Shown here in pieces: positions 1 to 34,665 of a stretch of 34,665 nt of DNA; position 1 is the first letter of the stretch, and each line of letters opens with the position of its first letter. The stretch is from Pseudomonadota bacterium. Its GTDB lineage: Bacteria; Desulfobacterota; Syntrophorhabdia; Syntrophorhabdales; Syntrophorhabdaceae. The notes below the pieces were generated by a model. It was not told the DNA's origin and did no database searches. It saw only the letters and a program-made list of their open reading frames with translations. The stretch lies in contig JAPLKA010000034.1 of NCBI GenBank assembly GCA_026388315.1, positions 1 to 34,665 of the forward strand, in the 5' to 3' direction. The translations under genes and the position numbers were made by a program.

Positions 1-99
1 GCCATTATTGCCGATAGGGTCAGGTACACTGCAATTGGTTTCTGGGAGAAAATGGGGTTTTCACGACAGGGAGAGGATAACTACAGCTGGCATAAATGA
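1..99 (+). CDS. GNAT-family N-acetyltransferase, C-terminal end (partial)
   Basis: Frame 1 is open from the window edge and ends with TGA at 97-99, giving 32 residues. The segment AIGFWEKMGF is the usual end of a GNAT acetyltransferase, where the last helix and strand carry a '(A)xxFYxKxGF' pattern. GNAT enzymes move an acetyl group from acetyl-CoA to an amine. The substrate cannot be inferred from this piece, and the start lies outside the window. Confidence 0.7.
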   Translation, partial: AIIADRVRYTAIGFWEKMGFSRQGEDNYSWHK

Positions 100-484
100 C
101 CAGGAGCCTGATGGTTTCTTCTGCACATGCGTTCTCCTTTGTTTTATATGGCAATCGTAGCTTTTTGCAAAATGCCCCTATACTTGATAAGTAGGTGTCA
201 CAATTACAGGTAAATTCATTTTTCACACTGGTCATTTCTGCGAATTGCGGGGTGAAAGGTGTTACAAAAACTCATTTGCCGCAAATCTTGACCTCAATAA
301 ATAGAAGTGGTCAAGTTCTTCCATGCAATACCCAACAGATTTGCAGGAAAGGCACTATGTAACAAGGTGTCGTTATTACGTATGGGTGTGTGGATATCAA
401 CCTGTGTTTTACCTTTTTCTTTCTCGGCACAATTTGCTACAATGCATCGAATAAGCCGACAATACAGGGGAAGGGGTGCATTGA
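100..484. other. intergenic stretch, no gene seen
   Basis: About 385 bases without a convincing coding frame. The short frames on both strands lack ribosome binding sites and recognisable sequence. A TACAAT hexamer at 438-443 could be a -10 box for the next gene, but no good -35 box stands 16-18 bases upstream. An AGGGGAAGGGG purine run just before 485 serves as the ribosome binding site of that gene. Confidence 0.5.
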
Positions 485-961
485 ATGAATACAAAAATCG
501 TTTCTGGCGGCCAGACAGGAGCAGACATTGCCGCTCTTGATGTCGCCATCAAGCTAAACATCCCACATGGTGGCTGGATACCGAAAGGAAGGAAGACAGA
601 AGCAGGCCCATTACCTGATAGATATCAACTCCAGGAAATGCCCACAGGAAGCTATACCAGGAGGACGGAGCAGAATGTTATCGATTCCGATGGCACACTG
701 GTTTTCATGCATAGTATCTTATCAGGTGGTTCTCTCAAAACATACAATTATGCAAAGAAATATAACAAGCCATGTCTCCATCTTGATATGACAAAACTTT
801 CAGTCGATGAAGCTGTAAAAGAAATGTTACAGTGGATAGAAAAAAACAATTTACAGATCCTGAATGTTGCCGGTCCCAGGGGAAGCAAAGATCCGGAGAT
901 TTATACTGTTGTAAAAGAAGTATTGACAATAGCTCTCACAGAGAATCTCGCCGATAAATAA
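485..961 (+). CDS. putative molybdenum carrier (cpYpsA-related SLOG family) protein
   Basis: 158 residues. The N-terminus KIVSGGQTGADIAALDVAI is the nucleotide-binding glycine-rich signature of the family named 'putative molybdenum carrier', a branch of the SLOG Rossmann-like fold related to YpsA. Further family segments are GGWIPKGRKTEAGPLPDRY, the TLVF strand, GGSLKTYNYAKKYNKPCLHLD and NVAGPRGSKDPEIY. The length is normal for the family. The fold binds nucleotides or nucleotide-derived ligands, and the molybdenum role rests on a crystal structure of a cofactor carrier relative, so the substrate here is open. ATG with a purine-rich ribosome site (AGGGG) supports the start. It stands alone, and a separate promoter serves the next gene. 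Confidence 0.85.
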   Translation: MNTKIVSGGQTGADIAALDVAIKLNIPHGGWIPKGRKTEAGPLPDRYQLQEMPTGSYTRRTEQNVIDSDGTLVFMHSILSGGSLKTYNYAKKYNKPCLHLDMTKLSVDEAVKEMLQWIEKNNLQILNVAGPRGSKDPEIYTVVKEVLTIALTENLADK

Positions 962-990
962 TAAGAGCATAAAGTAAGAATATCTGTTAA

Positions 991-1019
991 TTGACATAAA
1001 AAATTGATTTTCGTATACT
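991..1019 (+). promoter_or_regulatory. sigma70-type promoter for the Cache protein gene
   Basis: TTGACA at 991-996 and TATACT at 1014-1019 are separated by exactly 17 bases. This is a near-consensus housekeeping promoter, 39 bases before the start codon at 1058. Confidence 0.75.
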
Positions 1020-1057
1020 CCCTTATTCAAGATGCTGCTAAATCAGGGAGGTAGCAG

Positions 1058-1852
1058 ATGAAGCATTTGGTATCATTAATATCGATTCTGCTTTTGTTTG
1101 TAACTTTCAATTATGCTATTGCCGGAGATACACTGAACATTGCTGTTTCCAGGCTTGAATCAGATATCTCAAATAACTTGAAAACAATAGGCGTTGATCT
1201 CAAATCTGCTGCAAAAGATGCAGGCAAATTAAAAGAATCAGAAATAAGAAAGCTCCTTTTAGGGTTATATGCAAATAGACCTTATGTCATTGACGCTTCC
1301 TTCATTAACTCAAAAGGCATAATGACTATGATTGAGCCTGATAAGTACAGAAAGCACGAAGGGTCGGACATATCAGACCAGGAGGCTGTTATCCTGATGC
1401 AGAAAAGCAAAAGGCCCTTCATGAGCAATTTGCTTGATTCTGTCGAAGGCATCAAATCAATCGATATAGAATATCCTGTTTTTTCTGCCGATAGAAAGTT
1501 CGTAGGCTCTTTAAGTCTCCTTGTTGAACAGGATAAACTCATACGCAAGATTGCCGCTCCCGTTGAAAAGGAACTGAATGTGAATTGCTTTGTAATGCAG
1601 AAAAACGGTATCCTCATCTATGACACAGACTCGTCCCAGATAGGATTGAACACTTTCAGCGACCAGCTTTACAAGGACTACCCGGAGCTGGTCTCCCTTG
1701 GCAAAAGGATGGTCAGAGAAAAAGACGGAACAGGATACTACACATTTTTAATCCGTGGCACAGACAAAATTATAAAAAAACAGGCTGCATGGAAAACAAT
1801 CCGCTTTTTTGATAATGACTGGATAGTAGTTGCCTACAGGGAAATAAAATAA
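1058..1852 (+). CDS. exported solitary Cache-type sensor domain protein
   Basis: 264 residues. A Sec signal peptide (residues about 1-22, hydrophobic ISILLLFVTFNYAIAG) is followed by a helix and a double PAS-like (dCache) arrangement. The pattern 'xxYVIDASFINSKGIMTMIEP' and the later 'VNCFVMQKNGILIYDTD' strands are typical of Cache ligand-binding domains in chemoreceptors and sensor kinases. No second membrane helix and no signalling domain follow, so this is a free periplasmic sensor or binding protein. ATG at 1058 follows GGGAGG at 1047-1052. A near-consensus promoter lies just upstream. The small gene at 1875 follows after 22 bases and could be co-transcribed. The Cache assignment is from the pattern and has not been tested by profile search. 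Confidence 0.7.
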   Translation: MKHLVSLISILLLFVTFNYAIAGDTLNIAVSRLESDISNNLKTIGVDLKSAAKDAGKLKESEIRKLLLGLYANRPYVIDASFINSKGIMTMIEPDKYRKHEGSDISDQEAVILMQKSKRPFMSNLLDSVEGIKSIDIEYPVFSADRKFVGSLSLLVEQDKLIRKIAAPVEKELNVNCFVMQKNGILIYDTDSSQIGLNTFSDQLYKDYPELVSLGKRMVREKDGTGYYTFLIRGTDKIIKKQAAWKTIRFFDNDWIVVAYREIK

Positions 1853-1874
1853 GTATTTTGGAACGGCAAAGGAT

Positions 1875-2036
1875 ATGGATACAGCTACCCCTCATACTAA
1901 AGAAAAACTTATCAAGATTATCAAAACCCTTCTTCATACAGACGAGGATCTCAATTTTCTTGTCCGGTTAAAGAAAGAAGATTTAGAAAAACTTGCTGCC
2001 ATTGTCAGAGCAAGGACATATCTTTCCGATAAGTAA
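1875..2036 (+). CDS. small hypothetical protein (53 residues)
   Basis: ATG at 1875 to TAA at 2034-2036. The product is charged and helical (ends ARTYLSDK) with no signal peptide. A purine run (AAAGGA) sits very close to the ATG, so translation may depend on the upstream Cache gene, 22 bases away. The composition looks coding (lysine and leucine rich, alternating amphipathic pattern) and the frame is clean, but I recognise no family. Confidence 0.45.
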   Translation: MDTATPHTKEKLIKIIKTLLHTDEDLNFLVRLKKEDLEKLAAIVRARTYLSDK

Positions 2037-2155
2037 TAAGGATGGAATGTCGGCAACATCTGGTGTAATTATTCGGAAGCAATCTTGTATAAGCTTTTCT
2101 GGATTTATTGATTACTGGGTATAACATGCAGGGTTACCTGCCTGATGTATGCTCT

Positions 2156-2904
2156 TCATTGTGATCTGTGCCATTCGAATCTTGCCCGGCAAAGCTCTTT
2201 ACCGTCTGCGGTGCGTCTCACGGAGCACAATTCCTGGTCCCCCCTTTCCTCTGAAAGTACTGTCACTTCATCATTCTGCAGCGCCTCCGAAAGGAAGCTG
2301 AGTTCAATCGATCCGGCCTCTGTCGATGAAAGATGTTTGTACGAATGGCTATCCATCATCCACTGCAGGTACCTGGCAGAGTTTACGTGCCGGTTTACAT
2401 CGATATCGGAGAAAAGCACGGAGAACCGGGCAAGTTCAATACCGCCCTTTAGTTCCTCTACCTTATCCGGATTAGTTTCTATCTCATCCCTTTCCGGCTG
2501 CCATGGAAAACTGTCTGGCTTCCGGTCAAGTCGTTGCGGCCGGCCACTCGTCCTGTCCAGCACCATCCATGACGAGGTGGCTGAGGCCAGTTTCTACCTG
2601 TCCCCGAGGTGATGGAAAAGTCGCGGAGGGCGTAGAGCCTTACTATCCGCTTTCCCCATGTTTCGATGGTGATCCGCTCACCCCATCGAGGTAGCCGCTT
2701 GATGAGCATCTGCACTTTTACCAGCACCCACATTAAATTCCGTGCTGCCAGCTCGTCGTGCCCGTAGCTTGTTCCTTTGGCATGGTTCCAGGCCGCGTTC
2801 AACAGGTACGCAAATAGTGTCTGCGGGTGCAGCCGGCCCAAAACATCCACATCAAATGACTCGATGAGTCGCTCTTCTTTCCAGATACCGGGTACTATAT
2901 CCAT
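2156..2904 (-). pseudogene. acyl-ACP thioesterase (FatA/FatB-like), single frameshift
   Basis: The minus strand carries an N-terminal half from ATG at 2904 (MDIVPGIWKEERLIESFDVD, hot-dog fold segment AAWNHAKGTSYGHDEL, then MWVLVKVQMLIKRLPRWGE) and a C-terminal half in another frame ending at 2156 (SWMVLDRTSGRPQRLD, then FSDIDVNRHVNSARYLQWM). Together they make a standard plant/bacterial FatA-like acyl-ACP thioesterase of about 248 residues, which releases free fatty acids from acyl carrier protein. The halves join near 2591-2593, in a short T run on the plus strand (A run on the coding strand). One missing base explains the break: restoring it reads R-K-L-A-S-A-T-S-S-W into the second half. 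It may be a decayed gene or a sequencing error. G+C is visibly higher than in the flanks, which suggests a transferred gene. Confidence 0.8.
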
Positions 2905-3638
2905 TTCGTTTGGTCTCCTACGCTACTGTTTTTTGTCCATTCCGGCACGACCGGCCCAGGATTGGACATAGTCGAGACCTTATCTCCACCTATGCCCAGT
3001 GCCATGGGGATTACGCATAAGGCCAAGCATGAGAAAATATAGGCAGACATTTATTATCATTACTTTGTGCTCTATTCAACGGTATTCCAAGTGAGTCCTC
3101 TTCTCTTTTGACTACATCCCATATACTAAGGAGAATAAAATTGGCGCATCATCAGTATTTCATATAAAATCCACATCAAGGGAATGGCTTTCTTTGAGAA
3201 GACACCGCTGGCAAAGATTTGCTCCATTACTCTTTCAGAAGTATAGCATTACAAAATTAGACCCCTACCTGTGTCACGTATAGCAAATACTAACCTGGAC
3301 ATCGGGTCCTTGTCTGGATTTATTGATAGCCGTATAAATGCGTAAGCGCCTTGACGGCCTTTTTCTGATCCTGCGGGCCGCAGCTGTTTTCACGAAAACG
3401 AGTTTTTATAGATAAGCGATTATACCATCTTTCCACTGGCAATCTTCAAAGTCATTGATAATGATCTTTCCATTCAAATAATCAATATATTTTGGCACGC
3501 AGAAAGCAGGTGTTCGCCTCAAGGCAATCAAAAAAACCGATTCCCAACAACATTTGAAATTGTTTTATTTTGTTCTCTATGATATCAAAGATGCACAATC
3601 CAAAATGCCAAAGTCATTCATTGTAAGGGGGAATTCTC
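2905..3638. other. long intergenic stretch, no gene seen
   Basis: About 730 bases with no convincing frame. Visible structure: a perfect hairpin CTGCGG/CCGCAG at 3371-3383, followed at once by GTTTTC/GAAAAC at 3386-3399 and a GTTTTTATAG tail. This could be a terminator or regulatory leader for the secreted protein gene. A 15-base sequence at 3313-3327 is identical to 2098-2112, on the other side of the thioesterase gene. I looked for a c-di-GMP riboswitch between 3380 and 3600 and did not find its conserved core. Confidence 0.45.
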
Positions 3639-5972
3639 ATGAAATCAAATGTACTAAGAAAGATTTGCTTGTCCATGGTCATGTTGTTCACTCTCCTCTC
3701 GTTCGGCACGTATGCCCAGGCCGACACCTGGACCCAAATGTACGGGAATGTTGCCAATATCGCAAGGAGTTTTGGCAGCATGGCATACGGAAACGGGACG
3801 TATGTGGCCACTACAGGCTTTGCCTCGAATAATACGCCATCCTCCGGCACATTCAATTACACGCAGAGGGTTTACACGTCTTCTGATCTGGCAAACTGGA
3901 CCGAGCAGGATCCTGTGATGACCTATTCACATGCAGGAACATCTGGATCGTTCTCATACGGGGTGACCTTCGTGAACAATACCTTTGTCCTTTGGGCATT
4001 GTGTTGGGACTCCACGAGCACCGTTACAAATTCAGGAATCTACATGTCTTCTAATGGCATTTCATGGACTCAGACATATTCAGGCGCTGACTCCTATTTA
4101 GGGTTCGGTTCTGGCGTCAACCAGTTCTTTTCGCCACAGGTTGTCAAGAACTATGATTCATCCTCAAACACGACCGCTCTCACATACAGGATCCGTTCCT
4201 CCCTGGACGGCAATGCATGGACCGAACGATATACAAATACCTTCTCGGGCCCGGGGAATGCCCTGAACGGCTCTGGATCCGTCACGTTCTCGTACAACAC
4301 ATTCGTCGCCCGTTTTAACTTCACGAACAGCAGCACCTCACCGGCTACTTATACAAGCAAGCTCTTCTTTTCCAGCGACGGCATAACGTGGACCGAACGA
4401 TATGCTGGAAACGGAACGCTCAGCTATACCCGTCTCAAGAATACCCTCGTTATTGCATTGCAGACGAATAACGGGGGCAGCCCTGCCACTGCGACAACGC
4501 GGATCCTCACCTCCGACGACGACGGATACACTTGGACGGAACGCTACAACCAGACCTTTATCGGAAGCGTAAGCAGTAACGTGTCTTCAAACAATAATGA
4601 TGCCCTTGTTGCTTGGATCGGTATCAACAATAACGGGCAATACAACATGAAGATGCTTTACTCGGCCGATGGAAGCACCTGGGCCGAAACCTACGACCAG
4701 ACCTTTATCGGAAGCGGCAGTTACCAGGGCGGTTATTACAGATCCCCCTTCGGGACACGTATAAACATCAATAATTCCGGGCAGTATACCACAAAAATCC
4801 TCCAGGCGCCCAAGGGTGATGCATGGACCGAGACGTACTCCAACATCTTCACCACCAATGTCGGCCTCTCCTTGGCATCCTGGAATGGCAATCTCATCGC
4901 CTTCGGGAGTGATGGAAACGGCCATGCAATGGTGCTCCAGAACACAAGCCCCATTGCGCTCTGGATAAGCTCGATCGTGCGGGACAGCAACAGTAACCCC
5001 ATAAGCGGTGCCACCGCATCAATTGCCGGAAATTCTTCGCTCACCGCAACCACATCATCGAATGGATGGTTTACCCTCAGAGGAATTCCTTCTGCTACCC
5101 CGTATACCCTGAAAGTTGTCAAAAAAGGATATAGGCCGACTTACGTTATGCTTTACGTTTATTTACCGCCAAACCCTTGGGATTTTACCATGAGCCTGAC
5201 CTCGGCGTCTCCCGTGTGGCTCTACTCAAACGTTGAGGTAAATAGATGGAGGGTTGCACCAAATAAGGGGGTTCTGGTCATAAGGATAGTCGACGGTTTC
5301 ACTGCCTATTCAGGGAATATACCTGGCGTAGTCGTGACGGCCACAGGATCACATTCAGGAAAAGACTATCCGGTCACCTACCTTGACAGTCTGGGTGACA
5401 TCAGTACCGGCGCCACCTCCACCTCTTCCCGCGGCGCTATTCGTGTCCTTAACGTGGATGACGGTGATACGGTGACGCTCACTGCCTCCAAACAGGGATG
5501 GAATTTTTTCCCCCAGTCGTTTGTTGCCTATGGCGGCGGTGTGACAGCGGGTGTTGTCTCTGGAACGCCAACGGGGTCTATGTACTCTATATCGGGTATT
5601 GTAAAAGATTCATCCGGCAACCTCCCTATAAGCGCAGCTTATGTCTCCGTAACGGATGTCAACACGGCAACTGAAGTGGCGAAGGCCCGTACCATCGAAT
5701 CAGGATATTATCGGATCGACCTGCCGTCTTCCGGGTCCTACTCAGTATCGGTCATGCGAACAGGTTATGACAGCATGTCGCAACCGGCCATGGTCAGCCT
5801 TTCTGATACAAGTCCGAACGACACGCTGAATCTGTTTATGATACAGAATCCATTCGCTGGGCATGGACAGAAAGACCATAAGAAAACACATGGGCATGGA
5901 CAGAAAGACCATAAGAAAACACATGGTCATGCTCCAGTATCTGGGCATCACCCGGGATATACCGCTCCCTGA
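3639..5972 (+). CDS. large secreted beta-propeller-like repeat protein with carboxypeptidase-regulatory-like domains; 3' end altered
   Basis: 777 residues. A Sec signal peptide (about 1-28, ending TYAQA) precedes a region to about residue 430 with at least eight blades marked by a recurring 'SxDGxxWTERYxxTF' pattern, as in BNR/sialidase-like propellers of extracellular proteins. Two Ig-like carboxypeptidase-regulatory-like domains follow (about 447-510 'DSNSNPISGATASIAG', and about 650-740 'SGIVKDSSGNLPISAAYVSV'). The last ~40 residues, from about NPFAGHGQKDHKKTH, are His/Lys-rich and are translated out of frame from an IS21 istA fragment, so the native C-terminus is gone. The start ATG follows AAGGGGGAA. 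It probably acts at the cell surface or outside the cell in binding or adhesion; the ligand is unknown. Confidence 0.75.
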   Translation: MKSNVLRKICLSMVMLFTLLSFGTYAQADTWTQMYGNVANIARSFGSMAYGNGTYVATTGFASNNTPSSGTFNYTQRVYTSSDLANWTEQDPVMTYSHAGTSGSFSYGVTFVNNTFVLWALCWDSTSTVTNSGIYMSSNGISWTQTYSGADSYLGFGSGVNQFFSPQVVKNYDSSSNTTALTYRIRSSLDGNAWTERYTNTFSGPGNALNGSGSVTFSYNTFVARFNFTNSSTSPATYTSKLFFSSDGITWTERYAGNGTLSYTRLKNTLVIALQTNNGGSPATATTRILTSDDDGYTWTERYNQTFIGSVSSNVSSNNNDALVAWIGINNNGQYNMKMLYSADGSTWAETYDQTFIGSGSYQGGYYRSPFGTRININNSGQYTTKILQAPKGDAWTETYSNIFTTNVGLSLASWNGNLIAFGSDGNGHAMVLQNTSPIALWISSIVRDSNSNPISGATASIAGNSSLTATTSSNGWFTLRGIPSATPYTLKVVKKGYRPTYVMLYVYLPPNPWDFTMSLTSASPVWLYSNVEVNRWRVAPNKGVLVIRIVDGFTAYSGNIPGVVVTATGSHSGKDYPVTYLDSLGDISTGATSTSSRGAIRVLNVDDGDTVTLTASKQGWNFFPQSFVAYGGGVTAGVVSGTPTGSMYSISGIVKDSSGNLPISAAYVSVTDVNTATEVAKARTIESGYYRIDLPSSGSYSVSVMRTGYDSMSQPAMVSLSDTSPNDTLNLFMIQNPFAGHGQKDHKKTHGHGQKDHKKTHGHAPVSGHHPGYTAP

Positions 5973-6327
5973 TGAACAGGAACTTGTTGCCAAGCTTAAG
6001 GGCATGATGAATTCTCCCGTCTATGAGCAACCGGCTTTTGATCTTGTGGCAAAGCACAAATCTGACGTCGAAACATGGCTCAAAGGCTCGAACATGACCG
6101 GCAAGCAGATATGGCGTCTCCTCAAAGAAATCTTCCGTATCGAGATAGACTACACCATCATCAACGCTACCTCAGAAAAGGAGTTCTCCTTCGGCAGACC
6201 AAAGGTGACGATACGGATGGAGACATCGCCCGGCATTGAAGCCCAGCTTGACTTCGGCTACGTAGGCCTCATGTACAATCCCGATATGCAGAAGATGAAA
6301 AAGACATGGGCCTTTATCATGACCTGA
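5852..6327 (+). pseudogene. istA: IS21-family istA fragment (N-terminal region)
   Basis: The frame beginning at about SLGMDRKTIRKHM and running to TGA at 6325-6327 matches the start of IS21 transposases. It holds the HTH segment DRKTIRKH (twice, because of the tandem repeat), the WLKGSNMTGKQIWRLLKE region, then the first catalytic strand AQLDFGYVGLMYNPDMQ and KKTWAFIMT, where homologues continue for some 300 more residues. Only about a quarter of istA is present and there is no istB, so the element is dead. The left breakpoint falls inside the coding region of the secreted protein (about 5852). The right breakpoint is at the stop, next to C and A runs at 6328-6344. It belongs to a different IS21 branch from the intact element at 14136-16721. 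Confidence 0.8.
5861..5926 (+). repeat. perfect 33-bp tandem duplication
   Basis: Two identical 33-base units (5861-5893, 5894-5926) start GCATGGACAGAAAGACC. In the secreted protein frame they encode GHGQKDHKKTH twice. In the istA frame they encode GMDRKTIRKHM twice, duplicating the recognition part of the transposase helix-turn-helix. Confidence 0.95.
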
Positions 6328-6651
6328 CCCCCCCCAAAAAAAATAGGTCCAGTTTCTATGTTAGACTCTGGATACAAAAAGAAAGAGAATTTTGGGCATA
6401 AAGCAATTACCCGGTGATCAACATTTTGAACACAAATCATCCATAGTTATCACTTAAAAATCTGAATCTTTGTGTTTATAATAAAAGGTAGATTCATTAT
6501 TCCCCTTCATAGCTATTGCACACTGCAAAGTGAAAGTCGCTATAAAAACCAATAAATGGTAAATCTCAACTCAATGAATATGCGTCTCCCCTTTGACATC
6601 CCATATCCCATAAATTATAATGCTCTCAAATCCATTCATCAGGAGAACCTC
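6328..6651. other. intergenic stretch beside the IS21 remnant
   Basis: About 320 bases without a supported gene. It opens with a run of eight C and eight A (about 6328-6344), followed by TAGGTCCAG, which resembles the end of an insertion sequence that could mark the second edge of the broken element. A longer in-frame start at 6556 for the next gene exists but lacks a ribosome site. Confidence 0.35.
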
Positions 6652-7215
6652 ATGAGTAAAAGAGTTTCCACACCCATATTCATTCTTCTTATCCTTTCTG
6701 TTTTCTGTTCAGCTTCTTTTGCCTACAATCTGACCCTAAACAACACCCCCACACAGGTCTATTTCTCCCCTAATGGCGGCTGTACTGATGCAATAGTAAA
6801 AGAAATAGACAATGCCACGATGGAGGTTCTGGTTCAGGCTTATTCATTCACTTCAGCGCCGATTGCCCACGCACTGGTTAACGCCAAAAAGAGAGCAGTC
6901 AATGTTGAGGTTGTAGTAGATAGGTCACAGAAAAAAGAGCCAAAGAAGCAAGGGGCGAGTTATACATCGGCAACCTTCTTGGCAAACATGAGGATACCCA
7001 CCTATATTGATTCAACTCATGCAATAGCACATAACAAGATAATAATTATTGATAAACAGACTGTTATTACAGGTTCATTCAATTTCTCAAAAGCTGCTGA
7101 AGAAAGTAATGCTGAGAACCTGTTGATAATCAGGAATCCAGAGCTTGCCGCTATCTATCTTGATAATTTTCTAAAACATAAAGCACATTCAGAAAAGCTG
7201 GCACCGAGGTATTGA
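6652..7215 (+). CDS. exported phospholipase D-like nuclease (single HKD motif)
   Basis: 187 residues from ATG 6652, preceded by AGGAG at 6641-6645. An upstream in-frame start at 6556 has no ribosome site. A signal peptide (about residues 1-24, ILLILSVFCSASFA) is followed by the PLD nuclease core: VYFSPNGGCTDAIVKEID, VLVQAYSFTSAPI, and one catalytic HKD motif H127-N-K129-x4-D134 within AHNKIIIIDKQTVITGSFNF. Single-motif PLD nucleases (Nuc/EndA type) work as dimers and cut DNA without metal. The length is normal and the export signal suggests a periplasmic or extracellular nuclease, for example for nutrient DNA. The next gene starts 2 bases after the stop, so the two are probably co-transcribed. 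Confidence 0.88.
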   Translation: MSKRVSTPIFILLILSVFCSASFAYNLTLNNTPTQVYFSPNGGCTDAIVKEIDNATMEVLVQAYSFTSAPIAHALVNAKKRAVNVEVVVDRSQKKEPKKQGASYTSATFLANMRIPTYIDSTHAIAHNKIIIIDKQTVITGSFNFSKAAEESNAENLLIIRNPELAAIYLDNFLKHKAHSEKLAPRY

Positions 7216-7216
7216 T

Positions 7217-7651
7217 ATGAATAAGTTTACATTCCTGTTTTTCCTTTTGCTTCCAGGATTGTTTCTCTGTAACACAGCCCACGCAGGGTGGGTGCACTGT
7301 ATTACCGATGCCGCCGGTAATAATACATATTATGATGAGGAGAGCATAACATCTGTAGGGAAAGGCGCTGTAAAGATATCGGTTAAAACGGACTATTCTA
7401 AAAAAGGTAAATCTGATTTCATTAAGACCCGTATAAGCAGAGGTCTTGATGTCAAAGGCTATGAAAATCTGAGCCATACTGTCATGGTATGGTATATAAA
7501 CTGTAACAAAAAGGAACATGAGCTGTACTCTATTTTCGAATATGATAAAGATGACGGCATAATCTCTACATATAAGGCGAAAGAGATAATAATGCAACCT
7601 GTTCAGCCGGGAACCATAGGAGAGATTTTCTATAAGATAGTCTGTAAATAG
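7217..7651 (+). CDS. surface-adhesin E-like exported protein
   Basis: 144 residues. A signal peptide (LLLPGLFLCNTAHA) is followed by the pattern GWVHCITDAAGNNTYYDEESI, and then a strand-rich segment ending near residue 140. This layout (tryptophan near the mature start, '...YYD..SI', 'KTRI', 'VWYINCNKKEH' and the final 'IVCK' Cys) matches the surface-adhesin protein E family found in many proteobacteria. Two to three Cys may form disulfides in the periplasm. It is packed directly behind the PLD gene. Confidence 0.6.
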   Translation: MNKFTFLFFLLLPGLFLCNTAHAGWVHCITDAAGNNTYYDEESITSVGKGAVKISVKTDYSKKGKSDFIKTRISRGLDVKGYENLSHTVMVWYINCNKKEHELYSIFEYDKDDGIISTYKAKEIIMQPVQPGTIGEIFYKIVCK

Positions 7652-7666
7652 GATGGAGAAACAGGA

Positions 7667-8026
7667 ATGAAGATCCACGAGCTGACATGTCCTCAATGCG
7701 GTAACACGCAGGAAGTTGAAATATGGGATTCACTTAATGTTACGGTAGAGTCATATCTCCGCGACCGGTTATTTAATGCCGATATCAATATCTTCAAATG
7801 TGAATCATGTAATAATAAAGCTATAATCAGCGTTCCCCTGCTTTATCTTGATATGAACCGGCAATATTGTGTCCAGTACTATCCGCCCGAAGCTATTGAA
7901 GATGATAAGTTCTTGACCCAGTTTACTCCTGACGGCAAGTGGAGCTTCAGGGATATTCCGGAAATAGTCAACAATGACTTAGATTATATGGGCGACCCCA
8001 CATCGTTTTTAGTCTTTTTGATATGA
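7667..8026 (+). CDS. CpXC domain zinc-ribbon protein, C-terminus shifted out of frame
   Basis: 119 residues in the annotated frame. Two CPxC/CxxC knuckles (TCPQCGNTQ at residues 7-15 and CESCNN at about 45-50) flank the DSLNVTVESYLRDRLFNADIN segment, which is the CpXC family pattern; the function is unknown. The frame ends with FLVFLI at 8026. The -1 frame runs on from about 8004 to TAA at 8080-8082 as SLFDMIQYVKFRDRLHEK, which looks like the natural C-terminal helix. The switch falls between two T5 runs (8006-8010 and 8015-8019). A one-base sequencing error or a real mutation there is likely. The start ATG follows GGATGGAGAAACAGGA. It continues the gene run from 6652. Confidence 0.75.
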   Translation: MKIHELTCPQCGNTQEVEIWDSLNVTVESYLRDRLFNADINIFKCESCNNKAIISVPLLYLDMNRQYCVQYYPPEAIEDDKFLTQFTPDGKWSFRDIPEIVNNDLDYMGDPTSFLVFLI

Positions 8027-8131
8027 TCCAGTACGTCAAGTTCCGGGATAGATTGCATGAGAAGAGAAGGCTGAAGCAATAAATAATCAGAAGCAGCATC
8101 CAAAGAAAATCATACCGGGGTATTAATACAT

Positions 8132-8395
8132 ATGACAACCATACATTCTTTTATGAAACAGTTCCAGGGGTTCTCCATGCAGCCATTCCACTATATCATT
8201 ATCTTTGCTCTCATCCTGTATATTGCCGTATGCTTTGGCCGAATCGCTTCAAAAAATGGCAGGAGCCCTTTCCTGTGGGGTATTCTTTCAGTTGTTACTC
8301 CCATAAACCTTATCATCCTGGGGTATTGGGCATTCAGCGGAAAAAAACAGAAACGTCCAGCAAAGGTAGTTGTAAAGAAAAAGGGGAAGAAATAA
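8132..8395 (+). CDS. small membrane protein (2 TM helices, basic tail)
   Basis: 87 residues. There are two hydrophobic segments (about 20-38 FHYIIIFALILYIAVCFGRI, and about 49-68 FLWGILSVVTPINLIILGY) and a lysine-rich cytosolic tail (KVVVKKKGKK). No domain is recognised; the composition suggests an inner-membrane protein. A GGGG run lies 12 bases before the ATG. It sits 50 bases beyond the restored end of the CpXC gene and may be the last gene of that unit. Confidence 0.6.
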   Translation: MTTIHSFMKQFQGFSMQPFHYIIIFALILYIAVCFGRIASKNGRSPFLWGILSVVTPINLIILGYWAFSGKKQKRPAKVVVKKKGKK

Positions 8396-8480
8396 ATAGT
8401 GTATTATTCAAGGAATGTGCAAATATATAACAGTTTATTTTTTGTTCATTAGGAATTCAGCTTGGAACGCTAAATTTGGA

Positions 8481-8509
8481 TTGACAAAAAATGTCTGTGG
8501 GAATAGGAT
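8481..8509 (+). promoter_or_regulatory. sigma70-type promoter for the small lipoprotein gene
   Basis: TTGACA (8481-8486), 17-base spacer, TAGGAT (8504-8509), 57 bases upstream of the start at 8567. The same -35/spacer/-10 combination recurs at 21940-21968. Confidence 0.6.
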
Positions 8510-8566
8510 GTAAAAAGTTATAGGTTGAATTTTATTAGCCTCACAAAATCGTTTCAGGATGGCTAA

Positions 8567-8869
8567 TTGAATAAGTACCGCAATGTCCTTATAGTCATTT
8601 TACCTCTTCTGTTTTTAATGGGCTGTGCTTTTGCTGGTTCGAAGCCGATACCGCCCGATAATCCACCGGGTTTTCTGCTCGGAATGTGGCACGGTCTGAT
8701 CGCTCCGTACACTTTGATAATCAGACTGTTTATGAATATTCAGATGTACGCTGTGCCAAATTCCGGCTGGTTTTATGATTGTGGATTTCTTATCGGGGCT
8801 ACCGGGTCAATCCCTCTGGGCTGGTTAGCTGCAATAATAGCCATCATAACCCACCTGTGCATTGTTTAA
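8567..8869 (+). CDS. small lipoprotein-like membrane protein
   Basis: 100 residues starting at TTG 8567, with AGGA at 8557-8560. The N-terminus has a lipobox-like LLFLMGCAFAG, so the mature protein may be lipid-anchored at the Cys. A conserved-looking core follows (GMWHGLIAPYTLIIRLF, YAVPNSGWFYDCGFLIG) and a last hydrophobic helix. Similar short proteins with 'WHGxIAP...NSGWxYDxGFLIG' occur in many bacteria with no assigned function. A promoter lies directly upstream, and the convergent IHF gene follows. Confidence 0.6.
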   Translation: MNKYRNVLIVILPLLFLMGCAFAGSKPIPPDNPPGFLLGMWHGLIAPYTLIIRLFMNIQMYAVPNSGWFYDCGFLIGATGSIPLGWLAAIIAIITHLCIV

Positions 8870-8893
8870 GTTGCATCTGACATAATCTCATTC

Positions 8894-9169
8894 CTATTCA
8901 TTTATCTTATCTTTCAGAACACCACTCAACCTGAAAAGCAAAACTTTTCTCCCAGCGACCACTATCTCATCACCTGTCTGAGGATTTCTTCCTCTCCTGG
9001 CTTTTTTCTGTTTTACTACAAACTTGCCGAATCCAGAAATCTTAACATCTTCATCTTTTGCAAGTGTTTCTTTTACGGTTTCAAAGAACTTATCTACGAT
9101 ATCGGCACATTCCTTTTTTGATAAGCCAAGTTTATCGTATACGTTATTTATAATATCTATCTTCGTCAT
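8894..9169 (-). CDS. integration host factor/HU-family DNA-bending protein (IHF-alpha-like)
   Basis: 91 residues from ATG at 9167-9169, preceded on the minus strand by AGGAG. The longer frame to 9235 has no ribosome site. MTKIDIINNVYDKLGLSKKE and the hallmark FGKF...KARRGRNPQTGDEI show an IHF/HU fold. The 'LGLSKKE' start is closest to IHF alpha. The protein bends DNA as a dimer through the proline loop (NPQTG) and may assist transposition, replication or transcription. The IS4-type element lies 160 bases behind its start. Confidence 0.85.
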   Translation of the reverse strand: MTKIDIINNVYDKLGLSKKECADIVDKFFETVKETLAKDEDVKISGFGKFVVKQKKARRGRNPQTGDEIVVAGRKVLLFRLSGVLKDKINE

Positions 9170-9330
9170 GTTTTCTCCTGAATATGTATGATAGTTTTCT
9201 GTTATTTTTAACCATATCAGAACCATATACGTCAATGATTAACAGTCTATTATTATTGATTTTATCGATAATATAGTCTTGCCGTTGATCCAGATAAATC
9301 TTTCTCTATGTTTCAGAATGAAATTCATTT

Positions 9331-9347
9331 CTAAAGTTTCGCACTTG
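9331..9347 (+). repeat. left terminal inverted repeat of the IS4-family element
   Basis: CTAAAGTTTCGCACTTG is the exact reverse complement of 10830-10846. The direct repeat TTCATTT lies just outside. Confidence 0.93.
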
Positions 9348-9472
9348 ATTTCTCATCCAAAATATTCCCTAATACCTTGAAAATACATGTTATTTAATAG
9401 AAAAGCAGCCCCGAATATGGTAGACTTGATTCTGCTAAGTAACCAAAATCATACCAGAAATAAGGAGCTGCC

Positions 9473-10846
9473 ATGTCATATGATAAACCACTTTCTCTCT
9501 CATTGCAAAAGGAATTAGACCAGAGAAACCTCGTTTTAGATTCGGAGATTCATACCGCCTTGCAGGCGTTGAGGATAAAATCATTGCTCTGTCGATGCAA
9601 TATCATGAAGACCAAAGGCTACACAACTGTTGTCCTTCTGTATTGGCTCGTTCTGCTTCCGTTCATTATGAAACGGACTACTTTTCTCTGGACGGGAAAT
9701 ACCTTCCTTGATGCAAAGAAAGATACTTTTTATCGTTTCCTCAATAATGAATATTTCCATTGGCGTGCCTTCATCTACCGGTTAGTACTGAAAATGATTG
9801 CTTTAAGCGACGATGTTCCACTGAAGGAGAAGACCCTTATCCTTGATGATACCATCGAGAAAAAGACAGGAAAAGAAATGGAACTTGTCAGTTATCACTT
9901 CGACCATACAACACAGAGGAGCATCCTCGGCTACCAGTGTGTTCAACTGGGATACCACAACGGGAAACAGTTCTTCCCTCTCGATGCGGGATTCCATGTC
10001 TCTAAAAGCCGACCGAACACCAGAACGAAATCTATCGATAAACGGAGCACCGGTTGGAGAAGGAGAAAAGAAGCATTCCGGAAGAAGACCATCGTAGCCG
10101 TTGATATGCTCAAACATGCATGGAATCAGGGGATCGTTGCATCCTTTGTCCTTTTTGACAGCTGGTATGCCCATGATGTCCTTATTGCTGACATTCTGGA
10201 GATAGGATACGGTGTCATCTGCCGGTTGAAATCAAACAGGGTAAAATATTCCTATGAGGGCTGTCAGTATACCCTCAAACAACTATGGCAGGACGTGGCA
10301 AAGAAAAAGGCAAAAGGTATATATGGTTTTCCCTATAAAGGGGTCTGCCTGAAGGCAACATTACCAAAGTCGGGAGAGATATTACTCCTTTTTGTATCAG
10401 ACGGAAAGAAACAGTGGAATGCTTTTCTGTGTACTGATACGGAATTGGAACCATCAAAAATCCTCACCTATTATGCACGGAGATGGGCTATTGAACTCTT
10501 TTTTAAAGATGGAAAACAGATGCTCTATCTGGGTAAAGAACAGAGCGAAACCTTTGAAGCCGTTGTTGCCTCCTACAGTCTGGTGATGATCCGGTATCTT
10601 CTGCTTATTTTCATTCTCCGTAAATATCAACGGACTGTGTCACTGGGCCCGCTATTCAGGGAACTGGCAGAAACCCATCTTCAGCTTATTATGATGGAGA
10701 CCATGTGGGGCCATATCAAAGATATACTCATTGTGTCAAGCCACCTACTTTTGGGAGAAATAGAACCGGATCGCTTTTTACACTTCCTTGATATTGTTGA
10801 AGATGCTATACTGATGCAGATCCAGGGAGCAAGTGCGAAACTTTAG
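9473..10846 (+). CDS. IS4-family DDE transposase
   Basis: 457 residues. The catalytic pattern of IS4 enzymes is present: first Asp in LILDDTIEKK, second Asp in FVLFDSWYAHD, and the YREK signature Y-x2-R-x3-E-x6-K in YYARRWAIELFFKDGK, which carries the catalytic Glu. It catalyses cut-and-paste transposition using the flanking 17-base repeats. ATG follows AAGGAG with 7 bases. The stop TAG lies inside the right inverted repeat. The frame is full length and uninterrupted, so the enzyme is probably active. Confidence 0.93.
   Translation: MSYDKPLSLSLQKELDQRNLVLDSEIHTALQALRIKSLLCRCNIMKTKGYTTVVLLYWLVLLPFIMKRTTFLWTGNTFLDAKKDTFYRFLNNEYFHWRAFIYRLVLKMIALSDDVPLKEKTLILDDTIEKKTGKEMELVSYHFDHTTQRSILGYQCVQLGYHNGKQFFPLDAGFHVSKSRPNTRTKSIDKRSTGWRRRKEAFRKKTIVAVDMLKHAWNQGIVASFVLFDSWYAHDVLIADILEIGYGVICRLKSNRVKYSYEGCQYTLKQLWQDVAKKKAKGIYGFPYKGVCLKATLPKSGEILLLFVSDGKKQWNAFLCTDTELEPSKILTYYARRWAIELFFKDGKQMLYLGKEQSETFEAVVASYSLVMIRYLLLIFILRKYQRTVSLGPLFRELAETHLQLIMMETMWGHIKDILIVSSHLLLGEIEPDRFLHFLDIVEDAILMQIQGASAKL
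10830..10846 (-). repeat. right terminal inverted repeat of the IS4-family element
   Basis: CAAGTGCGAAACTTTAG pairs with the left end over 17 of 17 bases. It also encodes the last residues (A-K-L-stop) of the transposase. Confidence 0.93.
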
Positions 10847-10876
10847 TTCATTTTATGATATATTCACAATACGGAT

Positions 10877-11092
10877 ATGAGAATCATGGCAATTATAGGG
10901 GTAGGCTTCAGTGCTTTCGCATGTTTCATCGGCATCATCATTCTGCTTGCAGTTCTCTTTTCTCATGATCATTCCCGGATTGATGATATTCTGAAGGCCT
11001 TCCTGTTGGTATGCTCCGGTGTTTTTATCTTTCTGGGTTGTAATAGGACGCTGAAGAGAAAATCTGCCGATATCGAAAGAGGACAACGATGA
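10877..11092 (+). CDS. small membrane protein
   Basis: 71 residues with two hydrophobic helices (AIIGVGFSAFACFIGIIILL, and FLLVCSGVFIFLGC) and a short basic tail. No family is recognised. It begins 24 bases after the IS4 target duplication, so the insertion has probably cut it off from its native promoter. ATG at 10877 or 10886 are both possible; no strong ribosome site is seen. Its 3' end overlaps the start of the truncated deoxyribosyltransferase fragment at 11089. Confidence 0.5.
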   Translation: MRIMAIIGVGFSAFACFIGIIILLAVLFSHDHSRIDDILKAFLLVCSGVFIFLGCNRTLKRKSADIERGQR

Positions 11093-11169
11093 AAATATAT
11101 TTCGCCCGCCCAAGCTTTACAGGATAACAGAGAGAGTTTAAGAAGCAGTTCAAATCAGAGCAGTTTTAA
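11089..11169 (+). pseudogene. truncated 5' copy of nucleoside 2-deoxyribosyltransferase gene
   Basis: ATG with AGAGGAC upstream, reading MKIYFARPSFTG, then an in-frame TAA, then QREFKKQF and a second stop. It aligns with the start of the intact gene at 12098 (MKIYFAHPCFTDKQREFKKQF), including the ribosome-site region, at about 80 percent base identity over some 74 bases. After that the similarity ends. It is a dead duplicate, ending 3 bases before the S1/P1-type gene. Confidence 0.85.
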
Positions 11170-11171
11170 CG

Positions 11172-11936
11172 TTACTTCTTCAGTACCGCCTTCAGTAATG
11201 ACACCGACATGGCAGCTTGGTCAAGAGCCTCTCTTCTTGACATGCCCCTTTTCTCTTTAAAGCATGTATTTGCAAGAGCTATTGAGCTGTTTGCAATATT
11301 CGCCACTTCACGGCTCAGGTCATCGCTGTTTTTGATATTAATGATGTTTATCTTCTTGAGCAGGTAATCCGTATCCTCTTTTGAAAGAGGGTATGCCGAA
11401 TCAAGGGCATAATCGAATTCGCTGTGTTTATCGGCAGACCAGATACCGTGGCTTTCATAGATTTTGCCATCTGACGCTGGTTTCTGTTTGTATGGATAAC
11501 TATGGAGGGGTTGTGACAGATCGCCGATAAAATGTGCAATGCTCATGAGGTAGTAGTTATATTGGTACTCTTTCAGCCCCTTTTTGTTCATCTTGTTGTA
11601 GAGGTCTGATATCTTCCAGTAGAGAATGCCCGATCTATCGGGAATCTTTATGGAGATTATATCAGATTTGCCTTCCTCACTGACATTTGCTGACCTTACA
11701 TTATATCTCTGGATGTATTCCGGCGTTACCACAGCGTCAGGCGCGGCGCTGTGGTAATGGAACTGTATCATAAGGTCGTAGTTTTCGTGGCGCACTTCAT
11801 CTGGTATGCAGGCATACTCTGGATTTTTCATTCCTGCCTGCTGTGCTATAAATGTATGAGTTTTACAGGACCAGCCGTAGCACAGTGTTGTGCTGAGGAA
11901 GAAAGAGGCGATAACAAACAAAATGAGTTTCTTCAT
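11172..11936 (-). CDS. exported S1/P1-nuclease or zinc phospholipase C-fold enzyme
   Basis: 254 residues. A signal peptide (FVIASFFLSTTLCYG) ends just before W-S-C-K-T-H. The mature N-terminal Trp followed by 'THxFIAxxA' is the metal-binding start typical of the S1/P1 nuclease and zinc phospholipase C fold. A second metal-site motif is MSIAHFIGDLSQPLHSYPY (HxxxD...H), with further candidate His in FHYHSAAPD and DKHSEFDYA. The enzymes hydrolyse single-stranded nucleic acid or phospholipids in the periplasm or outside. The size is close to bacterial members. ATG follows CGGAGG on the minus strand. The gene lies between the dead and the intact deoxyribosyltransferase copies. Substrate choice is not decided by the sequence. 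Confidence 0.75.
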   Translation of the reverse strand: MKKLILFVIASFFLSTTLCYGWSCKTHTFIAQQAGMKNPEYACIPDEVRHENYDLMIQFHYHSAAPDAVVTPEYIQRYNVRSANVSEEGKSDIISIKIPDRSGILYWKISDLYNKMNKKGLKEYQYNYYLMSIAHFIGDLSQPLHSYPYKQKPASDGKIYESHGIWSADKHSEFDYALDSAYPLSKEDTDYLLKKINIINIKNSDDLSREVANIANSSIALANTCFKEKRGMSRREALDQAAMSVSLLKAVLKK

Positions 11937-12097
11937 GTTACCTCCGTTTTTGTTGATGGAGTTTTGCCGATGTCGATAGTATTCTCTATCAGCATAAAGC
12001 CTTTTGTCAATAAAGGTCTGGCTGATAAATAGTCATATTATTATCTTTTTCGTCTGTAATGGTATACTAAAGAAAAACCTTGTCAAAGAGGACAACC

Positions 12098-12577
12098 ATG
12101 AAAATCTACTTTGCCCATCCATGCTTTACTGATAAACAAAGAGAGTTCAAGAAACAGTTCCTTCCCAAGATTTCTGCCGGTTTATCTCAAACACAATACG
12201 GCAACGATATTGCCATAATTGATCCATTTGACTATGCCCCTAATGTTGAAGGGGATATTGATATAAAATTAGAGATGGCGGAGGGCATTAAAATTGAGTG
12301 CATAAGGCTCCTGGAAGAGTGTGACATCATTATTGCCCTTGTTGACGATAACGATACCGGCACAGCATTTGAAGCAGGATATGCCCACGCTGTGAATAAG
12401 CCGATTATACTGATCTCTCAAGAAAATTGTTCAGCGGCAAATGCAATGTTGATAGGTTCAGCAAAAGTAGTAGTAAATAATGTCCTTGAGGATGAACAAG
12501 TTAAGGGGTTGGCTGGGCTGATCCTGTTCTTTTATGGTACCTGGAAGGCTTCACAGAAGAAGCCGGAGAATAATTGA
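12098..12577 (+). CDS. nucleoside 2-deoxyribosyltransferase-like protein
   Basis: 159 residues from ATG 12098, with AAAGAGG about 6 bases upstream; the longer frame from TTG 12080 is less likely. Family hallmarks are KIYFAHPCFTDKQREFKKQ at the start, ECDIIIALVDDNDTGTAFEAGYAHAVNKPII with the catalytic Glu in FEAGYA, and a C-terminal strand. These enzymes cleave or exchange deoxyribose between bases in nucleotide salvage; relatives handle nucleotides or NAD-like ligands. A TATACT box lies at 12063-12068. The next gene's strong start lies 62 bases after the stop. A truncated duplicate of the 5' end lies 1 kb upstream. Confidence 0.83.
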   Translation: MKIYFAHPCFTDKQREFKKQFLPKISAGLSQTQYGNDIAIIDPFDYAPNVEGDIDIKLEMAEGIKIECIRLLEECDIIIALVDDNDTGTAFEAGYAHAVNKPIILISQENCSAANAMLIGSAKVVVNNVLEDEQVKGLAGLILFFYGTWKASQKKPENN

Positions 12578-12639
12578 AAAAGAGAAAACGTTATGTTACG
12601 TCTAAAGAAAATATATATTCGTTAAAGGAGGAAGAAAAA

Positions 12640-13074
12640 ATGGTTACCATGAAAAGATTTGTTATCGGTATCGCTTTATTAGCTTTTATACTTACAGCAG
12701 GGACATGCCTGGCCGATTCCGCTATTCCCAATCTGGTGGGGACATGGACGGTAAAAACCGAGGGCGGCGTCCTTCTCAAGGGCAGTGCTTCCGGGCCAAA
12801 GACTCATCATAGCGGTGAGTTCAGCACTTTAACTGCCGAAACAGTTGTGACCAGGCAGCAGGGGAGAATCTTTCATGGAACCTTCACATCGCCAAAAGCT
12901 ACTGAGAAATTTGTCGGTGTTATTGGAATGGACAATAAAAGCATATACTTGGCCGATGAAGACGGTTTTATAGAAGGAAAGATAGTAAACAACAACAGGA
13001 TAGAATCAGTCTACCGTCATGTCACCGCTTCAGATACGGTAATAGGGGTGGGTACCTGGACAAGGAAAAAATAG
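12640..13074 (+). CDS. exported lipocalin-like beta-barrel protein, unknown function
   Basis: 144 residues from ATG 12640, preceded by AAAGGAGG at 12624-12631. A signal peptide (FVIGIALLAFILTAGTCLA) is followed by NLVGTWTVKTEGGVL and a series of short beta strands (ETVVTRQQGRIFHGTF, KFVGVIGMDNKSIYLADED), ending VIGVGTWTRKK. The 'LxGTWxx' opening and the repeat of GTW at the end are typical of small periplasmic lipocalin or avidin-like barrels. No specific ligand can be named. It is separated from the upstream gene by 62 bases and may have its own promoter. Confidence 0.65.
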   Translation: MVTMKRFVIGIALLAFILTAGTCLADSAIPNLVGTWTVKTEGGVLLKGSASGPKTHHSGEFSTLTAETVVTRQQGRIFHGTFTSPKATEKFVGVIGMDNKSIYLADEDGFIEGKIVNNNRIESVYRHVTASDTVIGVGTWTRKK

Positions 13075-13284
13075 ACTGTAACACAGTAAGGCAATTTATA
13101 TAGCATTTCATAACACGATATGTTCGCAAGAAGGGGGCCACGATACCCTCACGGATACCGTGGCGAGCTGGGTGACATTTCTTTCTTGGGGGGGGAATTG
13201 CCGGTACCAGCCTGATAATAGTATACATTGAAAAACAAATTTAAGAATAGATATTTCACGAGTTCTATTCTATTTCAGAAAAAC

Positions 13285-13319
13285 AATGGGGACGCTTTGT
13301 TCATAAAGACGTCCCCATT
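13285..13319. terminator. strong inverted repeat, probable bidirectional terminator
   Basis: AATGGGGACG (13285-13294) pairs perfectly with CGTCCCCATT (13310-13319). Inside, CTTT/AAAG extends the stem with one bulged A. It lies between the convergent genes ending at 13074 and 13374. The flanking A and T runs are short, so termination is probable but not certain. Confidence 0.55.
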
Positions 13320-13373
13320 TCTGTTACTTAACGATCACCGGCAGGTTAAAGCAATACGCGTAATACTTCTTCT

Positions 13374-13979
13374 TTATTTGGCCGGTGTTTCTACGGTAAT
13401 TGCCATTGCATCCGTCACCCTCATGACAACCTCATCGCCAACCTTTACATTTTTGAACTTCTTCACGCTCTTATCGACTGGAAAGGTCTTCAGATTGCCT
13501 TCAGGTCCCTTAAGCGTTACTGTTCTTTTTGCGTAATCTACGGCTTCTACTTTGGCGGTTACTTCAAAGGTGTCAGTCATGACTACACCCGGCTTAGCAC
13601 CTTTTGGCGCTACCCTAACTGTCTGAATCTCATCGGCGGATGGTTTTTCATCAGACTTTCTGACAAAGACAGCTACCGATTCGGCAAATGTGGCCTTTAC
13701 CTGGTCTCCAACCTTTATCTGATCGAAGTTTTTCACTTCAGGACCCAGTTTGTAAGTCTGTGTCTTCCCGTTGGCAAATTTGAGAGTTACCTTGCGTTTC
13801 GCTGTATCAACTGCGTCCACCGTTGCAGTGTCAGAGATCGCCTCCACCACAACAGCTCCAGGTTTTTGAGCCTGTTTCTTTACCGTTTTCGCTTTTGTAT
13901 CTGCTTCCTGTGCCAGAGCAAACTGTGCAAATACAACTACGAGAGCCAAAACTAATACTACTGACAATACCTTTTTCAT
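13374..13979 (-). CDS. exported protein with two internal beta-rich repeats
   Basis: 201 residues. A signal peptide (VLSVVLVLALVVVFAQFALA) is followed by two copies of a ~55-residue module: 'ATVDAVDTAKRKVTLKF...VKNFDQIKVGDQVKATF' and 'AKVEAVDYAKRTVTLKG...VKKFKNVKVGDEVVMRV'. Each module is a small barrel of the kind seen in DUF5666-like or RNA-binding-like OB folds in periplasmic proteins; this assignment is by pattern only. The minus-strand upstream region has TATAAT (14022-14027 on the plus strand) as a -10 box, and GGAGG lies 6-12 bases before the ATG. The IS21 element begins about 155 bases beyond the start codon. Confidence 0.7.
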   Translation of the reverse strand: MKKVLSVVLVLALVVVFAQFALAQEADTKAKTVKKQAQKPGAVVVEAISDTATVDAVDTAKRKVTLKFANGKTQTYKLGPEVKNFDQIKVGDQVKATFAESVAVFVRKSDEKPSADEIQTVRVAPKGAKPGVVMTDTFEVTAKVEAVDYAKRTVTLKGPEGNLKTFPVDKSVKKFKNVKVGDEVVMRVTDAMAITVETPAK

Positions 13980-14135
13980 TCTATACTACCTCCAGCTTTT
14001 TAATGGGTTTTTCAGCTCATTATTATAGCAAAATATCGTTCCCGTTAATATGTAATCAAGAAAAGAGCAGTGCCTTCTTTTGCTTCCTTTGAATCAGATA
14101 TATTTTTAAATCAGGGAGGAATCGTGTGTTTTAGT

Positions 14136-14181
14136 TGTCTATTCCGATCTATTCGAACACTGATTCCGATTTTATCCGAAC
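14136..14181 (+). repeat. IS21 left-end transposase-binding repeats (two units)
   Basis: ATTCCGATCTATTCGAACA (14141-14159) and ATTCCGATTTTATCCGAAC (14163-14181) are inverted copies of the units at the other end. Confidence 0.85.
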
Positions 14182-14233
14182 GGCTTTTTGATGATCCTCA
14201 TCCTGCCGTCTCCAATTTATAAAAGTGTTCGAC

Positions 14234-14977
14234 CTATGTCAAGCCTGAATATATTTTTCTCATAGAATCTTCACCTCCTTTCAATATTATCTTATGGGCA
14301 TTATGGACTATCCTGTCGCATATGGCATCTGCAAGGGTAGGTTCTCCTATGATGTCATGCCATGTATCTATCGGGAACTGAGATGCAATGATGGTTGACC
14401 GCACGCCATGCCTGTCCTCCATGATTTCAAGGAAGCTTCTTCTTTCATCATCTGTGAAGGGATTTATCCCCCAGTCGTCGATGATAAGAAGTCTTATCCT
14501 CTGGAGCCTGGACAGGAATTTTACAAAGCTTCCGTCAGCTTTTGCTATTTTCAGGTCCTGAGCCAACCTTGGCAATCTTACATAAGTGGTGCGTATGCCC
14601 TGTCTGACAGCGCTGTTTCCCAGGGCACAGGCAATATAAGTTTTGCCTGATCCGGTAGGCCCGACGATTATGATATTCTGGTTGGAGCGTATCCATTCAT
14701 TTTGAGATAATTTAAGGATTACATCTTTTGATAATCCCCTCCTGGTTCTGAAGTCTATATCCTCAAAACAGGCATTGTGATGCCTTAAGTGGGCATAGGA
14801 AAGAAGGATTTTAAGCTGACGATTTCCTCTTGATAGTTTTTCTTTATCAACAAGAATACCCAGGCGCTCCTCAAAACTTAAGTCTTTGTATGCGTTGTTA
14901 TTCAATTGTTCCTGCAGTCCTTCCGCCATGCCTGATAACTTCATTGCAATGAGTTTTTCGATGGTCGCCTCAATCAT
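14234..14977 (-). CDS. istB: IS21 helper ATPase IstB
   Basis: 247 residues from ATG at 14975-14977, preceded by GGGAGG on the minus strand. It is a AAA+ ATPase with Walker A GPTGSGKTYIA, Walker B LLIIDDWGINPF and the N-terminal IstB helical segment (KLSGMAEGLQEQL). IstB clamps target DNA and delivers it to IstA. The start overlaps the istA stop by 8 bases, the usual translational coupling of this IS family. Length and motifs are complete. A longer start at 15001 is possible but has a weaker ribosome site. Confidence 0.93.
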   Translation of the reverse strand: MIEATIEKLIAMKLSGMAEGLQEQLNNNAYKDLSFEERLGILVDKEKLSRGNRQLKILLSYAHLRHHNACFEDIDFRTRRGLSKDVILKLSQNEWIRSNQNIIIVGPTGSGKTYIACALGNSAVRQGIRTTYVRLPRLAQDLKIAKADGSFVKFLSRLQRIRLLIIDDWGINPFTDDERRSFLEIMEDRHGVRSTIIASQFPIDTWHDIIGEPTLADAICDRIVHNAHKIILKGGEDSMRKIYSGLT

Positions 14978-16496
14978 GGGTTGCCTCCCGGTAGTACTCA
15001 TTGCCTCTTATGTTGTTATGAAGGGGGACAATCTTTTTGTTTTCAACATCTGTTGCTGAACCCTCCAACCCCATCTGAAGGAGGGACTTTACACTTTTGT
15101 AATTATACGCCTCTATTTCCAGCGCCCTTTTACATGCATTTTCTACCCGTTCTGGAGAATATGCCTTTGATAGTCTTATAATACCGAGACAGCTTCGAAA
15201 ACCTTGTTCAGGATGGGTTCTGTGTTCCATGATTTCTTCAAGGAGGGTTTTTGTGTTTGGCCCTATCTTCTGTCCCCACAGTTTTATCCTTGCAGGGGTC
15301 CATTCGAGGTATTGTCTGTGTTCCGCCGGCATATGAAGGTTCTCTGTAACAAATGCCCCCGGTTTATTCATTTTTATATGAGAAGCAACCCTTTTTCCTT
15401 TATGGTATATTTCTACAATGTTGCCGGTATGCATAATATCCAGAGTTTCTCCTATTAAGGTATAGGGAACACTGTAATATGTTTTTTCTACCTTTACATG
15501 ATAATCAATGTGTACTTTCGCCTTTGTCCATGAGGCAATAGCAAACCGCTCCGATGGAAGAGATTTTAAAGCAGGTTTCTCGATTTCAATAAAAAGATCG
15601 TAACGGGATTTGTTTATTACTGCCATCGGTCTTCTATTCAGTTTTTCGGTTTCTTCCAGTATGGCTTCATTCAGTTCTATAAGACTGAAAAAGGTTCTGT
15701 TTCGGAGTGCTGCAAGGATTCTTCTTTGTGCCTGAAGCACTGCATTTTCTACCTTGGCCTTGTCTTTTGGTTTTGCCACTCTTGTGGGGATGACAGCGAT
15801 ATTATAATGCTGCGCCATAGCAGCAAGGGTTTTGTTGATCTCCGGATCATAGAAGCATGCATGGGTAATACCGGCCTTAAGATTATCCGGGATCAGACAT
15901 TCGGAACATCCTCCATAAAACTCAAATGCTTTTATATTACATTTTATAAAGCTCTCGGTAGTCTGACCGGGTACGGCATGTGCAAATATATATGAGCTTG
16001 CCCCTAATACGGAGACAAATAGTTCAACCTCGATCATTTCTCCTGTTGTCGGATTCCGATAGTGAGGTTTATCCCCGGAGAAGTCGACGAACATCTTTTC
16101 TCCTGCCTTATGGGTGATGTGCATAACAGGGTCCGCCTTTTTCTTCCAGTCATGATACAGTTGGTAAAACTGGCTTTTTTCATACCCGTCGGGATTATCC
16201 CTTTTGTATTCCTCGTGAAGCAATTGAAGGGTTACACCTTTCTTCTTAAGTTCTCCAGCGATATACACAAAATCAGGCAGTACTTTTATTGATGTCTTTT
16301 CGGCCTTAGGCGATACGAGATCTGACAGGATGTCTTCGTCTATCTCGCAGATTTCTTTATAAGTAGCGCCGAGCTCCCTGAACTTCTCCACATAGGTTGA
16401 AGCTGTTGAAGTGGATATATTGCATGCCCTGGCGATGGGACGAATACCAAGATTGCATTCAAAAAGCAGCCGGGCAATTTCTTTCAGTTTTTTCAT
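14970..16496 (-). CDS. istA: IS21 transposase IstA
   Basis: 508 residues from ATG 16496, with GGGAGG about 8 bases before it; GTG 16523 with GGAGGG is an alternative adding 9 residues. An N-terminal helix-turn-helix (LGIRPIARACNISTSTASTY) is followed by a DDE catalytic core with Asp in KMFVDFSGDKPHY, Asp in CLIPDNLKAG and Glu in DKAKVENAVLQAQRRIL, then the beta-barrel region (DYHVKVEKTYYSVPYTL) and a C-terminal tail. It cuts and joins the element ends. The frame is intact. Confidence 0.93.
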   Translation of the reverse strand: MKKLKEIARLLFECNLGIRPIARACNISTSTASTYVEKFRELGATYKEICEIDEDILSDLVSPKAEKTSIKVLPDFVYIAGELKKKGVTLQLLHEEYKRDNPDGYEKSQFYQLYHDWKKKADPVMHITHKAGEKMFVDFSGDKPHYRNPTTGEMIEVELFVSVLGASSYIFAHAVPGQTTESFIKCNIKAFEFYGGCSECLIPDNLKAGITHACFYDPEINKTLAAMAQHYNIAVIPTRVAKPKDKAKVENAVLQAQRRILAALRNRTFFSLIELNEAILEETEKLNRRPMAVINKSRYDLFIEIEKPALKSLPSERFAIASWTKAKVHIDYHVKVEKTYYSVPYTLIGETLDIMHTGNIVEIYHKGKRVASHIKMNKPGAFVTENLHMPAEHRQYLEWTPARIKLWGQKIGPNTKTLLEEIMEHRTHPEQGFRSCLGIIRLSKAYSPERVENACKRALEIEAYNYKSVKSLLQMGLEGSATDVENKKIVPLHNNIRGNEYYREATHD

Positions 16497-16627
16497 TGAT
16501 GTCTTCCTCCCTTTCTTTTTCACTTATACACCCTCCGGTATTTTTTGAGGGCAGTGTATCATGTCAGGCAGGGAGAAGAATCATGATCTGTTTTACATAA
16601 ACAGATATTCCGGTAAAACACAAAAAG

Positions 16628-16721
16628 TGTTCGATTAAAACCGGAATTGGTGTTCGGATATCACCGGAACAGGTGTTCGACCTTTTTCGGAATTGATGTT
16701 CGAGGTTGACCGGAATTTACA
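16628..16721 (+). repeat. IS21 right-end transposase-binding repeats (four units, 23-bp period)
   Basis: Units beginning TGTTCG at 16628, 16651, 16674 and 16697 keep an exact 23-base period. Each ends in (C/T)CGGAA(T/C), and the last runs to the element tip at 16721. A 23-base period places the sites on about the same face of the helix, fitting cooperative IstA binding. Confidence 0.9.
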
Positions 16722-16757
16722 TTTTAGTCTTAAAAGACTGTGCAGTCAGGTAAAAAC

Positions 16758-16788
16758 TCCCCCACTTTCTATCTCGGAAAGTGGGGGA
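16758..16788. terminator. perfect 12-bp hairpin beside the IS21 element
   Basis: TCCCCCACTTTC (16758-16769) and GAAAGTGGGGGA (16777-16788) pair perfectly around a 7-base loop. On the minus strand the hairpin is followed by a T-rich AGTTTTTA, so it would act as a terminator for leftward transcription; rightwards no T run follows. Confidence 0.5.
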
Positions 16789-17113
16789 TCTATATCAAAA
16801 CCTGCCTCTGCTTACGCATCGACATGATCAACGTCTATTTTGCGCCGATATTTCCATTGGATTTTAAAATATCCTGCCTCTCCTCCCATTATTTCTATCG
16901 AAGGCGGGAGCACCTCCATATATATACATGAGGGACAGGATGATGAAGCAACTGTGGCTGACAATAATCTCCCACATGAAGCAACGGCAACTGATGCAGA
17001 AGGGCAGCTCACAAAAATGAATCCAATGGCCATTTGGATTTTACCGTCATATTATAGTTATAGTAATTTTCATGTGTAATTATCTATAAAGGGATATAAC
17101 TTTTTTGGAGATT
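16789..17113. other. intergenic stretch, no gene supported
   Basis: The open frames on both strands between 16812 and 17079 have no ribosome binding site and no recognisable sequence. The plus-strand frame has an odd acidic stretch (HEGQDDEATVADNN) and could be a decayed gene remnant beside the IS element. Confidence 0.35.
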
Positions 17114-17192
17114 TATCGGCAAGAAACTGAAATAGAACTGTCATTTTCAGAAACGTATCCATCCAGATACTGCCGATGCAACACAAAGTAAT
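17114..17192 (+). repeat. 79-bp dispersed repeat, copy 1 (palindromic ends)
   Basis: Starts TATCGGCAAGAAACTGAAAT and ends ACACAAAGTAAT. It matches 19594-19672 at 74 of 79 bases in the same orientation. ATCGGCA (17115-17121) pairs with TGCCGAT (17171-17177), and inside it CTGAAA pairs with TTTCAG (17127-17132 / 17145-17150). It lies 76 bases before the TPR gene. Confidence 0.9.
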
Positions 17193-17268
17193 CTTTTGAA
17201 AATGGCGGTTTTGAAATGAATTTTATCACCGGGAATGTTATTCTTCAAAACTTTTACAGAAGATTGCA

Positions 17269-17997
17269 ATGAAAAGACAGATTAAATCCAATACGCCCAG
17301 TTTCAAAGATATTCCCTTCTCCAGGTTGGTAAAAGAGGTAGAAGAACTCTCTGACATTCGTCGTGAATATGCGAAGAAGTCAAAGAAACAGAGAGAAAAG
17401 GCGGCAGAGTATCAATATAACGACGCTTATGGCAGCATGCTCTTAAATAGACTCATCGGAGAAGAATCGCGCGACTTTAGATGGACAGGTGAAATGGTTG
17501 CCCTGGCTATCGATCCGGATTACGCCTCTGCAATCTTAACGGTAGGGTCACACGAATATCTCTATGGAAGAATAGACGAGGCCATGACTCATTTTTTAAA
17601 GCTGACCACGCTTCCGAAAAACACAGAAGATTTAACTGAAATTGTCGATAAGGCAGGTGATTTTCTGATTCAGAAGAAAGATTTTGATAATGCAATTGTT
17701 CTATATGCGTCTGCTGCGAAGAAAAATCCTGGCAATCCTGTGTACCATAATGGCTTGAGTTATTGTTATGGTAAGATAGGGGATTACATAAAAGCCTTAG
17801 AAGAAGTGAGAATAACCGTTAACCTCGATCCTGAGAACCACGTTTACTTAACGGATCTGGGGTGGACCCTCGTTGAGGCGCACCTGTATGATGAAGCGCA
17901 ATCTGTTCTTGAACATGCAGTCAAAGTGGCTCCGCCTGAATACGACCTCGCAAAGAATAATCTTGAAGAATTGCAGCGTCGAAGAAAAAGAAAGTAA
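17269..17997 (+). CDS. TPR-repeat protein
   Basis: 242 residues, no signal peptide. A charged helical N-terminus (about 1-75, SRLVKEVEELSDIRREYAKK) is followed by about four tetratricopeptide repeats: YASAILTVGSHEYLYGRIDE, VDKAGDFLIQKKDFDNAIVL, VYHNGLSYCYGKIGDYIKAL and VYLTDLGWTLVEAHLYDEAQ. TPRs build a superhelix for protein-protein contacts. It is the first of four plus-strand genes (TPR, flavodoxin, Nudix, LprI-like) bounded on both sides by the 79-base repeat. The ribosome site (AGAAG) is modest. Confidence 0.8.
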   Translation: MKRQIKSNTPSFKDIPFSRLVKEVEELSDIRREYAKKSKKQREKAAEYQYNDAYGSMLLNRLIGEESRDFRWTGEMVALAIDPDYASAILTVGSHEYLYGRIDEAMTHFLKLTTLPKNTEDLTEIVDKAGDFLIQKKDFDNAIVLYASAAKKNPGNPVYHNGLSYCYGKIGDYIKALEEVRITVNLDPENHVYLTDLGWTLVEAHLYDEAQSVLEHAVKVAPPEYDLAKNNLEELQRRRKRK

Positions 17998-18068
17998 TAA
18001 ATATGCCCATCTGTAAACAGTGTGGTAAAGACACTGAAGAACCAAAAACAACAAAAGGAGATCGCAAT

Positions 18069-18644
18069 ATGAAAGTAATTGCAATTAATGGAAGTCCACG
18101 CAAGGGCGGGAACACTGAATTTTTACTGAAAAAAGTGCTTGAGCCTATTAGTGAAGCAGGAATAACAACAGAACTGGTCCAGATCGGCGGCAAGCAGGTG
18201 CACGGCTGCACGGCCTGTTATAAGTGCATGGAAAACAAGGATTCAAGATGTGCAATTAAGACGGATATAGTGAATGAATACATAGGTAAAATGATTGAAT
18301 CGGATGCGATTATTTTAGGTTCACCAACATACTTTGCAGGTATGACATCAGAATTGAAAGCGTTAATAGACCGTGCAGGATTTGTTGCCGTTGCTAACGG
18401 CCGCCTTTTCTCTCGTAAAATTGGTGCTGCAGTGGTTGTGAACAGGAGGGGAGGGGCAACGAGCGTCATGGATTCAATCAATCACATGTTTTTAATGTCC
18501 AGAATGATTGTGCCTGGATCAACATACTGGAATTTTGGTGTTGGACGGGAAAAGGGAGATGTCGAGAAAGACGTAGAAGCGCTTGAAAATATGAAAGACC
18601 TGGGAGAAACTATTGCATGGCTGATCAAAAGCTTAAAGGTATAA
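18069..18644 (+). CDS. NADPH-dependent FMN reductase / flavodoxin-like iron-sulfur flavoprotein
   Basis: 191 residues from ATG 18069, with AAGGAG at 18055-18060. MKVIAINGSPRKGGNTEFLL is the FMN phosphate-binding start of the NADPH-dependent FMN reductase fold. The cysteine cluster GCTACYKCMENKDSRC at about residues 45-60 resembles the iron-sulfur or redox site of the 'ISF-like' flavoproteins of anaerobes, and GSPTYFAGMTSELKALIDR is the flavin-binding loop. It transfers electrons between NAD(P)H, flavin and an unknown acceptor. An in-frame start at 18003 would add a zinc-ribbon-like MPICKQCGKDTEEPK leader, but it lacks a ribosome site. Confidence 0.85.
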   Translation: MKVIAINGSPRKGGNTEFLLKKVLEPISEAGITTELVQIGGKQVHGCTACYKCMENKDSRCAIKTDIVNEYIGKMIESDAIILGSPTYFAGMTSELKALIDRAGFVAVANGRLFSRKIGAAVVVNRRGGATSVMDSINHMFLMSRMIVPGSTYWNFGVGREKGDVEKDVEALENMKDLGETIAWLIKSLKV

Positions 18645-18711
18645 ACACCCATTAGAATGACACAATTCTGTTTTGCTTCGTTTTTCTTTTAAAAGGATAT
18701 TCCTTCTGAGT

Positions 18712-19116
18712 ATGAACAACAATAAACCACAATGCGGACTCATATTAGAGAATAGGGAAGGGAAGGTCCTGCTTCAATTACGGGATAACAGACCTGATAT
18801 CTTATTCCCGAACGTCTGGGGAACATTTGGCGGAGAGATTGAAGATGGAGAAACCCCTGAAATGGCAATCATGCGCGAAATCAGAGAAGAAACAAGATAT
18901 GAGCTTCACGATCCTGAATACTTTGATACCTTCCTCTATGACAGCCGCGTCATTCATATCTACAGAAAAGTTGACCATACAATTGCCTTAGAGGATCTGA
19001 CTATTCATGAAGGCCAGAAGGGCATGTTCTTTTCAAAAGAAGAAGTTGAAAACCTTGACTGTGCTGCCCATTGCAAAGAAATCGTCATTGCATATTTTCA
19101 GAAGTTTCATCAATAA
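18712..19116 (+). CDS. Nudix hydrolase
   Basis: 134 residues from ATG 18712; a TTG at 18673 extends the frame but is weaker. The Nudix box GGEIEDGETPEMAIMREIRE-ET reads G-x5-E-x7-R-E-U-x-E-E as required for metal binding, but the usual Gly after EEx is Arg (EETRYEL). It is preceded by a typical strand (CGLILENREGKVLLQLRDN) and the GTFGGE turn. Nudix enzymes cleave nucleoside diphosphates linked to another group; the substrate is open. It is part of the TPR-flavodoxin-Nudix-LprI block. Confidence 0.85.
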   Translation: MNNNKPQCGLILENREGKVLLQLRDNRPDILFPNVWGTFGGEIEDGETPEMAIMREIREETRYELHDPEYFDTFLYDSRVIHIYRKVDHTIALEDLTIHEGQKGMFFSKEEVENLDCAAHCKEIVIAYFQKFHQ

Positions 19117-19137
19117 AGCCTATCCGAGGAGGTAAGG

Positions 19138-19530
19138 ATGAACAAGGTTATTTTTTTAGGTACACTGCTATGCGTTCTTTGTTGTGCATTCACTCTATCG
19201 GCACAAGATTGCAGTAAGGCCGATAACACCCTTGCAATTATTGCATGTCACGAAGAACGCTATGAAAAAGCGGACAAAGAATTGAACAAAGTCTATGGAG
19301 AAGCCATGAAATCTCTTTTCCCTTCTGCACAACAGAAGCTGAAGGAAGCTCAAAAGGCATGGCTGAAATACCGGGATACAGGTCTTGTTTTTGCAATAGA
19401 ACTCAACAAGGATTTAAGATCGTATGGAAACATCGTTGTGGCCGATTACAAAGCTACAGTTGTGGAAAAGAGAGTATTGGAGCTGAAATATCTCACGACA
19501 GGGCCAGAGGGACCGCCAATTAAATGGTGA
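19138..19530 (+). CDS. LprI/DUF1311-family exported protein
   Basis: 130 residues. ATG follows GAGGAGG with 6 bases. A signal peptide (FLGTLLCVLCCAFTLSAQ) is followed by DCSKADNTLAIIACHEERYE and KADKELNKVYGEAMKSL, then QQKLKEAQKAWLKYRD, the paired-Cys helical pattern of the lysozyme-inhibitor LprI family (DUF1311). Two Cys (in DCSK and ACHE) should form a disulfide in the periplasm. Members are linked to lysozyme resistance in some bacteria, but most are uncharacterised. It starts 22 bases after the Nudix stop. Confidence 0.8.
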   Translation: MNKVIFLGTLLCVLCCAFTLSAQDCSKADNTLAIIACHEERYEKADKELNKVYGEAMKSLFPSAQQKLKEAQKAWLKYRDTGLVFAIELNKDLRSYGNIVVADYKATVVEKRVLELKYLTTGPEGPPIKW

Positions 19531-19593
19531 TATGGAGAAATGTACCATTTTTGGTATGAGACTTGTATCATGTGGATATAATGTATCAAGATA

Positions 19594-19672
19594 TATCGGC
19601 AAGAAACTGAAATAGAACTGTCATCCTCAGAAACTTATCCATCCAGATACTGCCGCTGCAACACAAAATAAT
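19594..19672 (+). repeat. 79-bp dispersed repeat, copy 2 (with extended left flank from about 19536)
   Basis: Same sequence as 17114-17192 with 5 substitutions in 79 bases, in the same orientation. Its left flank (about 19536-19593) is also similar to 20350-20405. It begins just after the LprI-like gene. Confidence 0.9.
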
Positions 19673-19803
19673 TAGAACTCACAGATATATAATTCCCTAA
19701 TCAATCATATCTGTACATAGTTTCCCAGAGCCTGTTCACGTTCAAAGGAACTTCTCATAGTCTGATAATACTGGTTATCTTTACCTTAAATTGTAAATAA
19801 TCC

Positions 19804-19832
19804 TTGACATTATTGATGATTATATTAATAAT
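19804..19832 (+). promoter_or_regulatory. candidate promoter for the HU gene
   Basis: TTGACA (19804-19809) with an AT-rich TAATAAT at 19826-19832, spacer 16. It lies about 100 bases upstream of the HU start codon. Confidence 0.5.
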
Positions 19833-19933
19833 TCTCGTAGATAGCAGCTTCTGCAATAGTCTACCCAACAGGCAGAGTCTATTTGCCTGATAATCATAGA
19901 TATATTCAAACATATACAAGGAGGTAGTTGGAA

Positions 19934-20263
19934 ATGACAAAGGCAGAAATTGTAGCAAAAGTGGCAGAAGATGTTAAAGTTACAAAAAAAGTTGCAGAAG
20001 GTGCATTCCAGACAATCATCGGATGTATTGAGGGATCGCTCAAGAAAGGTGAGAAAACAACAATCGTAGGTTTTGGCACATTCTCAGTTGCTGATAGGAA
20101 GGCAAGAAAGGGCAGAAACCCACAGACCGGTAAAGAGATCAAGATTGCCGCAAAGAAGGTGCCGAAGTTTACCGCAGGGGCAGCTTTAAAGGCAGTGGTA
20201 AGCGGAAAGGCAGCAGCAAAGAAAGCAGTAAAGAAGGCACCGGCCAAACCGAAAAAGAAATAA
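19934..20263 (+). CDS. HU-family DNA-binding protein with histone-H1-like lysine/alanine tail
   Basis: 109 residues from ATG 19934; AAGGAGG at 19918-19924 also allows TTG 19928. HU core: MTKAEIVAKVAEDVKVTKK, VGFGTFSVADRKARKGRNP with the proline DNA-intercalating loop (RNPQTGKEI). From about residue 85 a low-complexity tail of Ala, Lys and Pro (AAAKKAVKKAPAKPKKK) resembles histone H1 and the tails of some actinobacterial and deltaproteobacterial HU proteins. It compacts and bends DNA. A strong terminator follows directly, so it is monocistronic. Confidence 0.92.
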   Translation: MTKAEIVAKVAEDVKVTKKVAEGAFQTIIGCIEGSLKKGEKTTIVGFGTFSVADRKARKGRNPQTGKEIKIAAKKVPKFTAGAALKAVVSGKAAAKKAVKKAPAKPKKK

Positions 20264-20274
20264 ATGAAGACCAG

Positions 20275-20303
20275 GCGGGCCTTCGGGTCCGCTTTCTTTT
20301 TCT
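20275..20303 (+). terminator. rho-independent terminator after HU
   Basis: GCGGGCC (20275-20281), tetraloop TTCG, GGTCCGC (20286-20292), then TTTCTTTTTCTT. It is 11 bases after the stop codon. Confidence 0.9.
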
Positions 20304-20349
20304 TAAGGAACATCACGTTAAAATTGGAAAGCAAGTGAGACGGATGTCA

Positions 20350-20424
20350 GAAAATGTGCCATTTGTGGTAGAGAATTGTATCCTGTGGATGTATGATAAT
20401 AAGATAAATCGGCAAGAACTGGAA
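20350..20424 (+). repeat. diverged third copy of the dispersed repeat (left part)
   Basis: Shares ATGTGCCATTTGTGGTA...TTGTATC(C)TGTGGAT...ATCGGCAAGAA with the extended left flank and start of the copy at 19536-19672, but lacks the right half. It ends 20 bases before the DUF333 gene start. Confidence 0.7.
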
Positions 20425-20443
20425 TGCGTAAGGGGGGTTTGCT

Positions 20444-21331
20444 ATGTTTCATACAATATGTCGAGTTTTTAAATTGATGTTTGTTTTTTGTCTTGCCACA
20501 ACAACGGTTAGTTATGCTTCCGCCACAACACAGCAGCCTGTGACACAGATCGCTAATCCAGCTTCCGAAAACTGTATCAAAAAGGGCGGTACGGTGGTAA
20601 TTCAGAAACACAACGATGGCGGCGAATATGGCATGTGCCTATTCCAAGATAATAGACAATGCGAGGAGTGGGCCATGTTCCGCGGAGAATGTCCGGTTGG
20701 AGGTATCAAAATCACCGGCTATATCACTCCGGCAGCTCAATACTGCGCTATCACAGGAGGGAAATATCAGGTTTCAGGTAACAGCAACACAGACCAGGAA
20801 CAGGGAACCTGCACATTCAAGAACGGTAAAACCTGTGATTCGCGGAATTATTATGCTGGAAAATGCAATCCCAATATCGAGGAGGGACAACCAACATATA
20901 GCGACCCCTTTGCATATTGTACAGCTGTAGCGACCGTTGATATACCGGATAGTCGATACAATGGGGTTAAGATCCCGAATTCCATTATTCAAGGCATGAT
21001 CCAGCAAGGGATTGTACCGGCTGATGCGCCGATGGAGTTTCAACAGAATATGGCGTGGCGGTGCATGAATCATAAGGTATGGGTTTGCCAATTTGGAGCC
21101 AATATCCCATGCATGGAAAAGGCCGACATATCACGGACGCCGACCTCCGGGATGGTGGACTATTGCAAGACGAGTTCCACAACGGATAGCATCCCTGCCT
21201 ATGTGACAGGACGAGCAACAATATACGAATGGAGATGCAAGGATGGAAAACCGGAAGTGGTCAGGCAACTCTTCAAGAGCGATCAGCAAGGATACCCGAC
21301 TGTCTATTGGTATGAACTAACGCCAAGGTGA
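20444..21331 (+). CDS. exported DUF333-domain protein with two Cys-rich modules
   Basis: 295 residues, ATG after AAGGGGGG. The signal peptide (MFVFCLATTTVSYA) is preceded by a short basic N-terminus. Two DUF333 ('putative hemolysin') modules follow: NPASENCIKKGGTVVIQKH...YGMCLFQDNRQCEEWAMFRG at about 33-80, and TPAAQYCAITGGKYQV...GTCTFKNGKTCDSRNYYAG at about 84-132. A third Cys-rich region (FAYCTAVATVDIPDSRYNG to YEWRCKDGKPEVV) has no family I recognise. DUF333 proteins are exported and their real function is unknown. Confidence 0.75.
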   Translation: MFHTICRVFKLMFVFCLATTTVSYASATTQQPVTQIANPASENCIKKGGTVVIQKHNDGGEYGMCLFQDNRQCEEWAMFRGECPVGGIKITGYITPAAQYCAITGGKYQVSGNSNTDQEQGTCTFKNGKTCDSRNYYAGKCNPNIEEGQPTYSDPFAYCTAVATVDIPDSRYNGVKIPNSIIQGMIQQGIVPADAPMEFQQNMAWRCMNHKVWVCQFGANIPCMEKADISRTPTSGMVDYCKTSSTTDSIPAYVTGRATIYEWRCKDGKPEVVRQLFKSDQQGYPTVYWYELTPR

Positions 21332-21359
21332 GTTTTTATGTAAAGGGGTTGGTATAAAT

Positions 21360-21641
21360 CTATTCCCGGTAGAATCTATCGGCAGGAAGGGATCTCAAAT
21401 AATTGGTTTCCATCTCGTCAAGGGTTTGTGCTAAGGTTCTGCTTAGAATAGCTGTTTTCTCAAAAAATATATTTATTTCTGCAAAAAGTCTTACACAGCT
21501 CTCCCTGGCCTGCCGGGAAAGCTGTGTAATCTGCTCTTCCCGATCTTTTGTTTCCTGTATAATATCTTTGAAGAGTTCCAGTTCTTCCCGGGTCAGTTTC
21601 TTTGCTTTAAGGAAATCATCTATCGCCTTTTTGTTGTCCAC
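21360..21641 (-). CDS. small coiled-coil protein, unknown
   Basis: 93 residues from GTG at 21641 (M-D-N-K-K). It is almost entirely charged helix with heptad spacing (FLKAKKLTREELELFKDII, then REEQITQLSRQARESCVRLF), no signal peptide. The ribosome site is weak. A coding frame is suggested by the amphipathic pattern and by convergent placement between two genes, but I recognise no family. Confidence 0.45.
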   Translation of the reverse strand: MDNKKAIDDFLKAKKLTREELELFKDIIQETKDREEQITQLSRQARESCVRLFAEINIFFEKTAILSRTLAQTLDEMETNYLRSLPADRFYRE

Positions 21642-21788
21642 AATATATCCGTTATTTCAGCAGAATGTCTTTTCAGCAATCGACCCCGTGAAGTCATATT
21701 TAGCTGCATACACGGTGTATTATTTTACTTTATCATCACATTCTTTTCAAGAATTAAGGCATTGGAATGGTCTTTGCATAGCACGGGA

Positions 21789-21838
21789 GATATACCGTCA
21801 AGAAAGCCTATATAAGATTTTTTGCCGGTATCAGTCTA
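21789..21838 (+). repeat. short palindromic repeat (TTGCCGGTAT family), copy A
   Basis: GATATACCGTCAAGAAAGCC...TTTTTTGCCGGTATCAGTCTA aligns along its length with 25734-25780. The ends are imperfect inverted repeats of each other. Confidence 0.75.
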
Positions 21839-21939
21839 TCTCAGGGAAGACATTTTGATGATTTCCAGATTCTATAACAATAGCAACGTTGAGATACTTT
21901 CTGCATTTAATAAGATCATCAGAAGCTGATTATTCCCGT

Positions 21940-21968
21940 TTGACAAAATTGCTACATAGCGGTAGGAT
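21940..21968 (+). promoter_or_regulatory. sigma70-type promoter for the UPF0158 gene
   Basis: TTGACA (21940-21945), 17-base spacer, TAGGAT (21963-21968), 44 bases before the start codon at 22013. Identical hexamers and spacing to 8481-8509. Confidence 0.6.
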
Positions 21969-22012
21969 TTGAGAAATTTTATACGTAGTTATTGTCGGGA
22001 TAGGGGTAATCA

Positions 22013-22486
22013 ATGGAAGTGGCTGTTTCGCTTAAAGACATCGTCGATGAAATGGACGTTCTAAGTGATGAGTTTTCTGCATTCCTCAATAAAAAGACCG
22101 GAGAACTGGTCACTTTGAATAGTGAAGATCTCTCAGTAGCAGAAGATGATGATGACATTGACGGGTATCCTGAATGGCAGCAGGAAATGATCATTAAAGC
22201 AAGAGAAGTAGTCAGTTCTGATGAGTATCTTCCGCTTCCAAGCAAATTTGATATTCATGAGTACAATATCATAGAAAATTTTTGCTATTCGGTAAAGGAT
22301 GACAAAATCAGGAAGGATCTCTTGTATAAAATCAAAGGTGGCGGTGCTTTCCATCGTTTCAAGGATGCTATTCATGTACATGGCATTGAAGAAGAACGGT
22401 ATCGTTTTCGACAAGAAGAGCTTGAAAAGGTTGCAATAGATTGGCTTGAAGCAAACCAGATATCGTATACAAAAGATGAGGGTTAA
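22013..22486 (+). CDS. UPF0158-family protein
   Basis: 157 residues. SLKDIVDEMDVLSDEFSAFL and KKTGELVTLNSEDLS at the start, PEWQQEMIIKAREV and LPSKFDIHEYNIIENFC in the middle, and GGGAFHRFKDAIHVHGIEEE near the end match the UPF0158 family, which has no known function. The protein is cytosolic and acidic. ATG follows AGGGG. The TfoX-N gene follows within 80 bases and may be co-transcribed. Confidence 0.85.
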   Translation: MEVAVSLKDIVDEMDVLSDEFSAFLNKKTGELVTLNSEDLSVAEDDDDIDGYPEWQQEMIIKAREVVSSDEYLPLPSKFDIHEYNIIENFCYSVKDDKIRKDLLYKIKGGGAFHRFKDAIHVHGIEEERYRFRQEELEKVAIDWLEANQISYTKDEG

Positions 22487-22563
22487 AATGGCCCAGCGTA
22501 CACCATTTACAAATGCAGCCTCCAGTATATTATTTGTTCGTAGCTTCCACGAAGGGGATCAAA

Positions 22564-22905
22564 ATGGCATCTGACAAAAGTTTTATTGAATTTATCGTAG
22601 ACCAGATGGGGAATGCTGGATTTATTTCTCACAAGAAAATGTTCGGCGAGTATGCAATATATTGTGACGGTAAAGTCGTGGCGCTCGTTTGTGATAATCA
22701 GCTTTTTATAAAACCAACCGAAGGTGGCAGAACATATATGGGGAATATTGTTGAAGCTGCACCATATCCCGGAGCTAAGTTGTATTTTCTAATAGAAGAT
22801 GCATTTGAAGATCGGGAATGGATCAGTGGTTTAATCAAGATAACGGCACAAGAACTTCCTGTTCCCAAACAAAAACGAAGCAAAACAAGAGGAGCAAGTA
22901 AGTAA
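22564..22905 (+). CDS. TfoX N-terminal domain protein
   Basis: 113 residues from ATG 22564, with AAGGGG about 7 bases upstream; a longer frame from 22513 lacks a ribosome site. The TfoX_N pattern is clear: FIEFIVDQMGNAGFISHKKM-FGEYAIYCDGKVVALVC, KPTEGGRTYMGN, APYPGAKLYFLIEDAF. Stand-alone TfoX_N proteins occur widely and are not proven competence regulators; the full TfoX/Sxy also has a C-terminal domain missing here. Lys/Arg-rich tail. Confidence 0.87.
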   Translation: MASDKSFIEFIVDQMGNAGFISHKKMFGEYAIYCDGKVVALVCDNQLFIKPTEGGRTYMGNIVEAAPYPGAKLYFLIEDAFEDREWISGLIKITAQELPVPKQKRSKTRGASK

Positions 22906-23249
22906 AATCCATCGGCAGTGATAGGAATGGGATTGCATGATTTAATCATAATTACCATGTATATCTTCATAAACAGAAAATATCCCGGATCAAGGCTCCC
23001 AGGAGTTTTGAAATTCTGCCAGTAACGAATTCTCGTACTTCACGTACATTCCGTATTTATTATATGGGGTATGGGATGTTTGCTACCCCCCCCATTATGT
23101 CAGAATAGAGTATGATAGCGGCAGAAAACTGAAGTTGAGTACTTATTGTGTATTCAGGCTTATGCAGAAATATTTCAAGTTTCACCGGGGGCGGTTTGAA
23201 AATGTTACAGCCTGTGACAACGCACATAGACCTTGTGTCAATTAGACCT
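22906..23249. other. intergenic stretch with repeat-like debris
   Basis: About 340 bases without a gene. It contains a run of eight C (23088-23095) and, near 23117, GATAGCGGCAGAAAACTGAAG, which resembles the start of the 79-base repeat (ATCGGCAAGAAACTGAAAT) with several changes. Confidence 0.4.
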
Positions 23250-23278
23250 TTGCGCCGACAATAATATATGGGTATAAT
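23250..23278 (+). promoter_or_regulatory. candidate promoter for the RecD2-like helicase
   Basis: TTGCGC (23250-23255), 17-base spacer, consensus TATAAT (23273-23278), 24 bases before the ATG, giving a very short leader. Confidence 0.55.
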
Positions 23279-23301
23279 ACCTTCGGAGAACTTATAGAGA
23301 A

Positions 23302-25716
23302 ATGACCGTAACCAGGACCGGACCCCAGAGGAAACAAGAAATTACCGCAGTAGTAAAAAATGTAACCTACAAAAATACAGACAACGGGTATATGGTCCTT
23401 AAAACAGGAACGGGGATCACATTGTGCGGTGTCTATTATGATGCCGGTGTCGACCTTAAAGGAGTTCAGGTAAAGGCCTCAGGTGAATGGCAGAAACACA
23501 AGGCATACGGCATGCAGTTTATTTTTGACGAGCTGATTATCCTCGAAAATGAACTCTTCTATTTTCTCACAAAAGTTGTGAAGGGCCTGGGCAGGAATCT
23601 GGCTGCATCCCTTATCGATTCCATGGGCGAGGAAAAGCTTGAGCATATCCTCGACACTGATCCCGACCAGCTCCTTAAGATAAAGGGCATAAAAGAGAAG
23701 AAGCTCAAGAAGATTGTCGGCAACTGGCAGCGGTACAGAGATCTCAAAGAATTGTCCAAATTCCTTATCCCTCTGGGCGCCACGCATACCTTCGTACAGA
23801 AGGTATACCGTGAGTTTGAGCAGGACCGGAACATAATCCAGAACATTAAGAATAACCCTTATATACTCACCCAGATAAAAGGCGTGGGGTTTAAAACTGC
23901 GGATAAGATAGGAAGGACCATGGGCGTAGAGCCTACAGACCATAACCGGATAGAGTCGTGTATCGAGTATGTCCTTTTTGAGTACACTGACAGCAATGGA
24001 AATAGCTGTATTGCCGAACCTCTGCTTCTAAATCTTGCCAACGAGGAACTTGTGTCCGGTGAAGATGATTTCAAGATTGAACCCGAGCTTTTTAAAGGCA
24101 TTCTAAAAACCATGGCGGAAAATGAGAAGATAGAATTCCTTAAAGACGGGAAGCTCACCTCTTCATTTTTATTCAATGCAGAGTCGCGTATCTATAAAGC
24201 CATGGCTGAACGAAGCGAATGGGCTTCCCCTCCCATTGTCTCCGACATCGAGGCTTACATCAAGAAGAAAGAAGAGGATATGGGCATTCAATTCAGCAAG
24301 GAGCAGCAGGATGCGTTGCGGATTATCAATAAAGGTCATAAGGTATTTGTGCTTTGCGGGTATGCAGGCACCGGCAAGAGCACCATAGCGAGAGCCTTAC
24401 TGGATCTATTCAGGACAAGGTATTCTCCAGATAAGATCATGTGCTGTGCGGTGTCCGGTATTGCTTCCGACCGGATACGAAAGACTTCTGGATACCAGGC
24501 ACAGACCATCTACAGCCTTATTTACAAACATAAGGGTGAGGGGAAAGAGTTCCCCTACGAAGTGCTCCTTGTAGATGAGGCTTCTATGGTAAATACGGAG
24601 CTTCTCTATAAGCTGATTTTAAGGCTGAAAAGCACAAGCACTCTTATCATGGTAGGAGATCCTGCACAGCTTCCCCCTATAGGAGCCGGAGAACCCTTCA
24701 GTGATATCATTGAACGGAACATTGCCCCATCTGTAAGTCTTACCAGAATATACCGTCAGAGCGAGGATAAAGTAATAGCAGTCTTTGCAAATGAAATACG
24801 CGAGGCCATTATACCCGAGGACTATCAATCAGGCCAGTATTCTGATTTTGATTTTGTGGACTTTTCCATCCCGAATTATTTTTCTATAAGGGCAAAGGTC
24901 AAAAAGAACGAGATGCCGGAAAGTGAGTTCAGAGAAATGAAGGAGAATAATACTGTAAAGATTTTTGATGCTATTATGGGCATCTCGGAGTCCTATAAGC
25001 CCCTTCTCGCTGAAGCCCTGAGACAGAAGAACTTTGCAGGGTTTTTGACCACTTTCCAGATAATTACCCCCATGAAAGGCGGGGCGCTCGGCACCGAAAA
25101 TCTCAATGATGAACTCCAGAAGTTACTTAACCGGTTTGCCTTTCATGAGAGCAAGTCCATAGATTTAGGCAAAACCAGGCTGGCATTAAGTGATAAGGTG
25201 GTCCATATCCAAAATACCAATATCGACTGCATCTCCATTGCTGATTACAGGAAACCGGACCGGCAGCAGTATTTTTATAAAGAACGCATATATAACGGGA
25301 TGATCGGCATAATAATCTCGGTAGACAAAGAGGAAGAATTACTGCATGTGTTCTATCCCGCAGACAAAACAATAGTCGAGTACTCCTTTGATGAGGCGAG
25401 AGATTTTTTACGCCTGGGATATGCGCTGACCATCCATAAAGTACAGGGAAGTGAATTTAAGCATGTGTTGCTTCCCATAACGTTTTCCCACTTTATAATG
25501 CTTAATTCCAAGCTTTTATATACCGCCATAACACGTGCCCGGGAGAGGATCATACTGGTGGGTGAAGACTATGCGTTTAGAGCTGCCTGCCGAAAGAAAG
25601 AAGCAACCGTGAGGGATACTGTCCTTAAGTTACTCGAAGAGAAGGATCTTAAGGTCGGGGATCGTGATTCTCTGTTCGAGGGAAAGCAGGAGGAAGCTGG
25701 TCATCACTTTTTGTAA
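23302..25716 (+). CDS. recD2: RecD2-type ATP-dependent DNA helicase (SF1B)
   Basis: 804 residues. An N-terminal OB-like domain (ITAVVKNVTYKNTDNGYMVL) is followed by helix-hairpin-helix repeats (about 90-210: FLTKVVKGLGRNLAASLID, LLKIKGIKEKKLKKIVG, LTQIKGVGFKTADKIGRTMG). The motor has Walker A GYAGTGKSTIA (about 353-363), DEAS box LLVDEASMVN (about 420), motif III VGDPAQLPPIGAG, and the C-terminal GYALTIHKVQGSEF and LYTAITRARERIIL. RecD2 unwinds 5'-to-3' and acts in repair apart from RecBC. No recB or recC is nearby. Length is at the upper end of the family. A 50-base palindromic repeat follows the stop. Confidence 0.92.
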   Translation: MTVTRTGPQRKQEITAVVKNVTYKNTDNGYMVLKTGTGITLCGVYYDAGVDLKGVQVKASGEWQKHKAYGMQFIFDELIILENELFYFLTKVVKGLGRNLAASLIDSMGEEKLEHILDTDPDQLLKIKGIKEKKLKKIVGNWQRYRDLKELSKFLIPLGATHTFVQKVYREFEQDRNIIQNIKNNPYILTQIKGVGFKTADKIGRTMGVEPTDHNRIESCIEYVLFEYTDSNGNSCIAEPLLLNLANEELVSGEDDFKIEPELFKGILKTMAENEKIEFLKDGKLTSSFLFNAESRIYKAMAERSEWASPPIVSDIEAYIKKKEEDMGIQFSKEQQDALRIINKGHKVFVLCGYAGTGKSTIARALLDLFRTRYSPDKIMCCAVSGIASDRIRKTSGYQAQTIYSLIYKHKGEGKEFPYEVLLVDEASMVNTELLYKLILRLKSTSTLIMVGDPAQLPPIGAGEPFSDIIERNIAPSVSLTRIYRQSEDKVIAVFANEIREAIIPEDYQSGQYSDFDFVDFSIPNYFSIRAKVKKNEMPESEFREMKENNTVKIFDAIMGISESYKPLLAEALRQKNFAGFLTTFQIITPMKGGALGTENLNDELQKLLNRFAFHESKSIDLGKTRLALSDKVVHIQNTNIDCISIADYRKPDRQQYFYKERIYNGMIGIIISVDKEEELLHVFYPADKTIVEYSFDEARDFLRLGYALTIHKVQGSEFKHVLLPITFSHFIMLNSKLLYTAITRARERIILVGEDYAFRAACRKKEATVRDTVLKLLEEKDLKVGDRDSLFEGKQEEAGHHFL

Positions 25717-25733
25717 GTAACAAAGATTTTTCT

Positions 25734-25780
25734 GATATCGGCAAAAGGTCTCTATATGAATTCTTGCCGGTATAAGTCTA
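25734..25780 (+). repeat. short palindromic repeat (TTGCCGGTAT family), copy B
   Basis: GATATCGGCAA at the left pairs with TTGCCGGTAT at the right (one G-T mismatch in the ten-base arms, ATATCGGCAA / TTGCCGGTAT) around about 19 bases. It aligns with copy A at 21789-21838 and has half-copies near 13197, 26514 and 30217. Confidence 0.75.
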
Positions 25781-25885
25781 CAGTAGAAAAGACACTATGT
25801 GTTTTATCAACCCTTTACTTCTGTCTTAATTATTATGTGGAGATGAGAAGTCAATGAATATTTCTTAAGAAGGAGGACTATATAC

Positions 25886-26068
25886 ATGGATACAAAAGAA
25901 AAGATTGTTCTGGATGCAATGAAAAAGGAAGGAAAACCTATGAGGCCCGGAGATATTGCCAAGAAATCAGAGATCGACAAAGATGAAGTCTCCAAGATCA
26001 TCGATAAGCTGAAAAAGGAAGGGAAAGTAGCCTCTCCGAAGCGGTGTTTCTATGAGCCGGTGCAGTAA
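25886..26068 (+). CDS. small winged-helix DNA-binding protein
   Basis: 60 residues. ATG follows AAGGAGG with 11 bases. KIVLDAMKKEGKPMRPGDIA, KKSEIDKDEVSKIIDKLKKE and GKVASPKRCFYEPVQ form three helices and a wing, the plan of a minimal MarR/ArsR-like winged helix. Stand-alone 60-residue proteins of this type occur in archaea and anaerobic bacteria as putative transcription regulators. The target is unknown. Confidence 0.75.
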   Translation: MDTKEKIVLDAMKKEGKPMRPGDIAKKSEIDKDEVSKIIDKLKKEGKVASPKRCFYEPVQ

Positions 26069-26681
26069 ATCCTTTTGTGATGAGAATACCCGAGAAAGCT
26101 TCCAGTTCATGCGATTCTAATGATATTTTTCCATTTCCATTTCATTAAGACCCTTTCAAGCACTTCTCGTTCAGAAGGACCTGCTATAATCTATAGGAAT
26201 AAGGGTTGTAGGGGAATATTATTAAACGGTTGCGATTCAGAATATACTTATCTGGTAATACAGAAATACCACTGGAGGCGCCCATAGCGGTAGTTCACCC
26301 ATTAACAAATTATGCACAAAATGAAATTATATACAGGGTGGGGCAATGATCGCCTGTCCGAGTACCGGTGCAGAGATTATTTTACCGGGGCGTCAGGACA
26401 ATATCCTGTTTTCGGGAGCGCCCAACCTCATTGTGACATTTGTCTCCGCCCTTTATATCAACAACAGGCAGATACAGTGATGTAAATGAGTTGAAATATA
26501 TTCTCTACCCGATATCGGCAAGAGTTGTGAGAGAGTTCAGTTGGAGGAGATGGGAGAACCAGGACTGTTTTTGTGTGAGCGTGTTGACAACTTCCTGAAA
26601 CAAACAACGTACCCTTTTATGGGATGATGCTGTGTTTGAAACGGTAATCGTTGAAGTAGACACAATAAGGGAAGAATTCTC
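26069..26681. other. intergenic stretch with one possible small gene
   Basis: About 610 bases. Apart from the possible 44-residue frame at 26346 and a GATATCGGCAAGA half-repeat near 26514, nothing is recognised. Confidence 0.4.
26346..26480 (+). CDS. possible small hypothetical protein (44 residues)
   Basis: ATG after GGTGGGG, TGA at 26478-26480. The sequence (MIACPSTGAEIILPGRQDNI and then a hydrophobic stretch) resembles no family I know. Only the ribosome-like site supports it. Confidence 0.25.
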   Translation: MIACPSTGAEIILPGRQDNILFSGAPNLIVTFVSALYINNRQIQ

Positions 26682-26999
26682 TTATCCAACAGCGTCCAGG
26701 CCTTTTTTCTGCACAAGTGACAGCAATTTAAGGGAAGGTCCCCGTGGGTGTTTTTCGCCTCTTTCCCATTGGCTTATCAGACCGACAGTTACGTTAAGAT
26801 AACTTGCAAAAACTGCCTGACTAACACCGGCTTTTTTTCTCAATTGGACAATTTCTTCAGGGGAAAGTTCTTCTACGGGTGTTAGGCATGAAGCGTCGAA
26901 GTCACGCATCGTCTTTGCATCTACCAATCCGATTCTATGGAGCCCTGCCGCCGTTTCGTGTGCTGCTGCCAGTGCATCAGTTCGATACTTCTTTTTCAT
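26682..26999 (-). CDS. HigA-like antitoxin / XRE-family regulator
   Basis: 105 residues. A flexible N-terminal part (MKKKYRTDALAAAHETAAGL) precedes an XRE helix-turn-helix: LSPEEIVQLRKKAGVSQAVF, ASYLNVTVGLISQWERGEKH. This is the form of antitoxins paired with RelE/HigB-type toxins, in which the N-terminus binds the toxin and the HTH represses the operon. The ATG overlaps the toxin stop (toxin ends at 26996), so the order is toxin first, as in higBA. Confidence 0.88.
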   Translation of the reverse strand: MKKKYRTDALAAAHETAAGLHRIGLVDAKTMRDFDASCLTPVEELSPEEIVQLRKKAGVSQAVFASYLNVTVGLISQWERGEKHPRGPSLKLLSLVQKKGLDAVG

Positions 27000-27364
27000 G
27001 GGTGTACCTCCTCTACTTCGCCGTCTTGCTGCGCTTTGGTAAAATCCTCATTGCTGAAACCTAAATAAATATGTGCCAATCTATGATAGACGTCCAGTTC
27101 TACCGGACTCAGATTAGACTTTGCATTTTTGGGAAATCCATATAAGAAGACCGATAGAGACTCGACACGATACGCAATAATTGTCCTGTAACCACCTCTC
27201 TTGCCCTCGCCAATACGGGCAATACGCTTCTTGATGAGTTCTGCCCCTAACTCTCCATCGGCCAATCCTCGCTCGATTTCACGTATCGCATTCATTAACA
27301 TCTCGTCATTAATATGCTCTTTCCGGGCAAAGCGTGCAAACCACTTGGTTTTGAATATCTGCAC
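26996..27364 (-). CDS. RelE/HigB-type toxin (mRNA interferase-like)
   Basis: 122 residues from GTG 27364, with GGAGG 4-9 bases upstream. FKTKWFARFARKEHINDEML, AIREIERGLADGELGAELIK, IARIGEGKRGGYRTIIAYR and VFLYGFPKNAKSNLSPVEL match the RelE/HigB-like toxin family with basic residues in the active groove (KRGGYR). Such toxins cut mRNA on the ribosome. The antitoxin gene overlaps its stop by 4 bases. A 15-base palindrome overlaps the promoter (27385-27399), fitting autoregulation. Confidence 0.87.
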   Translation of the reverse strand: MQIFKTKWFARFARKEHINDEMLMNAIREIERGLADGELGAELIKKRIARIGEGKRGGYRTIIAYRVESLSVFLYGFPKNAKSNLSPVELDVYHRLAHIYLGFSNEDFTKAQQDGEVEEVHP

Positions 27365-27384
27365 CTGACCTCCAGAATCAATAT

Positions 27385-27399
27385 TGTTATATTATAACA
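27385..27399. promoter_or_regulatory. operator palindrome over the toxin-antitoxin -10 box
   Basis: TGTTATA-T-TATAACA is a perfect 7+1+7 palindrome, 21 bases before the toxin start. On the minus strand it contains TATAAT, the likely -10 box, so a bound HigA-type dimer would block transcription. Confidence 0.7.
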
Positions 27400-27596
27400 C
27401 TCGGTGCTATAAAACAAAAGTTTTATTTTTGTCATAAACCTTCCTGAACTGCTACGATATTAATCAATTGGTTTATGCTTTCAAGCGGTAACAATTATTC
27501 GACTGTAAGGTAACCTTTCGCGATATTGTGGATATCTCAGGACTTGGGTGTTATGTTATATAGGCTATTGTTTACCACGTAATGGAGGAATGGTTT

Positions 27597-27917
27597 ATGA
27601 ATATTGACTGTTATTTGTCGCATGGATGCGGTTCTGAAAAAGCCCTTCGTGGAAACATCACCCGGGCGCTGGCTGTTGAAAAGGTTGAAGCTGAGGTTAA
27701 TTTCAACGTTGTTGATGATGAAAAGGCCATAGCTCTTGGACTATCTGGGTCACCCTCGGTATTTGTCAATGGAAAGGAGATACAACCACAAGGAACGGTC
27801 GGGTTCTCTTGAAGGATGTTTAGCGATGAGTCTGGAAGACTCACCAATGCCCCCTCAGTCGAGACAATCCGAACTGCAATAAGAGAACACAAACATCTCC
27901 GAGAGGAGACATCATGA
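27597..27917 (+). CDS. probable selenoprotein: thioredoxin-like protein with in-frame TGA (Sec72)
   Basis: Start ATG 27597 with GGAGG at 27584-27588 (8-base spacing). The first part MNIDCYLSHGCGSEKALRGN, then LGLSGSPSVFVNGKEIQP, has the 'GSPxVxVNG' strand-turn of small thioredoxin-like proteins. At 27810 the frame meets TGA inside GFS-[TGA]-RMFSDESGRL and then stays open for 34 more codons (TNAPSVETIRTAIREHK) to TGA at 27915-27917. From memory, relatives carry a conserved 'GLxCRxY...P...IRxAL', so the TGA replaces the conserved Cys. A hairpin with a GG-containing loop stands 22 bases after the TGA. The final stop overlaps the next gene's ATG (ATGA). Predicted product: 106 residues with selenocysteine 72. 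The alternative is a Cys-to-stop mutation. If read as stop, a 71-residue product results. Confidence 0.7.
27827..27843 (+). promoter_or_regulatory. candidate bacterial SECIS element
   Basis: TGAGTC (27827-27832), loop TGGAA, GACTCA (27838-27843): six perfect pairs with G at the second loop position. The loop begins 20 bases after the TGA at 27810-27812, within the spacing and loop rules for SelB-binding bacterial SECIS elements. Confidence 0.6.
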
Positions 27918-28585
27918 ACGGTCAGGGTGAAGAAAAAGAAGTATTGAACGGTCAGCAGAGTCATTGGAAAAAGGTGTACACCGAGAATGCCGATATGTTT
28001 GGTAAGGAGCCGAGTTGTCCTGCCCGCAGGGCCGCCGAGCTTTTCGGGAAGGGGAACGTGAAAAGGATTCTGGAACTTGGAAGCGGCCAGGGACGGGACA
28101 CCCTATTTTTTGCCCGGCACGGTTTTAAGGTTTACGCACTCGACTATAGTGAGGAAGGTCTGGATGCAATGCAGAAAAAGGCTGATGCAATCGGAGCCTC
28201 TGGTTCTCTGACGACTATTTACCACGATGTGCGCCAACGCCTCCCCTTCGACGATGATTTTTTTGACGGGTGTTACTCGCATATGCTCTACTGCATGGCT
28301 CTGACAACCCCCGAGCTTGAGTTTCTGTCACAGGAAGTACGTCGCATCCTCAAACCAGGCGCCCTCAACATTTACACCGTTCGCCATACAGCAGACCCCC
28401 ATTACCGGACAGGTATAGATCGCGGGGACAACATGTGGGAAATAGGAGGCGGGTTTGTCGTCCACTTCTTCAGCAGGGAGAAGGTAGTTCATCTTGCAAA
28501 AGACTACGAGATCATAGGGGTGGAGGAGTTCGAGGAAACCGATCTTCCGAAGAAACTCTTTCTCATTACGCTCAAGAAAAACTAA
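27914..28585 (+). CDS. class I SAM-dependent methyltransferase
   Basis: 223 residues. GAGAGGAG precedes the ATG, which overlaps the final TGA of the upstream gene (ATGA), so translation is coupled and would benefit from read-through. Methyltransferase motif I is ILELGSGQGRDTLFFARHG; motif II GFKVYALDYSEEGLDAMQ ends strand beta-2 with an acidic residue for the SAM ribose; motif IV is FFDGCYSHMLYCMALT; post-motif is EVRRILKPGALNIYTVRH. The N-terminal 'HWKKVYTENADMFGKEPS' is typical of a group often found with thiol-redox or metalloid-related genes. The methyl acceptor is unknown. Confidence 0.87.
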   Translation: MNGQGEEKEVLNGQQSHWKKVYTENADMFGKEPSCPARRAAELFGKGNVKRILELGSGQGRDTLFFARHGFKVYALDYSEEGLDAMQKKADAIGASGSLTTIYHDVRQRLPFDDDFFDGCYSHMLYCMALTTPELEFLSQEVRRILKPGALNIYTVRHTADPHYRTGIDRGDNMWEIGGGFVVHFFSREKVVHLAKDYEIIGVEEFEETDLPKKLFLITLKKN

Positions 28586-28738
28586 AAGAAAAATAGTATT
28601 CTTAAGACTCGCTTTGTACGCGAGGAGCACAATTTTTGAGATTCATGCAATTTAAAAAATCTGTTTCTACGATGTTCTTCCTTATTTATTCCAGTCAAGT
28701 ATTTTTTATCTTTTAACCTGCATATTAGGTTTTTATTT

Positions 28739-28920
28739 TGTAGGCGGTTATCCCCCATCATTGTATGACATCCTACCCGACCCTTATTATTTGAAAGTCG
28801 CCCGAAGCGCTTTTACCTTGCTTAATTGGAGTTAGGATGTCGACGGGGAGTCATGTATTCTGTAATGGAAGGTCGCATACAGCGCCTTAATGGAAGAAAA
28901 CGATGATCTCCCCGCCTACA
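28739..28920. ncRNA. structured region 3' of the IS110 transposase, candidate bridge-RNA-type locus
   Basis: TGTAGGCGG (28739-28747) pairs with CCGCCTACA (28912-28920). Inside, GACATCCTA (28767-28775) pairs with TAGGATGTC (28833-28841). The ~180-base nested structure starts 10 bases after the transposase stop codon. IS1111-type members of the IS110 family carry their guide (bridge) RNA downstream of the transposase, so this is a candidate. The RNA boundaries and the element ends are not resolved. Confidence 0.4.
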
Positions 28921-28930
28921 CAATTATATC

Positions 28931-30196
28931 TTACGCAGCCTTTTTTATCACCTTCCTTGTCGGTAATCCATAATCCGCCATGTACTCACTGCCATCCCTC
29001 ACAACAGCATATATGATCCGGAGAAGCTTCCTGGCTATGGCCACAAGTGCCATCATCCTCTTCATTCCCCTGCCTGTAAGGGTTGCGTAATATTCGCACA
29101 TGATGCCATTCTTTCTTATAGTTTGGATAGACGCATAGTAGAGGATCTTACGGAGAAGGCTTCTCCCCCTCTTCGATATTCTCCTCTCTCCTCTCCTCTT
29201 CCCGGAGCTTATTTCATAGAGATCAAGGCCGGCAAGCTTCATGATTTCTGACTGGGTGCCAAATTTCATGAAGTCTCCTACTTCTCCGATGATACCAGCA
29301 ACGGAAACCGTCCCCAGGCCTTTTATCGACAACAGCCTTGCACTGTACGGTATACGTAAGAGAATGGCTACCATCTCGGCCTCTATCTCTGCAATGAAAC
29401 CGTCGATCATCTCCAACTGCATGAGGATATGCCTGATATCGAGGACAAGGCCTGATATCCCTTCCTTTATCCCGACAGTGTTCTTTGCATGTTTGATCAG
29501 TGCTTCGGCGTCCTTTACCCCGAACTTGCCGTAACTCTTTTTCCGCATCTCTTCGCCGAGGGTCTCTATGCTTAACTTGCCTATAGTGTCCGGTGTGGTG
29601 TATTTTTTCAGTACATGGACGGCGGTCTTGACCTTTATATCCTTCATTACTGTTTTAAATTCGGGGAAGATGAGGAAGACCAACTGCTGGAGCTGGTTGA
29701 ATAAGGCAGTGCGTTCTCCTATGTGCCGCTCCCGCGCATTGTTGAGTCTTCTCAGATAGGCCGTATCTCCTTCCGGAACAACAACGGTTAAAGCATGTCC
29801 TAATCTGATAATATCGGCAATCACCCGGGGATCCTTGTCATCGGTCTTTAATGGAGAGTTGTCATTTACCTCTTTCATCCTCTTTGTATGCATGGGATTC
29901 ACCTGGACGATCTTTACAGGTTTGCTCATCATGTAATGCAACAAAGGCTCTGCGTAGGGACCAGTTGATTCGTATCCCACAATCACTTCGTTACAGCAAA
30001 ACCTCTTTTTGCTTATGGTTATCATATCCCAGAATTTATCGAGGCCTTCCCTGGTGTTACCGAACTTGAAGGACTTTGTGTCCCTGCCATCCGCTGTTAT
30101 ACAGTATCCTGTGTTGCTTGCCATGCCGATGTCTACCGTAGCCATCAATGTGTCTTCCCTTACCGTCCTTATCCTTTTCGACCTCAGTCCTTTCAT
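28931..30196 (-). CDS. IS110-family transposase (DEDD, Transposase_20)
   Basis: 421 residues from ATG 30196. The RuvC-like DEDD core shows Asp in ATVDIGMASNTGY, Glu in VGYESTGPYAEP and two Asp in LKTDDKDPRVIADI. The C-terminal Transposase_20 domain reads LLSIKGLGTVSVAGIIGEVG, MKLAGLDLYEISSGKRRGER, SKRGRSLLRKILYYASIQ, with the serine of the second active site in this part. The enzyme is guided by a structured RNA in characterised members. AAGGAGG lies 10 bases upstream, inside a hairpin (30205-30236). The frame is intact. Confidence 0.92.
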   Translation of the reverse strand: MKGLRSKRIRTVREDTLMATVDIGMASNTGYCITADGRDTKSFKFGNTREGLDKFWDMITISKKRFCCNEVIVGYESTGPYAEPLLHYMMSKPVKIVQVNPMHTKRMKEVNDNSPLKTDDKDPRVIADIIRLGHALTVVVPEGDTAYLRRLNNARERHIGERTALFNQLQQLVFLIFPEFKTVMKDIKVKTAVHVLKKYTTPDTIGKLSIETLGEEMRKKSYGKFGVKDAEALIKHAKNTVGIKEGISGLVLDIRHILMQLEMIDGFIAEIEAEMVAILLRIPYSARLLSIKGLGTVSVAGIIGEVGDFMKFGTQSEIMKLAGLDLYEISSGKRRGERRISKRGRSLLRKILYYASIQTIRKNGIMCEYYATLTGRGMKRMMALVAIARKLLRIIYAVVRDGSEYMADYGLPTRKVIKKAA

Positions 30197-30204
30197 GGTT
30201 ATTC

Positions 30205-30236
30205 TCCTCCTTGAATTCTTGCCGGAATAAGGAGGA
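30205..30236 (-). promoter_or_regulatory. hairpin hiding the Shine-Dalgarno of the IS110 transposase
   Basis: TCCTCCTT (30205-30212) is the exact complement of AAGGAGGA (30229-30236). On the minus-strand mRNA the ribosome site lies in the 3' arm (AAGGAGGA) paired with TCCTCCTT just 5', so initiation would be low unless the hairpin opens. The loop contains a second small ATTC/GAAT pairing and the TTGCCGG repeat core. Confidence 0.65.
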
Positions 30237-30428
30237 TATCTGTATTTCTCCTTTGACTCAACTATGAACTACAATATAGCAAGCTGTAATCCACACAGAC
30301 AACATTTTAAATTTCATAGCGGCTTACAAGTGGTTATCGTTAAAATCGCAACAGATTAAGATGCACTTAATATGGTTGGTACCGACATACTCGGATGTTG
30401 GAGAGCAATGGAGATAAAACAAAATAAC

Positions 30429-30458
30429 TTACCATTTCAATAACGGCTGTTGTATAAT
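30429..30458 (+). promoter_or_regulatory. candidate promoter for the caspase-like gene
   Basis: TTACCA (30429-30434), 18-base spacer, TATAAT (30453-30458), 40 bases before the ATG. The -10 sits in a GGCTG/CAGCC inverted repeat (30445-30449 / 30460-30464). Confidence 0.4.
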
Positions 30459-30497
30459 TCAGCCACATAACTTAATGAACTTTTACGGGGGTTCTCA

Positions 30498-32186
30498 ATG
30501 CGTAGGAAGATCGTTCTTTCAGTCGGGGTTTTTATTTTCTTCGCATCCTTTGCCCTTGCTGAAAAAGGTTCACTCAAGATAGGGGCATTCCCTGCACCCC
30601 CGCAACTCTCCGCCTCCGTTAAATTCGTCGAACCTTCCGGCAACAATATCCTCGATGCAGGTGAAACAGGCAAGCTCATCGTTACTGTGCAAAATACCGG
30701 AAAAGGAGATGCCTTTGATGTTAAGGGGCAACTCAAAACAAACAAGCAGATAGCAGGTCTTTCTTTTAACCGGGAGGTCGCAATAGGCACCATATTGAGC
30801 GGCAAAACTGCCTTTGTAGAAATTCCCGTGCAGGCAAGCGAGGACATTCCCACTGATTCTGTTACTTTTGATATTGAAGTCAAAGAGGCAAACGGTTTCG
30901 ATGCAGCCCCTCTGAAACTTTCATTCAAAACCAAGGCCTTTGAACCCCCGAAGCTTGTTGTTGCTGATATCGGCATTAATGACCAGAACAAGAACTCCCG
31001 TGTAGAGCCTATGGAGATCGTAGAGCTTATTGCCAGAATTCAGAACATGGGCTATGGTGATGCGCGGGGCGTATCCGTTGATATTCAGCCGGGACAGAAC
31101 GTCTTCATTGCCGGTGATGGGAAAACCCGCTTTGATCTGGGCAGCATCCAGGCAGGGAAATTCAAGGATGTGACCTTCATGTTCTATACCAACAACCGTA
31201 TAAAAGACGGCGAGAAGATTCCCCTCTCCATCCAGGTAAATGAAGCAAGACCGAGGTTCAGCACACTTCTGCCCCTCACCCTTGTAATGAATGCTCCGCA
31301 GAAAAGTGTTGAGGAGATCGTGGTAAAAGGGGAAGACACAGAGAAGAAGCCCGATATTACTCTGGCAGGAGGCCTAAGCGTTGATGTAGACATGCATATC
31401 CCCGAAGGGGAGAAGGCAGGTAAATTTGATATTGCTGTCATTATCGGGAACAAGAACTACAAAAACATCCCGAATGTGGAATATGCGGACAGGGATGCGG
31501 TGATCATGAAAGAATACCTTATCAGGGCCTTCGGGTATGATCCTCAAAACATTCTCTATGAGGAGAACGCAGGTTTTGCAAAGTTCAATGAACTCTTCGG
31601 GTCAGAAAGGGAATACAAAGGCAGGCTGTACAAATTTGTAAGAAATGGCGTTTCAAAGGTCTTCATCTACTATGCAGGTCACGGCGCCCCTGACCTTGAG
31701 TCGCAGGAAGCATACTTTGTGCCTGTTGATGCAAATCCTGAGTACCTTAAATCGAGCGGCTACAGCCTCCAGACATTCTATACAAACCTCTCCAAAATCC
31801 CTGCAAAGAAGATGACCGTCATCCTCGATACCTGCTTTTCGGGAAACTCAGAAAAAGGGATGCTCTTCAAAAACATTAGTCCCGCCATGGTACGTGTCAA
31901 AAAGGAATACCAGGGACCTGCTAATACAACTCTCATCACCAGTGGGGCCGTTGATCAGGTGTCTGCATGGTATCCCGAAAAGAGACATTCTCTCTTTACC
32001 TACTATTTTCTGAAGGGGATTCAGGGCGAAGCAGATGTAAATAAGGATAAAAAGATTACCGTGGGAGAAATGAAGGTATACCTCGCCGAGCATGTTCCCT
32101 ACATGGCGCAGCGCCTGAAAGGAACAGAGCAGCAGCCTGTGGTAATGGGGAATGATAGCGATGTAATGGTGGTGCTGAAGAAGTAA
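30498..32186 (+). CDS. exported CARDB plus caspase-like (C14) protein
   Basis: 562 residues. ATG follows ACGGGGG. A signal peptide (IVLSVGVFIFFASFALA) is followed by two CARDB/NEAT-like Ig domains (about 25-145: NILDAGETGKLIVTVQNTGK; about 155-275: KNSRVEPMEIVELIARIQNM). From about 315 a caspase p20 domain follows: FDIAVIIGNKNYKNIPNVEY, catalytic His395 in YYAGHGAPDL and Cys446 in LDTCFSGNSE. Both catalytic residues are present, so a metacaspase/paracaspase-type protease with activity outside the cytoplasm is expected. An EF-hand-like DVNKDKKITVGEM near 510-525 may bind calcium. The PIN-domain gene follows after 30 bases. Confidence 0.85.
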   Translation: MRRKIVLSVGVFIFFASFALAEKGSLKIGAFPAPPQLSASVKFVEPSGNNILDAGETGKLIVTVQNTGKGDAFDVKGQLKTNKQIAGLSFNREVAIGTILSGKTAFVEIPVQASEDIPTDSVTFDIEVKEANGFDAAPLKLSFKTKAFEPPKLVVADIGINDQNKNSRVEPMEIVELIARIQNMGYGDARGVSVDIQPGQNVFIAGDGKTRFDLGSIQAGKFKDVTFMFYTNNRIKDGEKIPLSIQVNEARPRFSTLLPLTLVMNAPQKSVEEIVVKGEDTEKKPDITLAGGLSVDVDMHIPEGEKAGKFDIAVIIGNKNYKNIPNVEYADRDAVIMKEYLIRAFGYDPQNILYEENAGFAKFNELFGSEREYKGRLYKFVRNGVSKVFIYYAGHGAPDLESQEAYFVPVDANPEYLKSSGYSLQTFYTNLSKIPAKKMTVILDTCFSGNSEKGMLFKNISPAMVRVKKEYQGPANTTLITSGAVDQVSAWYPEKRHSLFTYYFLKGIQGEADVNKDKKITVGEMKVYLAEHVPYMAQRLKGTEQQPVVMGNDSDVMVVLKK

Positions 32187-32216
32187 TAATTCGGTGTTCG
32201 ATGGAGAGGATTTAGT

Positions 32217-32681
32217 ATGTTAAAAGTATATCTTGAAACAACCATACCCAGTTACCTTGCTTCAAGGCAAAGCAGGGATGTTATCGTTGCAGCACAACAA
32301 CAAGTCACCCTTGAATGGTGGGAGAATTCCCGACCAAAGTACGACCTGTTTATATCTGAAGCCGTTATCGATGAATGTCAAGCCGGCGATCCGGAAGCTG
32401 CAAAGAAAAGAATCGGTTTCGTAAAGGGTTTACCCGTCCTCAGCATTACTGGTGATGTAATTAAACTTGCCGAAATATACGCTAAACTTTTGAATATTCC
32501 AGACAAAGCAAAGGTTGACGCAATTCATATCTCTATTGCTGTAGTATATGAAATGGACTATCTTATTACATGGAACTGTACACATCTTGCACATGGAGAG
32601 ATAAGAGCAGCGCTGCATCGATATAATATGCAGAACGGGTTATATGAACCAACGATTGTAACGCCATTTGAACTCTTATAG
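32217..32681 (+). CDS. PIN-domain (VapC-like) toxin
   Basis: 154 residues, ATG after GAGAGG. The PIN fold shows acidic residues in KVYLETTIPSYLASRQSRD (first acidic site), SEAVIDECQAGDPEAAKKR, KAKVDAIHISIAVVYEMD and LITWNCTHLAHGEIR. This variant begins with 'YLETTIPSY', where Glu replaces the usual first Asp, as in one VapC subgroup. The enzymes cut RNA in a Mg-dependent way. The downstream 57-residue gene, 10 bases after the stop, is the probable partner. Confidence 0.85.
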   Translation: MLKVYLETTIPSYLASRQSRDVIVAAQQQVTLEWWENSRPKYDLFISEAVIDECQAGDPEAAKKRIGFVKGLPVLSITGDVIKLAEIYAKLLNIPDKAKVDAIHISIAVVYEMDYLITWNCTHLAHGEIRAALHRYNMQNGLYEPTIVTPFELL

Positions 32682-32691
32682 GGAGGCTTCA

Positions 32692-32865
32692 ATGAAATGG
32701 GAAGACCCGATCGTAAAAGAAACGAGAACGATCAGAGAAAATTTAGTAAAGAAAGCAGGCGGATTTGAGGCATATGTGAAAAAGCTTCAGCAAAAAGAAC
32801 TCAAGCACAAAAAGCGGATGCTAAGAAAAGAGCAGCTTCAAGAAAACATGTTAAAAGCGTCATGA
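32692..32865 (+). CDS. putative antitoxin partner of the PIN toxin
   Basis: 57 residues from ATG 32692 with GGGAGG at 32681-32686 (8 bases). MKWEDPIVKETRTIRENLVK and then a highly basic helix (KLQQKELKHKKRMLRKEQLQ). Short, helical, lysine-rich partners of exactly this start ('W.DPIV.E.R..R') are seen behind this PIN subgroup. No DNA-binding motif is visible, which is unusual for a VapB. Toxin-first order. Confidence 0.65.
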   Translation: MKWEDPIVKETRTIRENLVKKAGGFEAYVKKLQQKELKHKKRMLRKEQLQENMLKAS

Positions 32866-32890
32866 GGAAAAGAGCAGACTTCAGGGTATT

Positions 32891-33917
32891 ATGATAAAAA
32901 TACCATTCCTCTCAACACGCACTTTATGTTTTTTAATGTTATATGCACTTGTCTTTATTGCCTCCACCTGTTTTGCTGCTGAGGTGAAAAACACCATCTC
33001 CCGGCAGGAAGGTAACAGGGTCGTATGGGAATTTGAAGTGGTCTCCGATACACAGGAAGAAGCGGACCTGACACTCACCATCACCATTGACGGCAAAACA
33101 TATGAGTCAAAAGATTTACATCTTGAAGGAGACTTCACCAAAATCAAACCAGGAAAAGGCAAGAAGATCTATTGGAATGTGCTGCAGGACTTCCCGAGGG
33201 GCATACATGGTAATCTGGACTGGGAGCTTGTGGCCGGCGGCAAGGCATTCACCGACCCGACTACCGGTATTGAATTGGTCTTCGTAAAAGGCGGCTGCTT
33301 TGATATGGGCGATACCTTTGGCGATGGCGAAGCAGATGAAAAACCCGTCCATAATGTCTGTGTCTCTGATTTCTTCCTCGGTAAGTATGAAGTTACCCAG
33401 GGTCAGTGGAAGGCCATCATGGGCAGTAATCCATCATACTTTAATAACTGCGGCGATACATGCCCTGTAGAGATGGTCTCTTGGAACGATACCCAGGAAT
33501 TCATTCAAAAGCTCAACAGCAGAACTGGCAAATCCTATCGTCTTCCCACAGAGGCAGAATGGGAATATGCAGCCCGTAGTGGCGGTAAGAAAGAGAAATA
33601 TGCAGGCACAAGCTCCAATTCAAACCTTGGAAGCTATGCCCCACCCCGTAGGCCGGAAACGACCCAACTCTCTGGGTCTCTATGACATGACCGGCAATGT
33701 TTGGGAATGGGTGTCTGACCGGTATGACAAGGGGTATTATTCCGGCAGCCCCAGAGACAATCCCGGAGGACCTTCTACCGGTAGCACCCGGGTGCTTCGT
33801 GGCGGCAGTTGGGGCCTCAATCCGTGGTTCATCCGTGCTTCGATCCGTGACAAGATCACCCTTCCGTCGTTCAGGCCCAACAACTTCGGGTTTCGGCTTG
33901 CCCTTTCCGGACGGTGA
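32891..33917 (+). pseudogene. exported formylglycine-generating-enzyme-like (SUMF1/FGE) protein, frameshifted
   Basis: The first frame (32891-33685) has a signal peptide (LCFLMLYALVFIASTCFA), a ~90-residue beta domain (RVVWEFEVVSDTQEEADLTL) and the FGE domain start: VKGGCFDMGDTFGDG, FFLGKYEVTQGQWKAIMG, SYRLPTEAEWEYAARSGG. After LGSYA it runs into a wrong tail. The +1 frame continues as HPVGRKRPNSLGLYDMTGNV, WEWVSDRYDKGYYSG, STRVLRGGSWGLNPWFIRAS and FGFRLALSGR to 33917. One extra C in the run at 33639-33642 explains the break. Full domain about 340 residues. The copper-binding Cys pair of true FGE is absent, so it is probably a binding or non-sulfatase member. Confidence 0.85.
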
Positions 33918-34254
33918 TTTTCTGAGTTCTGGATTTCTGCTGGTGTTTGCAAAAAGAGAAGAGGGGGTCAACCTTGACAAATGACAAAGAGAACAGCACA
34001 AACCATTGCCCAACAAAGCAATACGACTTGCCCCACTCTCGGCTGGTTTTATTGTGATATTGTCAAAAGTTTCATGAAAAGAAGTATGTGAGATATGAAA
34101 ACAGGAACATCAAGTATGTTTAGAGGAATTTATAAGAAGTCGGACGCAATGCGATGTGCCAAACATGCACATAAACTGAGTTTTATGTCCGCAACGAGAT
34201 AGAGAAACAGCAGGTTTTTTTATTGTTCTTTGACAATCGAAGAGAAGTTACCCT
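33918..34254. other. intergenic stretch, no gene seen
   Basis: About 340 bases. It contains a TTGACA at 34229-34234 close to the downstream transposase end and no supported gene. The end of the right-hand insertion sequence probably lies near 34230-34250, but no terminal repeat can be shown because the other end is outside the window. Confidence 0.4.
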
Positions 34255-34665
34255 TCAGGCAGCAAGGGAAAGTATTTTCTGCCACCTGCCCTGGATGGTG
34301 TTGACCCCTTCCAGTTCCGGCATGTAAATGGGTGTTTTCCAATTCAAAGACATGTGAGGCCTCAAGAAGTTGTAATGGGTGACAAATAGCGTGACAAGTG
34401 CTATCGCACCATTGAGGCTGTTAAACCCGTGCGAGGGTCTTACATGATGCTTAAAGGTCCTGTTCAGTCTTTCAATAAGCTGCTTGAAAACCCGGTAGGC
34501 TTCCGACTCGCTGTCTAAGTTCTGGAGTCCTATCACCTTCTTGTGGGTAAGCGACGCATCTTTTCCTCTCTGTTCGTTCAGGTAGTGTATCCCCGCAGGA
34601 TATGACGGGTTGCCATCGGTGACAAGAATTATTGTCTGTCCCGGCTCTGCCGTGCGGATCGCCTC
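34255..34665 (-). CDS. DDE transposase, C-terminal part (partial; IS6/IS240-like)
   Basis: The minus-strand frame is open to the window edge (137 codons). It shows a catalytic Asp in ILVTDGNPSYPAGIHYL and a Glu in FKQLIERLNRTFKHHVRP, followed by NSLNGAIALVTLFVTHYNFL and RPHMSLNWKTP, the usual 3' end of rve/DDE transposases that copy into the '...HYNFLRPH...' pattern. IS6/IS240-like is my best guess. The N-terminal DNA-binding part and first Asp lie outside. Confidence 0.8.
   Translation of the reverse strand, partial: EAIRTAEPGQTIILVTDGNPSYPAGIHYLNEQRGKDASLTHKKVIGLQNLDSESEAYRVFKQLIERLNRTFKHHVRPSHGFNSLNGAIALVTLFVTHYNFLRPHMSLNWKTPIYMPELEGVNTIQGRWQKILSLAA

Follow-up and report, generated by a model that had tools for sequence, protein, structure and literature searches.

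A low-copy intergenic repeat that may have acted as a recombination junction for accessory genes

Introduction

In integron arrays, direct repeats bound varied gene segments and stand behind genes, and one flank is constant; the locus described here (where that flank is a conserved region termed LE) is alike in these respects. The attC sites of integrons carry the motifs R' (GTTRRRY) and R'' (RYYYAAC). Pairs of small elements can likewise bracket varied gene segments, as a report on TIMEs and TIME-bounded composite elements describes; in TIMEs, the terminal inverted repeats measure 38 bp and the target duplications 5–6 bp (PMC4133298). According to passages of a review, MITEs act as hotspots of homologous recombination, and the DNA between MITEs can be mobilized (PMC10969869). 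What these two sources, in the passages cited, provide for short elements that flank and mobilize genes is a general precedent (PMC4133298; PMC10969869).

Here, we analyse a repeat of ~84 bp, two copies of which enclose a block of genes. From sequence comparison, we think it about an even call that this repeat, a rare intergenic sequence restricted to one genus, has acted as a recombination junction. Like the intergenic repeats and MITE hotspots treated in the passages cited, it is short, intergenic, and without an enzyme of its own, and the stretches between copies may be moved or lost (PMC10969869); it differs from MITE hotspots in its very low copy number and in showing no conserved terminal inverted repeats and no convincing target duplication. 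If right, this reading would single out one short sequence for accessory-gene exchange among uncultured syntrophs related to Syntrophorhabdus, and its filled and empty configurations are open to test.

Genomes and searches

The window (the whole stretch of DNA that was analysed, 34,665 nucleotides) is the entire contig C34 of genome G000 (3.80 Mb, 131 contigs), hereafter the own genome; positions are those of the window unless a contig is named. A 96-base query was compared with 60 genomes including this one, and a sequence-only model built on nine copies of the repeat was run over 46 genomes of the order with stricter filters, by which weak matches may be lost. Flanks were compared for eight copies (110 bases to the left and 140 to the right, all 28 pairs, z from 100 shuffles each), with the copies on C121, C130 (two), and C149 omitted as partial.

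The repeat and its copies

Copy A of the repeat occupies positions 17109–17192 and copy B positions 19589–19672, both on the plus strand. The initial annotation had recognized 79 bases of each as direct repeats in a shared orientation (17114–17192 and 19594–19672, 74/79 identical), which our comparison bears out, with mismatches at 17145, 17146, 17155, 17176, and 17188; the likeness runs 5 bases further to the left (to 17109 and 19589), making 78 of 84 positions identical. Searched against the complete own genome, the 79-mer returned the window pair and a 38-base part on C37 (E 2.7e-35, 1.1e-28, and 1.5e-10), and chance is therefore excluded for the window repeats. Inverted ends had also been ascribed to each copy; full pairing occurs in copy A only, where the two words (ATCGGCA, 17115–17121; TGCCGAT, 17171–17177) are internal to the unit and not terminal, and TGCCGCT replaces TGCCGAT in copy B and in all four full copies of the sister species.

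The best match of A or B outside the pair (75/84, copy B with the copy on C181) falls below the 78/84 within it, three sites (17114, 17169, and 17179) are shared by A and B alone, and no site groups A with the first copy on C216 (C216A) against B with the second (C216B). This likeness, which comes from few sites, would fit exchange or copying inside the pair.

The 96-base query matched three of the 60 genomes, namely the own genome in three places, the sister species G002 in five, and G015 in one, weakly. At E ≤ 1e-5, the model found five matches in the own genome (C34 twice, C6, C121, and C37), where the two on C34 are the full pair, and seven in the sister species (C181, C216 twice, C89, C130 twice, and C149); eight weak matches in six other genomes of the order (the best at 3.8e-4) were not counted as copies. 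The best reading of these results is a low-copy repeat restricted to the genus. What was found is thus few copies with flanks in common, and not the many random copies without a tie to block boundaries that the initial annotation had named as evidence against its proposal. No viral contig carries the core pattern of the repeat, and the literature searched, at the level of abstracts and passages, held no description of it.

Near position 2342 of C49 in the own genome, a chance match to the first 11 bases of the repeat lies amid regularly spaced, CRISPR-array-like repeats. Short segments of the window at 21803–21880, 25730–25809, and 26493–26602 recur on C121, C130, C149, and C181, where they lie beside the repeat or zinc-ribbon relics, and several families of short intergenic repeats are seen in the own genome from such recurring window segments.

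Genes of the block and the zinc-ribbon ORF

The block had been described as four genes, and Pfam supports all four; it also contains two relics of a further ORF. On the plus strand follow a TPR protein gene (17269–17997, 242 aa; TPR_19, E 1.4e-11), a flavodoxin/NADPH-dependent FMN reductase gene (18069–18644; FMN_red, E 1.1e-31), a Nudix gene (18712–19116; NUDIX, E 2e-14), and an LprI-like gene (19138–19530; LprI, E 1.8e-17). The last two have paralogues on C121 of the own genome, to which the Nudix–LprI stretch is 77% identical. C121 and its sister-species orthologue C130 have the order acs, repeat remnant, NUDIX, zinc-ribbon remnant, with LprI after NUDIX in C121 but not in C130. The Nudix protein (18718–19116) matches the PADLOC candidate-defence model PDC-S07 (E 1.9e-13), a match that may reflect the Nudix fold alone. 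Behind copy B stands an HU gene (19934–20263, plus strand; Bac_DNA_binding, E 2.3e-29) with a promoter-like site at 19804–19832.

The further ORF, termed the zinc-ribbon ORF ('MPICK'), is split in the block. Its N-terminal relic (MPICKQCGKDTEEPKTT; 18001–18054, plus strand), 83–85% identical to the copies on C37 and C121, is fused in frame with the flavodoxin gene, and for this reason the flavodoxin ORF begins at 18003; relatives suggest 18069 as the native start. Those relatives (84–87% identical), which come from three genomes belonging to two other genera, all align from the equivalent of 18055 on, and LE, the repeat, and the zinc ribbon are absent from all five of the loci compared for them (L125–L129). 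The C-terminal relic (19527–19588, start approximate, plus strand) immediately precedes copy B, and downstream of HU there is a second C-terminal relic together with the repeat's first bases (20352–20425, plus strand; 82% identical to 19538–19613). The junction between LprI and the zinc ribbon in the window coincides with the word ATATGG, which occurs elsewhere behind the LprI stop (C121) and within a whole zinc-ribbon ORF (C216), the pattern that a small deletion between two occurrences of one word would leave.

Because the flavodoxin gene, the Nudix–LprI pair, and the zinc-ribbon pieces have separate relatives, the block is, as judged from these comparisons, a mosaic and not one unit that moved. 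An IS21 element (istA/istB, 14234–16523) was considered as part of the block and rejected, since it sits outside LE.

Whole zinc-ribbon ORFs elsewhere encode 81–88 aa (C37 and C216). The family is found in 15 of the 46 genomes of the order, with cysteines and histidines conserved across 11 aligned members; members of 81 and 79 aa have no Pfam match even at E ≤ 5. A search for the ORF on phages, plasmids, and viral contigs found none. One genome, G012, holds six copies (L056–L061), and in three of them the common sequence is ~60 bases upstream and the ORF alone (80–86% identical), with unrelated flanks. In another genus (G016:C42; L062, 4370–4720), the ORF stands behind a DUF333-type gene, and its tail joins the equivalent of the window's HU terminator region directly, as if HU had been deleted. 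In one further genus (g5; L048 and L043), the zinc ribbon forms the C-terminal part of open frames of 336–369 aa, one of which was scanned; its N-terminal part is resolvase-like (PF00239, E 1.5e-12), with catalytic residues that, by eye, look lost.

Exchanged flanks and a single-repeat form

The left flanks of the copies fall into two families. LE precedes copy A, C216A, and the copies on C181, C6, and C37 (z 8.0–23.4), and the tail of the zinc-ribbon ORF precedes copy B, C216B, and the second copy on C89 (C89B; z 7.6–20.4); between the two families, the top z is 2.9. On the right, the region upstream of HU follows copy B, C216B, C89B, and the copy on C6 (z 10.1–45.4), with remaining pairs at z ≤ 2.1, so that the right sides of copy A, C216A, C181, and C37 are related to none. 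The left flank of A is thus seen at four other copies, and the setting of B, between zinc-ribbon tail and HU, at two sister-species sites. The segments enclosed differ: TPR, flavodoxin, Nudix, and LprI genes in the window, a gene on the opposite strand in C216, and an Fe-S protein gene on C89, where LE and then a decayed first part of the repeat lie on the far side of the cargo gene. Outside the eight copies compared, the first copy on C130 is preceded by a piece of LE, and C149 and the second copy on C130 have another right side in common.

Contig C6 of the own genome carries LE, a single repeat, and then HU, the one-repeat arrangement that the initial annotation had proposed to look for. Since it falls in both the LE and the HU families, it joins an A-type left side to a B-type right side at one repeat. 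Flanks are thus exchanged at the repeat, and three of the four combinations of LE or zinc-ribbon left side with HU or other right side are observed. C6 is 20–28% diverged from the window over LE and HU, its HU is decayed, and its regulator fragment is 86% identical to both species, where the own and the sister sequences are 94% alike; for these reasons C6 may represent an old paralogue or may be foreign to this genome, and on sequence grounds we regard it as a diverged copy and not an allele.

In one search with nine joined flanks, those of the window, C37, C181, and C216 were without a close match in the other of the two species (C216R, 74–75%). The right flank of C89 has a 96% match on C99 of the own genome, which is colinear with C89 at 96.5% until just past the gene adjoining HU, and the last ~390 bases of C99 hold neither HU nor the repeat. 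These searches and the C99 comparison yielded no orthologous pair of filled and empty sites in the two genomes of the genus that could be used.

LE as a candidate small RNA

LE (16748–17108, minus strand), the conserved left flank of copy A, has a terminator-like hairpin at 16788–16758 and contains an invariant TAACTATA, similar to a −10 box on the minus strand. In each of three copies examined, its fold is more stable than those of shuffled sequences (z −3.44, −2.28, and −3.42), and an alignment of five copies gives 23 consensus pairs, three of them with compensated changes. The candidate RNA part spans 16748–17062 (minus strand), with copies on C6 (L121), C37 (L028), and C89 (L025). No Rfam family reached threshold in the window, and relaxed searches with LE as it stands in the window and on C6 gave only sub-threshold matches. 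A protein gene was rejected, the frames being broken differently in seven copies or parts of copies, and LE matches no Pfam family above cut-off. LE may thus be an undescribed small RNA gene, whose minus-strand transcript would be about 290–370 nt long, and this candidate beside the repeats is open to test by itself.

A recombination junction and its alternatives

The arrangements above share a frame in which LE and a repeat are followed by one or more cargo genes, a zinc-ribbon ORF, a second repeat, and HU. Under the junction reading, crossing over between repeats would add or remove a segment of cargo, zinc ribbon, and repeat, and the empty state would consist of LE, repeat, and HU. In the window, two segments (TPR; Nudix–LprI) seem once to have stood in tandem, after which the flavodoxin gene and small deletions would have split the zinc-ribbon copies. 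Crossing over between direct repeats would account for the swapped flanks, for the form with one repeat, and for the resemblance of A to B. It would probably be ordinary homologous (RecA-type) recombination, taken as the default because no recombinase other than IS transposases was noticed, by eye, among the window ORFs. We infer the direction of exchange (gain or loss) and the two-segment history. The earlier proposal that the block had moved by recombination between its repeats therefore holds in part: the single-repeat form on C6 and the two sister loci with the same frame and other cargo favour it, but no single unit moved. Several points weigh against the junction reading, among them the divergence and uncertain origin of C6 and the lack of an orthologous filled and empty pair in the searches above. 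Homologous recombination would have only a short stretch of 79–84 bp to act on, few sites underlie the resemblance of A to B, and the repeats on C37, C181, and C130, which lie on the LE side, are accompanied neither by HU nor by a second full repeat.

A rather unlikely alternative, though one to be taken seriously, is that selection maintains the repeat as a conserved regulatory module and that segmental duplications copied it along with the DNA around it; on one side it would lie upstream of a candidate promoter of LE, and on the other upstream of the promoter of the next gene. The own genome does hold other segmental scraps, the invariant word in LE fits a −10 box, a promoter-like site lies at 17080–17051 on the minus strand (10/12 matches), and TTGACA follows the repeat within a few bases on C181, C89, C121, and C130. 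TTGACA is not present behind A or B, however, and promoter-like sites are no commoner than in shuffles (11 found against a mean of 9.6). A module alone would also leave unexplained why LE and a repeat are followed directly by HU in one place and by other genes, a further repeat, and HU in others, and why A is nearer to B than to C216A.

The initial annotation had offered a second possibility, that the repeats are small non-autonomous elements. MITEs or other non-autonomous transposable elements that came to bracket DNA by independent insertion would suit the scattering of the copies, their sharp edges, and the unrelated sequences beside them, but we consider this explanation improbable. There are no conserved terminal inverted repeats, since terminal complementarity reaches at best 8–10 of 14 in seven copies, at varying positions, and the inverted arms are complete in copy A only; nor is there a convincing target-site duplication, the longest shared words at the window copies being of 4–6 bases, although duplications can decay. 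The 38-bp terminal inverted repeats and 5–6-bp target duplications given for TIMEs in the passages cited were not found here (PMC4133298). Independent insertion of the repeat alone cannot, moreover, account for LE, which accompanies five of the copies compared.

Slightly less probable again is a dedicated site-specific cassette system with integron-like logic, in which a cassette would consist of a gene, the zinc-ribbon ORF, and the repeat, moved by an unknown recombinase. Direct repeats do bound the segments, and different genes are each trailed by the zinc-ribbon ORF within 5–16 bases of their stop (5 for TPR in the window, 11 for the Fe-S protein on C89, and 16 for LprI on C121), as is the DUF333 gene in another genus. 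On the other hand, repeat copies are very few, G012 has zinc-ribbon copies without the repeat, and no recombinase beyond the IS transposases was noticed by eye in the window. The attC-type R'/R'' motif has no match on either strand of seven copies with 10-base margins, and no integron integrase gene was noticed, by eye, among window ORFs of at least 110 aa. The segments differ from integron arrays in the first of these respects, apparently in the second, and in holding a constant zinc-ribbon ORF with up to several genes. It is equally doubtful that we are dealing with a gene-capture system unrelated to integrons, in which cargo, zinc-ribbon ORF, and 84-bp repeat would dock at LE and its repeat before HU. 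The zinc-ribbon protein would then possibly be part of the machinery, since related proteins of a neighbouring genus carry a resolvase-like domain. That fusion also speaks for the cassette system, although by eye the domain seems to have lost its catalytic function. Were the cassette reading true, genes would be captured without an integron integrase.

That the repeat encodes a structured RNA (a three-way junction) can practically be dismissed, because the good fold of copy A (z −2.84 against shuffles) is not conserved in copy B (z +0.37), the alignment of nine copies has a consensus energy of −0.07 kcal/mol with no compensated pairs, and the repeat has no Rfam family. A coding role was likewise set aside: a plus-strand frame with 8/22 variable third positions, against 4/22 and 4/22 at the others, is suggestive but has too few sites, and the same counts do not fit a minus-strand, signal-peptide-like frame seen by eye.

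Beyond HU, a gene of ~93 aa (21324–21594) has three copies at ~90% identity in the own genome, the others lying at the ends of C6 and C9; on C9, it stands directly behind F-type-conjugation-like genes (named by eye).

Follow-up and report, generated by a model that had tools for sequence, protein, structure and literature searches.

The NCBI family NF049942, "DF family (seleno)protein", corresponds to the "hypothetical protein DF" of the deep-Sep study (PMC12013277). That 2025 paper reported one organism with a Sec-containing DF protein and no TGA homologues elsewhere (PMC12013277). SaoT (NF040730) is the thioredoxin-like selenoprotein of the SAO organometallic system and has the motif UxxC (PMC13188914). 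Here we describe a putative selenoprotein gene in the window, the whole 34,665-nucleotide stretch of DNA that was analyzed (contig C34; the assembly has 3.8 Mb, with 100% completeness and 3.7% contamination). Its product would share with SaoT a small size, a thioredoxin-like character, a Sec residue and a metal-related context, but it carries U-R in place of the UxxC of SaoT (PMC13188914). The SaoT profile did not match the protein even at E 10. The preliminary description of this locus had suggested a relation to SaoT; the family that the protein does match is NF049942.

A candidate selenoprotein gene related to the DF family

The reading frame begins at ATG 27597, reaches a TGA at 27810-27812 that forms codon 72, and continues for 34 more sense codons. 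Its terminal TGA (27915-27917) overlaps the start codon of the downstream gene, an ATG at 27914 (ATGA). The frame, the TGA, the continuation and the overlap had been described beforehand, together with a strong ribosome site, and we confirmed every position in the sequence. An antisense open reading frame at 27611-27964 was taken to be a mechanical by-product of the coding strand. The features of the locus are as follows.

27584-27589, + strand: ribosome binding site GGAGGA of the selenoprotein gene (sequence)
27597-27917, + strand: predicted selenoprotein gene, 106 amino acids with Sec at residue 72; thioredoxin fold; on a divergent, all-Sec branch of the DF family
27627-27629, + strand: codon for Cys11, nearly invariant, at the usual thioredoxin active-site position (loop before helix 1)
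27810-27812, + strand: UGA codon, almost certainly read as selenocysteine (comparison of TGA and Cys codons, two genome searches)
27827-27843, + strand: SECIS-like hairpin whose apical loop, 20-21 nt past the UGA, contains GG (synonymous recoding, covariation, folding)
27903-27908, + strand: the methyltransferase's own ribosome binding site, GAGGAG (sequence)
27914-28585, + strand: class I SAM methyltransferase, 223 amino acids, like the N-terminal two-thirds of MduS (profile match)

The window protein aligns with NF049942 from residue 4 to 94 (profile positions 2-96; 48.9 bits, E 5.1e-13), and all 28 homologues that we gathered match this profile. It therefore resembles the DF family in its full-length match, in a shared Sec/Cys column and in its fold class. 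However, its score falls below the curated cut-off of 70 bits, and it belongs to a separate, all-Sec branch. In a tree of 42 rows, whose bootstrap had not settled and which contains some long branches, that branch holds 24 rows, all Sec, with support of 100/97. Six Sec forms group with most of the Cys forms in the other branch. Placing the Sec/Cys label on the tree needed two changes, compared to 10.6 in shuffles. By these sequence comparisons, the window protein appears to be a divergent Sec sister branch of the DF family rather than a member in the NCBI sense. The only close relative on the branch that was scored individually, L137, also falls below the NF049942 cut-off. Because both proteins score under it, annotation based on NF049942 may truncate genes of this kind at the UGA.

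The predicted structure adopts a thioredoxin fold with a mean pLDDT of 81, and confidence is lower around Sec72 (block means 69-77). Foldseek matched it to thioredoxins with a probability of 1.00, at an E-value of only 2.5e-3. Structural Z scores reached 8.9, and KaiB-like chains were among the top rows. In the model, Sec72 sits in a short strand following the cis-Pro strand. Invariant or almost invariant positions in the alignment of the homologues are Cys11, a GSP motif that probably contains the cis-proline, Sec/Cys72, Arg73 and Gly80. Cys11 is likely to be the redox or metal-binding partner of Sec72.

Decoding of UGA at codon 72

We searched 395 genomes of the host's phylum and found a homologue in 29. 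At the column of residue 72, 21 alignable sequences (window included) have TGA and eight have TGC or TGT. A second search, which scanned named genomes using eight close sequences, added 12 distinct, previously unseen Sec forms. It also brought in two Cys forms from actinobacteria; of these, L152 alone spans the full protein. Over both searches, TGA occurs in 33 sequences, the window included, and TGC or TGT in nine alignable relatives. TGA at residue 72 is kept across independent assemblies. Homologues do not end before this residue; protein conservation extends past the Sec/Cys column, and synonymous change per site exceeds non-synonymous change on both sides of it (raw non-synonymous/synonymous ratio 0.17-0.26 upstream of the TGA and 0.22-0.35 downstream).

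A six-pair hairpin with a GG loop had been proposed downstream of the UGA, and its sequence and pairing are as described: TGAGTC (27827-27832) pairs with GACTCA (27838-27843) around the loop TGGAA (27833-27837). U27833 and A27837 could add a seventh pair, leaving GGA as a triloop. The bSECIS model that we used places a G early in the apical loop and the element 16-37 nt after the UGA, with a limit of -7.5 kcal/mol (PMC13188914). The 23-nt hairpin of the window fits this model, and its -7.7 kcal/mol just reaches the limit. Its folding energy has a z of -2.2, while that of a 60-nt stretch is by itself unremarkable (z 0.18). Rfam yielded no family within the window.

We assessed how readily such a hairpin arises by chance by resampling synonymous codons while keeping the amino acids. 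For the window alone, a SECIS-like hairpin as good appeared in 10 of 1000 recodings. The Fisher combined P over 21 Sec relatives, which are not fully independent, was 1.7e-16; with one sequence per clade, it was 1.4e-7. Cys forms lack the hairpin (combined P = 0.07 under the same recoding). Twenty of the 21 Sec sequences have a hairpin whose loop opens with G-G or G-U, located 16-21 nt after the UGA; in the exception, L026, a good hairpin is absent from the usual place. Covariation was counted in 26 sequences that share one register, with L022, L032-L034, L040 and L043 excluded because their stem lies in another register. Stem cells were paired in 94.2% of cases, with 18 double-change cells, and none of 500 shuffles reached this level. 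When the partner strand was slid by one to three bases, pairing fell to 24-45%. These data indicate that the GG-loop hairpin after the UGA exceeds chance expectation and covaries among Sec forms.

The host genome encodes selA (597.5 bits), selB (371.5 bits), selD (366 bits) and selC, the last as a tRNA-Sec of 72.6 bits with anticodon UCA. Its selD is itself a selenoprotein gene, reading GGGUASKIG across an in-frame TGA (L048/L129, G000:C55), and the best formate dehydrogenase match in the host has one in-frame TGA. Since these two genes carry in-frame TGA codons, the host very probably decodes UGA as Sec at other genes too.

The preliminary description took the UGA at 27810 to be read as Sec, and this reading gains support from the Cys residues of homologues, the SECIS-like element, the sel genes and the TGA codons of independent assemblies. 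Based on this comparative evidence, decoding as Sec is close to certain. If the TGA were instead a true stop, the gene would make a 71-residue protein and the remainder would be relic sequence. Such a stop is what the standard table gives, and the list of open reading frames has none crossing the TGA. However, the 34 downstream codons are conserved as protein with a purifying pattern, the same place holds TGA in 33 sequences and TGC or TGT in nine more, and the hairpin covaries, all of which make a true stop highly improbable. With Sec decoding, the DF family grows from a single reported Sec member to at least 33 Sec sequences, and Sec forms are now known in Desulfobacterota-type bacteria and in Nitrospirota. 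Independent TGA homologues and a covarying SECIS-like element, previously missing for DF, are now supplied.

The downstream methyltransferase

The gene at 27914-28585 covers positions 5-215 of 338 in the MduS profile (NF045649; 268.6 bits). It ends at profile position 215 and does not reach the MduS cut-off of 380 bits. The methyltransferase domain is common to both, but MduS, the double selenoprotein methyltransferase, has a Sec-bearing C-terminal domain that the window methyltransferase lacks. Instead, the gene just upstream provides an unrelated selenoprotein partner with a thioredoxin fold. We considered the MduS C-terminal domain as a possible DF domain and rejected it; when the alignment was inspected by eye, it displayed CxxC/CxxU-type AhpD-like features and no GSPS or Sec-Arg motif. 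MduS proteins above the cut-off, with two TGA codons, are found in eight genomes of the phylum.

The selenoprotein and the methyltransferase are probably made from one transcript. In both congeners that have the selenoprotein gene, the methyltransferase is fused or adjacent. In one of them (G286; L019/L081, G286:C243) the two are fused in frame as a protein of 359 residues, because the junction differs by one base in length from that of the window. The pair occurs in only two genomes of the family. One Sec gene, in G250, is followed by another, unrelated methyltransferase.

Relatives of the methyltransferase also occur apart from the selenoprotein. In the host, a chromate transporter gene is directly followed by a second MduS-like methyltransferase (G000:C69, L114), a pairing that recurs in G286:C217. 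Stand-alone MduS-like methyltransferases adjoin a cation efflux gene in G224 and G097, and on a Streptomyces plasmid a relative lies beside ArsR, ACR3 and ArsC genes. Another MduS-like methyltransferase is beside a VKOR-like gene (Pfam VKOR 22.7 bits, under the cut-off of 27.5).

Gene neighbourhoods and proposed function

Several relatives of the selenoprotein lie next to mercury or arsenic genes. Three Sec forms from Nitrospirota (L136, L137 and L138) have a MerA above cut-off upstream, which in L137 is preceded by a MerR-family gene for which Zn and Hg regulators give equal best scores. The Sec gene of L141 follows an ArsP-like permease and precedes thioredoxin, ArsR and ACR3 genes; L141 was the locus covered by the profile scan, and L143 and L146 resemble it by look. 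In G020 (L027/L089, Sec), ArsM is downstream. Among Cys forms, that of G179 directly follows a MerT-MerP-like fusion, a layout also visible in two others, and that of Pseudonocardia adjoins a gene annotated as alkylmercury lyase (a MerB-DF pair). In Streptomyces xanthophaeus, a Cys-type DF domain is fused N-terminal to MerB (DF 3-95 and MerB 194-317 of 323 residues; L154:4001-4972, plasmid NZ_CP108628.1). Streptomyces sp. NBC_00582 has a gene of about this length that may be the same MerB fusion.

Several Sec relatives have no adjoining metal gene and lie beside alaS, tpi, CbiO and others. Because the gene is also found next to such unrelated genes, the metal link is only an apparent tendency and not a rule. 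The best MerA match in the host genome scores 145 bits, below the cut-off of 454, so the substrate here need not be mercury. The mer and ars neighbourhoods and the MerB fusion give the DF family a testable role.

We propose that the hairpin at 27827-27843 would recruit SelB and Sec-tRNA(UCA), so that Sec is inserted at UGA 27810. As a thiol-selenol pair, Cys11 and Sec72 may then bind a soft metal(loid) or chalcogen substrate, or reduce it. This substrate would be handed to a partner, which in relatives may be MerA, MerT-MerP, MerB or the products of arsenic genes and in the window would be the SAM methyltransferase. We put the probability of this explanation as a whole, including both Sec decoding and metal(loid) or chalcogen handling through Cys11/Sec72 with the methyltransferase as partner, at roughly 60%.

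Decoding as Sec would also suit a protein that serves thiol-disulfide redox chemistry in general and has no role specific to metals, such as an electron donor or a VKOR-linked disulfide carrier. The thioredoxin fold and the lack of MerA in the host are consistent with such a role, as are two Sec relatives from the same bacterial family (G245 and G177, the latter being the copy scanned) that have a VKOR/thioredoxin-like membrane gene just upstream, and the VKOR-like gene beside an MduS-like methyltransferase. However, only one conserved Cys lies near the usual CxxC site, and co-location with mer and ars genes recurs in distant phyla, along with the MerB fusion. A general redox role is thus a credible minority reading, clearly less probable than metal(loid) or chalcogen handling. 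A different relationship between the two genes was put forward in the preliminary description, in which the methyltransferase depends on read-through of the UGA; selenium status would then gate its synthesis. The ATGA overlap and the in-frame fusion in G286 fit this idea. The methyltransferase in the window, however, has a strong ribosome site of its own, which weakens dependence on read-through; a single frame is found only in G286, and even in that fusion an in-frame ATG is retained at the corresponding position. We regard such gating as unlikely.

More broadly, and only tentatively, the DF superfamily could be a selenol/thiol carrier that passes Hg(II), As or Se species to a detoxifying enzyme, here the MduS-type methyltransferase. 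If true, this genus would have a two-gene, selenium-dependent metal(loid) methylation system, fused in one species.

The window contains several other features. Divergent from the selenoprotein gene, a RelE-type toxin (RelE Pfam match at 26996-27364) and an HTH antitoxin-like gene occupy 26682-27364 on the minus strand. An IS110-family transposase (28931-30196), also on the minus strand, comes just after the methyltransferase, and more transposase-like open reading frames were seen by eye at 9473-10846 and 14234-16523. A secreted caspase-like peptidase with metacaspase-type motifs, likewise identified by eye, lies at 30498-32186. It is followed at 32891-33984 by a formylglycine-generating-enzyme-like gene that seems to be broken, likely by a frameshift, into two frames (32891-33685 and 33567-33917).
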